Assembly (NCBI GenBank): GCA_019637915.1
Contig: JAHBUV010000001.1
Span: 1,334,565-1,398,564, forward strand
Origin: Pseudobdellovibrionaceae bacterium
GTDB lineage: Bacteria; Bdellovibrionota; Bdellovibrionia; Bdellovibrionales; Bdellovibrionaceae
Reading direction: 5' to 3'
Length of the DNA stretch: 64,000 nucleotides
Part shown: piece by piece, positions 1 to 64,000 of the stretch
Numbering within the stretch: position 1 is the stretch's first letter
Layout of the letters: the number at the start of each line of letters is the position of its first letter
Made by a program: the position numbers and the translations under genes
The notes under the pieces: generated by a model
Told to the model about the DNA's origin: nothing
Seen by the model: the letters and a program-made list of their open reading frames with translations, nothing else
Databases searched by the model: none

Positions 1-675
1 GGCGGCTCCGACCCCACCGGCGGCGGCAACGGCGTGAACAACCGTCCTCTCGAAAGTTTCATGGTGGACATCCGGAAGGACGAGGCGTTCAAGCGATTCG
101 TCCTTCCGCTCATTCTGAAAATGGCGGACCTCTACCCGCGCCTTTCCTCGGACATCTATCACATCGCCCGGGAACGGCGGTGGTTCGTGCTTCCCGTCGC
201 CTTGGATCGCCTGCCTTCGCAGCGTCTGGGCACGGCTTTCGCGACCGATCAGATGGCCGTGCAAACCCTGGGCGAGATCTGGATCGACCAGCGGTTGTAC
301 GAAAAAATGGAGATCGAGGACCGCGGCATGCTGATCCTCCACGAGCTCCTCATGGGCGTCAGGCTCATGGAATTCCAGGACCCCGTCGATGAATGCCTTT
401 CCTCCGTAGCCATCTTCTCCCTGCCCCGGGAAAAAGAGCAGGCGTCCCCGGCCACGACCTATCAGGACATGCGCACCCAGTGCTACAAGGGCCGCGGCTT
501 CGGTTCCAACCGCGGGCGCGCCGATCAAATGAAACTCGCTGACGCCGACTATCTCGCCATCCGCGAATTGGGCGTTCGCCTCAAGCAGGGGCAGGGCGAG
601 ATTTCCATGGAGGAAACCGGTCTCTGGCTTTCCGCCAAGGGCTTCCGCCGCTACGACAATCAGAATTCGAAATAA
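1..675 (+). CDS. 3' part of a secreted or lipoprotein-like hypothetical protein
   Basis: The reading frame is open from the first base, so the gene probably starts before the window. The GTG at 34 is the first possible start inside it. The first visible residues are Gly/Ser/Pro-rich (GGSDPTGGGNG), like the flexible linker behind a lipoprotein cysteine. The rest is a globular domain containing LILHELLMGVRLM, which resembles a HExxH helix but has Met where the second zinc-binding His would be, so I do not claim protease activity. Many small secreted proteins of this style occur in the window. It converges on the TIGR02147 regulator and overlaps its 3' end by 16 bases. Function unknown. Confidence 0.6.
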   Translation, partial: GGSDPTGGGNGVNNRPLESFMVDIRKDEAFKRFVLPLILKMADLYPRLSSDIYHIARERRWFVLPVALDRLPSQRLGTAFATDQMAVQTLGEIWIDQRLYEKMEIEDRGMLILHELLMGVRLMEFQDPVDECLSSVAIFSLPREKEQASPATTYQDMRTQCYKGRGFGSNRGRADQMKLADADYLAIRELGVRLKQGQGEISMEETGLWLSAKGFRRYDNQNSK

Positions 676-1472
676 TCGATCGACAGGCAGCGCACCACTT
701 CCGACTTGGACGGCGTCACCTTGGCGTTCACTTTCTCCACGAACTCCGGCAGTTCGCGGCGGATCCAATCCGCCACCTCCCGCGAAAGCGACATCGGCAC
801 CGTGTAGAAAAAATTGTCGTCATCGGGCTGGACCATCTTGTTCATGGCGTGCAGGCGCCAGTTCTGATGCTGCTTGTTCGCCAGATGGGACGAGGTCGAC
901 AAGTAAATCCGCGTCGGCCCCAGTTTCAGGCGGTTTTTCTCGCTGACCACCAGTCCGTGCTGCAGCAGAAAATCCAGCACCTTCTGGATCTGCGGGCGCG
1001 GCAGGCGCAGATGATCCGCGATCACCGCCGAATCATTGAAGCTTTCCAGGTCCGACAGCATGCGCACGCCCGAATAAAGCCAGCTCGAGTAATAAATGGA
1101 TTTCTGGTCCGACGTGAGTTCGTGAACGTTCTTGATGCGGTTCTCGAGCTTCTTGGCGTGGTTCTGGCGGACTTTGATCTGTTTTTCGAAACGCTTGCGC
1201 AATTTCATGCTGCCCGCGCGGTTCGCCTCCACCAGCAGGAGGAAGTACTCCGCCTCTTGCTCGTCCAATTGCAGGTACTCGCACAGCTCCGCGGCCAGCT
1301 CGAGGCTCAGGTGCTTGTCGCCCTTGAAAACCTGGCTGATCATCGTCGTCGAGACGTTCAGGGCCTGCGAGATTCGGCGGTACTCCCCGAAACCCTGACG
1401 GGGCTGGTTCTCCACCCACTCCGTCACGTACTTTTTGTAGTCTTCATGATGGTAGATCGATATTCGCTGCAT
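660..1472 (-). CDS. TIGR02147 family (DUF4423-type) HTH regulator-like protein
   Basis: The 270-residue protein begins with the ISIYHHEDYKKYVTEW block typical of TIGR02147 proteins. A helix-turn-helix of the Cro/XRE type follows at about residues 25-70 (RRISQALNVSTTMISQVFKG). The C-terminal half is winged-helix-like (about 115-200, with IADHLRLPRPQIQKVLDFLLQHGLV) and ends in a domain rich in hydrophobic beta strands. Members are abundant in Bdellovibrio and Fibrobacter and are thought to be transcription factors; their targets are mostly unknown. The start is fixed by the family N-terminus, but no Shine-Dalgarno sequence precedes it: the upstream bases are one perfect AT-rich palindrome that runs into the ATG. 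Confidence 0.85.
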   Translation of the reverse strand: MQRISIYHHEDYKKYVTEWVENQPRQGFGEYRRISQALNVSTTMISQVFKGDKHLSLELAAELCEYLQLDEQEAEYFLLLVEANRAGSMKLRKRFEKQIKVRQNHAKKLENRIKNVHELTSDQKSIYYSSWLYSGVRMLSDLESFNDSAVIADHLRLPRPQIQKVLDFLLQHGLVVSEKNRLKLGPTRIYLSTSSHLANKQHQNWRLHAMNKMVQPDDDNFFYTVPMSLSREVADWIRRELPEFVEKVNAKVTPSKSEVVRCLSIDYFEF

Positions 1473-1494
1473 AGTTAATAAAAGTATTAACTAT
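1471..1494 (-). promoter_or_regulatory. Perfect palindrome overlapping the TIGR02147 gene start
   Basis: The plus strand reads ATAGTTAATA, spacer AAAG, then TATTAACTAT: ten-base arms, fully complementary. The first two bases belong to the start codon of the leftward regulator gene. It is strikingly AT-rich within GC-rich surroundings. As DNA it could be an autoregulatory operator for the HTH protein. As RNA it would form a 10-bp stem with a 4-base loop that occupies the place of the missing ribosome-binding site. Confidence 0.7.
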
Positions 1495-1522
1495 TTGGTT
1501 TGCGAACACCAGGTCCAGGAAT

Positions 1523-1900
1523 TCACTCCTTCCGCACCGGGCAGAATCCCGGGCGCGGACCGATGGCCGGGAATTCCCGGCACACGTCCGGGCGGCGGTC
1601 ATAGACCGTGCAGAGCCGCGTGCGGCTGTTAAGAAACACACAGTCGGAGTTCGCCTGCTGCGTGAGCATGAAGAGATCCGTGCCCTGCCGGAAGGACACG
1701 ATCACACCCTCCCGCTTGAGGCGTTTTGCGACCTTCTTGATGGAACCCGCCGCCTCGTCCTCATGGACCACTCCCAAGCGCACGAGGTCCTGCAGCCTCA
1801 CCTCGACGGGCATCGTGCAACAAGAACCATGGCAACCGCGGCACAGGCCTTGGGAGTATGTTTTCCAAGTGGAGGGGCGGTCTTTGTCCGTCATCGACAT
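1523..1900 (-). CDS. YkgJ-type cysteine-cluster (zinc/iron-chelating) protein
   Basis: The 125-residue protein carries CRGCHGSCC near the N-terminus and later CVFLNSRTRLC, CTVYDRRPDVC and REFP. This is the spaced cysteine pattern of the YkgJ/UPF0153 family, which is presumed to bind zinc or an iron-sulfur cluster and has no well-defined reaction. The frame is open further upstream, but that extension would run into the coiled-coil gene on the other strand and lacks family similarity, so the ATG at 1900 is preferred. It lies 50 bases upstream of the regulator on the same strand and is divergent from the gene at 2000. Confidence 0.8.
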   Translation of the reverse strand: MSMTDKDRPSTWKTYSQGLCRGCHGSCCTMPVEVRLQDLVRLGVVHEDEAAGSIKKVAKRLKREGVIVSFRQGTDLFMLTQQANSDCVFLNSRTRLCTVYDRRPDVCREFPAIGPRPGFCPVRKE

Positions 1901-1999
1901 GCTTAAATAAATAGCACCAACCTGGACCAAAAGCCAGGCCCTCGACCAAGTGATGACGGACGAAAGGCGGACCCGTACAGTGGAAGGGGTGAGGACCGC

Positions 2000-2971
2000 A
2001 TGACCAGCAATGTTCCCCATCATGAACGCTTATTTGATGAAATCTGCAACAAGTTGAACGAGCTCAGCCGCAACCGCTCCGAGGAGGATTCCGTGTCTCA
2101 TCAGGAAAAGATGGACCGTCTGCAAACCCAGATCCGCAAATTCCAGACGGACCTTCACGACACGCAAGCCGAGATCCGCGACAAGATCAAAGTCCTCGAG
2201 AACGTGCAGATCGTCCAGAACAGCGACATGAACCAGCAGCTGAAACAGCTGACCGAGCAGCTCAACAACGAGCGCGCCATGAACACCAAGCTCAACGCCG
2301 ACCTGGCGAAATCCCTGGAGCTCGGCCTGCAGCTGCAGCTCGAGATCCAGAACCTGCGCGGCCGCGCCCAGCAGATCCAGATGGAGGAGCGCAAGTACTC
2401 GCAGACCCTGCAGGAAAAGATCCGCCAGACCACGCACGACCTGGAACTGGCTCGCGCCCTGCGCGAGGAGATCGACACCGAGCTCGGCAAAGCCCGTTCG
2501 CGCCTGGTCGCCGAGCAGGAAAGCTCACAGAAGGAAAAAGCCGAACTCGAATCCCAGATCCGCGCGCACATGGCGGAGAAAGTGGACCTGCTGCGCGCCA
2601 ACGAGGAGCTGCTCGCCGCCCTCAACAACAAAGACCAGGAGATCAGCCAGCTGCACGCGGAGATGGAGAGCATGTCCTCGTCCTTCGGCGAACTCGAAGG
2701 CGCTTCCCAGAAACAACAGGAGGTTCTGAAGAACCTCACCGGCGTCGCCGAGAACAAAATCGTGGAGTTGAAAATCGCCCTGGACCGCAAAAGCGCCGAG
2801 TCCCGCGATTACGAAGGCCACTTGCAGCAGGCCCTCACGCAGAACCAGCTCCTGCGCAACGAGAACGCCAGCCTCAAGGACTACATCGTCAAGATCAACG
2901 CCTACCTTCAGTCCTCGTCGCCCGCGCCGGACGCCCCGGCCCCGGCGGCGGCTCCGCCGCCCGCGCCCTGA
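2000..2971 (+). CDS. Long coiled-coil protein with Ala/Pro tail
   Basis: The 323-residue protein has no signal peptide. From about residue 30 to 300 it is almost continuous heptad-repeat sequence rich in Glu, Gln, Lys and Leu, so a rod-like cytoplasmic protein is expected. The last 20 residues are an Ala/Pro tail (SPAPDAPAPAAAPPPAP). A good ribosome-binding site (GGGGTGAGG) stands five bases before the ATG. The tail overlaps the convergent methyltransferase gene by 64 bases, and both proteins are low-complexity there. Similarity to SMC-like or filament-forming proteins would be generic; I assign no function. Confidence 0.75.
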   Translation: MTSNVPHHERLFDEICNKLNELSRNRSEEDSVSHQEKMDRLQTQIRKFQTDLHDTQAEIRDKIKVLENVQIVQNSDMNQQLKQLTEQLNNERAMNTKLNADLAKSLELGLQLQLEIQNLRGRAQQIQMEERKYSQTLQEKIRQTTHDLELARALREEIDTELGKARSRLVAEQESSQKEKAELESQIRAHMAEKVDLLRANEELLAALNNKDQEISQLHAEMESMSSSFGELEGASQKQQEVLKNLTGVAENKIVELKIALDRKSAESRDYEGHLQQALTQNQLLRNENASLKDYIVKINAYLQSSSPAPDAPAPAAAPPPAP

Positions 2972-4269
2972 TCGCCCACGAGGTGGGTGAACATCTTCAA
3001 GTACATGCCTTCAGGAAAACTCAGGCGCCCCGGATGATCCGGGGCGGGACCGCCGCGGGCCACGCAGCGGGCATCCAGGAAATTGCGGCGGATGGATTTG
3101 CCGATCGCTTCCTTGAACATATCCTCATCGAGCAGGCCCGAGCAGGAGCATGAAACGACCAGGCCGTCGCGGTTGACGACGCGGAAAGCCTGGGTGTTGA
3201 GCTTCAGATAAGCGTGCTGCCCCACGGGCAGGTCCTTGCGCGCCTTCACGAAGGCCGGCGGGTCGGCGATGACGATGTCGTAATTTTTTTCGAGCTTCGT
3301 CAGGGCCTTCATCACGTCGGCCTCGAGAACGACCGTCTTCGCCCCCTGGCGTTCGGCGTTTTTCCGGGCGAACTCCAGGGCCCGCGCCGAGATGTCCACC
3401 AGCGTGGTCTCGACGTCGCAACCGCGGCGGCGCAAGGCGCGGGTCAGCTGCGAGGACCAGTGACCGACGTAGCAACACAGGTCCAGCACGCGCACCGGGC
3501 GGTCTTTCGGCAGGTCGGGATGGTGTTCGAGGATGCGGCACACGGTCGCGATGTTCGCCGTCTGATCGAGGAAAAAGCCGGTCTTCTGCCCCTCGAAGAG
3601 ATCGCAGTTCATCTCCACCAGGCCGTCGTCGGTGGCGGCGTTCAGGAGGATGCCGAAGTTCGTGAAATCGGCCTCGCGCACGGACTTGATGAAACGGGCC
3701 TGGTCCTCGCTCATGCCTTCCAGCTTGCGCGAGCGCACGTCGTTGCGCAGGACCACGGCGGTCTGCTCCCAGGGAATGGCCGTATAGCCGCGCTCGGTGG
3801 CCGCCGCCACGAGATCGCGGAAAAAGGTTTCGGCGTCGCCGAGGGCCTGTTGCATGCCCGCGGTCAGGATCTGCGTGGCGAAAACCTGCAGCCGGCGGCC
3901 GTTCTGCTCGCCGACGTAGTGATCGACGATCAGACCCGGCAGGCGGTCGGCTTCGCTGAAGACCAGGCGAAAGCTCGCGCGGAACCCCATCAGGCGGCGG
4001 CTTTTCCAGGCCTCGAGCACGCGCTCGATCAGGCTTTCCTTGGAGAGGGGATTTTTTTCCTTCGAATCCAGGCTGAGAACGCGGAAGGCGATCAGCGACA
4101 AGGGATTGCCGTAACCGCGGGCGACGAAGCGCCCCTGGTCGTCCTGCAATTCCACCAGGCCGCCGGGCACGACGCCTTTCGGGCTTTGCGCGAGCTCATT
4201 GGCGTACACCCAGGGATGACCGGCCCGCACGCGGCGGTCGGCGCCTCTTTTCAATTTCCAGATATTCAT
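2908..4269 (-). CDS. RlmI-like class I SAM-dependent rRNA (cytosine-C5) methyltransferase
   Basis: The 453-residue protein has an N-terminal PUA-type RNA-binding domain (RRVRAGHPWVYANEL). A Rossmann-fold methyltransferase follows, with the SAM loop VLDLCCYVGHWSSQL near residue 260 and the catalytic-loop motif ADPPAFVK near 330. A later CSCSGLLDED segment holds the cysteines expected of 5-methylcytosine RNA methyltransferases. This matches the RlmI/RlmK-like group acting on 23S rRNA, though the exact target base cannot be read from sequence. It is the last gene of the folD operon, with a 4-base overlap at 4266-4269. The final 20 residues are a Gly/Ala extension created by the overlap with the coiled-coil gene. 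Confidence 0.85.
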   Translation of the reverse strand: MNIWKLKRGADRRVRAGHPWVYANELAQSPKGVVPGGLVELQDDQGRFVARGYGNPLSLIAFRVLSLDSKEKNPLSKESLIERVLEAWKSRRLMGFRASFRLVFSEADRLPGLIVDHYVGEQNGRRLQVFATQILTAGMQQALGDAETFFRDLVAAATERGYTAIPWEQTAVVLRNDVRSRKLEGMSEDQARFIKSVREADFTNFGILLNAATDDGLVEMNCDLFEGQKTGFFLDQTANIATVCRILEHHPDLPKDRPVRVLDLCCYVGHWSSQLTRALRRRGCDVETTLVDISARALEFARKNAERQGAKTVVLEADVMKALTKLEKNYDIVIADPPAFVKARKDLPVGQHAYLKLNTQAFRVVNRDGLVVSCSCSGLLDEDMFKEAIGKSIRRNFLDARCVARGGPAPDHPGRLSFPEGMYLKMFTHLVGDQGAGGGAAAGAGASGAGDED

Positions 4270-5300
4270 GGACCGTCCTTCACGGAGAGCACAATGAGCT
4301 CCGTGTCGTCGTCCTTCATAAAGTTATTGTCGCTGAGAAGCAACAAGCTCGCGGAGCCATCGGCCAATCGGGGCCCCCAAGCGAGCCCTTCGAAGTTCGC
4401 GACCGGCTTGCCACCGCGGATTTTTTTCAAATCGCGGTCGAGATCCAGAACCTTGGTTTTGCGGCAAACGTCCCCCGAGCAGTCGGCTAAGAACAAAGCC
4501 CCGCCGAAAGTGAGCGTGAAGCGCGAGGAGAGGATCCCCGTGCGCTCGAGCACCAGCAAACGCGTGTCGTCCACGGCCAGCACCTCGCTCACCCCGCGGA
4601 TCACTTCCAGGGTCCCGAAATCGGGATCGCTCATGCGGTAGCGGTGACTTTTTTCAAAAACAAACCCGCCCCGCAGGTCGCGGCGGTGGCGATCGAGCCG
4701 CACCACCCGGGCTTCCTTCTCCTGGGTCAGGGCGCGCTCGTAGCCGACCCACAGATGATCCCCGCGCGGGGTCAGGCTCAGGCCCTCGGGACCGGCGTTG
4801 TTCTGCGTGCCTTTCTTCTGCAAGCCCAGAGGCTCCGGCTGCACCTCGTCCGGCAAATCCAGCTCGCCCAGATAACGACCTTCCGCGGACAGGCGCAGGA
4901 TGCGGTTTTTGCCGCGCGGTCGGCTGTGGGTGTTCGCCTCCGAACTCAGGAAAAACCCGCCGTCGCCCTGACGGGCGAAGCCTTCGGGATCCAGATTGGT
5001 TTTGAATTCATCCAGGCCCGGCACGTTCTTCAGCGAACGCACGCGGCGGGGCTGCAAAACGGCGCGTTCGCCCTCGATCTTGAGGCTCGCCTCGTAAAAG
5101 CGCGGCGAGCCGTTGCGCCCGCGATCATCGGAGAGCAGGTAGACGACGCCGTCATGGAAAGCCAGGGCGGACAAGCCGCCGAACTTGGTGCCTTGAAAGA
5201 CGCTGCGGCCCGGGTGGCTCGCGATCGCGCGCGGCTGCACGGTCAGGGCGAAGGCCGGCGCGCCCCAGACCAGCAGCCAGGCGAGGATCAGCTGCGCCAT
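4266..5300 (-). CDS. Secreted esterase-like-activity-of-phytase family protein
   Basis: The 344-residue protein starts with a clear signal peptide (MAQLILAWLLVWGAPAFA). Repeated beta-propeller-like strands follow, with signature stretches SALAFHDGVVYLLSDDRG, DPEGFARQGDGGFFLSSE and NFEGLAWGP. These are characteristic of the phytase-esterase-like domain (PF13449), whose members are periplasmic or exported and of uncertain substrate. The frame is open upstream, but the ATG at 5300 puts the signal peptide at the N-terminus and overlaps the Rieske gene by 13 bases. It is translationally linked to the neighbours on both sides. Confidence 0.8.
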   Translation of the reverse strand: MAQLILAWLLVWGAPAFALTVQPRAIASHPGRSVFQGTKFGGLSALAFHDGVVYLLSDDRGRNGSPRFYEASLKIEGERAVLQPRRVRSLKNVPGLDEFKTNLDPEGFARQGDGGFFLSSEANTHSRPRGKNRILRLSAEGRYLGELDLPDEVQPEPLGLQKKGTQNNAGPEGLSLTPRGDHLWVGYERALTQEKEARVVRLDRHRRDLRGGFVFEKSHRYRMSDPDFGTLEVIRGVSEVLAVDDTRLLVLERTGILSSRFTLTFGGALFLADCSGDVCRKTKVLDLDRDLKKIRGGKPVANFEGLAWGPRLADGSASLLLLSDNNFMKDDDTELIVLSVKDGP

Positions 5301-6328
5301 CGCAGTTCGGTTTCTTTCACGGGATTTCGGAACTCGCGGTTCTCTTTCAAATGATTCTCCCATTCATCCTTGAGGGCGTAATACCACTTGGCTTGAGTGT
5401 CGGCGTCGCGGATCAGCATCAGCGAGGGGTCGAACTTCAAACCCTCCTGCTGTTTGTTCACGGCATCGATGTCCTGATAAAGGAAGTAGTGCATGAACCA
5501 TTTCAGGAAGGGCTTGATCACGCCCAACCAGGGGATGTCCCAGTACATGACCTGATGGATCACCGTCTGTTTGTCGTTGACCGGCGTGAGACCGGTGAAG
5601 GAGTAGAAATTCCTCTTCCCGACGCGGATGTGCTCGATGCGCACGCCGGGCAGACGGAAAGTGATCTCGGTGGTGATCTCGCCGCCCAGGATTTTGTAGG
5701 CCTTCGAATTCGCCGAAGGCTTGTGCTGCAACATGCGGAAGCCGTGATCCACCGGACCGAAGCGCTTGGTCTTTTCGATCATGGATTTTTCACTGCGCCA
5801 CAGCCAGCTCTTGTGGATGTAAGGGCCGTGCGCCGGATCCATCAAGCCGATGACGGCGTGATCGACGTGGCATTCGAAGGTGGCGATCTCGTGCAGGCGC
5901 GGCTTCACGTCCAGGGGCAGGCTGTTCATCAGGGGCGGCTCCGGGATGCGGGCCGGGTCAAAACCCTTCTCCCCCATGAAGACCCAGATGAGGCCCTGAC
6001 GCTCGATCACGGGATAGGTCTTCACTTTGATCTTCGTGCAATCCAGGTCCTGACCCGAACACAGCGAGGGGATCTCGCGGCAGACGCCGCCGCCATCGAA
6101 CTTCCAGCCGTGATAGGGGCACTCCACCTGATCTTTGACGACGCGTCCGTAAGAGAAAGGAATGCCGCGATGGGGGCAGATGTCCCGCAAGGCCGAGGTC
6201 TTCCCGTGGGAGTCGCGGAACAGCAGCACCGGCTCGTTCAGGATGAGCACCGACTTCAGGCCGGAGACCGGCACCTGCGAGGTCAACGCGCCCACATACC
6301 AGACGTTGCGCAAAGTCCCCGTGTGCAT
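5288..6328 (-). CDS. Rieske-type aromatic-ring-hydroxylating-like oxygenase
   Basis: The 346-residue protein has a Rieske [2Fe-2S] domain near the N-terminus (CPHRG, Cys51 and His53; CPYHGWKFD, Cys70 and His73). A catalytic domain follows with a mononuclear-iron motif, LMDPAHGPYIH (Asp164, His167, His172). The architecture fits the alpha-subunit/pheophorbide-oxygenase-like superfamily, which hydroxylates or demethylates ring compounds using electrons from a reductase. No reductase or ferredoxin lies nearby, and the substrate is unknown. The open frame extends upstream antisense-free into folD, but ATG 6328 overlaps the folD stop as ATGA and gives the standard Rieske N-terminus (RNVWYVGA). Confidence 0.88.
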   Translation of the reverse strand: MHTGTLRNVWYVGALTSQVPVSGLKSVLILNEPVLLFRDSHGKTSALRDICPHRGIPFSYGRVVKDQVECPYHGWKFDGGGVCREIPSLCSGQDLDCTKIKVKTYPVIERQGLIWVFMGEKGFDPARIPEPPLMNSLPLDVKPRLHEIATFECHVDHAVIGLMDPAHGPYIHKSWLWRSEKSMIEKTKRFGPVDHGFRMLQHKPSANSKAYKILGGEITTEITFRLPGVRIEHIRVGKRNFYSFTGLTPVNDKQTVIHQVMYWDIPWLGVIKPFLKWFMHYFLYQDIDAVNKQQEGLKFDPSLMLIRDADTQAKWYYALKDEWENHLKENREFRNPVKETELRWRS

Positions 6329-7188
6329 CAGCGTTTCCTCGAGGAGAAACGTTTTTCCGCCAGGGTGACGGTGTTTTCCAGCAGGCAGGCGATGGTCATC
6401 GGGCCCACGCCGCCGGGCACGGGGGTCGCCGCCGCCACATGACCCTCGAGCTCTTCGAAACGCACGTCGCCGCACAGCTCGCCGCTGCCCGTGCCGTGCA
6501 TGCCGACATCGATCACGACGGCGTCTTTTTTGAAATCCTCGCGCCCCAGCAGGCGCGCTTTCCCCGCCGCCACGACCACGATGTCGGCCTCGCGGGTGTA
6601 GGAGCGCATGTCTTTGGTCTTCGAGTGGCAAAGAGTGACGGTGGCATCGGCCTCCGACAGAAGGTGTGCCATGGGCTTGCCGACGATGTTGCTCCGGCCC
6701 ACCACCACGGCCCGACGGCCGGCCACGGGGATTTCATAATGCTCGAGGATGCGCATCACCCCGCTGGGCGTGCAGGGCTTGACGATCGGACGACCGGCCC
6801 ACAAATAACCCAAGGACGAGTAGGTCAGACCATCGGCGTCTTTGTCCGAACGCAGGAGCTCCAAAACGCGCTCCGGCTTCAAACCCTTCGGCAAGGGCAG
6901 CTGCACGAGAATGCCGTCGACACCGTCATCGGAGTTCAGGGCGCGCAAGGTTTCTTCCAATTCCTCTTGGGAGATGGTCCCCGGCAGGGAGTGCTCCGAG
7001 GACTCGATCCCGGCTTTTTTACAGGCGAAATGTTTATTGCGAACATAGACTTGGCTGGCTTTGTCGTCGCCCACGAGCACCACGGTCAGATGGGGCGCGC
7101 GCCCCGCCTGGCGTTGAAAGGCCTCCACGCGGGTTTTCAGGCTTTCACGCAGGTGATTGGCAACGGCTTTTCCATCGAGCAGAAGCAT
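6328..7188 (-). CDS. folD: Bifunctional methylenetetrahydrofolate dehydrogenase / methenyltetrahydrofolate cyclohydrolase
   Basis: FolD interconverts 5,10-methylene-, 5,10-methenyl- and 10-formyl-tetrahydrofolate in the cytoplasm, supplying one-carbon units. The 286-residue length is normal. Signature segments are YVRNK preceded by VGDDKASQV, QLPLPKGL, the NADP-binding region VVGRSNIVGKPMAHLL and the C-terminal PGGVGPMT. ATG 7188 is preceded by GAGG at a proper distance and starts the family N-terminus (MLLLDGKAVA); the longer upstream frame is probably not translated. It is the first gene of a four-gene leftward operon whose other members have no obvious folate role. Confidence 0.95.
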   Translation of the reverse strand: MLLLDGKAVANHLRESLKTRVEAFQRQAGRAPHLTVVLVGDDKASQVYVRNKHFACKKAGIESSEHSLPGTISQEELEETLRALNSDDGVDGILVQLPLPKGLKPERVLELLRSDKDADGLTYSSLGYLWAGRPIVKPCTPSGVMRILEHYEIPVAGRRAVVVGRSNIVGKPMAHLLSEADATVTLCHSKTKDMRSYTREADIVVVAAGKARLLGREDFKKDAVVIDVGMHGTGSGELCGDVRFEELEGHVAAATPVPGGVGPMTIACLLENTVTLAEKRFSSRKR

Positions 7189-7218
7189 GGGGTTGACCTC
7201 GGAGGTGGACTGTTCGGC

Positions 7219-7247
7219 TTGACTCGTTTTCTCTGCTGATTTATCGT
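7219..7247 (+). promoter_or_regulatory. Sigma-70-type promoter of the histone-like gene
   Basis: TTGACT and TATCGT are separated by 17 bases. A GGGAGG ribosome-binding site follows at 7265-7270, seven bases before the ATG at 7278. Confidence 0.5.
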
Positions 7248-7277
7248 GCAAAATCCTTAAAAAAGGGAGGTTTTTTT

Positions 7278-7829
7278 ATGGCCGAGAAAGTGAAACTCTC
7301 CAAAGACGGAAGCTCGATTGACTTCGTGCAGTCGGAAAATCTCCCGACCTCCCTGAAAAAGTTCCGTCAAAGCCCGGAAATCGAAGGTTTCTACCGCTTT
7401 ATCTACGAAAACGACCTGCAGAAAGAAGCCTACGACATCCTGGATCGTATCATTGCCGAGCGTAAAAACAAACGCGCGGAAGCCAAGGCCCAGGCGAAGG
7501 CCGCGGCCAAGGAAGTGAAAATGGCCGAAAAGGCCGCCGCCAAAGAGGCCGCGCAAAAAGAGCGCGAGCAAGCCAAAGCGGCTGCCGCGAAAGCCGCGGC
7601 GGAAAAAGCCGCCAAGGCCAAGGCCGCCGCCGAGAAAGCGGCTGAAAAGGCCGCCGCGAAAGCCGCGGCCAAGGCGGCGAAGAAGGCCGCCTCGGTGAAA
7701 GCCAAACCCGCGTCCAAAGCCCCCGCCAAACCGGCGAAAAAGGCCGCCCCGGTGAAGGCCAAGGCGAAACCGGCCAAAAAGGCCGCCCCCGCCAAAAAGC
7801 CGGCGGGCAAAGCCAAAAAGAAGAAATAA
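7278..7829 (+). CDS. Histone H1-like Lys/Ala-rich DNA-binding protein
   Basis: The 183-residue protein has a folded N-terminal part of about 60 residues (FVQSENLPTSLKKFRQSPEI, helical YRFIYENDL). The rest is a long tail made almost only of Ala, Lys and Pro, with repeats such as KAAPVKAKAKPAKKAAP. Such tails bind DNA non-specifically and are typical of bacterial H1-like nucleoid proteins. A consensus promoter, a strong ribosome-binding site and an intrinsic terminator make this a well-expressed single-gene unit. The GroES-fusion protein at 59547-60113 carries the same type of tail, but at its N-terminus. Confidence 0.8.
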   Translation: MAEKVKLSKDGSSIDFVQSENLPTSLKKFRQSPEIEGFYRFIYENDLQKEAYDILDRIIAERKNKRAEAKAQAKAAAKEVKMAEKAAAKEAAQKEREQAKAAAAKAAAEKAAKAKAAAEKAAEKAAAKAAAKAAKKAASVKAKPASKAPAKPAKKAAPVKAKAKPAKKAAPAKKPAGKAKKKK

Positions 7830-7835
7830 CCCCTG

Positions 7836-7870
7836 AAGGCGTCCGCGAAACGGACGCCTTCTTTCTTTCC
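7836..7870 (+). terminator. Intrinsic terminator after the histone-like gene
   Basis: A perfect 10-bp stem (AAGGCGTCCG / CGGACGCCTT) with a 5-base loop CGAAA is followed by CTTTCTTTCC. Confidence 0.85.
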
Positions 7871-7939
7871 CCCGCTTTATTCCCCCGCCGAACCCGGCGC
7901 CGATTTCGCTGACCGAGCCTCCATTCCCAAGGAGGTCTC

Positions 7940-8206
7940 ATGCGTCAGCTTCAAAATCGTCGTGGCCAAGGCTTGATCGAGTATCTGGTGATTGTCGCCC
8001 TGGTCGCGGTCAGTTCCATCGTCGTGATGAGGGCCGTCGGCGGCAGCGTCAATCAGCAGTTCAGCAAAGTCGCCAAAGCCCTCGGCGCCAAGGTTGAAGG
8101 CGATCTGCGCCCCCACTCGATCAGCGAGAACATGTACAAGAAAAAAGATCTCACCAATTTCCTGCAAGGCGCGCTGGAGGCCGACAAACAAAGGCGGGGC
8201 GAGTGA
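7940..8206 (+). CDS. flp: Flp/Fap-type IVb pilin
   Basis: The 88-residue protein has the Flp prepilin signature: a basic leader (MRQLQNRRGQ), a cleavage site before GLIEYLVIVALVAVSS, and a conserved Glu at +4 relative to the Gly. The hydrophobic helix forms the pilus core after processing by a TadV/CpaA peptidase, which is not found in this window. AAGGAGG precedes the ATG. It is the first gene of a tightly packed run (7940-10329) of Tad-like genes, overlapping the next gene by four bases (GTGA). It should be the major Flp pilin. Confidence 0.85.
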   Translation: MRQLQNRRGQGLIEYLVIVALVAVSSIVVMRAVGGSVNQQFSKVAKALGAKVEGDLRPHSISENMYKKKDLTNFLQGALEADKQRRGE

Positions 8207-8556
8207 GGCTTCTCCGCCGGGAGGGGCAGGCCGCCCTGGAATCCCTGGTCCTCCTGCCCCTCTTCCTGTCATTGCTGACCCTGGTGCTGGGGCTGTTCCT
8301 CCTGGCCGGCGCCGTTTTCCTCCTCGAAGACCGGCTGGAGGAAACGCTTTTGTGCCTGAGTCACCGCGAGCGTTCCCGGTGCGAAACTGATTTCCGGAGT
8401 TTCGTGCAACGAAGCGGCTTGCACCATCTGAACGCGCGGTCCCGGTTCACCAAAAACGGCGGGCGCTGGAGCGGGCTTGTGGAACTGCAAAAACCCTGGG
8501 GCGGGTCCTTTGTGATGCGACGGGATCTTCGCACTCCTCTCACGGACAATCGATGA
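8203..8556 (+). CDS. TadE-like minor pseudopilin
   Basis: The 117-residue protein starts with GTG overlapping the Flp stop. The N-terminus RREGQAALESLVLLPLFLSL is a pseudopilin-like leader with Glu at the +5 region and a single transmembrane helix, followed by a small extracytoplasmic part. TadE/TadF proteins have this design and act as minor pilins in Flp pilus assembly. Sequence beyond the helix is not diagnostic. It shares 4-base overlaps with both neighbours, supporting one transcript and joint function. Confidence 0.6.
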   Translation: MRLLRREGQAALESLVLLPLFLSLLTLVLGLFLLAGAVFLLEDRLEETLLCLSHRERSRCETDFRSFVQRSGLHHLNARSRFTKNGGRWSGLVELQKPWGGSFVMRRDLRTPLTDNR

Positions 8557-9248
8557 GGGGCAATCGGCGTGGCTTCGCCATGATCAGCCTGCTGACCCTC
8601 CTGCCCGTGCTTCTGGCGGCGGGCGCCTGCTTGTTTTTCATCATGGGCTTTGTCGAAGACCGCACGGCCACGCGCAACGGCTGCCGCCGGCAGCTGCTGC
8701 AGGGGCTGGAACAAGCGGGACGCCCGATGAAGCAGCTGATGGACCTCAACCCCCTCGCCTGGCGGTTGCGCGCCGAAAAAACCGCCGCCCTCGCGGCTTT
8801 GGCGGCGGCCACCGCCGCCGGGAATCCCGCCGCGGTGTCCGCCGCCAACATGCGCCTGCAGGTGATCCAACAAAAGCAAACCAGCCTCGATCTTCGGCAA
8901 AAGGCTCTCCTTCGCCGGGCGGACGCGTCTTTGAAATCATCGCAGACCCTGGCGTGGCGGGCCGTCGCCCGGGCGCCGCTGAATTTTTTGGTTCCTCAAC
9001 CGCAAAAACCCGTCTTCATTCCCCCGGCCCTCCGTCCGGATGGACCGGGCCCGGCTCCGGTTTACGTTCTTCCTCCCGATTTCGAGCGGCGCCAGACCCT
9101 GGCGCAGAAATGGCAAAGCCGTTTCGAACTGCGCGGGCCCCTGCAAAATTTCCTGCCGGCCCGCGGGAGGTTGAACGAAACATGCGCCGCCACTCTCGTC
9201 CCCCGAGGAAACTTTTGGAGATCCCGTCTGACCGAGGCCAGGTTCTGA
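8553..9248 (+). CDS. Membrane-anchored Tad-locus protein, TadG-like position
   Basis: The 231-residue protein opens with RRGFAMISLLTLLPVLLAAG, a pseudopilin-like leader plus one transmembrane helix. An Ala/Gln-rich helical region (about 60-130) and a Pro-rich extracytoplasmic tail follow. The position within the pilin run suggests a minor-pilin or TadG-like role, but I see no von Willebrand domain, so this is inference from context. Its 3' end overlaps the next small pseudopilin gene by 67 bases, an unusually long overlap. Confidence 0.5.
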   Translation: MRGNRRGFAMISLLTLLPVLLAAGACLFFIMGFVEDRTATRNGCRRQLLQGLEQAGRPMKQLMDLNPLAWRLRAEKTAALAALAAATAAGNPAAVSAANMRLQVIQQKQTSLDLRQKALLRRADASLKSSQTLAWRAVARAPLNFLVPQPQKPVFIPPALRPDGPGPAPVYVLPPDFERRQTLAQKWQSRFELRGPLQNFLPARGRLNETCAATLVPRGNFWRSRLTEARF

Positions 9249-9370
9249 TCGAAGGCCTTTTGATGACGATTTTCCTTTTCGCTTTTTTCGCGGTCGCTTT
9301 GCAATCCGTTCAGGAGGAAAAGCCCCGCGTGAACCACCACCGCTTCAGCCGCGAAAGGACGCAGCGATGA
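9182..9370 (+). CDS. Very small pseudopilin-like protein
   Basis: The ATG at 9182 lies inside the 3' end of the preceding gene. The 62-residue product has a basic leader (MRRHSRPPRKLLEIPSDRGQ) followed by VLIEGLLMTIFLFAFFAVAL, matching the prepilin cleavage pattern G/Q then hydrophobic helix with Glu. Only about 25 residues follow the helix. It overlaps the next gene by four bases. The frame is open well upstream, but that part is Arg/Pro-rich shadow sequence. It is a probable minor pilin or assembly peptide of the Tad system. Confidence 0.55.
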   Translation: MRRHSRPPRKLLEIPSDRGQVLIEGLLMTIFLFAFFAVALQSVQEEKPRVNHHRFSRERTQR

Positions 9371-9849
9371 ATCATTGGCGGCAAAAAATCCTCCAGCTGA
9401 TCGAAGACCGCAAGGAGCTTCTGTTGTGGCTCATCTTCATCGCCATCGGCGCCACCGCGGCGGCTCTTTCCCTCACGATGCGACAGGCGGAATCCCCGGC
9501 GGAGGCCATCACCTCCCTGGAAACTTTCATCCCCCGCGACCACCTGCTGATCCCGGTGGAAATCGCCAACGCCGACAAGCTCGAAGGCATTTTGGGCGCG
9601 AACGGCATCGTCGATCTGTACGTCGTCCCCGCCGAAGGCGGTCCGGCGCGCCTGGTGGGACGGCGGCTGCGGCTTTTGCGCGCGCCCCTCAATCCCCAGG
9701 CCTTCGCCGTCCTCTTGAAAGAGAGCGAGGCCGATCGTTTTCTCTCGAATCCCGGCCCCTACATCGCCAGCGTGCGACCTTTGAACGAGAAAACCCACGA
9801 GGTCGCGCGCCCCACCCCGGGGCCGCGAATCGATTACCAACAGGAGTGA
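9367..9849 (+). CDS. Short CpaB/RcpC-like Tad assembly protein
   Basis: The 160-residue protein has one N-terminal transmembrane helix (LLLWLIFIAIGATAAALSL). A periplasmic part follows in which the order of motifs resembles CpaB/RcpC: an entry segment (TFIPRDHLLIPVEIAN), then GIVDLYVV, a stretch ending ARLVGRRLRLL, and a closing AVLLKESEADRF...IASVRP. CpaB proteins stabilise the Tad secretin in the periplasm and are usually around 250-300 residues, so this is a shortened version or a divergent relative. It overlaps the preceding gene by four bases. Confidence 0.5.
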   Translation: MNHWRQKILQLIEDRKELLLWLIFIAIGATAAALSLTMRQAESPAEAITSLETFIPRDHLLIPVEIANADKLEGILGANGIVDLYVVPAEGGPARLVGRRLRLLRAPLNPQAFAVLLKESEADRFLSNPGPYIASVRPLNEKTHEVARPTPGPRIDYQQE

Positions 9850-9852
9850 AAA

Positions 9853-10329
9853 ATGAAATGGATCCCTTTGCTTTTCCTGAGTTTTGGTTTGAACCAGCCT
9901 CTGCGGGCGCAAACGCCGGACGGAGAATTGCGGCCCGCTTTGGTGAAATCCAGCCGGGATTTTCTGGAGGACAAAATCAGCGCCGCGCAGTTCCTGGTCA
10001 TCGCGCGGGCGGAACATCAGCGGGAATCGTTCAATGCGGAGGAAAAATCCTACCTCGCCGATCTGTCCGAGCGCCTGCCGGAAAATCTGCGGCAGAATCT
10101 TTGTCCGCGCGCCCATGAGGGGCTCTGCGAAGACTCCCTGACCGCCATGAGCGACCACTGGCAGGAGGTCCCCCTGGACGCACCCGGCAGCCACGTCACG
10201 GAAACCGCGCCGACTTCGTCCTGGTGGAACCGGAATTCACGCTGGGTGCTGATGGCCGCGGTCGGCGGCCTGGCGGCGTCCGCCTGGATGTTGCGGGACA
10301 AGGAACTGCAAATCAGTCCCGCGCGCTGA
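9853..10329 (+). CDS. Secreted hypothetical protein of the Tad cluster
   Basis: The 158-residue protein has a signal peptide (MKWIPLLFLSFGLNQPLRA), a helical middle with two cysteines (NLCPRAHEGLC), and a C-terminal transmembrane helix (WVLMAAVGGLAASAWML). The hydrophobic tail suggests it stays membrane-attached after export. It follows the CpaB-like gene by three bases and is the last gene of the rightward run. Its 3' end overlaps the convergent amidohydrolase gene by 17 bases. I do not recognise the family; a role in pilus assembly is only implied by position. Confidence 0.55.
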   Translation: MKWIPLLFLSFGLNQPLRAQTPDGELRPALVKSSRDFLEDKISAAQFLVIARAEHQRESFNAEEKSYLADLSERLPENLRQNLCPRAHEGLCEDSLTAMSDHWQEVPLDAPGSHVTETAPTSSWWNRNSRWVLMAAVGGLAASAWMLRDKELQISPAR

Positions 10330-11578
10330 AGACCACGCGTCCGTTCAAACGGACTTCAAGGGTCTTTTCATCCGCGAAAAGGCTTTCGCCGGCTGTCACA
10401 TGGGGATCCGGGTGAACATGGAAACTCAAAGGGTCGCCCTGCAAAGCCGGGATGCCGGTGGCGACGCTTTCCCGCAGGGCCTTCAGGTTCGAAAACAGCG
10501 ATGGCGCCTCGATGGGGCTGTCGCTGCCGAAGCGCACCGGGATTTTCATGCGGCGCAGGGCCTCCCACGGAAAAGCGTGGCGGGCGAGGGGTCCGAGCTT
10601 CTTCTCGAGCCACAAGCGGTCCGTCAGCCAATGGCAAGGTTGCAAGTGGCAGATCACATGCAGGGGTTTCATCTTCTGAATGGTCTCGGGCCGGATGATC
10701 TCGGCGTGTTCGAGATTCAATCGACCACCGAGACCCGCGGCGGAAAGTTGGCGGGCGATTTCCACCATTCTGTCCACCGCCTCGTCACCGATGGTGTGCA
10801 CGGCCACTTCGAGATCATTCTCCCAGCTGCGGCGGATCACTTCGGCGGCCTCGTCCAGGCTCCAGCAGGCCATGCCCTGGGTGCCGTCATCGCGATGCAA
10901 ATAGGGCTGCGACAGCAGGGCCGTGTCGGATCCCAGGGAGCCATCATAATAGAATTTCATGCCGAGAAGCTTGTTCAAGGGGCTTTGCGCGCGGCGGGCG
11001 GCTTTGGCCTCTTCGAGAACGCGGTCGAAATCGGCCAGGTTCTCGCAGGCGAAATTCCAATCCACGTGCAAAGCGCTCTCACCACGGTCCTCCAGACGGA
11101 GAGACTCATTCCAGGCCTGGGCGCCACCGGCCATGTCCCGCACATGGGTGAAACCGGCGGCGTTGAAGCGCTTCATTCCCAAGCTCAGGTAACGGCGCAT
11201 TTCCTCGTCGGAGGCGGCCGGCAGGCTTTGCAGGTTCAAGTAGTGTTCGGTCTCGTAAAACACGCCCTCGCCGCTTTTGCCGAGCAGGGCGAGACCGCGG
11301 GAGTTGGTGACTCCCGAGTGCCCATCGCAGCGGGAGAAATAAACCGGCGTGTCCGGGAAGAAACGATCCAGATCGAGGGCCCGCGGCGCGCGCGCCTCCG
11401 GCCAGCGATTTTCATCCCAGCCAAAACCCACCAACCAAGGCCCGCGGAAATCCGCCGGGCGCGGCTTGAGACGGGCGAAATCCTCCAGGGACTTCAAAAC
11501 CGAAAGATCCGCCTGGCAGGCCATTTCGCCGGTGGCGGCCAGATGCACGTGACTGTCATACAGGTTCTTTAAAAGCAC
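10313..11578 (-). CDS. YtcJ-type amidohydrolase, N-terminally short
   Basis: The 421-residue protein has the metal-dependent amidohydrolase motifs of the YtcJ/AepA group: DSHVHL for the first metal ligands, GFGWDENRWPE, KFYYDGSLGSDTA, HTIGDEA and the late Asp in FGSDSPIEAP. Such enzymes hydrolyse C-N bonds of varied amides; the substrate cannot be predicted. Relatives are usually longer because a beta-sandwich half-domain precedes the first His-x-His. Here the protein starts almost at that motif. The start is GTG at 11578, whose only ribosome-binding candidate (GGGGGG) lies in the arm of the terminator hairpin just upstream. Confidence 0.8.
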   Translation of the reverse strand: MLLKNLYDSHVHLAATGEMACQADLSVLKSLEDFARLKPRPADFRGPWLVGFGWDENRWPEARAPRALDLDRFFPDTPVYFSRCDGHSGVTNSRGLALLGKSGEGVFYETEHYLNLQSLPAASDEEMRRYLSLGMKRFNAAGFTHVRDMAGGAQAWNESLRLEDRGESALHVDWNFACENLADFDRVLEEAKAARRAQSPLNKLLGMKFYYDGSLGSDTALLSQPYLHRDDGTQGMACWSLDEAAEVIRRSWENDLEVAVHTIGDEAVDRMVEIARQLSAAGLGGRLNLEHAEIIRPETIQKMKPLHVICHLQPCHWLTDRLWLEKKLGPLARHAFPWEALRRMKIPVRFGSDSPIEAPSLFSNLKALRESVATGIPALQGDPLSFHVHPDPHVTAGESLFADEKTLEVRLNGRVVFSARD

Positions 11579-11580
11579 GA

Positions 11581-11605
11581 AACCCCCCGCAAATGTCGGA
11601 GGGTT
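11581..11605 (-). terminator. Hairpin between Met/Gly-repeat gene and amidohydrolase gene
   Basis: Nine-base arms (plus strand AACCCCCCG and CGGAGGGTT, one G-U pair) enclose a 7-base loop. Read leftward it follows the Met/Gly-repeat gene, but only a short broken T stretch comes next, so termination may be partial. The distal arm holds the putative ribosome-binding site of the amidohydrolase. Confidence 0.5.
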
Positions 11606-11632
11606 CCTGGTTACGCCTTTTTTCGCTCAGGA

Positions 11633-13558
11633 TCAACGTCCGGTCGGACCTTGAATCGGAGGAATCGTGTTATTCGGGTAAGGGCCCATGGGCATGATCG
11701 TGCCACCGCCGATGCCGCCACCAATGTAGCCGCCTCCGCCGATATAGCCGCCGCCACCGATATAACCACCACCGCCCATGTAACCGCCACCCACGCCGAT
11801 GCCGCCGCCCATCTGGACTTGCTGCATCCGCACCATGAGGCTTTGCATTTCCTGCTGCAGACCCATCATCGTGCGTTGTTTCTGCATGTAGGTCTCTTGC
11901 GCGCGCATCTGCATCTGCATCTGCATCTGATATTGCTGCATCTGCATTTGCATGAGCTGCTGCTGGTAAGGCATTCCCATGCCCATACCACCCATGCCCA
12001 TGCCGGGCATCATTCCCATACCACCCATGCCGTAGGGCATTCCCATCATGCCACCCATACCGGGCATCATTCCCATACCACCCATGCCGTAGGGCATTCC
12101 CATCATGCCACCCATACCGGGCATCATTCCCATACCACCCATGCCGTAGGGCATTCCCATCATGCCACCCATGCCGTAGGGCATTCCCATCATGCCACCC
12201 ATGCCGTAGGGCATTCCCATCATGCCACCCATACCGGGCATCATTCCCATACCACCCATGCCGTAGGGCATTCCCATCATGCCACCCATGCCGGGCATCA
12301 TACCCATGCCGCCCATGCCCATCATGCCGGGGTACATACCGGGCATCATTCCCATACCGCCCATGCCCGGCATGCCGTTCATGCCGAAGTAGCCGCCGAT
12401 GCCGGGAAACATGCCAGGACCGTTCATCCCCCAGGGAGTCATTCCTGGCATGTACATGCCGCCGCCCATCGGGGCGCCCATCATGCCGGCGGGATATCCG
12501 AACATGCCGGCCCCGTTCGGGTAACCGTACAGGGGGCCACCCATGCCGTAAGGACCCATCATGCCCGCGGCCCCCATCGGGAAGCCGGCGCCGCCGACGC
12601 CGCCGGCGCAGCCGAAGGCCCCGGCGCCCATGCCGCCGCCGAGGGCGCCATAGATCGCGTTCGAGATGAAAGGCAATCCGTAACCCCACGCGGGATAGGT
12701 GCTTTGAGTCGGCCATCCCAGCGCGGCGTTGTTTTCGGAGATCATCTTATTTTGTTGATAACCCATGTAGACGGCCAGGCCGCCCACCAGGCCGTTCGAC
12801 AGAACGCTGGCCCAGTTCACTCCGGGACCCTGACCGCCGCCGGCGCAGAAGAAACAGAAACCGCTCTCGGTTTTTTTCGGATTTTCCTTGGCGTCTTCGA
12901 TCGCCATCTCGGCGTTCTCTTTTTCGTCCTCGATCAGGCGGTCCAGGTCCTCGATCTCGTTTTCCAGACGGCGCTTTTTCGCGTAGTCGCTGGCGTAGTC
13001 GCGCAAGCCCTTCACGCAGTTGCCGCCGCGGCGGCGATCGGCGCTGAGAGTGCCGGGAAGGGAGCAGGCGGACCCGTTCACCGAACCGTTTTCGCAGATG
13101 CTGAACCACTGATCGGGGTTGTAAGGGCCGAACGAAGAACCGCGGGCCTCCCCTTGAACGCAAGGGTTGCCCTTGGACGGGATGCAGCCCTCCTCGCGGC
13201 CCGAGAAGCCCTCGTAGGCGGAGCAAGCGCGGCCGTTTTCAATGTGCGTGAAAATGACGTCCGTGTAGGTCGGGGAAATCGCGTCCTCGATGTCGCGGCG
13301 GGCGCGTTCGAGCTGACGATCGAGCTTTTTCAACTGCGCTTCTTTTTGCTTTTTCAGTTTTTCCGCGCGCTCCGCGGCGGCCCGCGCCTGGCGGACTCCG
13401 TCAACGCGATCGTAAGCGCCATTGCCGGCCGTGCCCGGATAAGGACAGGATTGGTTCGCGCCCCACATCCCCGTTCCCCAGGGCGTCGATTGCGCATGTG
13501 CCGTGAACGACAGGACAATCGTTCCGAGAACGACCGCGGTCTTCAGGACAAAATTCAT
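11633..13558 (-). CDS. Secreted Met/Gly-rich repeat protein
   Basis: The 641-residue protein has a signal peptide (MNFVLKTAVVLGTIVLSFTAHA). Next comes a cysteine-containing region (about 23-260) with two charged coiled-coil segments (AAAERAEKLKKQKEAQLKKL and EIEDLDRLIEDEKENAEMA). The remainder is low complexity: Gly/Met/Pro/Tyr repeats, a Gln/Met helix-like stretch (LMQMQMQQYQMQMQ) and Gly-Tyr-Ile repeats. GAGGAG lies before ATG 13558, which also fits the signal peptide. I recognise no family. Met-rich exported proteins can bind copper or absorb oxidants, and Gly-rich ones can be adhesive or structural; either is only a guess. Confidence 0.75.
   Translation of the reverse strand: MNFVLKTAVVLGTIVLSFTAHAQSTPWGTGMWGANQSCPYPGTAGNGAYDRVDGVRQARAAAERAEKLKKQKEAQLKKLDRQLERARRDIEDAISPTYTDVIFTHIENGRACSAYEGFSGREEGCIPSKGNPCVQGEARGSSFGPYNPDQWFSICENGSVNGSACSLPGTLSADRRRGGNCVKGLRDYASDYAKKRRLENEIEDLDRLIEDEKENAEMAIEDAKENPKKTESGFCFFCAGGGQGPGVNWASVLSNGLVGGLAVYMGYQQNKMISENNAALGWPTQSTYPAWGYGLPFISNAIYGALGGGMGAGAFGCAGGVGGAGFPMGAAGMMGPYGMGGPLYGYPNGAGMFGYPAGMMGAPMGGGMYMPGMTPWGMNGPGMFPGIGGYFGMNGMPGMGGMGMMPGMYPGMMGMGGMGMMPGMGGMMGMPYGMGGMGMMPGMGGMMGMPYGMGGMMGMPYGMGGMMGMPYGMGGMGMMPGMGGMMGMPYGMGGMGMMPGMGGMMGMPYGMGGMGMMPGMGMGGMGMGMPYQQQLMQMQMQQYQMQMQMQMRAQETYMQKQRTMMGLQQEMQSLMVRMQQVQMGGGIGVGGGYMGGGGYIGGGGYIGGGGYIGGGIGGGTIMPMGPYPNNTIPPIQGPTGR
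11704..11788 (-). repeat. Gly-Tyr-Ile coding repeat
   Basis: Near the C-terminus of the Met/Gly-rich protein an 18-base unit encoding GGGGYI is repeated about four times with small changes. Confidence 0.7.
12000..12320 (-). repeat. Two-module Met/Gly coding tandem repeat
   Basis: Two modules alternate in the protein: A = GMGGMGMMP (9 residues) and B = GMGGMMGMPY (10 residues). From the N-terminal side the order is A-B-A-B-B-B-A-B-A-B-A. The DNA of copies is nearly identical, implying recent slippage or recombination. Confidence 0.85.
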
Positions 13559-13694
13559 AGTCCACTCCTCATGAGATTCCTCTATTTTCCATGTTTTCAT
13601 CGGAACGTGCCTACCTGGACTTGACTCATTCTCGATCATTCTGGACCTAGATCGGGTTGCCTGGATCTTTTCCGGCCCTCTAGACTGGAGAAAC

Positions 13695-14798
13695 ATGAAA
13701 CAGACCATTCTTTGCGTGGACGATGAGACGGACAATGTGGATGCCCTCGAGCGGCTTTTCCGGAAAAAATTCCAGGTCCTGCGCGCCACCTCGGGACAGG
13801 AGGCGTTGAAAGTCCTGTCCCGCCATCAAGGTCCCGTCGCCGCCATCATCACCGACCAGCGCATGCCCGAGATGACCGGCTCGGAATTCCTGGAGCGCAC
13901 CCTGCAAAGCCATCCCGACACCGTCCGCCTGCTGCTCACCGGTTACACCGACCTCGATTCCGTCATCAACGCCGTCAACAAAGGGCAGATCTTCCGCTAC
14001 CTGACGAAGCCCTGGGATCCCGTCGACCTCGCCAACACCGTGGACCGCGCCGTCGAACGTTTCGAGCTCGGCCAGGAACTGAAGCAAAGAAACGCCGAGC
14101 TCGCCGTCGCCAACGAGGAACTGAAAAACCTCGACAAGGCGAAATCGAACTTCATGATCCTGGTGAACCATGAGTTGAAAACCCCGCTCACGACGGTATT
14201 GAATTTCACCGGTCTCTTGTCCGAAACGACGATGGATGAAGAGCAGCGCCTGTACGTCGACCGCATCCAGAAAAGCGGCGAGCGCCTGAAGGTCCTGATC
14301 GAGGACGTCCTGCTGGTGGTGAAAGCCGAGACCGGGCAACTGAAATCCGACCGCCGCGAGACGAAGATCACGTCCTTCCTGGCGGAACTCCCGCCCGACG
14401 TCGTCAAGATCGCCGCGGACAAGAACCAATCGTTGAAAGAGGACCTGGCGCCCCTGCCGGTGAAGGCCGACCCGGGACAGATCCGACAGGTGCTGCAGCG
14501 ACTCGTGCATAACGCCGTGAAATTCGGGCGCGACAACTCCGAGATCCTGCTGGAGTCCGCGGCCGACGGCGAAGACGTCGTCTTCAGCGTCACCAACCAC
14601 GGCGACACCATTTCCAAACAGGTGATCGCCCATATTTTCCGGCCCTTTTTCATCGATGAAGACATCATGAACCACTCCACCGGCATGGGCCTGGGGCTCA
14701 CCATCTGCCAGAGCCTCCTGCGCGTGCACGGTTCCGTGCTCGACATCCGCAACCGCGGCGACGGCGTGACCGTGAGTTTCCGCCTCCCGGCCGTCTGA
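13695..14798 (+). CDS. Receiver-histidine kinase hybrid (response regulator fused to HisKA/HATPase)
   Basis: The 367-residue cytoplasmic protein has a receiver domain first (residues 1-125; acidic pair in CVDDE, phospho-acceptor Asp in ITDQRMPEM, Lys in YLTKPWD). A short coiled coil and a histidine kinase core follow, with H-box NHELKTPLT near residue 160, N-box HNAVKF and G-box GMGLGLTI. There is no transmembrane segment or sensor domain, so the input must be phosphorylation or protein binding. It precedes the Tad secretin and ATPase genes in the same direction, 75 bases apart, and may tune pilus assembly. TTGCCT and TAGACT 18 bases apart are a possible promoter. Confidence 0.88.
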   Translation: MKQTILCVDDETDNVDALERLFRKKFQVLRATSGQEALKVLSRHQGPVAAIITDQRMPEMTGSEFLERTLQSHPDTVRLLLTGYTDLDSVINAVNKGQIFRYLTKPWDPVDLANTVDRAVERFELGQELKQRNAELAVANEELKNLDKAKSNFMILVNHELKTPLTTVLNFTGLLSETTMDEEQRLYVDRIQKSGERLKVLIEDVLLVVKAETGQLKSDRRETKITSFLAELPPDVVKIAADKNQSLKEDLAPLPVKADPGQIRQVLQRLVHNAVKFGRDNSEILLESAADGEDVVFSVTNHGDTISKQVIAHIFRPFFIDEDIMNHSTGMGLGLTICQSLLRVHGSVLDIRNRGDGVTVSFRLPAV

Positions 14799-14873
14799 AC
14801 CGCGAGGACCGGACATCCTTCTCCTCCTGCCTCGTCCCTGACCGCGGCCGCGATCTTGCCCCGTGGCCGGTCC

Positions 14874-16121
14874 ATGAAACATTTTTTCCTGCTTTTGACG
14901 CTGTCCTGGAGCCTCGTTTCGCGCGCCGATCTGCCTGACTATTTCACCGTCGGCGAGGAGGTCCCCCTGCCGGCCACCTCGTCCCGCCTGTGGATCGGCG
15001 ATCCCAAATTGCTGCGCGCCCGGGTCGAGGGCCAGCGGATCGCCCTGAAGCCCCTGAAAAAAGGCAGCGTCGAGGTCCGCTGGGGAAAGGTGTCGCGGCG
15101 CCTGGCGATCCTCACGCCGTCCGCGGCGCGCACTTTCCAAAACCTGCGCCGCGGTCAACGCCTGTGGGTGGGCCTGAAAGCCGAACTGCGGGAGGGACAG
15201 GTGATCCTGAGCGGGCGCCTTCACCGCATCGAGGACCTGGATGAAGCGATGTCGCGCCTGCCGGAGGATCCCGAGTGGGAGCTGCGCGCCGCCATGAGCC
15301 CCGCCGTGCGCGAGGCTTTTTTGCGACGCCTCGCCCGCCACTTGGGCCTGGAAACCAAACCCGCCCTGCAATTCGCCGAAGCCCCCCTGTGGTTGTCCAC
15401 GGGCTCCCCCGATGAAACCAAGGAGCTGCGAAGATCCCTGCAGCGCTTCGGCGTGCGCGTCGTTCGCGACGAGGCGGCCGTGGCCACCGAGCCCGTGGTG
15501 CGCGTCGACGTCGCCGTGGCGGAAATCCGCCGCGACGCTTTCCGCAAGTACGGCATCACCTGGCCCGCGACGGCGGAAGCGAAGCTCCTGCCGGACGGCT
15601 CCCTCACCCGTCCCGACCTCGCCTTCAACGCCCACGCGCTCGAAAAATCCGGCAACGGGCGTTTGCTCGCCCGGCCGACGCTTCTGTGCCGCAGCGGCAA
15701 AGAGGCCGAATTCATCGCCGGCGGCGAGTTCCCGGTCAAGGTCATCGGTTACCGCACTCAAGGGATTTTATGGAAACATTACGGCATCACCGTGCGCGTG
15801 AAACCCAAAGCCGATCGTTCGGGACGCATGTCCATCGCCCTCACCGTGGAGGTTTCCTCCCTCGACAACGCGGTCGCCGTGGACGGGGTCCCGGGCCTGC
15901 TCACCAACCGCGTCGCCAGCCACTTTGACCTCACCCGCCCGCGGGTCATCGCTTTGTCGGGCCTGATCAAACAGCAGGACGGCCGCCAAAGCCAGGGGCT
16001 GCCGGGCCTGACGTCCCTGCCGGTGATCGGCGCTTTGTTCTCGAGCCGCGACTGGCAGGAGAACCGCACCGAACTGGTGATTTTCGTGCGGCCTGAAATC
16101 GTTTCGGAGGAAAAACCATGA
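14874..16121 (+). CDS. cpaC: Tad/Flp pilus secretin CpaC/RcpA
   Basis: The 415-residue protein has a signal peptide (MKHFFLLLTLSWSLVSRA). An N-terminal pilus-secretin domain comes next (FTVGEEVPLPATSSRLWIGDPKLLRARVEG), then the secretin core. Recognisable core pieces are VRVDVAVAEIRRDAFRKYGI, LLARPTLLCRSGKEAEFIAGGEFPV and the closing GLTSLPVIGALFSSRDWQENRTELVIFVRPEIV. It forms the outer-membrane ring through which the Flp pilus passes. An upstream TTG is in frame, but ATG 14874 gives a normal signal peptide. The stop overlaps the ATPase start by four bases. The pilin genes lie about 4.5 kb upstream, separated by two leftward genes. Confidence 0.88.
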   Translation: MKHFFLLLTLSWSLVSRADLPDYFTVGEEVPLPATSSRLWIGDPKLLRARVEGQRIALKPLKKGSVEVRWGKVSRRLAILTPSAARTFQNLRRGQRLWVGLKAELREGQVILSGRLHRIEDLDEAMSRLPEDPEWELRAAMSPAVREAFLRRLARHLGLETKPALQFAEAPLWLSTGSPDETKELRRSLQRFGVRVVRDEAAVATEPVVRVDVAVAEIRRDAFRKYGITWPATAEAKLLPDGSLTRPDLAFNAHALEKSGNGRLLARPTLLCRSGKEAEFIAGGEFPVKVIGYRTQGILWKHYGITVRVKPKADRSGRMSIALTVEVSSLDNAVAVDGVPGLLTNRVASHFDLTRPRVIALSGLIKQQDGRQSQGLPGLTSLPVIGALFSSRDWQENRTELVIFVRPEIVSEEKP

Positions 16122-17215
16122 GCTTGTCGCGGTTGTACCTGGATCTCGAACAAAAAATCCTTTCCCTCCATGGCGAAGGGGGACCGGCGGGCGAAGATCA
16201 CTTCCTGCGCGAGCGGGAGGATCTGCTGAACGGCGCCGCCATCGGGCTGGACGAACCGGAATCGCGGCGCCTGCGCCAGGAATTCGATGAGTGGGGTCCC
16301 CTCACGGATCTGCTGGAAATGCCGGGACTGACGGAAATCCTCGTCAACGGACCCGACACGATCTGGTACGAGAAAAACGGCCGTTTGCACCGCTGGCCGG
16401 ACCGGTTTTTTTCAAACGCCAGCCATCAGCGCTGTCTGGACCGCCTCTGCCAGCAGGCCCGCGCCCTCGTGACTCTGGAGCGGCCCTCCGCCGACGGGCG
16501 CTGGCGGGATTTCCGATTGCACGTCATCCGCCCGCCCCTGACCCGCGAACACGTGGCGATCAGCCTGCGCCGCCATCCGGAGAATCCCTGGACCCTCGAA
16601 GCACTGCGAAACGCCGGCTGGTGCCGGGAACCCGAAGCTCTTTTCCTGCGCTCTTTGATCGGAAGACGCCTGAATTTCCTGGTCGTCGGCCCCACGGGTT
16701 GCGGCAAAACCTCCGTGGTGAATTCCCTGCTGGGCTTGATCGCGCCCGATGAAAGGGTCGGCATCATCGAAGACACCGACGAGATCGCCGCGCCCGCCGG
16801 CCCGTCCTTCAAACTCCTGACCAGACCCGCCTCGCCCGGGGGATTGGGCGCCGTCGATCAGGGCGAACTCGTGCGACAATGCCTGCGCATGCGCCCCGAT
16901 CGTCTGGTGATGGGGGAAATCCGCGGCCCCGAAGCGAAGGATTTTTTGATGGCGCTGTCCACCGGTCACGGCGGCAGTTTCGGCACCCTGCACGCGGAGG
17001 ATCCGGCGCAGGCTTTGATCCGCCTGGAGATGCTGATCCAGATGGGCGCGTCCCATTGGGGACTCACGGCGATCCGCAAACTCATCCGACTGGGCCTGCA
17101 TTACATCATCGTCGTGGGAAAAAATGAAAACGGCGGGCGCTTTTTCAAGGGCGCCCACCGTCTGGTGTCTTTGGAGGAGACCGGGTTTCTCCTGGAGAAG
17201 GAGGAACTTCCTTAA
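16118..17215 (+). CDS. cpaF: Tad/Flp pilus ATPase CpaF/TadA
   Basis: The 365-residue type II/IV secretion ATPase powers pilus assembly from the cytoplasmic face. It contains the CpaF-type N-terminal region (MPGLTEILVNGPDTIWYEKNG), Walker A GPTGCGKT, an acidic IEDTDEI strand, and the Asp/His boxes near RMRPDRLVMGEIRGPEA and STGHGGSFGTLHAE. It is somewhat shorter than many CpaF proteins because the leading domain is small. It is translationally coupled to the secretin. No TadB/TadC platform gene follows; the next gene converges and overlaps by four bases. Confidence 0.9.
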   Translation: MSLSRLYLDLEQKILSLHGEGGPAGEDHFLREREDLLNGAAIGLDEPESRRLRQEFDEWGPLTDLLEMPGLTEILVNGPDTIWYEKNGRLHRWPDRFFSNASHQRCLDRLCQQARALVTLERPSADGRWRDFRLHVIRPPLTREHVAISLRRHPENPWTLEALRNAGWCREPEALFLRSLIGRRLNFLVVGPTGCGKTSVVNSLLGLIAPDERVGIIEDTDEIAAPAGPSFKLLTRPASPGGLGAVDQGELVRQCLRMRPDRLVMGEIRGPEAKDFLMALSTGHGGSFGTLHAEDPAQALIRLEMLIQMGASHWGLTAIRKLIRLGLHYIIVVGKNENGGRFFKGAHRLVSLEETGFLLEKEELP

Positions 17216-17583
17216 GCCTCGGTGCTCGAGGGGGTGGGAACGAAGCCGCGTTTTTCCTCCACGGCGCCGAGCAGCTCTTCGGAACGGGGCGCGACCCCTT
17301 CTTTCAGGTCTTTGACGGGATTGGTGTCGAAGAATTTTTTCGCCAGATCCTCGACGACCTTGGCGCGGGCCGCTTCCGGTTTGTTTTTATAGATGTCCGT
17401 GCGGTCGAGGGGTCTTTCGAGATTCGAGATGTTGACCCGGTCCTCGATGTCCAACGGCGATCTCGTCACCCGTCCTTCCGGACGGCCCCAACCCGGGGCA
17501 CCGGGACGGACCGGTTGGGAGCCTGACACATCCACCGCTTTCGTGCGGGCATTGCTCGGGATGATGCGGCTGATTTTTTCCAT
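17212..17583 (-). CDS. Small orphan protein with a sigma-28 promoter
   Basis: The 123-residue soluble protein (MEKISRIIPSNARTKAVDV at the N-terminus) is Pro/Arg-rich in its first third, with a helical Lys/Glu-rich second half. The ATG at 17583 has a strong ribosome-binding site (AGGAGGTG). I recognise no domain. The segment DRVNISNLERP faintly recalls the start of flagellar accessory proteins such as FlgM, but the rest does not fit, so I do not call it FlgM. A good FliA-type promoter 49 bases upstream ties its expression to motility. Confidence 0.65.
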   Translation of the reverse strand: MEKISRIIPSNARTKAVDVSGSQPVRPGAPGWGRPEGRVTRSPLDIEDRVNISNLERPLDRTDIYKNKPEAARAKVVEDLAKKFFDTNPVKDLKEGVAPRSEELLGAVEEKRGFVPTPSSTEA

Positions 17584-17631
17584 AACACCTCCTGTGTTCT
17601 GGTGGGTCGACCATCCTGGCCGACATCTTTC

Positions 17632-17658
17632 GTATCGGCTTGAAACGTTCCGACTTGA
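17632..17658 (-). promoter_or_regulatory. Flagellar sigma-28 (FliA) promoter
   Basis: On the minus strand TCAA, 15 bases, then GCCGATAC. The consensus is TAAA-N15-GCCGATAA, so spacing is exact and 10 of 12 core bases match. The transcript would start near 17625, about 40 bases ahead of the ATG at 17583. Confidence 0.65.
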
Positions 17659-17766
17659 GACAAGGTCCCGCATTCTGGTGGAAGGTCGAGGTCTTGGCGC
17701 AGTGAATTACTCTCTCTGGCATAGTACCTTGCAATGAATAGTACACGGTGATACACAGATCCAAAC

Positions 17767-18084
17767 ATGAACGCGCAATTTAAAAAAGGCATTCTCGAGC
17801 TCTGTGTCCTGTCGCTGATCCGGCGGCGGGATTACTACGGCTACGAGCTGGTCGAGGAGATTTCCAAGCAGTTCGAGATCTCCGAAGGCACCATCTACCC
17901 CATCCTGCGCCGCCTGACCGACGAGAAGTACTTCGAGACTTACTTGCGCGAGTCCAGCTCGGGGCCGCCGCGGAAATACTACCGCCTCACCGACGAAGGT
18001 CGGGCCGCCCACGCCCAGCTGCTGCGCGAATGGAACGACTTCGATCGCCAAGTGAAATCCCTGCTGAACGGAGAAGCAACATGA
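17767..18084 (+). CDS. PadR-family transcriptional regulator
   Basis: The 105-residue protein is a full-length small PadR: winged helix with LELCVLSLIRRRDYYGYELVEEI, the wing EGTIYPILRRLTDEKYFET, and the strand GPPRKYYRLTDEGR. PadR proteins repress nearby genes and respond to small molecules. The gene leads a three-gene operon with DUF1700 and DUF4097 proteins, a common arrangement in which PadR controls a membrane-linked output module. Its stop overlaps the next start. The upstream region contains two direct TAGTAC copies (about 17723 and 17738) that could be part of the operator. Confidence 0.9.
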   Translation: MNAQFKKGILELCVLSLIRRRDYYGYELVEEISKQFEISEGTIYPILRRLTDEKYFETYLRESSSGPPRKYYRLTDEGRAAHAQLLREWNDFDRQVKSLLNGEAT

Positions 18085-18659
18085 CGCGCACTGAGTGGCT
18101 GATCAAGCTGGAGCGGGAACTCACCCGCCTCGGGGTGCCCGCCCCGCGCGAGATCGTCGCCGACTACGAGGAGCATTTCGCCATCGCCGCCGGCGCCGGT
18201 AAAAAAGAGGAAGAGACGGCGGCGAAGCTGGGCGATCCCGTGTCGGTCGCCCGCGCCCACCAGGCCGAACGCCTGGTCAGCCAGGTCGCCACCCCCGGCG
18301 AAGCCCCGAAAATGCGGGACGTGGCGAGCGCCACCTGGCGCCTGCTGGTGCTGACCCCCTTCAACTTCTTCATGCTGATCGGGCCTTTCCTGTTGCTGGC
18401 GATCTGCCTGTTCACGGGCTGGATGCTGTGCCTCACCTTCGGCGGCGTGAGCCTCGCGATTCTCACCCTCGCCGCCACCTCCGTGCCGCTCCTGGCGGTG
18501 AATTTCTGGGGCACGGGCGCGCTGATCCTGGCGGCGCTCGGGTTCGTCTCACTGACCGTGTTCGGGATCATGACGATGCTCTTGATCAGCAAAGGGGCTT
18601 TGAGCTTTTTCGTTTCGTATCTGAAGTGGAACGTCGATTTCGTCCTGGCAAAGAAATGA
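18081..18659 (+). CDS. DUF1700-family membrane protein
   Basis: The 192-residue protein begins with the DUF1700 cytoplasmic domain (TEWLIKLERELTRLG, VADYEEHFAIAAGAGKKEEE, AAKLGDPVSVARAH). Three strongly hydrophobic segments follow at about 90-170. The ATG overlaps the PadR stop as ATGA. PadR-DUF1700-DUF4097 cassettes are widespread, and DUF1700 proteins are thought to act as membrane partners of the regulator, resembling an anti-regulator or sensor. The precise role is not established. Confidence 0.8.
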   Translation: MTRTEWLIKLERELTRLGVPAPREIVADYEEHFAIAAGAGKKEEETAAKLGDPVSVARAHQAERLVSQVATPGEAPKMRDVASATWRLLVLTPFNFFMLIGPFLLLAICLFTGWMLCLTFGGVSLAILTLAATSVPLLAVNFWGTGALILAALGFVSLTVFGIMTMLLISKGALSFFVSYLKWNVDFVLAKK

Positions 18660-18666
18660 GGTGTGC

Positions 18667-19323
18667 ATGAGTGACCGATTCTACAAATTTTATGTTTCGG
18701 TGCTTTTCGTGACGGTGGCCTTGTTCGGCCTGTCCGGTTTCTTCAGCTGGATGGCGGGGGACTCGAAAGACCAGCTGGCGAGGCAGATCTTCGGGCAGTT
18801 CAGCGATGCCGCCCAAAAAGACTTCACCGCCATCGAGGAGAACGTCGAACTGCAGGAACGTTTTCAGGAAATCAGCATCCGCTCCCCCTCCGGCGACGTT
18901 TCCATCAGCCCCTCCCCGGACGATAAAACGCGCATTCATTTCAGCGGCAAAACGCCGCGCCACCTGAAGCGCAGCCCCTACGGCTACCGCGTTCAGGACG
19001 GCGTTTTGCACATCAAAGTCGAGCACGAGTCCGAAGGACAACAACTTCACTTCACCTTGAACGGCGAGGAAATCACCCTGGGAGCGCGCTCCCCGGAGGT
19101 GAACATCGACCTTCAGGTGCCGAACGAGCTCTTCAAAAGCCTCCAGGCCCAAAGCGTTTCCGGTGACTTCAACGTTCAAGTTCCGAAGGGTTCCTCCTGG
19201 CAGGTCGACTTCAAATCGATCTCCGGGCATTTGGAGAACCATGTTCCCGCATCCCCCTCCCCCACAGGTCGGATTCAGATTCAGACCGTTTCCGGTGACG
19301 CCGAGATCAGCGAATCCCCCTAA
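18667..19323 (+). CDS. DUF4097-like beta-helix protein with membrane anchor
   Basis: The 218-residue protein has one N-terminal transmembrane segment (FYVSVLFVTVALFGLSGFFSWM). A repetitive beta-strand domain follows, with recurring SGDVSISPS, SVSGDFNVQVPKG and TVSGDAEIS, the DUF4097/DUF4098 pattern of stacked strands. It is probably surface- or periplasm-exposed. The in-frame GTG at 18661 is possible, but GAGGTG is better placed for ATG 18667. It ends the PadR operon; a hairpin lies 40 bases further on. Confidence 0.75.
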   Translation: MSDRFYKFYVSVLFVTVALFGLSGFFSWMAGDSKDQLARQIFGQFSDAAQKDFTAIEENVELQERFQEISIRSPSGDVSISPSPDDKTRIHFSGKTPRHLKRSPYGYRVQDGVLHIKVEHESEGQQLHFTLNGEEITLGARSPEVNIDLQVPNELFKSLQAQSVSGDFNVQVPKGSSWQVDFKSISGHLENHVPASPSPTGRIQIQTVSGDAEISESP

Positions 19324-19364
19324 AGCGTACCGCGGATTGTCATGTGTCCGTGCCAGCCGACCGT

Positions 19365-19393
19365 CGGTGTGATAGCCTCACACCGATTTTATT
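19365..19393 (+). terminator. Hairpin ending the PadR operon, abutting the next start codon
   Basis: A perfect 8-bp stem (CGGTGTGA / TCACACCG) with loop TAGCC is followed by ATTTTATT and then directly the ATG at 19394. It may terminate the upstream transcript, control translation of the downstream gene, or both. Confidence 0.5.
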
Positions 19394-20422
19394 ATGATAG
19401 AAATTATCGTCGTCCTCGTTTGCCTGATCTTGAACGCCACTTTGGCCGCCGCGGAAATGGCTTTCGTTTCGGCGGGTCGCGCCCAAATCAAATTGATGGC
19501 CGGCAAAGGCCTCACCAACGCCAAGACGCTCCTGAACCTGCGGCAGAATCCGGAACGGATTTTGTCGATCATTCAAATCGGCATCACTTTGGTCGGAGCC
19601 ATCGCCGCCGCCGTGTCCGGGGCCGGCGCCGAAGAATGGCTGGGCCCCACCTACATGTCTTATTTCAAGGTGAGCGAAGAGACCGCCGAGGCCTTGGCCA
19701 TCGTCACCATCGTTTTGCCCCTCACGTACATCAACGTCGTTTTCGGGGAACTGATCCCGAAATCCATTTCCCTGAAAAACCCCCTGGCCATCGCCATGTT
19801 CGCCGCCCCCTGGCTGGCTCTTTTTGACCGTTTGCTGTGGCCCCTGGTGTCTTTGCTCGAAAACTCGACGAAGTTCTTCCTGGGTCTTTGGGGACGCACG
19901 CCGGCGCCGGCGGAGGCCCGCGAAGGCGAGGATTTCGTCGAGATCGGCCAGCTGCAAAAGAAAACCAAAGAGTACGTGATCAACATGATCCACGCGGAGA
20001 AAAAGCGCGCCCGCGACACGATGATCCCCTGGGAATCCGTGAACTTTATTAAAAAAAGCTTCTCCATGGAAGAGGTGGAGGAAGTGGTCTTGCGTTCCGG
20101 GCACACGCGTTTGCCGGTGAAAGACGACGACCACATCGTGGGCCTTTTGCACACGAAAGAATTCATGAATCTCGTGAAAGCCGGCCGAACGGACTGGCAG
20201 GAATACATCCGTCCCATCCTGCGCTTCCGCGCCATGGAACCCATTTTGGACATTCTGCCGAAAATGCAGGAAAGTCGGAGCCATATGGCCGCCGTCTATG
20301 ACCGCCTGACGCCGATTGGCATCCTCACCATCGAGGACATCGTCGAAGAGGTTGTTGGCGACCTGCGCGATGAAGACGATGACGGTCGCGTGGCGCGCCT
20401 CATGGCCCGCAAAAAACGTTAA
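19394..20422 (+). CDS. CNNM/HlyC-CorC family membrane protein with CBS pair
   Basis: The 342-residue protein has an N-terminal CNNM domain of three to four transmembrane helices (IIVVLVCLILNATLAAAEMAF, ILSIIQIGITLVGAIAAAVSG, IVLPLTYINVVFGELIPKS). A cytoplasmic CBS pair follows at about 200-330 (RARDTMIPW, LPVKDDDHIVGLLHTKEFM, GILTIEDIVEEVVGDLRDE). Such proteins are linked to magnesium/cobalt efflux or resistance. The C-terminal CorC/transporter-associated domain is missing, so it ends just after the CBS pair. No ribosome-binding site precedes the ATG; the space is filled by a hairpin. Confidence 0.85.
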   Translation: MIEIIVVLVCLILNATLAAAEMAFVSAGRAQIKLMAGKGLTNAKTLLNLRQNPERILSIIQIGITLVGAIAAAVSGAGAEEWLGPTYMSYFKVSEETAEALAIVTIVLPLTYINVVFGELIPKSISLKNPLAIAMFAAPWLALFDRLLWPLVSLLENSTKFFLGLWGRTPAPAEAREGEDFVEIGQLQKKTKEYVINMIHAEKKRARDTMIPWESVNFIKKSFSMEEVEEVVLRSGHTRLPVKDDDHIVGLLHTKEFMNLVKAGRTDWQEYIRPILRFRAMEPILDILPKMQESRSHMAAVYDRLTPIGILTIEDIVEEVVGDLRDEDDDGRVARLMARKKR

Positions 20423-20541
20423 GAATCTGTTTTTCTTTTTTCATGTTTTCCAACACTGGGGTTACGTCCGGAAACACTTACCAGGACCGGATTTTACGTT
20501 TTCTTCAATTATTCGAATGACAAAATTTCCCGCCGGAATAA

Positions 20542-20569
20542 GCTGAAAAAGAAGCATCTCTTTTTCAGC
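20542..20569 (+). promoter_or_regulatory. Leader stem-loop before the acyltransferase-like cluster
   Basis: Perfect 10-bp arms (GCTGAAAAAG and CTTTTTCAGC) with an 8-base loop stand 35 bases before the next ATG. No T run follows, so it is not a standard rightward terminator. Confidence 0.45.
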
Positions 20570-20603
20570 GCATGAAGTGCTGAGTTGGTGACGGGGGAAA
20601 CTC

Positions 20604-21248
20604 ATGGTTGAGGACATCATTCGCTTTCGCAAACTGGAAAAAGATCAGGACCTGCTGAAATTTTCCCAGATGACCAAGCGCTACATCGGGGTGAACTACC
20701 CCCTTGAGTACCTCCGTCGTTCCCACGTGATCGCCATGACGACCAAAAGATCCCATCAACCGGCGGAAGCCATGCTGGGCGGTTACATCCTGGCGATGGA
20801 AGGCCCCTTCCGTGCCATTCAACAACTGCCGTCCCACGTGCTGCGCGACCGCCCGGATCTGCTGCCCCACCTGGAACGCGCCCAGGAGCTGACCGGTTTG
20901 TGGATTCATCCGAAAGTGCGCAATGGCGGCACCCGTTTCCTGCTGTGGTGGAATCTGTTCATGGACGTCCTGAAACAGAACTTCAAGGGCCGCCCCTACC
21001 TGATCTACGCCTACGACGCGGAAAAAGAAAAGCTGCGCCAGATGTACAGCCTTTCCAATCCCCGGGTCATTTACAAAGGCATGGTGTTCATCGAAGGCAT
21101 GGAAAAAGAAGCCTATGAGGCCGTCGAGATCGGCTCCATCCGCTCCGTTTTGGCCTGCTTCGTGATCCGCCCGGTTTTCATTTCGAAATTCATCACTCGA
21201 CGCCTTTTCAGGAAGAAGAAAGATCTCGCGGCCCTGTCCAAAGCCTGA
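20604..21248 (+). CDS. GNAT-like hypothetical acyltransferase
   Basis: In this 214-residue protein the middle (GYILAMEGPF, then ELTGLWIHPKVRNGGTRFLLWW) and the following PYLIYAYDAEKEKLRQMYS resemble the strand-helix-strand core and late motif of N-acyltransferases. The acyl-CoA loop consensus (Q/RxxGxG/A) is not clear. The C-terminus has a hydrophobic stretch (SVLACFVIRPVFISKF) and a basic tail. GGGGGA precedes the ATG. It is the first gene of three co-directional genes that all look like acyl-transfer enzymes, 13 bases before the next. Family assignment is tentative. Confidence 0.55.
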   Translation: MVEDIIRFRKLEKDQDLLKFSQMTKRYIGVNYPLEYLRRSHVIAMTTKRSHQPAEAMLGGYILAMEGPFRAIQQLPSHVLRDRPDLLPHLERAQELTGLWIHPKVRNGGTRFLLWWNLFMDVLKQNFKGRPYLIYAYDAEKEKLRQMYSLSNPRVIYKGMVFIEGMEKEAYEAVEIGSIRSVLACFVIRPVFISKFITRRLFRKKKDLAALSKA

Positions 21249-21261
21249 TTAAATTTCCCTG

Positions 21262-22410
21262 ATGAGAACTCTCGACGAACTCTTTCGTCCGTATCCGCGC
21301 CTGTCCCGGGCGCGGACCCAGGACGATCAAACGGATATTTTCGATCTCCTGGATCGCACGTCCATGGTCTCGGGATCCCTCGCCCTCACGTTCGGCCGCC
21401 GCCCCGACTTTTTCAAATTCCTGAGGATCCAGGGGGCGAAGCTCATCGTGTTCCTGATGCGCAACGAGGATTCCTCCCTGCAGGGGATCGCCAGCATGAC
21501 CATCCGGCCGATGAAGCACGACGGCCGCGAGGTCGCCATCACCTACGCGAGCGATCTGCGCACCAGCCCGCAGCTTTGCCGGAGCGCCCGCCTGCAGTGG
21601 CGGAAAATGTACGCGGAGCTGATGAAGGAATTGCCGACCGTTCCGGAATTCCAAGGCACGCGCACCATGCTCACGGCCGTCTGGGACGACAACGCCGTCG
21701 CGCAGAGAAGTCTGGTGAAAAAAAACAAGAACATGGAAACCCTGTACTCGCCGCTGCAGGATTATTCGATCCTGTCCGTCCTGGGACGCTTTTGGCGGCG
21801 GCGCGACCGCGGCGACGTGCGCCCGGCGGAGCCGCGGGATTTCCCCGGGATCCGCGAACGGCTCTGCTCGCCGCGGAATCCCCGCCAACTCGCCTGGACG
21901 CCGGAGGATCTGGATCGCACGCTGAGCGAGCTCGGGCGCAGCTACGCGGATTTTCTGGTGCTCGATCATGCCGACGGCTCGAAATCCTTCGTTCTGCCCG
22001 TGGACCAGATCCCGGGACGCACGGTGATCGTGCACTCCCTGCCTTCTTTCTGGAAATACCTGCGCGGTTTCCTGCGCGTGGTGTTCCGTCTGGACATCCG
22101 GCTCGGCGGGGAACTGCGGATCAAATCCCTGCTCTTCGCCGGAGCCAATCAATGGCAAGACGAGGGCGAAAGCCTGTCGCGCTTCCTGCATTTTCTGATG
22201 AACCGCGATCTGCCCCTGCCGGCGGAAAAACGCCCGCACCTGTACAGCGTCGCCCTGTGGAACCAGCCGGACGGCATCCGGCACCTGCGACGCCGCGGCT
22301 TCATCGGCACGACCGTGGGCGCGAAGATCTACCAGGTCCATCATCAGGACACGCCCGCCCTGAAGCCGGAGGACATGCGCATGGACAATCTCGAGGTCTT
22401 CCTCCTATGA
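21262..22410 (+). CDS. Possible double-GNAT hypothetical protein
   Basis: The length of this 382-residue protein fits two acyltransferase-like halves. The first has LIVFLMRNEDSSLQGIASMTIRPM and later TMLTAVWDDNAVAQRSL. The second has DFLVLDHADGSKSFVLPVDQ and closes with LYSVALWNQPDGIRHLRRRGF, which resembles the final GNAT strand and helix. No catalytic residue can be named with confidence. Its stop overlaps the start of the next gene by four bases (ATGA), so the products are probably made together. Confidence 0.5.
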   Translation: MRTLDELFRPYPRLSRARTQDDQTDIFDLLDRTSMVSGSLALTFGRRPDFFKFLRIQGAKLIVFLMRNEDSSLQGIASMTIRPMKHDGREVAITYASDLRTSPQLCRSARLQWRKMYAELMKELPTVPEFQGTRTMLTAVWDDNAVAQRSLVKKNKNMETLYSPLQDYSILSVLGRFWRRRDRGDVRPAEPRDFPGIRERLCSPRNPRQLAWTPEDLDRTLSELGRSYADFLVLDHADGSKSFVLPVDQIPGRTVIVHSLPSFWKYLRGFLRVVFRLDIRLGGELRIKSLLFAGANQWQDEGESLSRFLHFLMNRDLPLPAEKRPHLYSVALWNQPDGIRHLRRRGFIGTTVGAKIYQVHHQDTPALKPEDMRMDNLEVFLL

Positions 22411-23378
22411 AGAAGAACTGGGGCGCCCTGTGGTTTGAATTGCGGGCCGGCCTCGGGCAATCCGACATGGCCACGGTCATGTACCGCGACGGCGAGAACG
22501 CGCCCCTGGTGATCGAGAACTTCCGGCATCGCGAGGCCGACGGCCTGGGGAAAATCCAAGCCATCATGCTGAAAAGCGGCGTCCGCCTGCGGGTGGCTTC
22601 GAAGAAGCTCAAACCGCCGCCGGCTTTCCTGCATTTTTACTATCTTCTGGGCGGTTTGCTGAAGCACCCGGTGGCCTCCGTCAACCCCTGGAAACACTTC
22701 CAGCCGGAGCTGAAACCGGACCCTTCACAACTGAGCAGTTGGACGTTGAGCGATGAGCAGGAAAAACATCTGCGGATCCTGGCGAAAAACCGGGGCGTGA
22801 GCCCTTCGTTCTTGCTGATTCACCGTCTGAGCGGTCTTTTGCGCGAAAAGCTGTACCGCGATCCTTCGCGGGAGGCCCTGTGGCTTTTCCCCGTGGATCT
22901 GCGCGGCGCTTTTCCGGATGCGCCGCTGGAGGATCTGGTGGTGAGCTTCATTCCCCTGCACCTTCGCGAAGGGACTCTGGATTCCCTGCGCCCGCAGTAC
23001 GACCGGATGCGCGAACAACTGAAAAGCGGCCAGTACTGGCATTTTCACGCTTTGTATCAGATCGGCCGCTGGATCGGCCGCCGGGGCATGATGTTCCTCA
23101 TCCACCGCTCCCACAACAAAAGCTTCTGGATGGGGAGTTTTTCGGATTTGGGCGAGTGGAACCAGGAGGAGATCCGCCAGTCCCCGGCCCGCGATCGCGT
23201 TTGGCAGATCGCTCCCCCGGGTTCCGCCTCCTATCCCGTCGGTTTCACCACCATCGTTTGGAACGGCCGGCGCACGCTGACCCTGAAGATTCATCCGGCA
23301 ATCACCACCCGGAACCCCGAGGAACTGGCGAAAGAAATCATGACGGGGCTGCGCGAGGATTTGGCGCGGATTCCTTAG
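22407..23378 (+). CDS. Condensation/CoA-dependent acyltransferase-superfamily-like protein
   Basis: The 323-residue protein resembles the C-terminal half of wax-ester/diacylglycerol or condensation-type acyltransferases: LWLFPVDLRGAFPDAPLEDLVVSFIPLHL corresponds to the crossover segment, and SFWMGSFSDLGEW to a late conserved turn. The catalytic HHxxxDG motif of the N-terminal half is not visible, so it is either divergent, inactive or a related fold only. The frame runs far upstream in shadow sequence, but ATG 22407 overlaps the preceding stop. It ends four bases into the convergent outer-membrane-protein gene. Confidence 0.5.
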   Translation: MKKNWGALWFELRAGLGQSDMATVMYRDGENAPLVIENFRHREADGLGKIQAIMLKSGVRLRVASKKLKPPPAFLHFYYLLGGLLKHPVASVNPWKHFQPELKPDPSQLSSWTLSDEQEKHLRILAKNRGVSPSFLLIHRLSGLLREKLYRDPSREALWLFPVDLRGAFPDAPLEDLVVSFIPLHLREGTLDSLRPQYDRMREQLKSGQYWHFHALYQIGRWIGRRGMMFLIHRSHNKSFWMGSFSDLGEWNQEEIRQSPARDRVWQIAPPGSASYPVGFTTIVWNGRRTLTLKIHPAITTRNPEELAKEIMTGLREDLARIP

Positions 23379-24619
23379 AAGGAATACCGGGCGCCGACGG
23401 AAACCTGGTTGGATTTCAAGAAAGTGAATTCCGTGTCGGACTCGCCGAAAAAGACCGTGGCTTCCGCGGACAGCACCAGGCTGTCGCCCGCGTTCCTCTC
23501 GTAATTCAGCTGCAAGGCCGAGGAACTTCTTTCCAGGTCCGCCAGCCATCGCACCGCCGCGCTCACGTCCGGGGAGTCACCGAGGTCCGGGATGCGCAGG
23601 GACGTGTAAGAATAGGCCTTTGAGCGCAGCTCCAATCCGGGTTTGCCGAAGGCGGCGAAATTCCGCGGCAGGAAAGGCGACACCTTGCCCAGGGCGCCGG
23701 CGATCAAATCCCACTCCTCCTGGCTGTAACCCGCCTGCTGAAAGATGAATTCCTGGCGGAAATCGACGCGGCCCTCGTGGCGAAAGCCCACCACCCCGTA
23801 AGTCGACCATGGCGGCACGTCGCCGTCGCGGAAGCGCACGAAGCCCGCGTTGTCGACCCAAGGCGTGGCCCGGAGGTTTTTCTCCTGATGACGGAGATCC
23901 CCGTACAGGCTGAAGCCCTCCCAGGGCATCCAACTGAAGTGCTCGGCCACGTAAGGGATGTCCTCCTCCATGCGGCCGAGGACGAGGGCGAAGGAATTCA
24001 TCGGATGACCGAACTGCTTCTCGATCTTCAGCGCCGATTGGGGGCTGAATTCCCTGCCCTCCACCCAATGGGGATCGCGGTTGCTGACGGGCTCGTAAAT
24101 CCCCAGCACCGTCACGTCCTCCCGCGGGAACCAGGAGACGCGCGCCAGGACCTTGCCTTTCTCCTTGTAGAAGAAACTGCGCTGGTCGTTGTTGAAATGG
24201 AAAAACACGTTCGATGGCGACGCGATCTCCGCCGGTCCCCATTGATAATTCTGCAGGCCCAGCGTGGTGTTGACGTGATCCGACACCGACCAGGCGAAAA
24301 ACGCGTCGCTGATGTCGGATCTCCCCCGGCCCGCGTCCCTGGTCTCCGACGGATCGCGCAGCTCGACGCGCGATTGATCGAAAAAATGCCGCGTGCGCAG
24401 GACCGTCTCGGTCTTTTCGGTGCGGTACTGGAACTGCGGCCGGAACTCCGCGCCGAGATTCCACAGCGGTTCTTCCAGCAAACGATTGCCCGGATTGATC
24501 AAAGAGGGCGACACCACGCTGGAGCGCGTGAGGGCCAGGAAAAGCTCGCCATCGAAAGAGAACTCGGCCCGGGCCACGGCGCCGGAAAAAAGCAGCAGCG
24601 CCAGCGCGGGCTTAAACAT
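23375..24619 (-). CDS. Outer-membrane beta-barrel protein of the ABC/LolA operon
   Basis: The 414-residue protein has a signal peptide (MFKPALALLLFSGAVARA). Alternating amphipathic strands rich in aromatic residues run throughout, and the C-terminus VSVGARYSF ends in Phe, the signature recognised by the barrel-assembly machinery. About 14-16 strands are plausible. It is the last gene of the leftward aspS-ABC operon and overlaps the permease gene by eight bases. The context suggests it receives or exports the substrate of the ABC/LolA route. Confidence 0.7.
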   Translation of the reverse strand: MFKPALALLLFSGAVARAEFSFDGELFLALTRSSVVSPSLINPGNRLLEEPLWNLGAEFRPQFQYRTEKTETVLRTRHFFDQSRVELRDPSETRDAGRGRSDISDAFFAWSVSDHVNTTLGLQNYQWGPAEIASPSNVFFHFNNDQRSFFYKEKGKVLARVSWFPREDVTVLGIYEPVSNRDPHWVEGREFSPQSALKIEKQFGHPMNSFALVLGRMEEDIPYVAEHFSWMPWEGFSLYGDLRHQEKNLRATPWVDNAGFVRFRDGDVPPWSTYGVVGFRHEGRVDFRQEFIFQQAGYSQEEWDLIAGALGKVSPFLPRNFAAFGKPGLELRSKAYSYTSLRIPDLGDSPDVSAAVRWLADLERSSSALQLNYERNAGDSLVLSAEATVFFGESDTEFTFLKSNQVSVGARYSF

Positions 24620-25934
24620 GGGTCAGATTCCCGGCGATTTTCGCCTTCAGGCTCGAACGCACCGACAGATGGCTGGCCATCAAGGACAACACCACCAGCA
24701 GCACCGAGCAGCTCAGGTAGGAAAAAGCGTCGTAAGAAACGCGGAAGACCACGGGCATGGACAAAAAACCCGCGCGGTAGGGAATCTCCAGGTGATTGAC
24801 CAGGATGGTGAGAAAGACGGACAGCGCCAGGCCGGCGGCGATCCCCAAAGCGCAGATGCAAACCGTCTCGAGCTGGAAGATCGTCATCACTTGCGCCGGG
24901 CGGTAACCCAGGCTCCTCAACATGCCGATCTCGCGGGTCCGCTCCTTGACGTTTTTCACCATGGTGTTGAACACCGACAAACCAACGATCAGCATGACCA
25001 CCAGAACGATGAAGATCTGGAAAATGCGCAGCAGGCTGTCGGTCTGTTTGTAAAGCTGCGCCAGCGGGTGATCCGACCAGTGCACCGCGCGCAAAGGCAG
25101 GTTCTCACCCGCGAAGAAGGCGTTCGTCCCGGCGATGAAATCCCGGGGGGATTCTCCGGTCTTCAAAACCACGGACATGAACTTGATGCGGTCCGTGTTG
25201 AGCAGGGCCTGGCCGTTCTCCAGGGACATGCGGATCCAGCGGTCGTCGACCTCTTTGTAACCGGCGTCCGTCAGGCCGATGATGTTGAAATCCAAAGCGT
25301 TGATCTGCCCGCTCAGGGTCGTCGTGCTCAGCTGCACCCGCGAGTGGGCGCAATGAAAGGGCCGCACCTCCGGCACGTAACCGTTGTTCTGCACGATCAA
25401 TTCCTGCGGATGCTCGGGAACACAGCCCATCAGGAAGCCCAGGCCCTGCCCCAGGACGATGGCGGCGGGGTCCTCGGTCCGGCTCAGGGGCGAACCGTAA
25501 ACCACGTCCCATTCCCAATGGGGGCGGCGGGCGATCGCGCCCTCTTTCAGATCGTAGGTCATGGCCAGGAACAAAAACGAGCTCTCGCCGTTGGTGATCG
25601 TGCCGGTGACGGGCAGGAAACGCACGCGCGTGGTGATCCGCTCTTTGCGCCCCTCCAGGTAGGACGCGAGGCGGTCCTGCTGCTCTTTGGTGATGTAATA
25701 ATCCTCCGGATTGAGACGCGCCTCCACCGATTGGGCCTGCGCGTTCTCAATGATCATGTCGCCGTACATGGCGCGGCTCTGAAAGCCTTCGCGGTACAGG
25801 CCGCCGACGTTCTTGATGTAGCCCTGGAACAGGACCAGGGAGATGAACGCCACGGCGATGGAGGCGATCGCCGCGAGGCTCTTCCGCCAGTTCTTCAGGG
25901 TGTTGCGCGTGGCGATCCGGAGAAACAGGTTCAT
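24612..25934 (-). CDS. ABC transporter permease, FtsX/LolC-E type (second)
   Basis: The 440-residue protein has the four-helix MacB/Lol topology: an N-terminal transmembrane helix (LAAIASIAVAFISLVLFQGYI), a large periplasmic domain (about 45-270), and three C-terminal helices. The FtsX core is marked by REIGMLRSLGYRPAQVMTIFQLE. It overlaps the LolA-like gene by four bases. With the other permease at 26657-27955 it probably forms a heterodimer driven by the ATPase at 27952. Such mechanotransmission transporters move lipoproteins or lipids, or drive envelope machines, rather than importing solutes. Confidence 0.85.
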   Translation of the reverse strand: MNLFLRIATRNTLKNWRKSLAAIASIAVAFISLVLFQGYIKNVGGLYREGFQSRAMYGDMIIENAQAQSVEARLNPEDYYITKEQQDRLASYLEGRKERITTRVRFLPVTGTITNGESSFLFLAMTYDLKEGAIARRPHWEWDVVYGSPLSRTEDPAAIVLGQGLGFLMGCVPEHPQELIVQNNGYVPEVRPFHCAHSRVQLSTTTLSGQINALDFNIIGLTDAGYKEVDDRWIRMSLENGQALLNTDRIKFMSVVLKTGESPRDFIAGTNAFFAGENLPLRAVHWSDHPLAQLYKQTDSLLRIFQIFIVLVVMLIVGLSVFNTMVKNVKERTREIGMLRSLGYRPAQVMTIFQLETVCICALGIAAGLALSVFLTILVNHLEIPYRAGFLSMPVVFRVSYDAFSYLSCSVLLVVLSLMASHLSVRSSLKAKIAGNLTHV

Positions 25935-26656
25935 CGCTTCAGATTGTTGATGTTGAAGAGGGAGGCCGGGTGCTCCTGCATTTTCGGTTCTTTGTAACGG
26001 ATGATGGATTTGTTCTTTTCCATCTTCGCGTCGCTGATCTCCACTTCGCTCACGAAAAGGATGTCCCGCCCGTCGACGGGCAGACGGTTCTCGTATTTCA
26101 TGGAGGCGCGTTTGAAGACCTGCCCCTGGGGCGTGAGGAACTCCGCTTTCACGGCGCGCTTGGTTTTGTCGGAAATCCAGTAGCGGATTTGATCATAGGT
26201 GAGGTTGTTGGCTTTGGCCTTCAGGAGAAGCACGTGGGTCTTGTCGCCATCAACGACCTCGGTGCCTTCCAACGTGGGCGTGTAGTCGCGCGAGTAGTGC
26301 GTGGAGGCGATGTCCCCGTTCGCCGCCTGGCCGGAGAGTTTCTGGCGCGCCGAGATGGCGACGGGTTTTTTGAGCGACGGCTTGAAGAACCACATGTTGC
26401 GGTCGTTGAAGAGGTAAATCTCGCCCTTGTTGCGGGCCGGCTGCAGGGCCTCCACGTGGGCGTCCACGCCTTTGGCCCGCACGCGGAACTCCCGTGTGTT
26501 GACGTCGTCCCCTTCGCGGGTTTCCACTTCGCTGGTCCAGGTGATGCCTTTTTCGACGCTGCCCCGGGCTTTGTCGGATTCTTTCAGCAAATCCAGAGCC
26601 AGGTCGGCGTGAGCGAAGAAGGGAAAGCAAAGCGCCGTTAAAATCCATTTTTTCAT
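25931..26656 (-). CDS. LolA-like outer-membrane lipoprotein-sorting protein
   Basis: The 241-residue periplasmic protein has a signal peptide (MKKWILTALCFPFFAHA). The fold hallmarks of the LolA-like group follow: an amphipathic start (DLALDLLKESDKARGS), a curved-sheet region (TREFRVRAKGVDAHVEALQPARNKGE), WFFKPSLKKPVAIS, and a late YDQIRYWISDKTKRAVKAEF. The group binds lipidated or hydrophobic cargo in the periplasm. The gene lies between two permease genes, an arrangement different from the usual separate lolA, which suggests dedicated cargo. Confidence 0.8.
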   Translation of the reverse strand: MKKWILTALCFPFFAHADLALDLLKESDKARGSVEKGITWTSEVETREGDDVNTREFRVRAKGVDAHVEALQPARNKGEIYLFNDRNMWFFKPSLKKPVAISARQKLSGQAANGDIASTHYSRDYTPTLEGTEVVDGDKTHVLLLKAKANNLTYDQIRYWISDKTKRAVKAEFLTPQGQVFKRASMKYENRLPVDGRDILFVSEVEISDAKMEKNKSIIRYKEPKMQEHPASLFNINNLKR

Positions 26657-27951
26657 TCAGGCCCCCGTGTCCGACAAGAGATTGATGATCTGGGTCTTCA
26701 TCTTATAATAGCTCAGCAAATAAGACGAGGCCGCCGTCAGTGACAAAAGCAAGATCGAGGCGAGCGCCACCGTCTCCCACTGCGGGGTGACCAGGAATTG
26801 CATGCTGTGGGGGACTCCCGGCGGTGAAAAACGGAAATTCATGGCGTTGATCACGGCCGCCAGGGAAAGGGCCAGCACGGCTCCCAAAGCGCAGCTCACG
26901 GTGGTCAGACAAAGCGCCTCCTGCGTCAAAAGCCAGGAAATGCGGCCGCGACCAAAGCCCACGGCGCGCAAGGTGCCGAGTTCACGCACCCGCTCCAGGA
27001 TCCCCATGGTGAGGGAATTGACGATGGACAACACCACGGCGCCGCAGATCAGGAAAATGAAAAATCCCGACATGATGTGCAGAAACCCCATGGTGCCGGC
27101 GTAGTGGGGCGAAACGCGATGGTCGGAAAACACAAAAACCTCGTAGGGCAGGTTCTTTTCGCGGAACTCCCGCTCGATGCCCGCGGCCAGGCGCTTCACG
27201 GCGTCGTCCTTCTTCAAAAAAACGATCAGGTTCTGCACGCCTTCCGCCTGGTAAAGATCGCGGGCCAACTCCACCGTGCCCAAAAGGCTGGAGTTTTCCG
27301 TGAACTCCGACCCCGTCGAGTGACTGGAGGCCAAGGTCGCGTCCACCGCGTTGAGATCGCGGAAGTGAGTCATGCCGGCGAGCTGCAGGGAGGCGTCCGC
27401 CTCGCTCAAGGACTCGAAGGGCGTTTTCAGTCCCACCGACTCGCCCAAGCGCGGCGTCGCCGACACCGCCGTGGGATCGCCGGCCACCGCCTTCGCGTAA
27501 ATCAGATCCTGCGGCGTCACGAAATCGCGGGCCCAATCCTTCACGCGGTCGTTGTCCTGCACTTCCCTCAAAGTTTTGCGGTCCACCGCGAGCAGGCTGA
27601 ACGGCACGGATTTTTCCCCGCGGCTCATCAACCCCACGCCGCTCAAGGTGGAGCCCACCCAGTCGATGTCCGCGTCATGAAGGCGCAGCACTTCCTGGAT
27701 TTTCTCCTCGTCGGCGGGCGACAGCTGGTAGCGCTTGGGCTGCGTCGGGTATTTCTCCAAACCCTCGCGGCGATAAATCGACAGATGGCCTTTGTATTTC
27801 AGGTAAATGGTCTGCGCCCGCAGGGTGTGCTCGACGCGGGAGATGAATCCCCCGATCAGCACCAGACCCAGGAACCCCACCAGCACCGCGATGCCCGTCA
27901 CCAGGCTGCGGCGGCGATTGCGGAAAAGATTCCGGAAGGCGTAAAGCCAGG

Positions 27952-27955
<4 letters not shown>
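26657..27955 (-). CDS. ABC transporter permease, FtsX/LolC-E type (first)
   Basis: The 432-residue protein has the same architecture as the second permease: an N-terminal helix (LVTGIAVLVGFLGLVLIGGFI), a large periplasmic domain, and helices at about 290-420 with the FtsX-core RVRELGTLRAVGFGRGRISW. The GTG/ATG overlap with the ATPase gene (4 bases) indicates translational coupling. Divergence from its partner suggests a heterodimer like LolC/LolE. Confidence 0.85.
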
Positions 27956-28626
<671 letters not shown>

Positions 28627-28645
28627 GCGTCCCCCGCTGAGCAGG

Positions 28646-30460
28646 TTAAGCGTCTTTGCTTTCACCCGCCAAGGCTTTTTCCGCCGCCGCGCTCAAACGG
28701 ATGCCCACTTCGTTCAGCTGATCGAAGGTGACTTCCGAAGGCGCGTCGGCCATCAGGTCCGTGGCCTTGGCGGTTTTCGGGAAGGCGATCACTTCACGGA
28801 TGGCGTCGGTCCCGCACAGGATCATGACCAGGCGATCCATGCCCCAGGCGATGCCGCCGTGAGGAGGCGTGCCGTACTTCAATGCCTCGAGGAAGAAACC
28901 GAATTTGCGCTGGGTTTCCTCTTCCGTCAGGCCGAGCACGCGGAACATCGCCTGCTGGATCTCGTTGCGGTAAATCCGGATCGAACCGCCGCCCATCTCG
29001 TAACCGTTGCAAACCAGATCGTAGGCTTTGGCCAGCATCTTGCCGTAATTGGCTTCGTTGGCGCTGGTCAGGTCCTCGAAGTGATCGTCCTGGGGCGACG
29101 TGAAAGGATGGTGGCGGGCCACCCAGCGTTTGTCGTCCGGCGAGTACTCGAGCAGCGGGAAGTCCACCACCCACAGGAATTTGTCCTGGCTGAAATCGAT
29201 GAGATTCAGCTCGCGGCCCAGATGCAAACGCAAGGCGTTCAAGGCCGAGCAGGCCGGATCGTAATCGTCGGCGATGATCAGAGCGGCGTCACCCGCCCCC
29301 CCGCCCACGGCCTTCAGCAGCTCGCCGAGTTTTTCCGGCGGGAAGAATTTCGAGACCGGCGAACCGTAGGCGCCGTTTTCTTCCTTGATCCACACCAGGC
29401 CCTTGGCGCCGCCGCGTTTGGCGATGTCCGTGAGCTTGTCGAACTGGCCGCGGGAAAAACCCCCGCCCTTCGGCACGGCGATGCCGCGCACGATGCCGCC
29501 GCGGGCGATCACGTCGTCAAAGACCTTGAAGCCGGACCCTTTCACCAGGGGGCCGAGGTCCTTGATCTCGAGGCCGAAGCGCGTGTCCGGTTTGTCGGAG
29601 CCGTAGCGGTCCATGGCCTCCTGGTAGGACAGGCGCGGCACCTTGCCGATGTCGACGCCTTTGAATTCCTTCCAGATCGAACGCAGCATGTTTTCATTCA
29701 GGTTGATGATGTCTTCCTGGTCGATGAAGGACATCTCGATGTCGATCTGCGAAAACTCCGGTTGGCGGTCGGCGCGCAGATCCTCGTCGCGGAAACAGCG
29801 GGCCATTTGAAAGTAACGGTCGTAGCCGGAGATCATCAGCAGCTGCTTCAGCGTCTGCGGCGACTGCGGCAAGGCGTAGAAGTGCCCCGGATTCACGCGC
29901 GAGGGGACCAGGTAATCCCGCGCCCCTTCCGGCGTCGACTTGTACAGGATCGGCGTTTCCACCTCGATGAAACCCTGCTCGCTCAGGAAACGGCGGGCAT
30001 GCTGGGCGACGCGATGGCGCAGCCTCAGATGGTTTTGCAGCCGCGGCGAGCGCAGGTCGAGATAGCGGTATTTCAGGCGCAGCATCTCGTTGACGTTTTC
30101 GTCATCCACCTGGAACGGCGGCGTCGCGGCGGTGTTGAGGATCTCGGCGCGCAGGGCCTCGACCTCGACCTCGCCGGTGCGGATTTTCTTGTTCACCATG
30201 CCGTCGGGGCGGGCGCGCACGACGCCCTCCACGGCCAGGACGTACTCGCCGCGCAGCTCTTTCGCCATGGCGGTTTCGGCCTTGTTCGGATCGAGAACGA
30301 CTTGCACGATGCCCTCGCGGTCACGCAGATCGATGAACACCAGGCTGCCGTGGTCACGGCGGGTGTCCACCCAGCCCATCAGCACGACTTTTTCACCGAT
30401 TTTTTTGGAGGAGAGGAGGCCGCAGTATTCGGATCTTTTCAAATCTTTCACGAATTTCAT
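28646..30460 (-). CDS. aspS: Aspartyl-tRNA synthetase
   Basis: The 604-residue bacterial-type class II synthetase charges tRNA(Asp) with aspartate. Its anticodon-binding OB domain comes first (VVLMGWVDTRRDHGSLVFIDLRDR). Then class II motifs 2 and 3 (FQMARCFRDEDLRADRQPEF; GIAWGMDRLVMILCG) flank the GAD insertion domain of bacterial AspRS at about 300-425. ATG 30460 is preferred over the upstream in-frame start because the protein then begins at the usual MKFVKDLKRSEYCG. Whether it also misacylates tRNA(Asn) cannot be told here. It heads the leftward ABC/LolA operon. Confidence 0.96.
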   Translation of the reverse strand: MKFVKDLKRSEYCGLLSSKKIGEKVVLMGWVDTRRDHGSLVFIDLRDREGIVQVVLDPNKAETAMAKELRGEYVLAVEGVVRARPDGMVNKKIRTGEVEVEALRAEILNTAATPPFQVDDENVNEMLRLKYRYLDLRSPRLQNHLRLRHRVAQHARRFLSEQGFIEVETPILYKSTPEGARDYLVPSRVNPGHFYALPQSPQTLKQLLMISGYDRYFQMARCFRDEDLRADRQPEFSQIDIEMSFIDQEDIINLNENMLRSIWKEFKGVDIGKVPRLSYQEAMDRYGSDKPDTRFGLEIKDLGPLVKGSGFKVFDDVIARGGIVRGIAVPKGGGFSRGQFDKLTDIAKRGGAKGLVWIKEENGAYGSPVSKFFPPEKLGELLKAVGGGAGDAALIIADDYDPACSALNALRLHLGRELNLIDFSQDKFLWVVDFPLLEYSPDDKRWVARHHPFTSPQDDHFEDLTSANEANYGKMLAKAYDLVCNGYEMGGGSIRIYRNEIQQAMFRVLGLTEEETQRKFGFFLEALKYGTPPHGGIAWGMDRLVMILCGTDAIREVIAFPKTAKATDLMADAPSEVTFDQLNEVGIRLSAAAEKALAGESKDA

Positions 30461-30548
30461 AAGGACCGATCCTGACACAGCGCCCGACGAGCGTCAAATA
30501 AGCAGAACAAATGGACAGCCTCGGCGGCTGTTCTGTAAATTGGGGTCT

Positions 30549-30854
30549 ATGCCGAAATTCACCGTCGAATACAACAGCAGCCGCCCCGCCGACGAAGCCT
30601 TCGCCACCGTGAAGAAGTTCCTGGCCGATGGCGGGGAAATCAAAAAATTTGATGCAAAAGCTCAAGTCTCCTTCGAGGACGCCACCAAGAGCTGCAAGAT
30701 CCACGGCGGCCAGTTCAAGGCGGAAATGAACGTCGCCCCCGCCGGCACCGGCAGCAAGGTCGCCGTTCTCGTGGACCTCCCCCTGCTCCTGACGCCCTTC
30801 AAAGGCAAGGTTCAGGAAACCCTGCAGAAGATGCTGAGCAAACATCTGGCGTAA
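30549..30854 (+). CDS. PHA-granule-region (PF09650)-like small protein
   Basis: The 101-residue protein matches the layout of the polyhydroxyalkanoic acid system family: a helix (ADEAFATVKKFLADG), a strand run (AQVSFEDATKSCKIHGGQFKAEM), and a final VLVDLPLLLTPFKGKVQETLQKML. Such proteins are small, START/SRPBCC-like, and found near PHA genes; none are visible here. It starts 88 bases from aspS on the other strand and ends three bases before the sigma-factor gene, so the two are probably co-transcribed. Similarity is by pattern only. Confidence 0.5.
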   Translation: MPKFTVEYNSSRPADEAFATVKKFLADGGEIKKFDAKAQVSFEDATKSCKIHGGQFKAEMNVAPAGTGSKVAVLVDLPLLLTPFKGKVQETLQKMLSKHLA

Positions 30855-30857
30855 CTG

Positions 30858-31925
30858 ATGGCGAAATCCAAGTCTTCTGCAACGCCGCGGAAGGGCACGA
30901 AAAAGTCCGCCCCCGTGGAAACCAGGCCCGTCGTCGCCGAGATCGTCGAGGACCACGAGGATTTGCCCTTTCAGCCCGACGTCCCCTCCGCGGAGGGCAA
31001 GGTCATCCGGGTCGAGCCGGAGATCGCCGAGGACGACCCCGAGGGCGACCGCGGCCCGGAGAGTTCCTCCGCCACCCTGCCCGTCCCCGCCGGCGAAAAA
31101 GGCCTCACCTCCACCGATCCGCTGACCCTGTACCTGAACGAGGTGCGGCGCTATCCGCTCTTGTCCCGCGAGGAGGAGCTGAAACTCGCCAAACGCTACT
31201 ACGAAAGCAAGGACCCGGAGGCCGCCCAGGCCCTGGTGAAAGCCAATTTGCGTTTCGTCATCAAGGTGGCGGCGGAATACTCGAAATTCGGCGCCCGGCT
31301 GATCGACCTGATTCAGGAGGGCAACGTCGGCCTCATGCACGCCGTGAAGGAATACAACCCCTACAAAGGCGCGCGCCTGATCACCTACGCCGTGTGGTGG
31401 ATCCGCGGCTACATCCAGGAATACCTGATGCGCCAGTACTCCATGGTCCGCATCGGCACGACCCAGAACCAACGAAAACTCTTTTATCAGCTGCAAAAGA
31501 AAAAAGAGGAGCTCGAGGCCCTGGGCGACAACCCCGACTTCGCCAGGCTCAGCGCCACCCTCGGCATCCCCGAGGACGAAATCCGGGACATGGCCCTGCG
31601 CCTGAAGGGCCGCGACGTGAGCCTGGATCGCCCGGTGGACGATGATTCGTCGACCCGCCTGACGGACCTGCAAAAGGACGACTCCGAACAGCCCCTGGAC
31701 GAGCGCCTGGCCCACGCGGAACAATTGTCTTTATTGAAAGAGAAAATCGACGAGATCCGCCCCTCCCTCAACGAGCGGGAATTGATCCTCCTCGATGAGC
31801 GCATCCTGGCCGACGAACCCCTGACCCTGCAGGAAATCGGCGAGAAATACAAAATCACCCGCGAGGCCGTGCGCCAGGCGGAAGCCCGTCTGCTGAAGAA
31901 AATCCGCGAAAAAATGACCCCCTGA
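30858..31925 (+). CDS. rpoH: RpoH-type (sigma-32-like) RNA polymerase sigma factor
   Basis: The 355-residue protein has a core with region 1.2/2 (LTLYLNEVRRYPLLSREEEL; ANLRFVIKVAAEYSKF; DLIQEGNVGLMHAVKEYNP; ITYAVWWIRGYIQEYLMRQY), an RpoH-box-like QRKLFYQLQKKK, and region 4 with the helix-turn-helix LTLQEIGEKYKITREAVRQ. This is the heat-shock sigma family rather than the housekeeping one. The first 65 residues are an extra acidic/Pro-rich extension (AEIVEDHEDLPFQPDV), so it is longer than the usual 280-300 residues. ATG 30858 directly follows the small PHA-like gene. Confidence 0.85.
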   Translation: MAKSKSSATPRKGTKKSAPVETRPVVAEIVEDHEDLPFQPDVPSAEGKVIRVEPEIAEDDPEGDRGPESSSATLPVPAGEKGLTSTDPLTLYLNEVRRYPLLSREEELKLAKRYYESKDPEAAQALVKANLRFVIKVAAEYSKFGARLIDLIQEGNVGLMHAVKEYNPYKGARLITYAVWWIRGYIQEYLMRQYSMVRIGTTQNQRKLFYQLQKKKEELEALGDNPDFARLSATLGIPEDEIRDMALRLKGRDVSLDRPVDDDSSTRLTDLQKDDSEQPLDERLAHAEQLSLLKEKIDEIRPSLNERELILLDERILADEPLTLQEIGEKYKITREAVRQAEARLLKKIREKMTP

Positions 31926-32141
31926 GGGGTCGCCGCTCTCCGGCCCCTGTCTAACAATTTACGGCTCTTTCCAGGGTCTTTTTCCGGGTCCCCCCGGCCT
32001 CCCCCCGGTTAAATCGTTTTGAGACGTTCCCCGAGTTCAGGGGATCCCCGGCACGACCTTTGATCTCCCGTTCATCGTTGGGAGAAGTTTAACTTTTGTC
32101 GGGATCCGCAAACGCGCCCGGCTGAACGATTGAGGTTACAG

Positions 32142-32627
32142 ATGAAAAAGGCCCTTATTTACGGATTGTTGGCGATCGGGTCGCTGTTCGTCCTGGTGAA
32201 TTGCGGTGGCGGCGGCGGAAGCAGCAGCGGCAGCGGCAACACCGGCGTTTACGGCAACTGCGCCGCCGGTCAGGCTTACACGCAATACGGCTGTCTGTCG
32301 CAAGGCAGCTGCCCGGTGGGTTACGGCATGTACAATAACCAGTGCATCATGGGTCAGCAGCAACAGTACGGCAATTGCTCCGCCGGCATGACCTACACCC
32401 AATACGGTTGCTTGGCGCAAGGCAGCTGCCCGGTCGGCTACGGCATGTACAACAACCAGTGCATCATGGGTCAGCAGCAGCAGTACGGTTACGGCCAGCA
32501 ATATCCCTACACGCAACAATACCCTTACGGCTACCAACAACAGTATCCGTACGGCTACGGTCAACAGTACTACTACCCGTACTACAACAACGGTGGTTTG
32601 TACTTCTACGGCCGCATGGGTTACTAA
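32142..32627 (+). CDS. Cys/Tyr/Gln-rich duplicated lipoprotein
   Basis: The 161-residue protein has a lipoprotein signal (MKKALIYGLLAIGSLFVLVNC, Cys21) and a Gly/Ser linker. Two almost identical 39-residue units follow, each with three cysteines (YGNCxAG, QYGCL, GSCPVGYGMYNNQC). The tail is Tyr/Gln-rich (YGQQYPYTQQYPYGY). The cysteine units resemble small disulfide-rich surface domains; Tyr/Gln tails can be adhesive. TGAGG precedes the ATG. It is a single-gene unit ended by a strong terminator. No family is recognised. Confidence 0.75.
   Translation: MKKALIYGLLAIGSLFVLVNCGGGGGSSSGSGNTGVYGNCAAGQAYTQYGCLSQGSCPVGYGMYNNQCIMGQQQQYGNCSAGMTYTQYGCLAQGSCPVGYGMYNNQCIMGQQQQYGYGQQYPYTQQYPYGYQQQYPYGYGQQYYYPYYNNGGLYFYGRMGY
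32250..32483 (+). repeat. Two direct 117-bp coding repeats
   Basis: Copies at 32250-32366 and 32367-32483 encode the two 39-residue cysteine units of the lipoprotein. The protein copies differ at only a few positions (for example CAAGQAYT versus CSAGMTYT), so the duplication is fairly recent or kept uniform. Confidence 0.85.
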
Positions 32628-32658
32628 GAACCGGCGAACCGTTCCTGAAGACAAAATA

Positions 32659-32693
32659 AAAAAGGCGCCAAGAACGGCGCCTTTTTCTTTTTT
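32659..32693. terminator. Bidirectional intrinsic terminator
   Basis: The stem AAAAAGGCGCC / GGCGCCTTTTT with loop AAGAAC is followed on the plus strand by CTTTTTT and preceded by A-rich sequence, so it can stop both the lipoprotein transcript and the leftward flagellar transcript. Confidence 0.85.
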
Positions 32694-32696
32694 GTG

Positions 32697-32751
32697 GGGT
32701 CACAGCTCCTTTTTTGGCGCGCAGGGCGCGACAAAAAGGGAACTGTGACCC
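32697..32751. repeat. REP-like long palindrome beside fliA
   Basis: The 19-base outer arms GGGTCACAGCTCCTTTTTT and AAAAAGGGAACTGTGACCC pair at 17 of 19 positions. The inner GGCGCGC / GCGCGAC part extends the hairpin to a loop of about three bases. It lies between convergent genes, nine bases after the fliA stop. Similar hairpins built on a GTCACAG / TTTTTG core are associated with REP-associated tyrosine transposases, but only one copy is visible here. Confidence 0.5.
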
Positions 32752-32759
32752 GAGGGACC

Positions 32760-33545
32760 CTAGGCGACTTCCAGTTCGCCGGAGCCGATGGTGGCCTGGA
32801 GCTTGGCGCGCAGGCGCTGCACGGCCTGGGCATGGAGCTGCGACACGCGGCTCTCGGTGACCCTCAGGACCTCGCCGATCTCCTTCAGATTGAGATCCTC
32901 GAAGTAATAAAGGGACAGCACCAGGCGCTGGCGCTCGGGCAGCTCCTCGATGGCCTGGGCGACGATCTCCTTCACCGCCTTCACGTTCAACTGGTTGAAC
33001 GGGTTGTTGGTGGCCGAGCCCTCCAGGATGTTCAGGATGGTCTTCTTGTCCGAGTTGTCGAAGGTGTTCGAATCGTCGATGGACAGCAGGCTCACCGGGC
33101 GCACCTGGTTCACCAGATCGTGGAACTCATCGACCGACACCTTGAGCGCCTTGGCGACCTCCTCGTCCGTGGGGGAGCGGCCGAGTTCGTTCTCGAGGTT
33201 CGCCATCGTCTTGTCCAGCATCTTCGCCTTGTCGCGGATCGAGCGCGGCACCCAGTCCTGGGCGCGCAGCTCGTCGAGGATGGCGCCGCGGATGCGGAAC
33301 TCGGCGTAGGTTTTGAATTTGTTGTCGCGGGTGGGATCGTATTTGTCGATGGCGTCCATCAACCCGATCACACCGGCGGAAATCAAGTCATCCAGCTCGA
33401 TGTTCGACGGCAAACGCACGGCGATCTTCTGGGCGATGTATTTGATCAACGGAGCGTATTCTTCGATCAGCTGATTCTTCTGCTTCGGATTCAGCTTTTT
33501 CGGAAGATCCTTGTATTTTTTCAGAAGAGCCGTGTTTTTGCTCAT
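32760..33545 (-). CDS. fliA: Flagellar sigma factor sigma-28
   Basis: The 261-residue protein directs RNA polymerase to late flagellar promoters (TAAA-N15-GCCGATAA). Region 2 is seen in YAPLIKYIAQKIAVRLPSNI, LDDLISAGVIGLMDAIDKYD and FRIRGAILDELRAQDWVPRSIR, region 3 near SPTDEEVAKALKVSVDE, and region 4 in LPERQRLVLSLYYFEDLNLKEIGEVLRV. GGGGGAAGA precedes the ATG. It is the last gene of the flagellar run, 60 bases after flhG. A fitting target promoter exists at 17632-17658. Confidence 0.95.
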   Translation of the reverse strand: MSKNTALLKKYKDLPKKLNPKQKNQLIEEYAPLIKYIAQKIAVRLPSNIELDDLISAGVIGLMDAIDKYDPTRDNKFKTYAEFRIRGAILDELRAQDWVPRSIRDKAKMLDKTMANLENELGRSPTDEEVAKALKVSVDEFHDLVNQVRPVSLLSIDDSNTFDNSDKKTILNILEGSATNNPFNQLNVKAVKEIVAQAIEELPERQRLVLSLYYFEDLNLKEIGEVLRVTESRVSQLHAQAVQRLRAKLQATIGSGELEVA

Positions 33546-33604
33546 TCTTCCCCCACCACGTCCATGTTAACAAAGCGTTCCTCGGGACCGAAAGTCCAAT
33601 TCGG

Positions 33605-34408
33605 TCAAGCCACACCGACGACCTGCTGCCAGAAGACCTGCAGGCTGCCTTTTCCTTCGACACGACCCTCATCCATGTGAATTCGCGCGCAAAGATTGGC
33701 GATGGCGCGGGCCGAGGGCGACTGCGGCTCCTGTCTCAAAACGAGACGTTGCATCTGCGTGGCCCTCCTCAACAAGGGGTCCATGGGGACGCTGCCCGCG
33801 AAATCAAGACCCACGTCCAGGAAGCGCGTCACCGCCTCCTGGAAACGGCGGTAGAGGCCGAAACCGTCGACTTCGTCGCGCACCTGGTTGCACAGGATGC
33901 TGAACCTGTTCTCTTTGTGTTTCTGATGCAGCACCTTGATCAGGGCGTAAGAGTCCGCGAAGCTCGCCGGGTCAGGGGTGATCACCACCGAGATCGAGTC
34001 GGCCGCCGAGTTCAGGTAAAGCACGTTGTCGGCGATGCCCGGGGCCGTGTCGATCAGCATCCAGTCGAAATCGTGGGGCAGCTCGGCCACGGCGTCGAGC
34101 AAGGCCCGGCGCTGGAAGTTGTTCATGCCGTTCACTTCCGGCAGGCCGCTGCCGCCGGGCAGAAGGAAAATCCCCGGGGACACTTCGCAGAGGATCTCGC
34201 GCACGGTCTTCTGACCCTTCAGCACGTCCAGGAAATGGCCGGAGGGGCGGACGCCGAAAAAGATGTCGACGTTGGCCATGCCCCAGTCGCCGTCCAGGAT
34301 CAGGACCTTCTTGCCCTTGGCCGCGAGGCCGAGGGCGATGTTCGAGACCAGGGTCGTTTTCCCCACCCCGCCCTTGCCGGACGTGATGCTCATGGTTTTT
34401 GTCTTCAT
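33605..34408 (-). CDS. flhG: Flagellar number regulator FlhG (MinD-like ATPase)
   Basis: The 267-residue protein has a deviant Walker A motif near the N-terminus (GKGGVGKTTLVSN), DGDWGMANVDIFFG and the switch DTAPGIADNVLYLNSAAD, which define FlhG/YlxH rather than cell-division MinD. It limits flagellar number by acting on FlhF and FliM/FliN at the pole. It overlaps flhF by four bases. The C-terminal part has the basic, amphipathic region expected for membrane association, though this is not certain from sequence. Confidence 0.92.
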   Translation of the reverse strand: MKTKTMSITSGKGGVGKTTLVSNIALGLAAKGKKVLILDGDWGMANVDIFFGVRPSGHFLDVLKGQKTVREILCEVSPGIFLLPGGSGLPEVNGMNNFQRRALLDAVAELPHDFDWMLIDTAPGIADNVLYLNSAADSISVVITPDPASFADSYALIKVLHQKHKENRFSILCNQVRDEVDGFGLYRRFQEAVTRFLDVGLDFAGSVPMDPLLRRATQMQRLVLRQEPQSPSARAIANLCARIHMDEGRVEGKGSLQVFWQQVVGVA

Positions 34409-35793
34409 ACGGCGTCCATCGTTTGGTTCGGGTTGCGGGTGATCTTGAACAGCAGGTCCAAAACGCGCTCGCGGGTGGCGGGTTCGAAATCCTCCGGCAC
34501 GCGGGAGCCGACGCTGAAGGCGTGCAGGGGCACGGAGAAGCGGCGGACGAAGTTGTAGATCGTGCCGTGCTGGACGGACTCGTCCAAACCCGTGAAAATC
34601 GCGTCGTCAAAACCCAGCACCGAGTAGCGGCGGCCGGCTTCCGTGAGGTCGCCGTCCTTCGACACGCAGGAACCGACGAAATGCAGGCGCGGATTCAACA
34701 GGGCCGGCGGCATGAGGGCGCGCAGGGCCTCGATCTCCTCCTGGTTCTTCAGACTCAGGCCCGGCATGTCCACCAGCACCACGTCGACGCTCGACAGGTA
34801 GCGCATGAGGTTGTTCCAGTCGCCGGCGCCGCGGACCACGGCGAAAGGCACGTTCAGGATCTGGGCGTAGATGCGCATCTGATCGGCGGCGCCGACCTTG
34901 TAGGTGTCGGTGGTCAGCAGAGCCACTTTTTTCTTTTCATTCACGACGAGATGGCTCGCCATCTTCACCATGGACGTGGTCTTGCCGGAGCCGGCGGGAC
35001 CCAGGAAAACATGCACCTTGCCGGGCACCGAGCGTCCCGTGACGGGAGTCGTCTCGAGCAGGTGGCGCGCCACCCAGCCTTCCACGAGATGACGGTTCTT
35101 CATTTTCAGGGCCGGGATGGACTCCTGCGCCTTGGTCAGGATCTCGGCGGTGATCGTGGCGTCCACGCCCACCGAGGTCAGGCGCTCGAACATGAAACTC
35201 AGATCGAAGGGAATGCCGAAGTCCGCGCCGGGATGCGTTCCCACCATGCCCTGGGGCACGTTCTGGAATTGCGCGATGATCTCGCGCAAAGTGGCGATCT
35301 CGCTTTTCAGGGTTTTGATCTCTTCCGGCTCCTGCAGGGGGGCGCGCACCACCGCCACCGGGGCGGGAGCGGCCGCGACGGGCGCGGGCACGCGCGCGTT
35401 CTCCACCGCGACCGGCGCGCCGATCCGCGCGCGGGGATCGCCCGCGTGGGCCTCGTCGTCGATGTCGGCGTAACGACGGGTCGTCACCGGGCGCGGCTGG
35501 GTTCTTTCGGAGTATTTCGTGACCATCTGGTTGATCAGTTGTTTCTGCGTGCGCGCCGGGCTGCGGGAGAATTTTTCCAGATCCTGGCCGCGCAAACGCG
35601 ATTCGGCGAATTTCTTTTTCTGCAGCGTCTCGTCCGACACCGCGGCGGTGATTTCCACGCTGCCTTCACCGACGAGGCCGAAACTGCGCTGGTTGTCCCG
35701 CGCCGACAGGATGATGGCGTCGGGTCCCAGCTGGGATTTCACCATCTCCAGGGCTTCCTTCATGGTGCGGGCTTCGAACTTCTTAACTTGCAT
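34405..35793 (-). CDS. flhF: Flagellar biosynthesis GTPase FlhF
   Basis: The 462-residue protein starts with the FlhF signature MQVKKFEARTMKEALEMVKSQLGPDAIIL. A basic/Pro- and Ala-rich linker (about 90-160) and an SRP-type NG domain follow, with G1 GPAGSGKTTSMVKMA, LLTTDTYKVGAADQMRIYA, the G3-like VDMPGLS and a closing DDAIFTGLDES. It marks the pole for flagellar assembly together with FlhG. The start overlaps the flhA stop by 11 bases. Confidence 0.94.
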   Translation of the reverse strand: MQVKKFEARTMKEALEMVKSQLGPDAIILSARDNQRSFGLVGEGSVEITAAVSDETLQKKKFAESRLRGQDLEKFSRSPARTQKQLINQMVTKYSERTQPRPVTTRRYADIDDEAHAGDPRARIGAPVAVENARVPAPVAAAPAPVAVVRAPLQEPEEIKTLKSEIATLREIIAQFQNVPQGMVGTHPGADFGIPFDLSFMFERLTSVGVDATITAEILTKAQESIPALKMKNRHLVEGWVARHLLETTPVTGRSVPGKVHVFLGPAGSGKTTSMVKMASHLVVNEKKKVALLTTDTYKVGAADQMRIYAQILNVPFAVVRGAGDWNNLMRYLSSVDVVLVDMPGLSLKNQEEIEALRALMPPALLNPRLHFVGSCVSKDGDLTEAGRRYSVLGFDDAIFTGLDESVQHGTIYNFVRRFSVPLHAFSVGSRVPEDFEPATRERVLDLLFKITRNPNQTMDAV

Positions 35794-37882
35794 GGCTGAT
35801 CTCCACGGTCGCGACGGACTGGACGTTGGCTTCGCTGGTCAATTCGTTGTGGGACAGGATCACCAGCTGCGGGATGAACCGCGAGGTGAGCTTGGACAGG
35901 TGACGGCGCGAGGTCGGGCTGGTCAGCAGGATCGGCTGGCCGGCGATCTCGGGATGATGCTCCACCGCCGAAGCGATGTTGGTGATCAGGCGGCTCGCCG
36001 TCTGCGGATCCATCACCAGCTGCACGCCCTGTTCGGTTTGCAGCAGGGAGTTGGCGATCATTTCCTCGACGTAAGGGTGCAGGGTCATGACCGGGATGTT
36101 GCCCTGGTCGGTCGTGTACTTGGCGGTGATGCCGCGGGCGAGGCCCCGGCGCACGGACTCGGTCAGCACTTCGACGTCCTTGGTGCGCACGGCTTCGTCC
36201 GCCAGCGTTTCGAAGATGGTCAGGAGATCGCGCACCGACACCTGCTCCTTCAGGAGGCTTTGCAGGACGCGGACCACGGACCCCAGGGGCAGCAGATCGG
36301 GAATGAGTTCCTCGACGACCTTGGGATGGGTCTTCTTGAAATTCTCGATGAGGACCGAGGCCTCCTGGCGCCCCATGAGCTCGTGGGCGTGGGAGCGGAT
36401 GATCTCGGTGAGATGGGTCGCCATGACAGTGGGCAGGTCCACCACGGTGTAGCCGGCCATCTCGGCCTCTTCCTTGCGGGCGGGCATGATCCACAGGGCG
36501 TCGAGCCCGAAGGCCGGTTCGCGGGTCGGGATGCCGTCGATGCGGCCGACCACGTTGCCCGGATCCATCGCCAGCAGGGACTCGGGGCGCAGCACGCCCC
36601 CGCCCACGCGGTTGCCCTTGATCATCACGCGGTACTCGCCGGGACCCAGCTGCAGATTGTCGCGGATGTGGATGCTCGGGACGACGATGCCCAGATCGAG
36701 GGCGAACTGCTTGCGGATGCTGACGATGCGCTCGAGCAGGTCGCCGCTCTTGTCGCTCTCGACGATGTTGATCAGGCCGTAACCCACCTCGAGCTCGACC
36801 AGGTCGAGGGGCAGCATGCTTTCGATGTTCTCTTTTTTCGGGCCCAGGTTGACGACCTCGGCCTTTTTGCGCTCGTTCTCGACGGCTTCTTTCTGGAAGC
36901 GCTGAACGACCCAGGCCAGGCCGGCGAGCACTCCGCCGATCAGGAAAAACGGCAAAGTCGGCAGGCCGGGGATCACGCCGAGCAGGGCCAGCACGCCGCC
37001 GGCGATGTAAACGGCGCGCGGATTGCGGAAGATCTGGCCGCTCATCTCTTTGCCCATGTCCTCGTCGGCCGCGGACGAGCGCGTGACGATGATACCGGCG
37101 GCGGTCGAAATGATGAGCGCCGGGATCTGCGACAGCAAGCCGTCACCGATGGTCAGCATGGTGTAGTTCTTGGCGGCGGTGGTCAGATCGAGGTTCCGCT
37201 GGATCATGCCGATCAGGAAACCGCCGATGATGTTGATCAAAGTGATGATGATGCCGGCGATGGCGTCGCCGCGCACGAACTTGGACGCACCATCCATGGC
37301 CCCGTAAAAGTCGGCCTCCTGGTTGATCTCCTTACGGCGCCGGCGGGCTTCCGCCTCCGTGATCAAGCCGGCGTTCAAGTCGGCGTCGATCGCCATCTGC
37401 TTCCCGGGCATGGCGTCCAAAGTGAAGCGGGCGGCGACTTCCGCGACGCGGCCGGAACCCTTGGTGATGACGATGAAGTTGATGACGTTCAGGATCAGGA
37501 AAACGATGAAACCGATGACGTAGTTGTTGCCGACGACGAAATCACCGAAGGCGTGGATCACGGAACCCGCCGCCGAAGGGCCTTCATGGCCGTGGGTCAG
37601 AATCAGACGGGTCGTGGCGACGTTCAACGACAGGCGGAAGAGCGTCGTCATCAGCAGCAAGGACGGGAAGGACGTGAAGTCCAGGGCGCGCTTGGCGTAC
37701 AGGGACACCAGCAAAATCAGGATGCTGATGGCCAGGGACAGCGTCAGGGACAGATCCAGAACGAAGGCCGGCAGCGGGATGATCATCACCGACAGGACGG
37801 CCAGCAAGCCGAAGGCGATGAACAAATCGGTGTTCTTCGTGATTTTCTCGAATCGCTTCAGGAATTGGAACAGCTGCTCCAT
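35783..37882 (-). CDS. flhA: Flagellar export gate protein FlhA
   Basis: The 699-residue inner-membrane protein has eight predicted helices in the first 330 residues. The FHIPEP-region equivalents are SFPSLLLMTTLFRLSLNVATTRL, GRVAEVAARFTLDAMPGKQM and GASKFVRGDAIAG. The C-terminal cytosolic domain docks chaperones and substrates of the flagellar type III export machine. GTG (37885) and ATG (37882) starts overlap at the flhB stop (GTGATG); I choose the ATG. Confidence 0.96.
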   Translation of the reverse strand: MEQLFQFLKRFEKITKNTDLFIAFGLLAVLSVMIIPLPAFVLDLSLTLSLAISILILLVSLYAKRALDFTSFPSLLLMTTLFRLSLNVATTRLILTHGHEGPSAAGSVIHAFGDFVVGNNYVIGFIVFLILNVINFIVITKGSGRVAEVAARFTLDAMPGKQMAIDADLNAGLITEAEARRRRKEINQEADFYGAMDGASKFVRGDAIAGIIITLINIIGGFLIGMIQRNLDLTTAAKNYTMLTIGDGLLSQIPALIISTAAGIIVTRSSAADEDMGKEMSGQIFRNPRAVYIAGGVLALLGVIPGLPTLPFFLIGGVLAGLAWVVQRFQKEAVENERKKAEVVNLGPKKENIESMLPLDLVELEVGYGLINIVESDKSGDLLERIVSIRKQFALDLGIVVPSIHIRDNLQLGPGEYRVMIKGNRVGGGVLRPESLLAMDPGNVVGRIDGIPTREPAFGLDALWIMPARKEEAEMAGYTVVDLPTVMATHLTEIIRSHAHELMGRQEASVLIENFKKTHPKVVEELIPDLLPLGSVVRVLQSLLKEQVSVRDLLTIFETLADEAVRTKDVEVLTESVRRGLARGITAKYTTDQGNIPVMTLHPYVEEMIANSLLQTEQGVQLVMDPQTASRLITNIASAVEHHPEIAGQPILLTSPTSRRHLSKLTSRFIPQLVILSHNELTSEANVQSVATVEISHAS

Positions 37883-38952
37883 CACGACCTCACCTTTTTA
37901 CGCTTCAAGCGGAAAACGTAGCTCAGCACTTCCGCCACGGCGACGAAGAGTTCCCGCGGGATCACCTGGCCGATCTTCAGAGTTTTGAAAATGGTCCGCG
38001 CCAGGGGTTTGTTCTCGACGATGGGAATGTTGTTCTGCCGGGCGATTTCCTTGATTTTCTCGGCGACCAGATCGGCGCCCTTCGCGACCAGCTGCGGGGC
38101 CGGCAGATCGCTGGAGTATTTCAGGACGATGGCGATGTGCGTGGGATTCGTGATCACCACGTCGGCCTTCGGGATGGCGTCCATCATGCGGCGGTTCGCC
38201 ATCTCGCGCTGGATGCGGCGGATGCGCGCTTTGATCTGCGGATCCCCTTCGCGCTGCTTGATCTCTTCCTTGATCTCCTGCTTGCTCATCATCATGCGGC
38301 GCTCGAGGTCCCAGCGCTGGTAGAAATAGTCCGCGCCCGCCAGGATCAGCATCACCATGCCCACGCCGAAAAGCAGGCGGACCGCGACGGAGCTGATGTA
38401 GAAAATGATCTCCTGGGGGCTGAAGGTGACCAGGAAGGGCAGCTTCGCGGCTTCGCTGCGCAGGAGGAAATAGAGCACGATCGCCACAGCCAGCATCTTG
38501 AGCAGGGACTTCAGGCCCTCGACGGCGCCGCGCAGGCTGAAAATCCTCTTGAAACCGCTCAAGGGATTGATGCGCTCGAGCTTCGGGGACAAGGCATCCT
38601 CCACCTGCAGGAAACCGATCTGCATCAGCGAGCTGCCGGCGCCGATCACGGCGGCCGCGGCCATCACCGGCAGGATCAAGAGCACGCTTTTGCCGGCCGC
38701 GAACTGCAGCATCTCGAAATTCTGGATGCCGCCCCGCAGGCTCGTCACCATCTCGGGTCCCATGGTGCGGATGAAAAGCTCGTTGAGGTTGGTGTAGAAG
38801 AAACGGCCCAGGGCCCAGATGACCCCGGCCGCGGCGAAGAACAAGAGCGCGCCCGACAGCTCGCGCGTGTGCGCGACCTGGCCCTGGCGCCGGAACTCCT
38901 CGCGCCTCGCGTCTGTGGCCTGTTCTGTCTTCTCGCCCTGATCTTCCGCCAT
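37882..38952 (-). CDS. flhB: Flagellar export switch protein FlhB
   Basis: The 356-residue protein has a hydrophilic N-terminus (MAEDQGEKTEQATDARREEF), four transmembrane segments (about 30-210), and a cytoplasmic domain with the autocleavage site NPTH in VVITNPTHIAIVLKY. It switches the exporter from rod/hook to filament substrates after cleavage between Asn and Pro. It ends in a basic tail (RLKRKKVRS). It overlaps flhA and lies nine bases after fliR. Confidence 0.95.
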   Translation of the reverse strand: MAEDQGEKTEQATDARREEFRRQGQVAHTRELSGALLFFAAAGVIWALGRFFYTNLNELFIRTMGPEMVTSLRGGIQNFEMLQFAAGKSVLLILPVMAAAAVIGAGSSLMQIGFLQVEDALSPKLERINPLSGFKRIFSLRGAVEGLKSLLKMLAVAIVLYFLLRSEAAKLPFLVTFSPQEIIFYISSVAVRLLFGVGMVMLILAGADYFYQRWDLERRMMMSKQEIKEEIKQREGDPQIKARIRRIQREMANRRMMDAIPKADVVITNPTHIAIVLKYSSDLPAPQLVAKGADLVAEKIKEIARQNNIPIVENKPLARTIFKTLKIGQVIPRELFVAVAEVLSYVFRLKRKKVRS

Positions 38953-38961
38953 TCCCGTCCC

Positions 38962-39738
38962 TTAAAGCGTTTTCAAAACCTGCAGCAACTTCGCCGACGT
39001 CATGTCGACGAGAACATTCATTTCCAAAGCGAACAAAGGCATGCAGATGAACATCACCACCAGGCCCAGCATGATGGTCACCGGGAAACTGGTGACCAGA
39101 ACGTTGATCTGCGGGATGGCGCGGCCCAGGATGCCCATCGCCAGATTGGCGATCAGGATGGCCGCCATCACCGGCGCGCTCATTTTGATGGTCAGCACCA
39201 GAAGGTCCTGGCCAAACATCGCCACTTCCGCCAGGGAGCCCGTGTTCAGTGACAACAGACCCACCGGGATCATGTCGAGGCTTTGCACCAAGGCCGAGAT
39301 CAGCATGTGGTGCCCGTTGATCAGCAGGAAAAACATCGATCCGATCAGGACGTGGAATTGCTCGATGACGCTCCCCTGGGAGGCCATCATCGGGTTGTAG
39401 AGCTGCGCCGAGCTCAGCCCCAGGGTCACGGAGATCAGATCGCCGGTCATCGAGATGGCGAAGAAGAACAGCCGCGTGAGATAACCGAGCACGAGGCCGA
39501 TCAGCACTTCCCGACCGGCGATCAGGATCAGGTCCTCGCCGAAACCGCGCATCACCGCGGGGTCCGTCTTCACCGCCGGGTAGACCGTCATGGTCAGCAC
39601 CAGGCAGAAAAGGATCTTCAGGGGCGTGTTGATGGCCGGCAGGCTGAACAGGGCCGCCGAAAAGACGAAACCGATCATGCGCAGCAGGATGAGCGCGAAG
39701 ACCAGGATCTGAATTTCCGACAGCTGGTAAATGGCCAC
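38962..39738 (-). CDS. fliR: Flagellar export gate protein FliR
   Basis: The 258-residue protein has about six transmembrane segments, including ILVFALILLRMIGFVFSAALF at the start and SSAQLYNPMMASQGSVIEQFHVLIGSMFFLLINGHH in pieces. The GxH-type region is typical of FliR, a core subunit of the FliPQR gate. The start is GTG at 39738 with GAGGGAG upstream. It lies four bases after fliQ. Confidence 0.94.
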   Translation of the reverse strand: MAIYQLSEIQILVFALILLRMIGFVFSAALFSLPAINTPLKILFCLVLTMTVYPAVKTDPAVMRGFGEDLILIAGREVLIGLVLGYLTRLFFFAISMTGDLISVTLGLSSAQLYNPMMASQGSVIEQFHVLIGSMFFLLINGHHMLISALVQSLDMIPVGLLSLNTGSLAEVAMFGQDLLVLTIKMSAPVMAAILIANLAMGILGRAIPQINVLVTSFPVTIMLGLVVMFICMPLFALEMNVLVDMTSAKLLQVLKTL

Positions 39739-39742
39739 GTTC

Positions 39743-40015
39743 TCACTCCCTCACGATGGTCGCGATGTTTTCGAACAGGGTGATGGTGTAATGGCTCATG
39801 ACATCGATCATCCAGGGACCGGCGAACACCAGCACCAGGGCGATGATGATCATCTTCGGAATGAAGGTCAGGGTCGCCTCGTTGATCTGGGTCACGGCCT
39901 GGAAAATGCTGACGGCCAGACCGACCAGCAGCGTGCTGAGCAGCATCGGCGCCGCCAGCATGGCCGTCGTGCGCAAGGCGTCTTGTCCCAATTTCAGGAG
40001 GATCTCTTCCGTCAT
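39743..40015 (-). CDS. fliQ: Flagellar export gate protein FliQ
   Basis: The 90-residue protein has two transmembrane helices (MLAAPMLLSTLLVGLAVSIF and FIPKMIIIALVLVFAGPWMI) joined by the conserved QAVTQINEATLTF loop. ATG 40015 with AGGGGA upstream gives the normal length; the longer frame is not needed. FliQ packs in several copies around FliP/FliR in the export gate. Confidence 0.95.
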   Translation of the reverse strand: MTEEILLKLGQDALRTTAMLAAPMLLSTLLVGLAVSIFQAVTQINEATLTFIPKMIIIALVLVFAGPWMIDVMSHYTITLFENIATIVRE

Positions 40016-40026
40016 GCGCTTCCCCT

Positions 40027-40782
40027 TCAACCGAAACTTTTCACCATCGAGCCGATGAGCAGACCCCATCCGTCGACGAGAACGAACAACATGATTTTAA
40101 ACGGCAAGGAAATCACCACCGGCGGCAGCATCATCATCCCCATCGCCATCAGCACGCTCGAGGCGACGATGTCGATGACCAGGAACGGCAGGAAGATGAT
40201 GAAACCGATCATGAAGGCGGTTTTCAGCTCGGAAACGATGAAGGCCGGCACCAGCACCATGGTGGGAACGTCGGCCCGGGTCTTGGGCTTTTCCACCTTG
40301 GCGAGCTTCACGAAGAGGGCCAGGTCGGCGTCGCGGGTCTGGTTGAACATGAATTTGCGCAGAGGGGCCAGGGCGTTGTCGAGGGCCGCTTCCTGGGCCA
40401 TCTTGCCGGCCATGTAGGGCTGCAGGGCGTTCTTGTTGATCTCGTCGAAGGCCGGGCCCATGACGAAGAAAGTCAGAAACAGCGCGAGCCCCACCAGGAG
40501 CTGGTTCGGCGGCATCTGCTGCACGCCCAGGGCCTGGCGCAGGAAGGACAGGACGATGATGATGCGGGTGAAGCCCGTCATCATGATCATGATCGCCGGC
40601 GCCAGGGTCAGCACCGTCAGCATCAACACCATCTTGATGGCGTTCACGACCTCGCCGGGATTCTCCGTCGTTTTGAAACCCAGGTTCACCGTCGGATAGG
40701 TGATCTGGGCGAAACAATCGGCTCCCGCGAAGAGGATCAGCAAAGGGAGCGCGAAAAATGCCATCCTGGCCAGTTTTTTCAC
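40027..40782 (-). CDS. fliP: Flagellar export gate protein FliP
   Basis: The 251-residue protein has a signal peptide (MKKLARMAFFALPLLILFAGADCFA). Four transmembrane helices carry the diagnostic MIMMTGFTRIIIVLSFLRQALGVQQMPPNQLL and LPFLVIDIVASSVLMAMGMMMLPPV, cited here in pieces of the family signature. The start is GTG overlapping the fliO stop (GTGA). FliP forms the pentameric centre of the export gate. Confidence 0.95.
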   Translation of the reverse strand: MKKLARMAFFALPLLILFAGADCFAQITYPTVNLGFKTTENPGEVVNAIKMVLMLTVLTLAPAIMIMMTGFTRIIIVLSFLRQALGVQQMPPNQLLVGLALFLTFFVMGPAFDEINKNALQPYMAGKMAQEAALDNALAPLRKFMFNQTRDADLALFVKLAKVEKPKTRADVPTMVLVPAFIVSELKTAFMIGFIIFLPFLVIDIVASSVLMAMGMMMLPPVVISLPFKIMLFVLVDGWGLLIGSMVKSFG

Positions 40783-41435
40783 TCGAGGGACCTCATGCCT
40801 TTCAAGCGGCGGCTGACGACGTCTTTGATCTGGTTCAAACCGCTCATCTGGAACTCTTCCCCGTCCGTCGGCTCTTCCGCGCGCTCGCCGCGCATCTGGG
40901 CCTGGCCCAGAACGCTGTTGAACTGCGTCGGCGCCTCTTCCGGGACTTCGTCGTCCAGGAGGGACAGGGATTTGATCATGGAGATGTTCTGGTCGGTGAC
41001 GCCGATCAGGATCGACTCACCGGCCACGCGCACGATGGCCAGGCTTTTTTTCTGTCCCAGCCAGTGTTGCGTCAGCACTTTGATCTGCGGGGCGTTCTGT
41101 CGCGGGCCGGGACGGGCTTTGCGGCGCATCCACACGTAGGCCCCACCGGCCATCAAACCCAGGACGACGAGGCCGAAAGCGAAACGGAGCAGGGGGCTGC
41201 CTTCCGCCGCCACGGACTGGCGTTTTTCCAGGTTCAACGGGATTTCGGATTCTTTCAAATCCTCTTTCTTCGCCGTCGCGGTTTCCGGCGCGGGCGTTTC
41301 GACGGGGGTTTCCGCCGCGACGATCACGCCTTGCGTTTCCGCCAGAACCTCTTTGGCTTCGGCGGGCAGGCCTTCGGCGGCGCGGGACACGCCGGCCGGG
41401 GACAGGAACAACGCGAGCAGCAGAACCTTGAACAT
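40779..41435 (-). CDS. fliO: Flagellar assembly protein FliO
   Basis: The 218-residue protein has a signal peptide, a long periplasmic region rich in Glu/Ala/Val, one transmembrane helix (FAFGLVVLGLMAGGAYVWM), and a cytoplasmic domain with IKVLTQHWLGQKKSLAIVRVAG, the FliO core. It helps FliP assemble. Three starts are possible (GTG 41444, ATG 41441, ATG 41435); the last has GGGGTGA at the best distance. It is larger than enterobacterial FliO because of the periplasmic part. Confidence 0.9.
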   Translation of the reverse strand: MFKVLLLALFLSPAGVSRAAEGLPAEAKEVLAETQGVIVAAETPVETPAPETATAKKEDLKESEIPLNLEKRQSVAAEGSPLLRFAFGLVVLGLMAGGAYVWMRRKARPGPRQNAPQIKVLTQHWLGQKKSLAIVRVAGESILIGVTDQNISMIKSLSLLDDEVPEEAPTQFNSVLGQAQMRGERAEEPTDGEEFQMSGLNQIKDVVSRRLKGMRSLE

Positions 41436-41440
41436 GCTCA

Positions 41441-41863
41441 TCACCCCAATTGCTCGATGCGCTCGGACGTCGAAATGATATCCGTCAGGCGAACACCGAA
41501 TTTTTCGTTCACCACCACGGCTTCGCCGCGGGCGATGAGTTTGTCGTTGACCAGGACTTCCATGGGTTCACCGGCCAGCTTGCTGAGCTCGATGACGCTT
41601 CCCTGAGTGAGGTTGAGCAGTTCGCTCACCGGCATCTTGGTGCGGCCGAGTTCGACCGTCACGCGCAGCGGAATGTCCAGGATGAGCTGCAGATTGCGGT
41701 CTTTCGCCCCGCCGCCCGATGAGCCCGCGGAAAAACCGCCGCCCGATCCGGCGCTCGAGCCGCCGCCGTTGCCGGCCGCCGCCCCGCCATCCATCGCCGC
41801 GGTCATCGCCGCCGCCTCTTCCGCCAACTGGTCCGCAAGATTCTCCAATGAATCCTCAGACAT
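41441..41863 (-). CDS. fliN: Flagellar motor switch protein FliN
   Basis: The 140-residue protein has an acidic N-terminus, a Gly/Ser-rich linker (about 22-50), and the SpoA domain with LILDIPLRVTVELGRTKMPV, LLNLTQGSVIELSKLAGEP and VNDKLIARGEAVVVNEKFGVR. It sits in the C-ring, where CheY and FlhG influences are received. GGGGGAAAC precedes the ATG. Confidence 0.95.
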   Translation of the reverse strand: MSEDSLENLADQLAEEAAAMTAAMDGGAAAGNGGGSSAGSGGGFSAGSSGGGAKDRNLQLILDIPLRVTVELGRTKMPVSELLNLTQGSVIELSKLAGEPMEVLVNDKLIARGEAVVVNEKFGVRLTDIISTSERIEQLG

Positions 41864-41872
41864 GTTTCCCCC

Positions 41873-42877
41873 TTATTTTTCGATGTTCCGCGTGACCTGC
41901 ACGGCCACGGTCCCATGGTGATTTCCGTAGTATCCTTTGAATTTCGGCACGTTTTCGATCTGCACGTTCAGCTCGCCCGTCGCGTCCTGCGTGAGCGGGA
42001 TCACGTCGCCGACCTTGAGCTCCATCAGATCCTCGAGCTTGATGAAGTTCTCGCCGAGGTTCACGCGAACCTCCACGGTCGTCTCCATCAGCTGTTCCTT
42101 GATGATGGCGGTCCAGAGCTTCTTGTCCGTCTGATCGGATTCCACCTGGAAACCGGTCGACAGTTTCTGCTTGATCGGTTCGATGGTCGAATACGGGATC
42201 ACCATCGAGATGGTGCCCGTGGCGTTCTCCAGTTCGACGTCGAAAGTGGACGCGATGACGACGTCCGTGGGCGGCACGATCCCGACGAACTGCGGGTTCA
42301 CTTCCGTCCGCACGAAAGAGCAGCCGATCTTTTCGACGCTGGCCCAGGCCTGCTCGAGGTCGTTGATCGCCAGCTCCACCACTTTTTTGACGATGGACAG
42401 CTCGATCGGCGTGAAATCCTTGCCGTCGATCTTGGTGTAGGGGCGGTCGGCGCCGCCGAAGAAGCTGTCCACCAAAGCGTAGGCGAGCTTCGATTCGATG
42501 ACCATCAGGGCCGAGCCGCGCAGGTTCCCGAAACGCAGGACGCTCATGCAGGTCGGCAGCGGCAAAGTGTTGATGAACTCGCCGAATTTCAGGAACTCGG
42601 TGCTGGTCAGCGTGATGGAGGCGATCTTGCGCAAAGCCCCCGACAGCGACACGCGGAACGAGCGCATGAATTTCTCGTAGATCACCTCGAGCTGCGGCAG
42701 ACGGCCGCGGATGATGCGGTCCTGGCTGGTCAGATCGTAGGCGACGACCTTTTTGTCGTCGGAGACCTTGGCGGTGCCCGCGTCCTGGTTTTGAGACGAG
42801 TCGGAGCTGGCGACCTCGCCGTCGGAAACGGCGGCCAGCAGGGCATCGACTTCGCTTTGCGAGAGAACCTGATTCAT
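41873..42877 (-). CDS. fliM: Flagellar motor switch protein FliM
   Basis: The 334-residue protein has an N-terminal CheY-binding segment (MNQVLSQSEVDALLAAVSDG) in the usual LSQxEIDALL style. The middle CheC-like domain (YDLTSQDRIIRGRLPQLEVI, YEKFMRSFRVSLSG) and the C-terminal SpoA domain (TTVEVRVNLGENFIKLEDLMELKVGDVI) follow. It is a C-ring subunit controlling rotation sense. AAGGGG precedes the ATG. Confidence 0.96.
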   Translation of the reverse strand: MNQVLSQSEVDALLAAVSDGEVASSDSSQNQDAGTAKVSDDKKVVAYDLTSQDRIIRGRLPQLEVIYEKFMRSFRVSLSGALRKIASITLTSTEFLKFGEFINTLPLPTCMSVLRFGNLRGSALMVIESKLAYALVDSFFGGADRPYTKIDGKDFTPIELSIVKKVVELAINDLEQAWASVEKIGCSFVRTEVNPQFVGIVPPTDVVIASTFDVELENATGTISMVIPYSTIEPIKQKLSTGFQVESDQTDKKLWTAIIKEQLMETTVEVRVNLGENFIKLEDLMELKVGDVIPLTQDATGELNVQIENVPKFKGYYGNHHGTVAVQVTRNIEK

Positions 42878-42890
42878 TCGGGCCCCTTCC

Positions 42891-43427
42891 TCAGTTGTAG
42901 ATGAACTCCGTGAAGAACACGTTCTTGATCTTCCCTTTGGTCAGGAAGTTGTTGATCGTGTCCTTGATTTCGCCGCGCAGGTTGTCCTTGCCCTCGCGGC
43001 TGGAGACTTCCTCGTAGGTCTTCGACGACAGGGTGATGATGATGATGTCGCGGATCTGCGCCTTGCGCTTCTCGATCTCCTCGGCCACCTGGTCGCCCTG
43101 CAGCTCGAGCTCCATGTTCACGCGCGCGATCTTGCGGCCCTTGCTGCCCGCCAGATTGACGATGAAACTCTCGAGCGGGATGACCTTGCCCACGAAGGCC
43201 TTCTCTTCCGAAGCCTCCTTGTGGACGGTGTCGGCCTCTCCCTGGACGACCTGGTCCAAAGTCGGCTTTTCCGCTTCTTTCTGGCGTCCCTTGTAAAGCA
43301 TCCAGCCGACGGCGCCGACGACGATCATATTGATCACGGCGAGCGCGATGAACAAGATGGGCTTTTGTCCGGAACTCGGTGCTGCAGCGGGCGCGGCTTC
43401 CTGCGCGACGGCTTTTTCCTCGGCCAC
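42891..43427 (-). CDS. fliL: Flagellar basal-body-associated protein FliL
   Basis: The 178-residue protein has a cytoplasmic Ala/Pro-rich start, one transmembrane helix (ILFIALAVINMIVVGAVGWML), and a periplasmic FliL domain with VIPLESFIVNLAGSKGRKIARVNMELEL in parts and ending KIKNVFFTEFIYN. FliL supports stator function. ATG starts at 43451 and 43433 are in frame, but AGGAGG is six bases before GTG 43427 and overlaps the ATG at 43433, so GTG is the likely start. It is the first gene of the flagellar operon, downstream of a sigma-54 element. Confidence 0.92.
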   Translation of the reverse strand: MAEEKAVAQEAAPAAAPSSGQKPILFIALAVINMIVVGAVGWMLYKGRQKEAEKPTLDQVVQGEADTVHKEASEEKAFVGKVIPLESFIVNLAGSKGRKIARVNMELELQGDQVAEEIEKRKAQIRDIIIITLSSKTYEEVSSREGKDNLRGEIKDTINNFLTKGKIKNVFFTEFIYN

Positions 43428-43475
43428 CCTCATCCTCCTTGATGAAGACAAAACACATGTGTCACGGAATTCATG

Positions 43476-43492
43476 AGCAACGGAAATGCCAA
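43476..43492 (-). promoter_or_regulatory. Sigma-54 promoter of the flagellar operon
   Basis: The minus strand reads TTGGCATTTCCGTTGCT: the GG and GC doublets are exactly ten bases apart and both half sites (TTGGCA, TTGC) match consensus. Transcription would start near 43465, about 38 bases ahead of the fliL GTG. Confidence 0.7.
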
Positions 43493-43624
43493 CGCGACCC
43501 TGGTCGGGTCGTGGCCGTCTTTGCCGCTTTTAAGCGTTTCCACGGCAGGACTCGACCCGGGCGCGCGAAGAAAACCCGATGGTCCAAGTCAGGATTTTGA
43601 CGAGAGGAGCGAGGCTCCCCTCCT

Positions 43625-44554
43625 CTAGAAAAGATTTTTCCTGCCGTTCATCGCGCGGTAGGACTTCTCGATCCACGCGCGATAGGCCTGGACGTTGGTG
43701 TAGACGCCGAACATGCGGCAGGTGCTCTCTTTGCTCTTTTGCGAGACGAAAGAAGCCACCCCCACCTGGTAAGTGCCGCCATTGCCGCGAACAAAGGCGG
43801 GACCGCCGGAATCGCCGTTGCAAATGCCCTGGCCATCCATTTGATTCAACCAAAGGCGGCGCTGATTGCCGCCGCCCGAGGCTTGACCGGCGTCATCGGA
43901 CAAAGTGGGATTCCAGCGCAGGGCCTCCGTGAGGGCCGGTCCCGCCAGGGGTTTCAGCACCACCGCGCGCAGGGCGATCGGGGTGGAATCGACTTCCTTC
44001 CCGCCCACCGTGCGGCCGTAGCCGACGGTCAAAACCCGATTGAACTCGGTCCAACGGAAAGGCTGGGACATCAGCCTCACCGCTTCAAACTCGCCCGGCG
44101 CCGGAAGAGAGAGGCGCACGAGGGCCAAATCATCCCCCGGGGCCGCTTGGCTGTCGCGATAACCCGGATGGATCATGATCCGATCCGCGATGGACACTTT
44201 CGAAATCAGGGTGCCCTTCTCGTCATCGCACTCGGGCTGGGCGCTGAACACCACGGCGAGTTCATTGGATGACTTCGAATTGATGACGCAATGGGCGGCG
44301 GTGAGAACGAACTGGCGGTCAATCAGGGATCCCGTGCAAACATTGCCGCTTTTTTCCACCAGGAAAACGGTGCGACGCGCGATCCAGGAGCTTTCCTCGA
44401 CCGCCTCCCCGCCGATGATGCCGCTGCCGAATTGCGCGTCGTAAAAACGACCGCCCACGCATTTTGAATCACGGCCGGATTTTCCCTCTCCGCCCTGACA
44501 GGCGGACAGCACGGCCACGAACGACAGCAGTAAACCCAAAGAGATCTTCTTCAT
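43625..44554 (-). CDS. S1 (chymotrypsin-fold) serine protease lipoprotein 1
   Basis: The 309-residue protein has a lipobox LSAC (Cys19), activation-like IIGG, and triad His88 (TAAHC), Asp142 (DDLALVRL) and Ser249 (GDSGGP). The cysteine pair flanking the His is present. The residue at the trypsin-189 position is Gly rather than Asp (GICNGDSGG), so Arg/Lys specificity is unlikely. It is the last of five leftward genes encoding exported proteins. The frame is open upstream; ATG 44554 places the signal correctly. Confidence 0.88.
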   Translation of the reverse strand: MKKISLGLLLSFVAVLSACQGGEGKSGRDSKCVGGRFYDAQFGSGIIGGEAVEESSWIARRTVFLVEKSGNVCTGSLIDRQFVLTAAHCVINSKSSNELAVVFSAQPECDDEKGTLISKVSIADRIMIHPGYRDSQAAPGDDLALVRLSLPAPGEFEAVRLMSQPFRWTEFNRVLTVGYGRTVGGKEVDSTPIALRAVVLKPLAGPALTEALRWNPTLSDDAGQASGGGNQRRLWLNQMDGQGICNGDSGGPAFVRGNGGTYQVGVASFVSQKSKESTCRMFGVYTNVQAYRAWIEKSYRAMNGRKNLF

Positions 44555-44565
44555 CTCCCCACTCC

Positions 44566-45519
44566 TTAAAAATCCGGGAACAACCGGGTCTGCGCCGGGC
44601 CCGCCAGTTCGGAAAAGTTTTTTTGCAACCATTGACGATGAAACAAAACGTTCGTGTAGGCGCTGACCAGCAGGCAATCCCGGCGCTCGGGATCATCCAT
44701 GGTGAAGGCGGCCACGCCGACCTGGTAGGGGCGCCCGTTGATTTCGAGGAAGGCCGGTCCGCCGGAGTCGCCGATGCAGGCGCCACGGCCCTCGCTTTGA
44801 TTCATCCACAGGTAGGCGGGATTCAAGAACTCATTCAACTGCACGGCGTAGATCATGCGCAGCTGCGCCTCGCTGTAGCGGCTGCGCGGCAGCCGCAATT
44901 TCACCAGTCGCTCTTTGACTTTCTCGAGCTCCTCCCCGCGCAAAGCGGGGACCTGAACGGCGCGCAGGTCGTTCTGCGCCGCCATCCCCTCGCCGCGCCC
45001 GTAACCCGCCAGCAGGTAATGCCGGAAACGGGACCACTCCAGGGGGAATTGCACCAGCGTGGACACCTCGAACCCGGACGGCGCCGGACGATCCAGCTTC
45101 AACAGCGCCAGATCCGGCGTTTCCCCGCCGTCGTCTTCTTTTTGCGGCTGACGGATGTCCGTGACGGCGGCCATCTTGCCGCGCCAATCGCCCCGTTCGG
45201 AATCGCGGTCAAAGTCCGTCGTGAAAAACACGCGGACTTGTCCCGGGGTTTTTCCACTCACGCAGTGGGCCGCGCTCAGCACGATGTCCCGCGCCACCAG
45301 GGTGCCGCTGCATTTGGTGGTTTTTCGCGAGTCCTCGCCGGTCCGGATCATCAGCAGCACGCTGCGCTTGGCGATCCAGGAGGTTTCCGCGACTTTTTCG
45401 CCGCCGACGATGCCGCTGGCGAGCGGCCCTCGCGCCGCCGTTCCGCCGCCGGAATTCCCCGTGCAGGCGACCAGGGCCAGGGCGGGAAAAAAGACGAGCC
45501 ACGACGTCCGGCGCATCAT
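44566..45519 (-). CDS. S1 serine protease lipoprotein 2
   Basis: The 317-residue protein has a lipobox LVAC (Cys19), IVGG, and triad His85 (SAAHC), Asp136 (DLALLKL) and Ser252 (GDSGGP), again with Gly at the trypsin-189 position (GACIGDSGG). A loop of about 50 residues before the Ser (ELEKVKERLVKLRLPRSRYS) is helical and longer than usual. It overlaps the third protease gene by four bases and precedes the first by 11. The three proteases are clearly paralogous but well diverged. Confidence 0.88.
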   Translation of the reverse strand: MMRRTSWLVFFPALALVACTGNSGGGTAARGPLASGIVGGEKVAETSWIAKRSVLLMIRTGEDSRKTTKCSGTLVARDIVLSAAHCVSGKTPGQVRVFFTTDFDRDSERGDWRGKMAAVTDIRQPQKEDDGGETPDLALLKLDRPAPSGFEVSTLVQFPLEWSRFRHYLLAGYGRGEGMAAQNDLRAVQVPALRGEELEKVKERLVKLRLPRSRYSEAQLRMIYAVQLNEFLNPAYLWMNQSEGRGACIGDSGGPAFLEINGRPYQVGVAAFTMDDPERRDCLLVSAYTNVLFHRQWLQKNFSELAGPAQTRLFPDF

Positions 45520-46487
45520 GGGGCCCCCTCGCCCGACGGCGGCGGGAAGGGCAGATCACGGATGTCCCCGCCCAGCTCCACGAAGGTGTCGCTGATCCAG
45601 GATTTATAGAGGAAAACATTCGTGTAGGCGCCGAGCAGATCGCAGGATCCGTCCTTTTCGCTCCCGTCGTTCATCACGAAAGAAGCGACGCCGATCTGGC
45701 GAAGGGCGCCGTCCGGCTCCTTCATGAAGGCGGGTCCTCCGGAATCACCGAAGCACATGCCCCGGCCGTGCATTTGCTCGAGCCAGATCAAGGGGGAAGA
45801 ATCATACGGGTTGATTTTCATTTCGATCTCGGCCGCGGTCCGCAGGTTCCGCCACGCATCGCTTTCCCGCAAAGAACGTCCGAGGCGGATCTTGGCCTGG
45901 CGCAAGTCCTCGCCCAGGAGCGGCCGCAAGTCCGCCGTCCTCAAACGGGTGGGAGGCTTGGTCTTCGCCTTGCCGCTCTTTTCCATCATCGTGCTGCCAT
46001 AGCCGGCGACCATGATTTCCGCGAGCTCCGTCCACGCCACGCCCTGACGCGGAAATTTCACCGGCCGCATGTCGGCGGGGGCATCTTTCTCGAGCTTGAG
46101 GAGGGCCAGGTCGTTGGTGCTTTCCAGGGCATCGTACTCGGGATGCTGGACCTTGACGGCGATCTTCACCAGGCGCGCTTTGTCCTGAAAGCCGCGGGCC
46201 GCGTCCAGCGCGAACACCGCGGTCATCTCGTCCGACACGCAATGGGCGGCGGTGAGGGCGATCCGGCGGCTCAGCAAAGTGGCCGTGCAGATCGACCGGG
46301 AATCCTTGTTTTTATTGTAGAGCAGGAAGGTTCCGGCCGCGACAGGCGATTTCGCCTTCACCTCGGTGCCACCGACGATGCCGGCCGCGACGTCGGCCCG
46401 GGAATTCGTCCCCGACGGGCCGCCCGCCCCGCAGGCCGTGAGCAGGACCGCCAACGCCAGGGAGGAAAAGAGAGGCCGGCATTTCAT
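45516..46487 (-). CDS. S1 serine protease lipoprotein 3
   Basis: The 323-residue protein has a lipobox LTAC (Cys19) with start at ATG 46487, the second of two adjacent ATGs and the one better spaced from AAGGA. Motifs are IVGG, His82 (TAAHC), Asp126 (NDLALLKL) and Ser249 (GDSGGP). The trypsin-189 position is Gly (GMCFGDSGG). A helical insertion (EDLRQAKIRLGRSLRESDAW) precedes the Ser as in protease 2. It is probably outer-membrane-anchored, facing the periplasm or the surface. Confidence 0.88.
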   Translation of the reverse strand: MKCRPLFSSLALAVLLTACGAGGPSGTNSRADVAAGIVGGTEVKAKSPVAAGTFLLYNKNKDSRSICTATLLSRRIALTAAHCVSDEMTAVFALDAARGFQDKARLVKIAVKVQHPEYDALESTNDLALLKLEKDAPADMRPVKFPRQGVAWTELAEIMVAGYGSTMMEKSGKAKTKPPTRLRTADLRPLLGEDLRQAKIRLGRSLRESDAWRNLRTAAEIEMKINPYDSSPLIWLEQMHGRGMCFGDSGGPAFMKEPDGALRQIGVASFVMNDGSEKDGSCDLLGAYTNVFLYKSWISDTFVELGGDIRDLPFPPPSGEGAP

Positions 46488-46506
46488 CATGTCCTTCCCC
46501 TTTCCT

Positions 46507-47187
46507 TCACGGTGTCTCATTGAAGTTCGTGCGGGCCCGCACCAGGGCGGTTGCTTTCAACAAAGAGCGGCTCGGGGCGCTCAGGCCGGAACCGCGTTCG
46601 GCCATTTTGCTCAAGGCCTCCACGCTCACCGCGTAGGATCCGCGGTCCTGAAGGCGGCGGTCGCAGCTTTTCTGATTTTGAAACAGGCCGCGACGGCAGA
46701 CGACATGGCCGTAACCTTCGAAGTGCCGGGCCTCATGCAGCAGGAATTCCGCGCGCGTCGCCACCGACAGCCAGGAATCAAAAAATCCCGGGCACAGGTA
46801 CACCGTGGTGGAATCAAAATCCGGCGAGACGTAGGCCAGGGTAGAACCGCGGCACTCCGTCACCATGCGATCCACCGCGAAGACGCGCTTCACGCGTTTG
46901 CTGAAGTAGCCCCAGAAGTCCTCTTTCAGGATGCCTTGGTCAAAAGAACTGCGGGCGGGGGTTTTTTCGAGGCGCAGGTTTTTCAGGAAAATCAGCGTCT
47001 GCACGATCCGGTGGGACGCGGAGCCTTCCCGGCAGCGGTCGAAACGGTCTGAATCCGCCGATTCCACTTTGATCGACGACAGGACGCTCTTCACCGCCGC
47101 GGCCTCCAGGCAATTCGCCGCGCCGGCGGCTCCCGCCACGCGGACGAAACCCAGGCTGAAAAGAAAGATCAAAAACACCCTCTTCAT
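46507..47187 (-). CDS. Secreted putative metzincin-motif metallopeptidase
   Basis: The 226-residue protein has a signal peptide (MKRVFLIFLFSLGFVRVAGA). Its zinc motif HEARHFEGYGH (residues 151-161) fits HExxHxxGxxH exactly: His151, Glu152, His155, His161. Several cysteines (26, 52, 112, 132 and the later CRRG) could make disulfides. Outside the motif I recognise no named family, so peptidase activity is an inference from the active-site pattern. It overlaps the upstream gene by four bases and lies in one operon with three serine proteases. Confidence 0.65.
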   Translation of the reverse strand: MKRVFLIFLFSLGFVRVAGAAGAANCLEAAAVKSVLSSIKVESADSDRFDRCREGSASHRIVQTLIFLKNLRLEKTPARSSFDQGILKEDFWGYFSKRVKRVFAVDRMVTECRGSTLAYVSPDFDSTTVYLCPGFFDSWLSVATRAEFLLHEARHFEGYGHVVCRRGLFQNQKSCDRRLQDRGSYAVSVEALSKMAERGSGLSAPSRSLLKATALVRARTNFNETP

Positions 47188-47648
47188 TGACCGGCCGCCG
47201 ATCCGTTCGCCAGCGGGCTGCCCTGGGTGGACAGGACCGAAGCGGCCATCAGCCTCAAGGCCGCCTCGAATTCCCGTTGCGCCTCATCGCGCGAGTGCGG
47301 CGACACCGGCACATGGAACAAGGGATGATCGGCCGAAGCGATTTCCTGCAGCAGATCCCCGAAATCCGCCGGCCGGCGCCCCAGCAGATAAACCGCCAAG
47401 GTTCGTTCGTTCTGGGCCCGCACGTCGTCCAGGGCCATCTCGCGCAGGGCCGCGGCCCCGGCCCGGTTCAAGCCGCCGGCCATCCGCTCCCAATGCGCCT
47501 CATCGGCTTCGGGCGACGCCACCAGCTCGTCCAGGCGACGGGCTTCCAGGTTCAGGGTGCTCTCAAACGGCGCCACCTCATCCTTTTGGATGATCACCAC
47601 CATCGAGAGAATCAGTAAAAAAAGAGCGGCCAACGGCGCGATTTTCAT
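47184..47648 (-). CDS. Membrane-anchored hypothetical protein heading the protease operon
   Basis: The 154-residue protein has one N-terminal hydrophobic helix (IAPLAALFLLILSMVVII) acting as signal anchor. A helical Glu/Ala/Arg-rich periplasmic part follows, resembling HEAT- or TPR-like helices without clear repeats. ATG 47648 is chosen because it starts the anchor; an in-frame TTG is 12 bases upstream. It is the first gene of the secreted-protease operon. No family is recognised. Confidence 0.6.
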   Translation of the reverse strand: MKIAPLAALFLLILSMVVIIQKDEVAPFESTLNLEARRLDELVASPEADEAHWERMAGGLNRAGAAALREMALDDVRAQNERTLAVYLLGRRPADFGDLLQEIASADHPLFHVPVSPHSRDEAQREFEAALRLMAASVLSTQGSPLANGSAAGQ

Positions 47649-47763
47649 GCCGTCCGCCAAGGAGCGAAGAACGTGCCGGCGCCAGGATCCACGGAAACGC
47701 GGTTAATCAGCCTTGGCGGGCGACGGATGACGAACTTTTCGACGGAAGCCGGCGCAAGGGCTC

Positions 47764-47784
47764 CGGCCCTTCGCGGAAGGGCCG
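47764..47784. repeat. GC-rich perfect hairpin
   Basis: CGGCCCTTC / GAAGGGCCG with a 3-base loop lies 20 bases beyond the stop of the inositol phosphatase gene. A run of seven A precedes it on the plus strand rather than a T run following, so it is not a standard terminator; it may act as a pause or RNA-stability element. Confidence 0.45.
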
Positions 47785-47802
47785 TCCGCGACGGAAAAAA
47801 AC

Positions 47803-48630
47803 CTAAGTCAGCACCCCGGAAATCCTCCGCACGATCTCCGGCGCGATGACCTCATTCCCCGCCACCAGGCTCGTGCTGTAGGGATCGTGCGCTCCGCCCG
47901 AATAAGTCATGACCACGCCGCCGGCCTCTTCCACCAGCAACTGCCCCGCCGCCACATCCCAGGGCTTGAGATTCTTCTCCCAGAAGCCGTCGAAGACCCC
48001 GCGGGCCACCTGGCACAGATCATAAGCGGCGGCGCCGGCGCGACGAACGCCGCGCACCTCGCCGACCAGCCGGGCGAAGAGATCGATTTGTTCCTTCAGC
48101 GCCGTCTTGTCGTCGGGAAAAAATCCCGTCGCCAGCAGGCTGTCCGGAAACCGCGCCGTCCCGCTCACGCGCAAAGGTTTGCCGTTCACGAAAGCGCCCT
48201 CGCCGCGGATGGCGGTGTAGGTCTCGCCCAGCATCGGAACGTCGATCACCGCGACCTTCAGGTCGCCGGCGACCTCCAGGGCCAGGCTGATGCAAAAAAC
48301 CGGAAAACGATGGATGTAATTCGTCGTGCCGTCCAAGGGGTCCAGGATCCACCGCCCCTGGGGCCCGGCGCGGCCCGGCCGGACCTTCGTCCCGGCATGG
48401 GTGGATTCCTCACCCAGGACCTCGCTGTGGGGATAGGCCTTTTTCAAAACCGAAATGATCACTTCCTCGGAATGGCGGTCGGCCTCGCTGACCAGGCCCG
48501 CCTGGAATTTACTCTCCACGTGCTCCAGGCGGCCGAAATGCCCCAAGAGGACCTCCCGCCCTTGACGGCATGCCCGCAAAGCCGTACCCAGTGCACCTCT
48601 CCAATCGTCCGGAAACGCCGAATTTTCCAC
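47803..48630 (-). CDS. Inositol monophosphatase family protein (SuhB-like)
   Basis: The 275-residue cytoplasmic protein has the metal-binding motifs of the family: GEESTH, WILDPLDGTTNYIHRFP and the late WDVAAGQLLVEEAGG. It dephosphorylates inositol-1-phosphate or related sugar phosphates; in some bacteria the relative SuhB also takes part in rRNA antitermination. The frame is open 120 bases upstream, but GGAGGT stands at the right distance from GTG 48630 and gives the normal family length. Confidence 0.9.
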   Translation of the reverse strand: MENSAFPDDWRGALGTALRACRQGREVLLGHFGRLEHVESKFQAGLVSEADRHSEEVIISVLKKAYPHSEVLGEESTHAGTKVRPGRAGPQGRWILDPLDGTTNYIHRFPVFCISLALEVAGDLKVAVIDVPMLGETYTAIRGEGAFVNGKPLRVSGTARFPDSLLATGFFPDDKTALKEQIDLFARLVGEVRGVRRAGAAAYDLCQVARGVFDGFWEKNLKPWDVAAGQLLVEEAGGVVMTYSGGAHDPYSTSLVAGNEVIAPEIVRRISGVLT

Positions 48631-48750
48631 GAATATTGACCTCCTGGCGGGCGGAACAGTAACATGAATTGAGGGTCGAAGGAATGGCCCGAGGCAAAAG
48701 CTTTCCCCGACGCGCCAAACAAACGCCGGGGCTTTCAGAAGGAAACGCAC

Positions 48751-49566
48751 ATGGCCGCTAAGTCCGATGTTTTCGTGAAGATGGTGCTCGTGTTCTTTAT
48801 CTCTTTGCTGTCATTCTCGATCGGCACCTTTGTCGGCAAGAAGTACAGTGACAATCAACACAAGCTGGCCTCTCTCGAACCCGGTCACGGTGAAAAAGCC
48901 CGCGAAGTCGCCTCGGCCCACGGCGAAGAAGGGGCCGCCAGCTCGTCCTCCAGCATGAGCGATGAAGAGATCTCCAAACTCGCCGAAGAATTCGCCGACG
49001 ACGGCGGCCCGGTCCACGGCGACGAGAAAAAAGTCGACGCCCATGGCGCCGTCGCCGCGAAAGAGGCTTCGGGAACGGCTCACGAGGAAGCGAAGCCGGC
49101 CGCGCACGGCGTCGCCGCCGCCCACGAGACCAAAGCCGTCGCGACGGCCGCCGCCCCCCGGGGCGCGACGGTGCACAGCGCCCCGGCCATCGCCCACGAT
49201 GAAGTCGCCATCCCGGCCAAAAACCTCATCGCCGGCAAGCAACCGACGGAATCCGTGGTGAAGAAAGCCCAGACGGAAAGCCGCCTGCCCTCGAGCCTGC
49301 CGAAAGACGTGGCCCAGTACTCGGTCGGCAAATTCACCGTGCAGATCAACTCCTTCGCCAGCGAGCTCGAAGCCAAAAAACGCGCCGAGGAAATGAAGTC
49401 GAAGGGCTACAGCGCCTTCTACGTTCCCGCCACCGTCAAAGGAAAGACCTGGTACCGCGTGAGCGTCGGCCTCTTCGCTTCGGAGAAGGAAGCCAAGGAC
49501 TACCGCAACGAATTCATGTCGAAGTCGAAAGTCGGCGACGCCATCATCCAGAAAATTTCGAATTAA
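48751..49566 (+). CDS. SPOR-domain envelope protein
   Basis: The 271-residue inner-membrane protein has one N-terminal helix (MVLVFFISLLSFSIGTFVGK) and a long His/Ala/Glu-rich periplasmic linker (about 40-180). Its C-terminal SPOR domain (FTVQINSFASELEAKKRAEEM, GKTWYRVSVGLFASEKEAKDY) binds denuded peptidoglycan at division sites. It is thus probably a cell-division or cell-wall remodelling factor like FtsN/DedD. It is divergent from the inositol phosphatase gene and converges with the next gene by a 4-base overlap. Confidence 0.85.
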   Translation: MAAKSDVFVKMVLVFFISLLSFSIGTFVGKKYSDNQHKLASLEPGHGEKAREVASAHGEEGAASSSSSMSDEEISKLAEEFADDGGPVHGDEKKVDAHGAVAAKEASGTAHEEAKPAAHGVAAAHETKAVATAAAPRGATVHSAPAIAHDEVAIPAKNLIAGKQPTESVVKKAQTESRLPSSLPKDVAQYSVGKFTVQINSFASELEAKKRAEEMKSKGYSAFYVPATVKGKTWYRVSVGLFASEKEAKDYRNEFMSKSKVGDAIIQKISN

Positions 49567-50099
49567 AAGCGGAAGCCCGATCGCAGCACCACATCGGGCT
49601 GCACGGTCGGATCCATCTGGGACCCGAAAAACAAACGACCCTCCAGCGACAGCCGGAGGGTTTTTTTCATCTCGAAAGCCAGGCCCGCGGACACGGCGCC
49701 CACGAAGGCGTCGCCGCCGTTGTCGTTGATCGTCTCCTGGTCGCCGAAGCGGGTCGCGAAATCCTCGCGCGACATCCCCAACCCCGCCGCCCCGCTCAGG
49801 ATCCAGGCCGGGCTCAAAGGGAATTCCCGGCGTCCCCACAGCACCAGCTCCTGATGCCGGCGGGTGATCCGGCTGTAAGCGGGGCCGGACACGTTGTCGT
49901 AAGAGGAATACTCCAGCAGGCCGGCCCACTCCCCCGCCGACAAGCCCGCGGCGAAGTGCCGGGTGTTGACGGCGCTCAGGGCGTGCTCTTCATCGCGCTC
50001 GAAACGCGTCTGGTGATTGACGGGATAAATCTCGACGCCCACGGCGGCGGCCTGCAGGGACAGAAAGAAAAGACCGCAAAAAAAGAAAATGCGACTCAT
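49563..50099 (-). CDS. Small outer-membrane beta-barrel protein
   Basis: The 178-residue protein has a signal peptide (MSRIFFFCGLFFLSLQAAA). Short amphipathic strands consistent with an eight-stranded barrel follow, ending in VVLRSGFRF with a terminal Phe. It overlaps the preceding metalloprotease-like gene by four bases, so the two exported proteins are co-expressed. Function unknown. Confidence 0.65.
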   Translation of the reverse strand: MSRIFFFCGLFFLSLQAAAVGVEIYPVNHQTRFERDEEHALSAVNTRHFAAGLSAGEWAGLLEYSSYDNVSGPAYSRITRRHQELVLWGRREFPLSPAWILSGAAGLGMSREDFATRFGDQETINDNGGDAFVGAVSAGLAFEMKKTLRLSLEGRLFFGSQMDPTVQPDVVLRSGFRF

Positions 50100-51280
50100 G
50101 GAGCGCTCTCCCCGGCGGTGAGCAGCTCCACGATCAGGTCGAGGCCCGTTTCCTTCAGCTCCGCATCGGCGCGCAACCGTTTCGCGAGCTCCGGTAGGCG
50201 CTGGATCATGCGACGGGCCAGCACTTTGCGCCGGGACGGATCCTGATCCGCCTTCGCGCCGGCCGGGCTGTCCAGGAAGGCCTGTCGCACGGCGCGCGCC
50301 AGATCACTGCCCATCAGGTAGGAAAGATTGTTCAAGGCCGCACCGCTGTTCTGGCCGCCGTTTTTCCAGATCCCGTACAAGCGGCGGAAGTTGTCGCTCC
50401 GGAGGGGCTCGAGACCCTTGCGGCCGAGATCGCGCGCCGCCTTGAAGGGCGGCAGGGAGCGGCCCACGAAATCCGTCTGCCCGCTGTAGATCCAGCCCCA
50501 GACATCGGCCAGGCCCTCGTTCGCGGCCTTCAGAAAAAGCGCGCGCTGCAATTTGATGTTTCCGGAGAGCTCTTCGGATTTTTTTTCGATTTCCTTGTCC
50601 GGCACGGGCGCGCTCAACCCCGGGTCGTCGTGGGCCGTGCCCGCCATGCTCTGGGCCACCAGGCCGTCGCGCAGCAGATCGCGCAGGACGAGGTGATAAA
50701 ACAGCGCGTGGAAATGCTCGTGCGCGATCACGCCCGGGTTCAGGGACAGGGGCAGTTCCCGGCGCGTCGTCGCCACCACCAGCACCGCGTCCGAGGCGCC
50801 GTCGTAAAAAGAATTGTCCGTCCAGAGGGCCCCGTCATCCTTCAGCAGGCGCACCGACACTCCCACCGAACGCGGCCACGGCACGACCTGCCCCGCGCCC
50901 ACCTCGCGGTCCAGGGCCGACAGCTTTTCGAAGTGGGCGTAGAGGGCCCCCATCTGCTGGCTCACGAAATCGCCGGGCACGTAAACGCCGTCGTGATTGC
51001 GCAGGAACCGCGCCCGGGCCGCCTCGCCCCGCAGTCCGCCGGGCTCGAGCTTCGGCGCGAAATAAAAACGCGCGTAGGCGCCCCGCATTTCCAGGAGGTT
51101 TTCCACGCCGCTCAAAAGAATTTCCTGAAGACGCACTTCGCCCTTGTCATCCGGAAAAGGCAGGCGCATGCGGACTTCGCCGGAAACCCGGGACGTGGAG
51201 GGCTCCCGGGAGCAGGCCGTCATGAGCAGACAGCTCACGCACAGCCAGCAGAAAAAAGGCATGAAACGTCCAACGGGCAT
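50096..51280 (-). CDS. Gluzincin-like metalloprotease lipoprotein
   Basis: The 394-residue protein has a lipobox LMTAC (Cys23) and a zinc motif HEHFH (His187, Glu188, His191) in the helix VIAHEHFHALFYH. A downstream NEGLADV (Glu255) sits where gluzincins of the thermolysin kind carry the third ligand. The N-terminal 180 residues look like a beta-rich propeptide or fold extension. GGAGG precedes ATG 51280. I do not recognise the exact family; the two-part motif makes zinc-peptidase activity likely but unproven. Confidence 0.65.
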   Translation of the reverse strand: MPVGRFMPFFCWLCVSCLLMTACSREPSTSRVSGEVRMRLPFPDDKGEVRLQEILLSGVENLLEMRGAYARFYFAPKLEPGGLRGEAARARFLRNHDGVYVPGDFVSQQMGALYAHFEKLSALDREVGAGQVVPWPRSVGVSVRLLKDDGALWTDNSFYDGASDAVLVVATTRRELPLSLNPGVIAHEHFHALFYHLVLRDLLRDGLVAQSMAGTAHDDPGLSAPVPDKEIEKKSEELSGNIKLQRALFLKAANEGLADVWGWIYSGQTDFVGRSLPPFKAARDLGRKGLEPLRSDNFRRLYGIWKNGGQNSGAALNNLSYLMGSDLARAVRQAFLDSPAGAKADQDPSRRKVLARRMIQRLPELAKRLRADAELKETGLDLIVELLTAGESAP

Positions 51281-51386
51281 CGGCGGGCCTCCGGGCTGCC
51301 GTTTTGCAGTCCCCATGCCGCCTCAGGTCGAATTCCGGCGATTCTGATTGGAAAAAAGCGTCTAAAAACTTATCTATAGCCGTATT

Positions 51387-53669
51387 TTGACAGACCTGAC
51401 AGAGCAACTCACCCATTCATTGAATCCCCCCCAGAAGGAAGCCGTCCTGCACCAGGACGGACCCCTGTTGATCCTGGCCGGGGCCGGCTCCGGAAAGACC
51501 CGCGTGCTCACCCACCGCATGGCGAACCTCATCGCTTCGGGGGCGGCGGCGACGGATGAAATCCTTTGCGTCACCTTCACCAACAAGGCGGCGCGCGAGA
51601 TGGAGCACCGGATCTACAAGATCCTCGCCGATCTCGGCATCCCGGTGCACTCGCAGCTCTGGATCAGCACGTTTCACAGCTTCTGCGTGCGCATCCTGCG
51701 CCAGCGCATCGAGCTCCTCGATTACAAACCCTTCTTCACGATCTACGATCCCTCCGACCAGCTGGGGCAGATCAAAAAAGTCATGACGGCCCTGAACATC
51801 AACGAGAAGGCCTTCCCCGCGAAAAGCTTCCAGGGCCGCATCAGCGGCGCCAAGATGTCCGGGATGTCGCCCCAGGACATCGAAAAGGCCTTCGGCCGCC
51901 CGATCATGGATCCGAAGAGCCTGGAAGTTTACAAGCGCTACGAAGAGGAGATGAAGAAGGCCAACGCCCTCGACTTCGACGATCTGCTGTTGAAGACCTG
52001 GGACCTCTTCCGCATGTACCCGGACGTGCTCGAGCAATACCGCCAGAAATTCCGCTACGTCATGGTCGACGAGTACCAGGACACCAACCGCATCCAGTAC
52101 CTGCTGGTGCAGTCCCTGACCAAGGAGCACCGCAACCTGTGCGTCGTCGGCGACGAGGATCAATCGATCTACAGCTGGCGGGGGGCGGACATCCGCAACA
52201 TCCTGGATTTCGAGAAAGACTTCCCGGAAACGAAGATCGTCAAGCTCGAGGAGAACTACCGCTCCAGCGGCAACATCGTGCGGGCGGCGACCTCGGTCAT
52301 CCGCAACAACTCGCAGCGCAAGGAAAAAACCCTCTTCACCTCGAACAGCGCCGGCGATTTGATCCGTCTGCAGGAAGAGCGCAACGAATACGACGAAGCC
52401 CGTTTCGTCGCCAAGGCCATCGAGGAAAAAGCCAATTCCGGCGAAGGGTCGTGGAACGACTTCGCGGTCTTTTACCGCACCAACGCCCAATCCCGCGTTC
52501 TGGAAGAGCAGCTGCGCACCAACGGCATCCCCTACAAGATCGTCGGCGGCGTGCGCTTCTACGAGCGCATGGAGATCAAGGACATCCTGTCCTACATGAA
52601 GCTGTCGGTGAATCCGGCGGACGACATGGCTTTCAAGCGCATCATCAACGTCCCGGCCCGCGGCATCGGCAAAACCACTATGGAAAAGATCGAGGCCCTG
52701 GGCATGGAGCGCAAGCTCACCTTGTTCCAGGCGGCGGAAACGGCCGTCAACGAGCGCGCCTTCAACGCCGGCACCTGCGGCAAGATCCGCCGTTTCCTCG
52801 ACCTGATGCTGGACCTGCAGAACGCGGCGAAGCAGTTCCCCATCCAGGAGTTCTACCACATCGTCCTGGACCGCTCGGAGTACCTGAAGGCCCTCAAGGC
52901 CGAGGACAACCCCGAAGCCGAAGCCCGCATCGAGAACTTGGAAGAGCTCGACAACGCCATCGAGCAGTTCGCCAAAGAACGCGGCGAGGAAGCGGCTTTG
53001 CTGGGTTTCCTCGAGGAAATGGCCCTGGTGTCCGATCAGGATTCCCTGGACGAGCAGGTGAACTCCGTCACCCTGATGACCCTGCATATCTCCAAGGGCC
53101 TGGAGTTCCCCTTCGTGTTCATCGTCGGCCTGGAGGAAAATCTTTTCCCCAGCGCCCGCAGCGGCGGCTTTGACGCCGAGTCGGAGGACGACCTCGAGGA
53201 GGAACGCCGCCTGGCCTACGTCGGCATGACCCGCGCCCGCCGCAACCTGTACCTGACCTACGCGCGCACGCGCCGCGTGTGGGGGCAGGAGCAATCGAAT
53301 CCCCCGTCGCGTTTCCTGAAAGAGATCCCGAACGATCTCGTGGATTTCAAATCCTCGGCGCAGACCTCGGGGTTCATGGCGAGGTTCGCCGGCGGCGCCT
53401 ATGGCGGCGCTTCGCCCCGCGCCGGCGCCGGAGTCCCCCGCAACCAATCCCGCGGCGACTTCGACGATCATCAGGATTTCCCCGATTACGAGGACGGCGG
53501 CGGCGAGGGTTTCCGCCCCGGCATGAGGGTGCGCCATCCCACCTTCGGCGTCGGTTCGGTTTACTCCACCGAGGGCAGCGGCGACCAGTTGAAGGTCAGC
53601 GTGATCTTCGCCGATCAAACGATCAAAAAGTTCGTCGTGAAGTACGCGCGACTTGAACGTTTATCCTAA
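51387..53669 (+). CDS. UvrD/PcrA-type DNA helicase
   Basis: The 760-residue superfamily 1A helicase has motif I GAGSGKTRVL, motif Ia FTNKAAREM, motif II VDEYQDTN, motif III EDQSIYSWRGADIRN, motif IV LEENYRSS, motif V TLHISKGLEFPFVFIVGLEE and motif VI EERRLAYVGMTRARRNLYLTY. The C-terminus ends in the PcrA/UvrD tudor-like domain (GMRVRHPTFGVGSV). It unwinds DNA 3' to 5' in repair and replication restart. The start is TTG at 51387, since the family N-terminus (LNPPQKEAV) follows; no better start exists. Confidence 0.94.
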   Translation: MTDLTEQLTHSLNPPQKEAVLHQDGPLLILAGAGSGKTRVLTHRMANLIASGAAATDEILCVTFTNKAAREMEHRIYKILADLGIPVHSQLWISTFHSFCVRILRQRIELLDYKPFFTIYDPSDQLGQIKKVMTALNINEKAFPAKSFQGRISGAKMSGMSPQDIEKAFGRPIMDPKSLEVYKRYEEEMKKANALDFDDLLLKTWDLFRMYPDVLEQYRQKFRYVMVDEYQDTNRIQYLLVQSLTKEHRNLCVVGDEDQSIYSWRGADIRNILDFEKDFPETKIVKLEENYRSSGNIVRAATSVIRNNSQRKEKTLFTSNSAGDLIRLQEERNEYDEARFVAKAIEEKANSGEGSWNDFAVFYRTNAQSRVLEEQLRTNGIPYKIVGGVRFYERMEIKDILSYMKLSVNPADDMAFKRIINVPARGIGKTTMEKIEALGMERKLTLFQAAETAVNERAFNAGTCGKIRRFLDLMLDLQNAAKQFPIQEFYHIVLDRSEYLKALKAEDNPEAEARIENLEELDNAIEQFAKERGEEAALLGFLEEMALVSDQDSLDEQVNSVTLMTLHISKGLEFPFVFIVGLEENLFPSARSGGFDAESEDDLEEERRLAYVGMTRARRNLYLTYARTRRVWGQEQSNPPSRFLKEIPNDLVDFKSSAQTSGFMARFAGGAYGGASPRAGAGVPRNQSRGDFDDHQDFPDYEDGGGEGFRPGMRVRHPTFGVGSVYSTEGSGDQLKVSVIFADQTIKKFVVKYARLERLS

Positions 53670-53706
53670 GTGGGATTCAATGAAATCTCCTGAAGAAGGG
53701 GGTTTT

Positions 53707-54267
53707 ATGCGTTTTGTTTTCACGATCCTGACGGCTTTGTCCCTGTCGATCCCGGTTTTCGCCCAGCAGGCCACCCGGCGCGTGAGCCGCGCCCCCAACC
53801 AATCGACGGCCATGGGCTCCCCGCCCCGCCAGGAAGTGCTGTTCGGCGCCGCCGGCAGCGGCAAACTCGTCAGCGAAAAATCCGGCGGCGTCAACCGCAC
53901 CGTCATCGAGGCCCACGGCAGCTACCTGCGCGGTCTGGGCGGACCGATGCAGATCGGCGGCGAGTTCGGGATCTTCTCCTCCTCCGGCGGCAAATCGCAA
54001 AGCTACATCGAGGCCGTCGCGGTCGGCGCCTACAACTTCGGCCACCGCCTGAGCGATTCCATGTACGCCAAAGGCGGCGTGGGCCTGCTGGGCGTGCTCA
54101 GCGACACGGGCGACTACAAAAGCGAAGTGGGTTTTTTCGTGGGCGGCGGCAAGCGTTTCCCGCTGTGGGCCGGCGTGGCCTACAACCCGGAACTCCGCCT
54201 CTACAAAAAAGGCAAGATGGATCCCTCCATCGAGATCTGGCTGATCAATATTTCCGTGATCTGGTGA
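53707..54267 (+). CDS. Secreted outer-membrane-beta-barrel-like protein
   Basis: The 186-residue protein has a signal peptide (MRFVFTILTALSLSIPVFA), a short basic linker, then Gly/aromatic-rich strands (FGAAGSGKLV, IGGEFGIFSSSG, YAKGGVGLLGVLSD) and a terminal Trp (LINISVIW). This is a typical small barrel. GGGGG precedes ATG 53707. Its 3' end overlaps the convergent radical SAM gene by 23 bases. Confidence 0.65.
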   Translation: MRFVFTILTALSLSIPVFAQQATRRVSRAPNQSTAMGSPPRQEVLFGAAGSGKLVSEKSGGVNRTVIEAHGSYLRGLGGPMQIGGEFGIFSSSGGKSQSYIEAVAVGAYNFGHRLSDSMYAKGGVGLLGVLSDTGDYKSEVGFFVGGGKRFPLWAGVAYNPELRLYKKGKMDPSIEIWLINISVIW

Positions 54268-55438
54268 TTTCGTTCCACTCGTCGGCGTAAACCCCGGCGT
54301 CCGCCGGGAGGCGCCGCCGTTCCGGCGCGGGATTCACGTAGGAGGCCTCGACGCCGTCCCAGCCGCGGTAGCGGCGCGAATGTTCGTCCCTCGCGATTTC
54401 AAAATTCGGCGTGAGGACCGTTTTTCCCCCGCCCTCGGGGATGTCCACGGCGTAAGTCGGCATGGCCAGCCCCGACAGATGACCCCAGAGCTCTTTCTGG
54501 ATTTCCAAGGACTCGTCAATCGACGTGCGCAGGTGATCCGTGCCGACGGAAGGGTCGCACTGGAACATGTAGTAGGGTTTCACGCGCAAAAAAAGCAGCC
54601 GGCGCGACAGGGCCTGCACGATGGCGGCGTGATTGTTGACGCCGTTGAGTAGCACCATTTGATTCATCACCGGGATGCCGCCGTCCACGAGCCGTCCCAG
54701 AGCTTGCGCCGCTTCGGCCGTGAGTTCGCGGGGATGATTGAAGTGGGTCATCAGATAAACCGGCCCGTGACGGCGCAGGATCCTCACCAGCTCGTCGGTC
54801 ACCCGCATCGGGGCGACCACCGGCATGCGGGTGCCGACGCGGATGATCTCCACATGCTCGATGGCCCGCAGATCCGTGAGGATCCTCTCCAAAGCGCCGT
54901 CCGCGATGGTGAGGGGATCTCCCCCCGACAGGATCACTTCCCGCACGCCCGGATGCGAGGCGATGTAGGACAGGGCTTCTTCGTATTCGGAGGGACGGAT
55001 CAGGGCCTGCTCCCGCCCGGTGAAATGCTTGCGCGTGCAGTGGCGGCAATAAACGCTGCAGAAATCCGTGATCAAAAACAGCGCCCGGTCGGAATAGCGG
55101 TGCACCAGACGGGGCGCCGCCTGGTTTCTTTTTTCGCCCAGGGGATCCGCCATCTGCTGAGTCCCGTCCCGCATCTCCAGGCGATGGGGCATCAAGATGC
55201 GGCGGATCGGTTCCTCCTCGAAATCACCGGCGAGGGAGGCGTAATACGGCGTGCAGCGGATGTTGAAGATCTCACGTCCCTGCTCGAAAGCCTCGCTTTC
55301 GCCGGGACTCAATTTGAAAACCCGCTCGAAATCGTTTTTATTTTTCAGGGCATGGCGCAACTGCCAGGTCCAACTGGTCCAGTCTGAAACATCAACGCCA
55401 TCGGGCCGACGGCTGGAGGGGAAGACAAATCGCGCCAT
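54245..55438 (-). CDS. KamA-family radical SAM aminomutase
   Basis: The 397-residue protein has the radical SAM cluster CSVYCRHC (CxxxCxxC) followed by TRKHF. LSGGDPLTIADGALERILTDL is the SAM/PLP-linked region, and HFNHPRELT with a late YAVDIPEGGGKTVL is as in lysine 2,3-aminomutases. Members either convert free lysine to beta-lysine or, as EpmB, make beta-lysine for EF-P modification. The size lies between EpmB (about 340) and long KamA (about 420-470), and no epmA or efp is in the window, so the choice is open. Confidence 0.88.
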   Translation of the reverse strand: MARFVFPSSRRPDGVDVSDWTSWTWQLRHALKNKNDFERVFKLSPGESEAFEQGREIFNIRCTPYYASLAGDFEEEPIRRILMPHRLEMRDGTQQMADPLGEKRNQAAPRLVHRYSDRALFLITDFCSVYCRHCTRKHFTGREQALIRPSEYEEALSYIASHPGVREVILSGGDPLTIADGALERILTDLRAIEHVEIIRVGTRMPVVAPMRVTDELVRILRRHGPVYLMTHFNHPRELTAEAAQALGRLVDGGIPVMNQMVLLNGVNNHAAIVQALSRRLLFLRVKPYYMFQCDPSVGTDHLRTSIDESLEIQKELWGHLSGLAMPTYAVDIPEGGGKTVLTPNFEIARDEHSRRYRGWDGVEASYVNPAPERRRLPADAGVYADEWNEITRSRKY

Positions 55439-55475
55439 TTTTCGTCATTTCCGCCCTTTCGGGGCTGGCGCCCTC

Positions 55476-55646
55476 TTACACCAGGAACCGCTTGAAATCA
55501 CTCGGCGTTTCCAGCGTCTCATTGTGGGTCTCCAAAACTTGCACAGCCGTCTCAGGATGAAACATTTTGAGCGACCATAAATCATCAGTGATTTCAAATA
55601 AATGGACTTCTTCCCGGGTTTTGGCCTTCGGCCCGATCCTCGCTCT
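55476..55646 (-). pseudogene. Possible 3' remnant of a protein gene
   Basis: An open frame of 56 codons follows an upstream TGA and ends in TAA 38 bases before the radical SAM gene. It reads like real protein (TREEVHLFEITDDLWSL, then AVQVLETHNETLETPSDF and KRFLV). It has no ATG before residue 28 and no ribosome-binding site. It could be the tail of a truncated gene, or a short peptide from the ATG at 55565. Confidence 0.3.
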
Positions 55647-55691
55647 TCAACGGGTTGGGGAACGAGTCCCCGTTTTAAAAGGAGGATATTT

Positions 55692-57143
55692 ATGAAACTG
55701 AACGCACTGAAACCGACCCAGAAAAAGTGGGCGCTGACGGGGATGCTCCTCGTGGCCCTTGGATTCAATTTGTCCGCTCCCTTGCGCTCGATGAGCAGCT
55801 TGGACCTGGCTTCGGAAGACCCGGGCCTGGAAGAGAGCGAAGCGGAAGAGAAAAGCGCCACCATCACCTTGAAGGATGGCAAGAAGCACAAGGTCGTCTT
55901 CAAACAACTGAAGGGTCAGACCCTGGCTTACGGTCCGAACTCCCTGGAAGGCAAAGCCTGCGACACCGACGCTTGCATGAGCTATCAGGTTTTGAACGTC
56001 AGCTTCGCCAGCGATGTCGATGAGCTGACCGCCGCCTTCCGCAAAAGCTTCCAAAAATCCGCCAAAGCGGAAAAAGACCCCACGATGAAAGAAGCCGCCG
56101 ACCTGCCGGCGCAGGAAGAGGATGTCGCGCTCGATGCGGAAGCTCAACGCGCCGAAGAGCGCGCCAAGCGCGCGGAAGCCTTGTTGAACCGCTCCCTCCG
56201 TCTTTGCGAACGCAAGAAGGAAGGCCGCGCCCAGGCCACGTGCCAGGCCGACGAATTCATCAAAGCCCTGAAGAGCTCTTCCAACCGCAAGGGCTCCTAC
56301 GGCGACCGCAAACGCGAACCCCTGATCAGCGACGAGATCGCGACGGACTTCTTCAACGAGAACATCCGTGAGTCCCTGCTCGCCTCCCTCTCTTATGAAG
56401 AGATGGACCTGCTGGCCCGTCCCGGCTACGGCGGCGGCATGAGCTTCGGTTCCAGCGGCCCGAACGGCGCGGAACTCCTCCAAAAGCTGCAAGCCAAACT
56501 GCCTAAGGGCTACAACGAACTCCGCAAGGCCGTGAAGCAGGTCGCCCTCGACGCCGTCAAAGGCTTCACCCAGCAACTTCGTTTCAAAAACGAACAAATG
56601 GGCCAGGTCAAAACGACCGCGAACAAATTCATGAACATGGCCAACACGCTGAACGCCCAGGCCAGCCGCACCCAGGATCCGCAACAGCGTCAGATGCTGC
56701 TGGCCGAAGCCCAGCAGGCCCGCGGTGAAGCCGACAGGATGAATCAACAGCTGATGAGCATGCGCAGCGACACGAGCCTGATGAACAAGATCCAGACGAT
56801 GGCCAGCGCCATGGGCAACAACATGAGCGCCGGTCTGCTGGAAGCCCAGCAACAGCAGCTCATCACCAGCACTTTCTCCATGGAGCTGATGCAGGACTAC
56901 AAGCTGCAACTGCCGCAACTCTACACGGACTCGAGCCTGCTGAACCCGGTCCTCACCAGCGGCACGACCGACACCTTCACGGGCCAGACGATCCAAGGCG
57001 TGCTGCGCCGGGATTCGACGGTGATCCGCCAGGGCAACCAAGGCAGCATCACGGGTGGTCCGACGCAACAACAAACGCCGAGCCCGGTCGTGCCCTTCGG
57101 CACCCAGAACTCCGGCCAACGCGGCAGCATCCAACGCTTCTAA
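55692..57143 (+). CDS. Secreted Gln/Met-rich helical protein
   Basis: The 483-residue protein has a basic N-terminus and one hydrophobic segment (WALTGMLLVALGFNLSAPL), serving as signal or anchor. It continues with an acidic stretch, a small SH3-like strand region (ATITLKDGKKHKVVFKQLKG), two disulfide candidates (CDTDAC; CERKKEGRAQATC), a long helical Gln/Met-rich region (about 280-400), and a Thr/Gln/Pro tail. GGAGG precedes ATG 55692. It is a single-gene unit with its own terminator. I recognise no family. Confidence 0.7.
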   Translation: MKLNALKPTQKKWALTGMLLVALGFNLSAPLRSMSSLDLASEDPGLEESEAEEKSATITLKDGKKHKVVFKQLKGQTLAYGPNSLEGKACDTDACMSYQVLNVSFASDVDELTAAFRKSFQKSAKAEKDPTMKEAADLPAQEEDVALDAEAQRAEERAKRAEALLNRSLRLCERKKEGRAQATCQADEFIKALKSSSNRKGSYGDRKREPLISDEIATDFFNENIRESLLASLSYEEMDLLARPGYGGGMSFGSSGPNGAELLQKLQAKLPKGYNELRKAVKQVALDAVKGFTQQLRFKNEQMGQVKTTANKFMNMANTLNAQASRTQDPQQRQMLLAEAQQARGEADRMNQQLMSMRSDTSLMNKIQTMASAMGNNMSAGLLEAQQQQLITSTFSMELMQDYKLQLPQLYTDSSLLNPVLTSGTTDTFTGQTIQGVLRRDSTVIRQGNQGSITGGPTQQQTPSPVVPFGTQNSGQRGSIQRF

Positions 57144-57176
57144 TCAAGAATCAGAACACGTTCCCTGAGATCCTCC

Positions 57177-57209
57177 ACCGGAGCCAAGACGGCTCCGGTT
57201 CTGTTTTTT
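57177..57209 (+). terminator. Intrinsic terminator
   Basis: The stem ACCGGAGCC / GGCTCCGGT with loop AAGAC is followed by TCTGTTTTTT. It ends the rightward gene at 57143 and touches the stop codon of the convergent antitoxin gene. Confidence 0.85.
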
Positions 57210-57535
57210 CAGGAAACCTTTTTCACGGAAAGTTTGAGACCCAGGGTTTTGAGAACGGCTGTCAGCGTGGCCAAGGTGGGATTGCCGTCTTTTGAAAGAG
57301 CCTTGTGGATCGTGGAGGGGGTTTTTCCCGCTTTCCTGGCGATCTGCTCAATGGATATCCCGAACGCCTCGGAAACGCCGCGGATCGCTTCAATCACGAG
57401 CTCCGGGACATCCCCATTTTCTTCCAACGAGGATTTCAGATACTCGATCGCTTCATCCGGGCTCTTTTTGAACCTTTCATGCTTGAACTGCGACCAGCTT
57501 CGCGGTTTTTTAGCGGTCTTTTTTTCTGCTCGCAT
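57209..57535 (-). CDS. HigA-like HTH antitoxin
   Basis: The 108-residue protein has a basic N-terminus and a helical region (SPDEAIEYLKSSLEENG). A Cro/XRE helix-turn-helix follows (FGISIEQIARKAGKTPSTIHKALSKDGNPTLATL), ending in VLKTLGLKLSVKK, typical of addiction-module antidotes of the HigA group. GAGGT precedes ATG 57535. It lies downstream of the toxin and overlaps it by 26 bases; the toxin-first order is characteristic of higBA systems. Confidence 0.8.
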   Translation of the reverse strand: MRAEKKTAKKPRSWSQFKHERFKKSPDEAIEYLKSSLEENGDVPELVIEAIRGVSEAFGISIEQIARKAGKTPSTIHKALSKDGNPTLATLTAVLKTLGLKLSVKKVS

Positions 57536-57854
57536 CCCGACCTCTGTATTCTTCCAAATAAGCCCTGGCTTTTCGAATATCCTCCGTTTGCGCGGACTTA
57601 TCACCGGCCGAAAGCAACAGCACGATTTTCATCCCGACAACGGAGTAGTAGATCCGAAAGGCCGGATTCTTCAACTTCAACTCGTTCAGACCGCCGCCCA
57701 GGGGTTTGGCGTGACCGGGGTGGCCCATCATCAGGCGGTCCACCCGGGCCATCACCTTTCCCCGGACGGAGCCGTCCAAAGCGTCCAACCAATCACCGAA
57801 CGGTTCTCTCCCAGAAGGAGTGACATAGACGAGGAGCCGATAAAACTCCCTCAT
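57510..57854 (-). CDS. RelE/HigB-type toxin
   Basis: The 114-residue protein fits the HigB/Gp49 branch of the RelE superfamily: SGREPFGDWLDALDGSVRGKVMARVDRL, HAKPLGGGLNELKLKNPAFRIYYSVVGMKIVLLLSAGDKS (cited in parts) and KARAYLEEYRGR. These toxins cleave mRNA on or off the ribosome. The closing DIRKARAYLEEYRGRDASRKK is the usual C-terminal helix. A consensus promoter lies nine bases ahead of the ATG, so the transcript is almost leaderless. Confidence 0.82.
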   Translation of the reverse strand: MREFYRLLVYVTPSGREPFGDWLDALDGSVRGKVMARVDRLMMGHPGHAKPLGGGLNELKLKNPAFRIYYSVVGMKIVLLLSAGDKSAQTEDIRKARAYLEEYRGRDASRKKDR

Positions 57855-57863
57855 CGTTTCTCC

Positions 57864-57892
57864 ACTATAGCGTAGATTGATTTTTTATTCAA
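57864..57892 (-). promoter_or_regulatory. Promoter of the toxin-antitoxin pair
   Basis: On the minus strand TTGAAT and TATAGT are 17 bases apart. The -10 box ends nine bases before the toxin ATG. TTGA and TCAA eight bases apart (within 57879-57893) make a small inverted repeat over the -35 region, where the antitoxin might bind. Confidence 0.6.
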
Positions 57893-57995
57893 GTTTTTCG
57901 CGGTCCAAGCCATTCGCGCAGGGACGAACAAAAGGGCAGCCACCGCGGAAAGAGCCTTAAATGCCCATAAGTCTCGGGGCCGAACGCCTTCCGGA

Positions 57996-58029
57996 CAAAA
58001 AAATACCCGGGGACCTTGCGGCCCCCGGG
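57996..58029 (-). terminator. Intrinsic terminator of the DUF507-GroES-OMP operon
   Basis: The minus strand has arms CCCGGGGGCC and GGTCCCCGGG (one G-U pair) with loop GCAA, followed by TATTTTTTT. Confidence 0.85.
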
Positions 58030-58102
58030 CCCTGCTCGCCACCAAATCTAGCTGCGGTCAAACTGTGTTCACGCTGCCGGACAAGATGCAATCACGATGA
58101 AA

Positions 58103-59524
58103 TCAAAAGGTGATGGCGGCTCTCGTCGAAAATCCGTATGTGAAACCGTTGGGCCGGTCGACGGTGCCGTCTTTGAAGGCCGCGCCGGGGAACAACAGTC
58201 CGAGCTGGTTTTCCCACCGCATGTTCTCACGCGGTTTGTAAATCAACCCGATGTCCCACTCTAAGCCCAGGTCTTTTTTGAAATCCACGGAATTCGTCGG
58301 GTTGACCATTAATTGGGCATAGGTCAAGGAGTTCACAATGTCCCAGCGCTCGCTCCAGCCGTAGCGGATTTTCGGCGACAGGTAAACCGCGTTGCTGATG
58401 GCCTCGTCGTCCAGGGAATTCGAGACGTCGTGAACGCTCGTGTCTTTGATCAGATTCGTGCGCAGGAAATCCGCTCCGCCCAGGCGGTGGTTGAAGAGCA
58501 GCATCGCCACGTCGTAATTGCGGTGGAACGTGAAGCCTTCCCAGTTGTCTTTGGTCTTCGGATCGTCGCCGGAAGCGACGCCCAGGCGCACGGAAGCGTC
58601 CCACTTGCCTTCGGGGCGCGGGAAGTCCATCTCCATGGCGATGCCGTAGGAGTTGTTTTTCACTTCGTCGCCTTCCAGCGTGCGCACGCCGTAGCTGCCC
58701 GAGAGGAAAGAGCCTTCCATGCGGAATTTGAAACTTTCCCACTCGCGCTTCAGGATGAAGCTCGTGGTCTGCATCGAGTAAGCGTCGGCGCGGGTGGCGC
58801 CGGCGCCGCCGATCATGTCGGCTTTCGGGGCCGCGCTGAAGGGAGTGTCGTTGTTGCCCGGGGAGCTCTGACGGCGACTGATCACGGCGCCGATCGTCGA
58901 GCCCGTGTCTTTGCTGTCATAAAGGAACTCGAAGATCTGGTCCTGCACGGTGTTCGCCAGACCCGCGTCCGCCGCGGCCACGCGGCCGATCATCGGCATG
59001 AAGGACAGATTGCCGACGATGAATTTGTAACCGACCAGGTCCATGCTGGTGTGCCAATGATCGAACAAACCGCGGCCGGCGTTGTACGAAATCCCCAGAC
59101 CGAACTCATAGGGCGCGCGGCCGACGATCAAGGAACCGTACTCCTGCTGCACGTGCATGTAGAGCTCGCTGACGCGGAGAGTGGTCGTCCCCTTCGTCTG
59201 GCTCAGGGTGTTGCTGCGCGAATCGTCCGCGCCGGCCGGCAGGGACTGGCCCCACAACTGACCGAACTGCTGATTCGTGTAGGCGGCGTCTTCGTTGGCC
59301 AGGACATCGAAAGCCGAGTGGATGGTGACGCCATCGGTGGCGATGATCTTCGGGCTCAGGCGCAGGTAATTCAGACCATAAGCCTTGCTCCAGCCCGGCG
59401 TGCCCAGGGAGGGACGGTCCACCTGCATCCATTCGAAACGGTAAGTGCCGGCCCAATCCAGGGTCATGGCCGGGGCCGCGGCGGAGAACAAAAGAATTCC
59501 CAACGTCAGAATACGTGACTTCAT
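58103..59524 (-). CDS. Large outer-membrane porin-like protein
   Basis: The 473-residue protein has a signal peptide (MKSRILTLGILLFSAAAPAM). It starts the mature part with LDWAGTYRFEW, contains many alternating strands, and ends GFSTRAAITF with the terminal Phe of barrel proteins. About 16-18 strands are plausible. It lies 22 bases after the GroES-fusion gene in the same direction and is followed by a strong terminator. It may be an abundant outer-membrane protein, but no substrate can be read. Confidence 0.7.
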   Translation of the reverse strand: MKSRILTLGILLFSAAAPAMTLDWAGTYRFEWMQVDRPSLGTPGWSKAYGLNYLRLSPKIIATDGVTIHSAFDVLANEDAAYTNQQFGQLWGQSLPAGADDSRSNTLSQTKGTTTLRVSELYMHVQQEYGSLIVGRAPYEFGLGISYNAGRGLFDHWHTSMDLVGYKFIVGNLSFMPMIGRVAAADAGLANTVQDQIFEFLYDSKDTGSTIGAVISRRQSSPGNNDTPFSAAPKADMIGGAGATRADAYSMQTTSFILKREWESFKFRMEGSFLSGSYGVRTLEGDEVKNNSYGIAMEMDFPRPEGKWDASVRLGVASGDDPKTKDNWEGFTFHRNYDVAMLLFNHRLGGADFLRTNLIKDTSVHDVSNSLDDEAISNAVYLSPKIRYGWSERWDIVNSLTYAQLMVNPTNSVDFKKDLGLEWDIGLIYKPRENMRWENQLGLLFPGAAFKDGTVDRPNGFTYGFSTRAAITF

Positions 59525-59546
59525 CGAACAGGCCTTTCTCATTGGA

Positions 59547-60113
59547 TCAGGAAACGACGCCCATCAGTTCCACCTCGCGGAGGATGATGAGTTCTTCATT
59601 TTGCATTTTGATTTTCGAACCGGCATGGGATGAAAACACGACGCGGTCGCCGCGACGCACGTCCATGGGACGCAGGCGGCCTTTCTGATCGCGATGACCA
59701 CGGCCGACGGCGACGATGGTGCCCTGCAGGTTGCCGGAGACGTCCGACACGGTGTCGGGAATGTAAAGACCGCCCGCGGTCATGCGTTCCTGACCGGCCA
59801 GCTGCACGATCACGCGGTCATCCAGCGGCGTCACGAAATCCGACAGATCGAGAAGGGGCCGCTTCGGCGCCGCCTTGGCGGACGGGGTCCTGGCCGCGGG
59901 CTTTTTCAGCGCCGTTTTCTTCACGGCCGTTTTCACCGCCGGCTTTTTGGCCGCGGACTTTTTCGTCGCCGCGGTTTTCGCGGCCGTCTTTTTCGGCTTC
60001 TTCGGCGCGGGCTTTTTCGCCGCGGTTTTTTTCGTTTTCACGGATGCCGTTTTTTTCGCGCTCTTCTTGGCGGCTGATTTCTTCGGAGCCGCCTTTTTCT
60101 TAGCCTTGGCCAC
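59547..60113 (-). CDS. GroES (Cpn10) domain fused to an N-terminal histone-like tail
   Basis: In this 188-residue protein residues 1-87 are almost only Lys, Ala, Pro and Thr (AKKKAAPKKSAAKKSAKK and similar), like bacterial histone H1-like proteins. Residues 94-187 are a full co-chaperonin domain: TPLDDRVIVQ, the mobile-loop region ERMTAGGLYIPDT, GTIVAVGRG, DVRRGDRVVFSSHAG and the end EELIILREVELMGVV. GTG 60113 has GAGG upstream and overlaps the DUF507 stop by 14 bases; the longer frame is shadow sequence. No groEL is adjacent. The fusion suggests a DNA-associated or specialised GroES paralogue. Confidence 0.85.
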   Translation of the reverse strand: MAKAKKKAAPKKSAAKKSAKKTASVKTKKTAAKKPAPKKPKKTAAKTAATKKSAAKKPAVKTAVKKTALKKPAARTPSAKAAPKRPLLDLSDFVTPLDDRVIVQLAGQERMTAGGLYIPDTVSDVSGNLQGTIVAVGRGHRDQKGRLRPMDVRRGDRVVFSSHAGSKIKMQNEELIILREVELMGVVS

Positions 60114-60375
60114 GCTTGCCTCTCTCTTCCTCGTAGTATTTCCGGTACAAGATGTCCCATTCGGGACTGCCTTCGATAACACCGCGTTTGAGCGAGGTCA
60201 CCTTGGCTCGGGCCTTGGCGTCAATTTCCTGGTCTTCTTTGATGAATTCGAGGATGGCGCGCTTGGCGGCGCGCAGGGCCTGGTCTTCGTCGGTGAAGTC
60301 CACCAGGTCATCGTTGTAAACGACATCGGTGGCGAGGTGGGCCCAATGAGTCTGACGGTCTTCCGAGAGAATCAC
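60100..60375 (-). CDS. DUF507-family protein, second of pair
   Basis: The 91-residue protein (ILSEDRQTHWAHLATDVVY at the N-terminus) is helical and charged, with AKVTSLKRGVIEGSPEWDILYRKYYEEE at the end (in parts) matching the DUF507 C-terminal style. It overlaps the other DUF507 gene by four bases and the GroES-fusion gene by 14. DUF507 proteins are small, cytoplasmic and of unknown function. Confidence 0.75.
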   Translation of the reverse strand: MILSEDRQTHWAHLATDVVYNDDLVDFTDEDQALRAAKRAILEFIKEDQEIDAKARAKVTSLKRGVIEGSPEWDILYRKYYEEERGKRGQG

Positions 60376-60650
60376 AGGATCACCTTCTTTTCCTTGGCCA
60401 TTTTGTTGCGCAACATCGGATACATTTTGTGGCGTTCAAACTGGCCGCCGTGCGATCTCTCCAGTTGATCCAGCATGGCATGGACCTCGCGGTCGAGGTC
60501 GATCTCCTTCTGAATCTCTTTTCGGAAAACCGCCTCGATTTTTTCCTGCACGACCCGCTCGTCCGCTTTGAAATGCACGACGTGGGTCTCTTTCCAGTGA
60601 TCGAGGATTTTTCGGGCCAAGGCTTGAATCTGGTTCGGGCTCAATTTCAT
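60372..60650 (-). CDS. DUF507-family protein, first of pair
   Basis: The 92-residue protein has the family-typical start MKLSPNQIQALARKILDHW, a middle VVQEKIEAVFRKEIQKEI and DLDREVHAMLDQLERSHGGQ. It is paralogous to its neighbour. It heads the leftward operon and is separated from the divergent penicillin-binding-protein gene by only 34 bases, so the two promoters must overlap each other or the coding sequences. Confidence 0.78.
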   Translation of the reverse strand: MKLSPNQIQALARKILDHWKETHVVHFKADERVVQEKIEAVFRKEIQKEIDLDREVHAMLDQLERSHGGQFERHKMYPMLRNKMAKEKKVIL

Positions 60651-60684
60651 TGTGGGCGGAGCCTCTCTCGACTATGTTGAAAAC

Positions 60685-63000
60685 ATGAATCTCGGACTCT
60701 TCATTCGCTCCCGATTAAAGATCATTTTGGCGGGCCTGACAATCGTTACGACGCTCCTCATCATCAGTGTCGCCAGCGCCTTCTTCTCTTTGAAGGACAA
60801 AATGAATCAGACCTTGGAGCAAAAGCAGTTTTTGCGGCCGACGGAGTTCTTCGCCGAAGGGCCGATCTTCGTGCCGCGCCGTCTGATCAATGCCGACACT
60901 TTGAGCAAACGCTTCGAGGACCTGCTTTACCGGGCGCGCCAAGCGGATCAGGTTCTGCTTTCGGGGGATTATTTCCGCGGCGACCGCGCCGCTTGCGAGA
61001 TCCGCGCCGGCGGCGTCTTGCCGGAAGAGATCGCCGGCTGTTTCGTCTTCGTGCGCAAAGACGTCCCCACGGACGCCATCAACCAGGAAACCGCCTGGGT
61101 CTTTTTCGACGCGAACGGCATGATCCTGCGCGTGGCGAAGGGTTCGCCGCAAAATGAAACGGCGCAGATCAATCTCGAGCCGGTGCGCTTCGCGCAGTAC
61201 CTCGGTTCCGAACCTTTGATGCAGGAACAGGTGCCCCTGGGCGAAATCCCCTCCGCCTGCCTGAACGCCGTCATGGCGATCGAGGATCAGAAGTTCCTGG
61301 AGCATGGCGGGTTTTCCCTGACCGGCATCCTGCGCGCCGTGGTCCGCAACGTCATGGAGGGCCGCAAGGCCCAGGGCGGCAGCACCATCACCCAGCAGCT
61401 GGTGAAGAACTACTTCCTGACCTCGGAGAAAAGCTTCAAGCGCAAACTGCAGGAAATCGTCATGTCGGTGATGCTGGAAACGCGTTTCACCAAAGACGAG
61501 ATCCTGCAGACCTACCTGAATGAGATTTACCTCGGGCAGAACGGCGCTTTCCGCGTGCACGGCTACGGATCCGCCAGCCGTTATTATTTCGGCAAGCCGG
61601 CGAGCGAACTGAACCTTTCCGAGTGCGCCCTGATGGCGGCGATCATCAACAATCCCGGCGCCTACAATCCGTGGCGCAAGGCCGAGAACGCGCAAAAGCG
61701 CCGCGCCCTCGTCCTCTCCAAGATGGTCGAGCTCGGCATGATCGACGAGCCCGAAGCCGAGAGCTCGCGGCAACTGCCCCTGCCGCCCAAACCCGGCCAG
61801 GCCCTGGCGGTCGAAACGGCGCCGTACTTCATCGACGCCGTCCGCAAGCAGATGCGCGCCAACAACTGGCCCCTTGAAGGGGCGCGCATCTACACGAGCC
61901 TCGATCTCGACGCCCAGCAGGCGGCGCAGGAGGCCGTGCAGGGTCATCTGTCGCGGCTGGAAAGCTCCAACAAATACATCCAATCGCAAAAAGCCAAGGG
62001 CCGCGTCCTGGAAGGCATGTTGCTGTCCGGCGATCCCGGCACGGGCCTGATCCGCGTCGCCGTCGGCGGGCGCAGTTTCCGCATGACCCAGTTCAACCGC
62101 GCCGTGGACAGCCGCCGCCAGGTGGGCTCATTGATGAAACCCTTCGTCTTTCTCACCGCCCTCGGGGAAACCCGCAAGGACGGCACGCGCTTCACGCCCA
62201 TCACTTTGCTGAACGACGAAAAGTTCTCGCTGAAATACGACGCTCAGACATGGAATCCCGCCAACTACGAGGGCAAATACTTCGGCGAAGTGCCGATGTT
62301 TTTCGCGCTGAAGAATTCCCTCAACGCCGCGACGGCGCAGGTGGGGCTCGAGGTCGGCCTCGACAAGGTCATCACGACGGCGCAGCAGGCCGGCGTGGAA
62401 TCGCCCTTGAAACCCCTGCCGTCCCTGACCCTGGGCGCTTTCGAGATCGCGCCCAAGGAAGTGCTCGGCGCCGCCATGACCTTCGCCTCCCTGGGGCAAC
62501 GGCCGCGCCTGTCCTTCATCCGCCGCGTGGACTACGGCGACGGCGACACCTTGTACGAGCACGATCCCGCGCCCGCCCCGGCCCTGGATCCCGTCAACAC
62601 GTCCGTGCTCGTCGGCATGATGAAACAAACGGTGATCTCGGGCTCGGCGCGCGCGGCGCCGCTTCTGGGCTTCACTCACCCGGCGGCCGGGAAAACCGGC
62701 ACCACCAATGACAACCGCGACACCTGGTTCATGGGCTTCACCCCCCATGTCGCCACCGTGGTCTGGGCGGGTTACGACGACAACACGGTGACGAAACTCA
62801 CCGGCGCTTCGGGCTCGGTGCCCATCTGGACGGAATTCATGAAAAAAGTGGCGACGCGTTTTCCCGCGGATGATTTCCCCTGGCCGGAGGGCACGGTGAA
62901 AGTCACTCTGGACCGAAGCGATCTGGAAGCCCTGCATGCCTTGCGGGAAAAAGATCCGGACACGGTGGAACTGATTTTCGCCGAGGGCACTCAGCCCTAA
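60685..63000 (+). CDS. Class A penicillin-binding protein (transglycosylase/transpeptidase)
   Basis: The 771-residue inner-membrane protein has an N-terminal anchor (IILAGLTIVTTLLIISVASAF) and a PBP1b-type UB2H-like region (about 60-160). The transglycosylase domain carries AIEDQKFLEHGG, GGSTITQQLVKN and ETRFTKDEILQTYLNEIYLG. The transpeptidase domain carries SLMK (SxxK serine), SLN and KTGTTND. It polymerises and cross-links peptidoglycan. ATG 60685 is preferred to the upstream GTG, though neither has a clear ribosome-binding site. It converges with the next gene with a 4-base overlap. Confidence 0.93.
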   Translation: MNLGLFIRSRLKIILAGLTIVTTLLIISVASAFFSLKDKMNQTLEQKQFLRPTEFFAEGPIFVPRRLINADTLSKRFEDLLYRARQADQVLLSGDYFRGDRAACEIRAGGVLPEEIAGCFVFVRKDVPTDAINQETAWVFFDANGMILRVAKGSPQNETAQINLEPVRFAQYLGSEPLMQEQVPLGEIPSACLNAVMAIEDQKFLEHGGFSLTGILRAVVRNVMEGRKAQGGSTITQQLVKNYFLTSEKSFKRKLQEIVMSVMLETRFTKDEILQTYLNEIYLGQNGAFRVHGYGSASRYYFGKPASELNLSECALMAAIINNPGAYNPWRKAENAQKRRALVLSKMVELGMIDEPEAESSRQLPLPPKPGQALAVETAPYFIDAVRKQMRANNWPLEGARIYTSLDLDAQQAAQEAVQGHLSRLESSNKYIQSQKAKGRVLEGMLLSGDPGTGLIRVAVGGRSFRMTQFNRAVDSRRQVGSLMKPFVFLTALGETRKDGTRFTPITLLNDEKFSLKYDAQTWNPANYEGKYFGEVPMFFALKNSLNAATAQVGLEVGLDKVITTAQQAGVESPLKPLPSLTLGAFEIAPKEVLGAAMTFASLGQRPRLSFIRRVDYGDGDTLYEHDPAPAPALDPVNTSVLVGMMKQTVISGSARAAPLLGFTHPAAGKTGTTNDNRDTWFMGFTPHVATVVWAGYDDNTVTKLTGASGSVPIWTEFMKKVATRFPADDFPWPEGTVKVTLDRSDLEALHALREKDPDTVELIFAEGTQP

Positions 63001-63986
63001 AGCTTCACTTCCAGGCCTTCGTACGCGAAACCCCATTTCACCGGGGGCAGGGGCTGGCCGTTCTCCTTGGCGTTTTGGATGCGCCAGCTGTAGTACTCCT
63101 GCGTCTGGCGGCGGATGTCCTGGATGGTCTGGATGGACGCGCCCGGGTCGTGGTGCGCGAACAGCATGTGCTTCACGTTCTCGCGGAAAGCGATGTCGAG
63201 GCCGATCTGGGCCGCGCTGTGGCCCCAGTTCGCCTTGTCGGCGAGCTCGGGAAACGTGTACTGCGCGTCGTAGTACATCAGATCGATGTTCTGGTACAGG
63301 GGCAGATCCGGTCCCAGGTCCTCGCGCGTGACCCGCGTTCCTTCCGTGTCCACGCAATGGGCGTAAGCCTTGCCCCCGTACTCGACTTTCAGGCCCCAGC
63401 AGGGATCCGGATGATCGAGCTGGTACGGGGTGATCGTCATGTCGTCGATCCGCACGGGCTGACGCGGCTCCAGGGTGTGGAAGCGGATCTTCGATGGCAG
63501 GCTCTCGAAAGGCACCGGGAAATACGGCTTGCGGAAAATGCCGCGGATCAGGGACTCCATCTCGGGATGGACGGCGTAATAGTTCACCTGCACGTTCGGC
63601 AGGAAGTGCGGCGTGAAAAAGGGCAGGCCGATGACGTGGTCCCAATGGAAGTGCGTCATGTAGATGTGGAACGGGCCCTTCGCCCGCGCGTGCGTGCCGC
63701 TCATGATGCGTTCGCTGAGCTGGCGGATGCCGCTGCCGCCGTCGATGATCAACTGCCCTTGCGGCGTTTCCACCTCAACACAAGTTGTTGAGGCGCCGTA
63801 ACCGCCGACGATGGGGATCTCCAGGCTGTCGAAATACTTCTGCACCTGCGAGGGGTCGCGGTGGCCGGCGGAAAAAAACCCGCGCACCAGGCCTTCGAAA
63901 TGAAGGCTCCACTCGCCCGGCTGCATGCTCGAAGGGATCGAGCCCCTCGTGCCCCAGTATTTGACGTTCAGATGCGATAAGGACAT
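62997..63986 (-). CDS. Metallo-beta-lactamase-fold hydrolase
   Basis: The 329-residue protein starts with VKYWGTRGSIPSS, a block of the RNase Z-like/PhnP-like MBL branch. It has the metal motif THFHWDHVIGLP (HxHxDH), later YQLDHPDPCWGLKV, CVDTEG and a final HHDPGA. Such enzymes hydrolyse phosphodiesters, cyclic nucleotides or similar. The substrate cannot be named. The start is probably ATG 63986; an in-frame TTG lies nine bases upstream close to the window edge. Confidence 0.85.
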   Translation of the reverse strand: MSLSHLNVKYWGTRGSIPSSMQPGEWSLHFEGLVRGFFSAGHRDPSQVQKYFDSLEIPIVGGYGASTTCVEVETPQGQLIIDGGSGIRQLSERIMSGTHARAKGPFHIYMTHFHWDHVIGLPFFTPHFLPNVQVNYYAVHPEMESLIRGIFRKPYFPVPFESLPSKIRFHTLEPRQPVRIDDMTITPYQLDHPDPCWGLKVEYGGKAYAHCVDTEGTRVTREDLGPDLPLYQNIDLMYYDAQYTFPELADKANWGHSAAQIGLDIAFRENVKHMLFAHHDPGASIQTIQDIRRQTQEYYSWRIQNAKENGQPLPPVKWGFAYEGLEVKL

Positions 63987-64000
63987 ACACTTCAAGAATC

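Follow-up and report, generated by a model that had tools for sequence, protein, structure and literature searches.

A HEL/MET gene pair co-inherited across Bdellovibrionota probably forms a module of its own beside three putative lipid-tethered S1 zymogens

Introduction

Does a closely packed run of five protease-related genes in a member of the Pseudobdellovibrionaceae encode one proteolytic system, or do its parts belong to separate modules that happen to be neighbours? The locus lies in a 64,000-nt stretch of DNA (the window) from Pseudobdellovibrionaceae bacterium GCA_019637915.1 (JAHBUV010000001.1:1,334,565-1,398,564; genome code G000). A first-pass annotation, made from the letters of the window, had read it as a single dedicated surface or periplasmic system comprising three S1-protease lipoproteins, a metzincin-motif protein and a membrane-anchored helical protein. 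Comparison of the five genes with their relatives leads us to think that the locus probably holds two separate Bdellovibrionota secretome modules side by side: the S1 trio (module A), and a pair formed by the helical protein, HEL, and the metalloprotein, MET (module B).

Results

Layout of the locus

The five genes occupy positions 43625-47648 of the minus strand, where the first-pass annotation had placed them (Table 1). The reading frames of HEL and MET share 4 bp, as do those of P0003 and P0004, and the other two gaps measure 16 and 11 bp, which bears out the tight packing described earlier. A gap of 154 bp separates the set from an inositol monophosphatase (IMPase)-family gene upstream, and downstream lie what we take to be the flagellar genes fliL to flhB, their names having been read off translations rather than taken from tool hits. 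A scan for consensus promoters returned no minus-strand match, and predicted terminators were at no excess (9 found versus 8.1 expected). Third-position GC is alike in the HEL/MET pair and the S1 genes (0.75-0.83). From this arrangement, co-transcription of the five genes is plausible. Six proteins were scanned with PADLOC, with zero matches.

Elsewhere in the window, a 406-aa lipoprotein-like protein carries HEHFH followed 62 residues on by NEGLAD, which by our own reading is gluzincin-like; it matches no Pfam family, and both motifs are kept in its orthologue from the sister species G001, which supplied the one further genome of this genus in the comparison.

Table 1. Features at and near the locus, in window coordinates, with S1 pocket residues taken from the alignment.
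Feature	Position	Strand	Description	S1 pocket
Lipoprotein-like protein	50096-51316	minus	406 aa	
IMPase-family gene	47803..48750		upstream neighbour	
HEL (P0002)	47184..47648	minus	154 aa; predicted N-terminal membrane helix and helical domain (AlphaFold2 model, alignment A4)	
MET (P0001)	46507..47187	minus	226 aa; HEARHFEGYGH; predicted secreted metalloprotein without beta-propeller (PF14521, 27.3 bits; alignment A3)	
S1 protease P0003	45516..46490	minus	LTAC at Cys20, 17 residues, then IVGG; PF00089, 89.8 bits	G189 M190 V216 G226
S1 protease P0004	44566..45519	minus	LVAC at Cys19, 17 residues, then IVGG; PF00089, 68.2 bits	G189 A190 T216 S226
S1 protease P0005	43625..44554	minus	LSAC at Cys19, 26 residues, then IIGG; PF00089, 98.6 bits (scored with a start codon further upstream)	G189 I190 V216 G226
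Flagellar genes, presumably fliL to flhB	from 43451 downwards		downstream neighbours	

Fold, specificity pocket and predicted tether of the S1 trio

Each of the S1 proteins scores above the PF00089 (Trypsin) cut-off of 20.6 bits, and alignment places the H57/D102/S195 triad and the Ile16/Asp194 activation pair in every one, together with GDSGG and I(V/I)GG, in agreement with the intact triads reported by the first-pass annotation. Its further observation, Gly at the position of trypsin Asp189, also holds for the whole trio. It had concluded that specificity is not trypsin-like unless another residue restores an acidic S1 pocket; Asp or Glu was sought at positions 189, 190, 216 and 226 and found in none of the three, and in only one of 42 other S1 sequences aligned. 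Since no acid replaces Asp189, the specificity claim stands at the level of an alignment. A non-acidic pocket narrowed by V/T216 suits small or aliphatic P1 residues, judging by the residues that line it. Gly189 is a habit of the family rather than a peculiarity of the trio, because it recurs in 32 of the 42 relatives (Ser in 7, Asp in 1), a sample that was collected with profile A1 and so leans towards relatives of the window trio.

Proteases of this fold abound in the group. S1 genes were found in 59 of 59 related genomes; there are 15 PF00089 matches in the whole G000 genome and 24 S1 matches in the related genome G036, and 24 trypsin-like S1 proteases are reported for B. bacteriovorus (PMC2605481). 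A second tandem S1 trio lies outside the window in G000 (C1:1469875-1472221; L072), its members falling in other clades than the window trio. The Bdellovibrio S1A proteases (PMC2605481, PMC5288813) resemble the trio in PF00089 fold, triad, export and the abundance of paralogues in predatory bacteria. They include BspK, which cleaves after lysine (PMC5288813), whereas the trio combines Gly189 with V/T216 in place of a basic-specific pocket, carries a lipobox ahead of the propeptide and, together with two G001 genes, forms a clade of its own.

In each of the three proteins a putative lipobox, recognised by its motif, follows a hydrophobic stretch (Table 1), as the first-pass annotation had noted. 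Its Cys lies upstream of Ile16, by the same number of residues in P0003 and P0004 and by more in P0005, and a lipobox likewise precedes Ile16 in 29 of 45 S1 proteins of a wider set, mostly 16-28 residues away. S1 enzymes require a free Ile16. As the lipid anchor would sit on the propeptide, ahead of a residue that has to be freed, the activating cut should separate enzyme from lipid. Two or more of the S1 proteins therefore look like tethered zymogens that would be freed on activation, and the earlier picture of active proteases anchored at the surface would not fit them. P0005 may differ. Its propeptide holds one Cys more (Cys32), as does its catalytic domain (ECDD); the G001 orthologue has both, and the two may form a propeptide-to-domain disulfide tether of the chymotrypsin kind. 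Position 15, immediately before the predicted cut, is Gly in 3/3 window proteins and in 22/42 others aligned. The small or aliphatic P1 residues that such a pocket would suit include Gly15 of these proteins themselves, so that self- or cross-activation is possible.

MET belongs to a family with a variable metzincin-like signature

MET does contain the perfect HExxHxxGxxH motif reported by the first-pass annotation, as HEARHFEGYGH. To place this motif we used a set of 72 family members, in which the named loci came from a scan with the pattern [LFM][MLI]HE[AV]RHx[DE]G, which biases the set to HEARH, and the remainder from whole-protein searches and from stretches fetched around matches. All 72, the window copy included, keep HExxH-x(5-11)-HxxC and a CD dipeptide. 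The spacing from HExxH to the following His is five residues in 64 of them, and the metzincin Gly is present in 58 of those 64; the spacing thus departs from that of metzincins in 8/72 and the Gly is missing in 6/64 that have it. No Met occurs within 70 residues after the motif in 33/72 members, and none is found among the invariant columns around it, so that a conserved Met-turn is not a feature of the family. Across these 72 members, the motif variation and the lack of a conserved Met-turn Met speak against a metzincin identity, and we reject that assignment. This variation makes the metzincin look of the window protein one variant of a different signature.

By sequence, the closest solved structure is an M35 aspzincin, the peptidyl-Lys metalloendopeptidase 1g12 (E 1.3e-4, the match running as far as HExxH). 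The related Pfam family PF14521 is matched at E<=0.01 by 10 of 39 MET members; the window MET scores below its 30-bit cut-off, as does L123, the first scanned. M35 aspzincins carry HExxH with an Asp as third metal ligand in GTxDxxYG. The MET family has an invariant Asp in CD (72/72), followed by GSY in most members, and lacks GTxDxxYG at the usual spacing; its invariant His (in HxxC) and Asp stand at other spacings than in M35 enzymes, and most members also differ from these in having a C-terminal propeller. If the window protein binds zinc, His161 and Asp176 are both candidate ligands.

The propeller was recognised in a model of L123, the full-length homologue closest to the window MET (from genome G030). 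The model (pLDDT 84.5) has a C-terminal beta-propeller at about residues 234-457 (VIA Z 9.8-12.1); beta-propellers fill both its Foldseek and its VIA lists, with no metallopeptidase among the matches listed. The window MET ends at the border of the catalytic domain and so lacks a part that nearly all homologues have. All other MET open frames in the homologue search have at least 455 residues, the other short strong MET (G079:C95) lying at a contig end. In the MET tree the window protein is unplaced and branches are long.

HEL is a predicted membrane-anchored helical protein

The AlphaFold2 model of HEL (mean pLDDT 88.2) has helices at residues 5-38, 46-58, 62-73, 79-90, 93-105 and 120-141, and the predicted N-terminal membrane helix followed by shorter helices agrees with the membrane-anchored helical protein of the first-pass annotation. 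HEL matches no Pfam or NCBIfam family, and a Foldseek search with the model gave no match at E<=0.001 (best E 0.59). At 154 aa it stops short, at the C-terminus, of most of its relatives, which have about 205-290 aa (162 in one case), and it keeps the PHSxxE stretch seen in alignment A4. Two conserved gene contexts repeatedly hold a HEL relative and no MET (L174, L175, L176 and L180; L177, L178 and L179), so HEL may have other partners.

HEL and MET are linked across Bdellovibrionota

Of 59 related genomes, 28 contain a MET homologue, and named records contributed another 45 loci, mostly from Bdellovibrio, Pseudobdellovibrio, other Bdellovibrionales or Bacteriovorax-type organisms. In a set of 290 Bdellovibrionota genomes, MET was detected in 72 (E<=1e-10) and HEL in 59 (E<=1e-5). 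A HEL gene lies within 2.5 kb, our definition of linkage, of 61 of the 73 strong MET loci (E<=1e-40) in these genomes, a count in which linked members are favoured because most of the sequence behind profiles A3 and A4 came from linked loci. When three pairs with a weaker MET are included, all 64 linked pairs are on the same strand, 36 in the order HEL-MET and 28 in the order MET-HEL, and the median gap is 35 bp (33 named loci). Of the 12 strong METs without a nearby HEL, some lie at contig ends; the two METs of G030, L123 among them, also belong to this group. Counted by genome, HEL is present in 53 of 54 with a strong MET, and six have HEL without a strong MET (106 MET rows less the 22 weakest, with E above 2.1e-19, against all 79 HEL rows).

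Where HEL and MET are paired, their distance matrices correlate (r=0.74; 0/2000 permutations), which shows joint inheritance rather than contact. HEL is the more diverged of the two (mean identity 0.20 versus 0.30). No HEL or MET member scanned matched a Pfam or NCBIfam family above its cut-off, and we found no description of the pair in the open-licence literature. HEL/MET is thus the conserved unit of the locus, a pair that is widespread and apparently undescribed.

Two further arrangements were seen. In G030 (L060:11090-11869 and L190:2590-4243), a canonical Asp189 trypsin gene is directly followed by HEL, about 5 kb from a lone MET. L191 (G279:C6) holds a HEL-MET-MET-HEL array followed by a gene for a 497-aa protein.

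The corresponding place in G001 lacks the pair

The corresponding place in G001 reads IMPase, S1, S1, flagellar genes, with 83 bp from IMPase to the first S1 gene and no HEL/MET between IMPase and the flagellar genes; a different HEL/MET pair is found elsewhere in that genome (L116). The S1 proteins of the two species form one clade in the S1 tree (support 99/97), P0005 grouping with its G001 orthologue (99/92) and P0004 with the other G001 S1 protein (91/78). G000 may have gained the pair, or G001 may have lost it at this place.

An S1 gene lies within about 6 kb of only one of 45 MET loci, which is no enrichment, as we estimate from the S1 density of these genomes that one to two loci would be expected by chance. 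S1 zymogens of the same layout also occur in many genomes without an adjoining MET. The five genes are therefore not a conserved set, and neither synteny nor S1 presence near MET supports the single dedicated proteolytic system of the first-pass annotation. Given their operon-like packing, the five genes may in this species have acquired a new joint role.

Discussion

We regard it as probable that two modules meet at this locus. Module A would be a genus-level cluster whose three S1 proteases are synthesised as lipid-tethered zymogens, each of them exported, lipidated on Cys19 or Cys20 and active only after a cut between Gly15 and Ile16. That cut would free P0003 and P0004 from their anchor and might leave P0005 tied through its extra disulfide. 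Module B would be HEL with an M35-like MET, two genes inherited together across Bdellovibrionota. The metalloprotein most likely works outside the inner membrane, in the periplasm or beyond the cell, usually aimed by its C-terminal beta-propeller, and HEL most likely holds or controls it there, as an inner-membrane partner that would bind it as a tether, chaperone or inhibitor. In G000, module B would stand in front of module A, with a MET that lacks the propeller. Against this reading weigh the 12 strong METs without a nearby HEL, among them the closest relative of the window MET, and the six genomes with HEL and no strong MET.

A narrower version of the HEL role, in which HEL is a self-protection protein that blocks MET in the periplasm of the predator while MET is released onto prey, is possible but rather doubtful. 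The near-constant presence of HEL in genomes with a strong MET would suit it, as would the predicted helical build with a membrane helix and the greater divergence of HEL. There is also a precedent: in PMC4686830, the ankyrin protein Bd3460 is described as blocking two endopeptidases of Bdellovibrio, and a helical protein paired with a predator hydrolase may be a functional analogue of HEL with MET. HEL differs from Bd3460 in its predicted membrane anchor and in having no detectable ankyrin match. The 12 strong METs that lack a nearby HEL and the lack of a Foldseek match for the HEL model count against self-protection, and a tether or chaperone role predicts the identical linkage and fits it equally well.

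It is unlikely, in our judgement, that the window pair is a decaying remnant in front of the S1 cluster. The long branch of P0001 and the shortening of both proteins, MET by its propeller and HEL by its last helices, mean that the pair may be decaying or re-purposed; yet both frames are open, all MET signature residues and the PHSxxE stretch of HEL are kept, and third-position GC is like that of the neighbouring genes.

Less likely still is one dedicated surface system in which MET, HEL and the S1 trio act together, for example with MET cutting before Ile16: the 4-bp overlaps, the similar third-position GC and the need of S1 zymogens for an activator, with a protease gene adjoining, would favour it, and the G001 locus, the chance-level proximity of S1 genes to MET and the many like zymogens without an adjoining MET argue against it. 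We hold equally improbable a predator's weapon-and-shield pair in which an M35-like MET, combining a metzincin-placed His with an aspzincin-like Asp, is aimed at prey by its propeller while membrane-anchored HEL guards the cell's own periplasm, the window species having split the catalytic domain from the propeller and joined it with three S1 zymogens on lipid tethers.

On the two-module reading, a loosely defined protease operon gives way to a two-gene module co-inherited across Bdellovibrionota, and of the results here it is the HEL/MET pair that merits further work. For the S1 proteins, a tethered-zymogen layout would account for the way in which a predator could keep proteases inactive on its own membrane until they are needed. 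If HEL controls MET, the pair would represent a second, structurally different way in which bacterial predators handle their own hydrolases.

Follow-up and report, generated by a model that had tools for sequence, protein, structure and literature searches.

The stretch of DNA that we analysed (64,000 nt, referred to here as the window) carries on its minus strand groES2, a gene for a GroES protein with a lysine-rich N-terminal tail. The features of groES2 and of the genes on either side of it are collected in Table 1.

Table 1. Features of the groES2 locus (positions are those of the window)
Feature	Positions	Strand	Details
DUF507 N-terminal half gene	60372..60650	-	92 aa; Pfam PF04368 positions 1-93; 4-nt overlap with next gene
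DUF507 C-terminal half gene	60100..60375	-	91 aa; Pfam PF04368 positions 93-181; 14-nt overlap with groES2 start
Shine-Dalgarno of groES2, GAGAGAGG	60119..60126	-	Within 3' end of upstream DUF507 gene
groES2, complete tailed GroES	59547..60113	-	188 aa; GTG start at 60113, stop at 59547
H1-like N-terminal tail, residues 1-87	59853..60113	-	Composition; predicted disorder; purifying selection in orthologs
Cpn10/GroES domain, residues 94-187	59553..59834	-	Pfam PF00166; best Foldseek matches are Cpn10/GroES structures
GroEL-binding mobile loop, about residues 108-131, ERMTAGGLYIPDTVSDVSGNLQG	59721..59792	-	Alignments
Roof hairpin, residues 137-149, GRGHRDQKGRLRP	59667..59705	-	Alignments
Outer-membrane beta-barrel-type protein	58103..59542	-	About 475 aa; TIGR04551-like; 5 nt downstream of groES2

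The Pfam Cpn10 profile matched residues 94-187 with an E-value of 2.9e-25 and 88.5 bits, against a curated cut-off of 21.1, and was covered from position 2 to position 93 of 93, as expected of a full-length Cpn10. The mobile loop retains the GG-L-Y-I-P-D-T motif and in alignments is two residues longer than that of GroES1, so that the initial annotation, which had described a complete Cpn10 domain with its GroEL-binding loop, is borne out. We observed that the loop sequence TAGGLYIPDT is near-invariant among 27 aligned GroES2 orthologs, that GG-L-(Y/F)-I-P-D-T is common to the GroES2 and GroES1 proteins of the same genomes, and that the core residues of the two proteins are close to each other. 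The roof hairpin differs between them: the acidic 'EDG' of GroES1 (TEDGK) is replaced in GroES2 by a basic '(K/Q)KG' (KKG, RP). The part of the protein outside residues 1-85 has a computed pI of about 6.1. AlphaFold2, run on a single chain with 27 orthologs, gave pLDDT values of 89-93 over most of the core and 73-74 at the mobile loop, and the top Foldseek matches to the predicted structure were the Cpn10/GroES structures 1p3h, 1wnr, 4v4o and 1aon. By these criteria of domain, predicted fold and loop, GroES2 is a member of the GroES/Cpn10 co-chaperonin family (PF00166), and the window gene falls among the orthologs of Bdellovibrio bacteriovorus GroES2 (Bd3349). The initial annotation had also proposed a search for a standard groES-groEL pair, and one was found elsewhere in the genome, where a tail-less groES1 of 100 aa adjoins the only groEL; groES2 is thus a second groES.

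The order DUF507-N, DUF507-C, groES2 and outer-membrane barrel is a conserved one. The barrel-type gene follows groES2 in most of the loci where the sequence reaches that far, mostly with gaps of 2-25 nt and across genera and families. No other neighbour of groES2 is kept as steadily, and the barrel-type gene is there also when no DUF507 genes lie upstream. Its product has a signal peptide and a C-terminal Phe; it matched NCBIfam TIGR04551 with an E-value of 7.9e-21, a match below that family's cut-off, and two of its orthologs showed a weak relation to Alginate_exp. Most genera have the DUF507 pair upstream of groES2; the Bdellovibrio-like genus does not. The division of DUF507 into two overlapping half-genes (60100-60650) is itself a conserved trait, shared by most genera of the order; the DUF507 protein of Aquifex is a single, Y-shaped protein of 183 residues with pseudo-twofold symmetry, the function of which is not known (PMC10439177).

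The N-terminal tail and its translation

The tail, of 85-87 residues to the N-terminal side of the Cpn10 domain, agrees with the initial description of a Lys/Ala/Pro stretch: residues 1-85 contain 31 Lys, 2 Arg and no Asp or Glu, with a computed pI of about 12 and a mass of 8.7 kDa. No secondary structure was predicted for residues 1-80, where mean pLDDT was 50-58 (AlphaFold2, 27 orthologs). The GroES2 tail thus has the traits of H1-like sequences in being Lys/Ala/Pro-rich, disordered and poor in acidic residues, and we call it H1-like by composition rather than as a member of a family, because its score against NCBIfam hist_H1_lk_Burk was 20.1 bits, below the cut-off of 80. Among orthologs the sequence of the tail drifts while its Lys content stays at 27-48% and its acidic content at no more than 4%, and in tailed genes the core is preceded by anything from 69 to 195 residues, with the frame kept. 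Constant composition despite drift and variable length suggests selection on charge and disorder.

The initial annotation had likened the tail to a nucleoid protein at position 7278. The likeness holds for composition only, as the Lys/Ala/Glu-rich protein encoded there (7278-7829) contains Glu and Asp, matched none of the nucleoid-protein families, and was missed when the tail was used as a query against the genome. In that search the tail itself was the only match with a significant E-value, and we rejected on this ground the idea that it is a repeat spread through the genome; KKxxKK-type stretches similar to it are found on a few other proteins. Proteins of the genome with H1-like stretches were located by a pattern search. 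They include a SWIB/MDM2-domain protein that has an H1-like tail at its N-terminus (L154:724-1353; G000:C1 about 734.7-735.4 kb), ribosomal protein bL21 with one at its C-terminus (L156:272-991; G000:C1 about 1927.3-1928.0 kb), and a protein whose first half is basic and H1-like and whose second half is strongly acidic (L155:1501-2049; G000:C1 about 1184.5 kb), which showed a weak, sub-cut-off similarity to HC2 and has a similar counterpart in L194.

The GroES2 tail has been set aside in the literature as an error of annotation. The B. bacteriovorus gene, bd3349, was re-annotated from 224 to 117 aa, with an internal Met at base 322 as its start, on the ground that the sequence ahead of this Met is repetitive and without BLAST similarity (PMC3464611). 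Two of our sequences, L006 and L007, match these figures, giving 224 aa when read from the upstream GTG and 117 aa when read from the internal Met; in L006 a start five codons below the original one (219 aa) would have the better placed Shine-Dalgarno sequence. We observed that L006 and L007 are also the only 2 of 42 tailed genes to possess the internal ATG. It is missing from their close relative L009, the tail of which is 95% identical to theirs, and from the window gene.

The long start, on the other hand, is well supported. In the window gene, pairing with the anti-Shine-Dalgarno sequence amounts to -7.9 kcal/mol at the GTG, and no internal start does better than -6.3. Among the 42 tailed genes, the long start paired more strongly than every internal start in 41, and the means were -6.3 kcal/mol for long starts and -1.5 for internal candidates. 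At the head of the 27 aligned proteins, which come from many genera, Met1 and Ala2 are invariant and Lys3 is near-invariant. Codons upstream of the internal Met are also under purifying selection. Untranslated DNA would be expected to give dN/dS near 1; the three close pairs formed by L006, L007 and L009 gave 0.062, 0.098 and 0.048 in this region and the pair L010/L046 gave 0.17, while distant pairs gave 0.26-0.54, values that are less reliable owing to repeat alignment and saturation.

From these comparisons we conclude that the tail is translated, against the published 117-aa reading, because the internal ATG is rare, the long start and its Shine-Dalgarno sequence are conserved, the upstream codons are under purifying selection, and frame and composition are kept. 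Nor is the tail a chance open frame, since it is found in dozens of genera with a conserved start and purifying selection. The reading in which it is an annotation artefact and an internal start yields a tail-less protein, as was proposed for Bd3349, has in its favour the published argument that the N-terminus is repetitive and shows no similarity by BLAST (PMC3464611); set against the scarcity of the internal ATG, the strength of the Shine-Dalgarno sequence ahead of a conserved Met-Ala-Lys, and the dN/dS values, it is very improbable, and we have rejected the internal start that the initial annotation had named as a possible objection.

Distribution and descent of groES2

A tailed copy was present in 33 of 36 relatives within the family, in 29 of the 31 family genomes that are at least 95% complete, and in 13 of 23 members of the order outside the family, so that the initial concern that the tail might be absent from all relatives does not apply. 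Of the 10 families sampled in the order, 7 showed tails, the window's own among them. These counts are based on match coverage and frame, with many of the sequences checked individually. Two near-complete family genomes, G003 and G011, had no tailed copy, and only a tail-less GroES was matched in them; they may serve as natural controls for what goes with loss of the tailed copy.

Outside the order, no tail was seen among the matches listed for the rest of the phylum. Nine genomes with two matches there were checked and had Cpn10 frames of 97-132 aa, and we rejected these second copies as tailed candidates on account of the short frames. A wider scan was made with one genome per species, and its best 80 loci were looked at. 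Among these, every locus with a Lys-rich tail bore the label of a Bdellovibrionota lineage, with one exception, L067, from a public bin labelled Streptomyces griseus; its GroES2 is of the Bdellovibrionales type with a tail that matches that of a relative (L027), and the bin is probably mislabelled. In 58 genomes of the phylum to which L077 belongs (a Myxococcales record), the longest frames were checked and no tail was found; the long open frames of Myxococcota genomes G243, G232, G206, G244 and G228 arise from open reading ahead of the gene in GC-rich DNA and do not encode Lys-rich tails. A Desulfovibrio locus (L131) that appeared to match from residue 8 proved to be an open frame of 103 aa that has no tail. 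Phages and plasmids yielded no tailed GroES, and their GroES-like matches always covered <80% of the query. In the aggregate, no tailed GroES was found outside the order among the matches listed for the phylum, in the best 80 loci of the scan, the 58 genomes, the phages or the plasmids.

In a tree of Cpn10 domains, 41 GroES2 sequences fell on one side of a branch with 100/98 support, and GroES1 and the outgroups on the other. By this tree GroES2 is one old clade apart from the canonical GroES1, although the 41 rows were picked for having tails and tail-less members of the clade could still exist.

Readings of GroES2 function

We propose, with about an even chance of being right, that GroES2 is an alternative GroEL lid that bears seven cationic tails outside the cage, where they would bind polyanions and so moor or tune the chaperonin. 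A heptameric ring of the GroES2 Cpn10 domain would cap the single GroEL of the cell, each of its seven subunits carrying a disordered polycationic tail, with about 230 positive tail charges in a homo-heptamer. The tails would bind nucleoid DNA, RNA or ribosomes, or polyphosphate, and this binding would either hold GroEL-GroES2 at polyanion sites or alter the dwell time of the lid. We leave the target broad, as lysine-rich tails bind many anionic partners. Mixed GroES1/GroES2 rings, which would alter tail stoichiometry, are possible. The proposed timing is a phase of much new protein synthesis, which for predators would be late growth inside the prey. Transcription in B. bacteriovorus points the same way, in that groES2 transcripts occur at 2-4 h of predation but, in contrast to those of groES1, not in the early phase (PMC3464611). 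A more specific form of the proposal, in which the multivalent tails of GroES2 homo- or hetero-heptamers keep GroEL by the nucleoid, at ribosomes or at polyphosphate condensates for spatially targeted folding late in the predatory cycle, is more tentative.

Recruitment of chaperonin to the nucleoid or RNA, as the initial annotation suggested, fits the evidence from sequence and analogy, because of the composition of the tail, the similar tails on bL21 and the SWIB-domain protein, and the precedents of the DNA-binding AlgP and PhaF. The capacity of the GroEL chamber is about 60 kDa, and a position of the tails outside it would be the simpler placement because seven tails of 8.7 kDa (61 kDa) would roughly fill the chamber. 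Our literature search found no paper stating where the N-terminus of GroES lies in the ring.

Four other readings were weighed. In the first, the tails would point into the folding chamber, perhaps in mixed GroES1/GroES2 rings, and there line or bind the GroEL inner wall or hold an acidic client. The walls of the cage are indeed acidic, two groES genes alongside one groEL would permit mixed rings, and a volume filler could vary in length as the tail does; the bulk of seven tails argues against such a placement, and in a homo-heptamer there would be no room for tails of up to 195 residues, so that we regard it as unlikely. Slightly more doubtful is the reading in which polyphosphate, and not nucleic acid, is the target and the chaperonin is brought to polyphosphate granules. 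Its model is AlgP, which associates with polyphosphate granules and the KPAA-type H1-like tail of which is needed for their spacing (PMC9239181). The AlgP tail binds DNA too, which makes the two targets hard to separate, and the groES2 operon holds no pointer to polyphosphate.

The close and widespread adjacency of groES2 to the barrel gene, kept even without DUF507 upstream, could indicate that GroES2 is a dedicated lid for the barrel protein (or for the DUF507 pair). We consider this improbable: shared transcription can last without a chaperone-client relation, barrel precursors are normally routed to Sec and periplasmic chaperones, and the tail would be left unexplained. The reading that a former co-chaperonin has become a heptameric DNA- or RNA-binding ring that no longer works with GroEL, which the initial annotation offered as its second possibility, can draw on the basic character of both tail and roof hairpin and on the long separation of the clade, but is less likely still, as the T-A-G-G-L-Y-I-P-D-T loop and core residues remain near those of GroES1 and dN/dS in the Cpn10 domain is 0.025-0.04 in close pairs.

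The proposed moored lid has partial likenesses in several known systems. Phage T4 gp31 is likewise an alternative lid for host GroEL, presumably without a cationic tail, and in Foldseek it was a weak structural match only to the predicted GroES2. B. bacteriovorus Bd3349 shares with the window gene its place away from groES-groEL, its conserved GroEL-contact residues and its repetitive N-terminus; the published account discards this N-terminus, whereas we find it conserved order-wide and under coding selection (PMC3464611). Helicobacter pylori HspA is a GroES that has gained, in one lineage, a low-complexity tail that confers a separate binding function, but that tail is C-terminal, His/Cys-rich and metal-binding, and is carried on the sole GroES (PMC4671568), while that of GroES2 is N-terminal, long and polycationic, on a second GroES. 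Pseudomonas AlgP and PhaF have disordered Lys/Ala/Pro tails of the KPAA type that bind DNA and are linked with polyphosphate or PHA granules (PMC9239181), fused to other domains and not to a chaperonin component. Mycobacterial GroEL1, as cited in PMC3724605, is a nucleoid-linked chaperonin component on the GroEL side and not a lid. By title and abstract, no relevant paper on a GroES with a lysine-rich or N-terminal extension was found in the open-licence literature. The initial statement that no such tailed GroES had been described stands in that no GroES of this kind was found there; it does not stand as regards the gene, which is known as Bdellovibrio groES2, nor as regards tails on GroES in general, given HspA (PMC3464611, PMC4671568).

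What is new here is that the tail is conserved and translated; the gene was already known and its tail dismissed (PMC3464611). The published gene model of Bdellovibrio groES2 is corrected accordingly, and constructs or truncations designed from the 117-aa form would miss the tail. The usual picture of a co-chaperonin is that of a small lid without a tail. That a second lid bearing a polycation of 70-195 residues has been kept order-wide suggests that the lid may serve to direct folding chambers to a location in the cell or to let polyanions tune them, and this bears on the need of such bacteria for two GroES proteins alongside a single GroEL.
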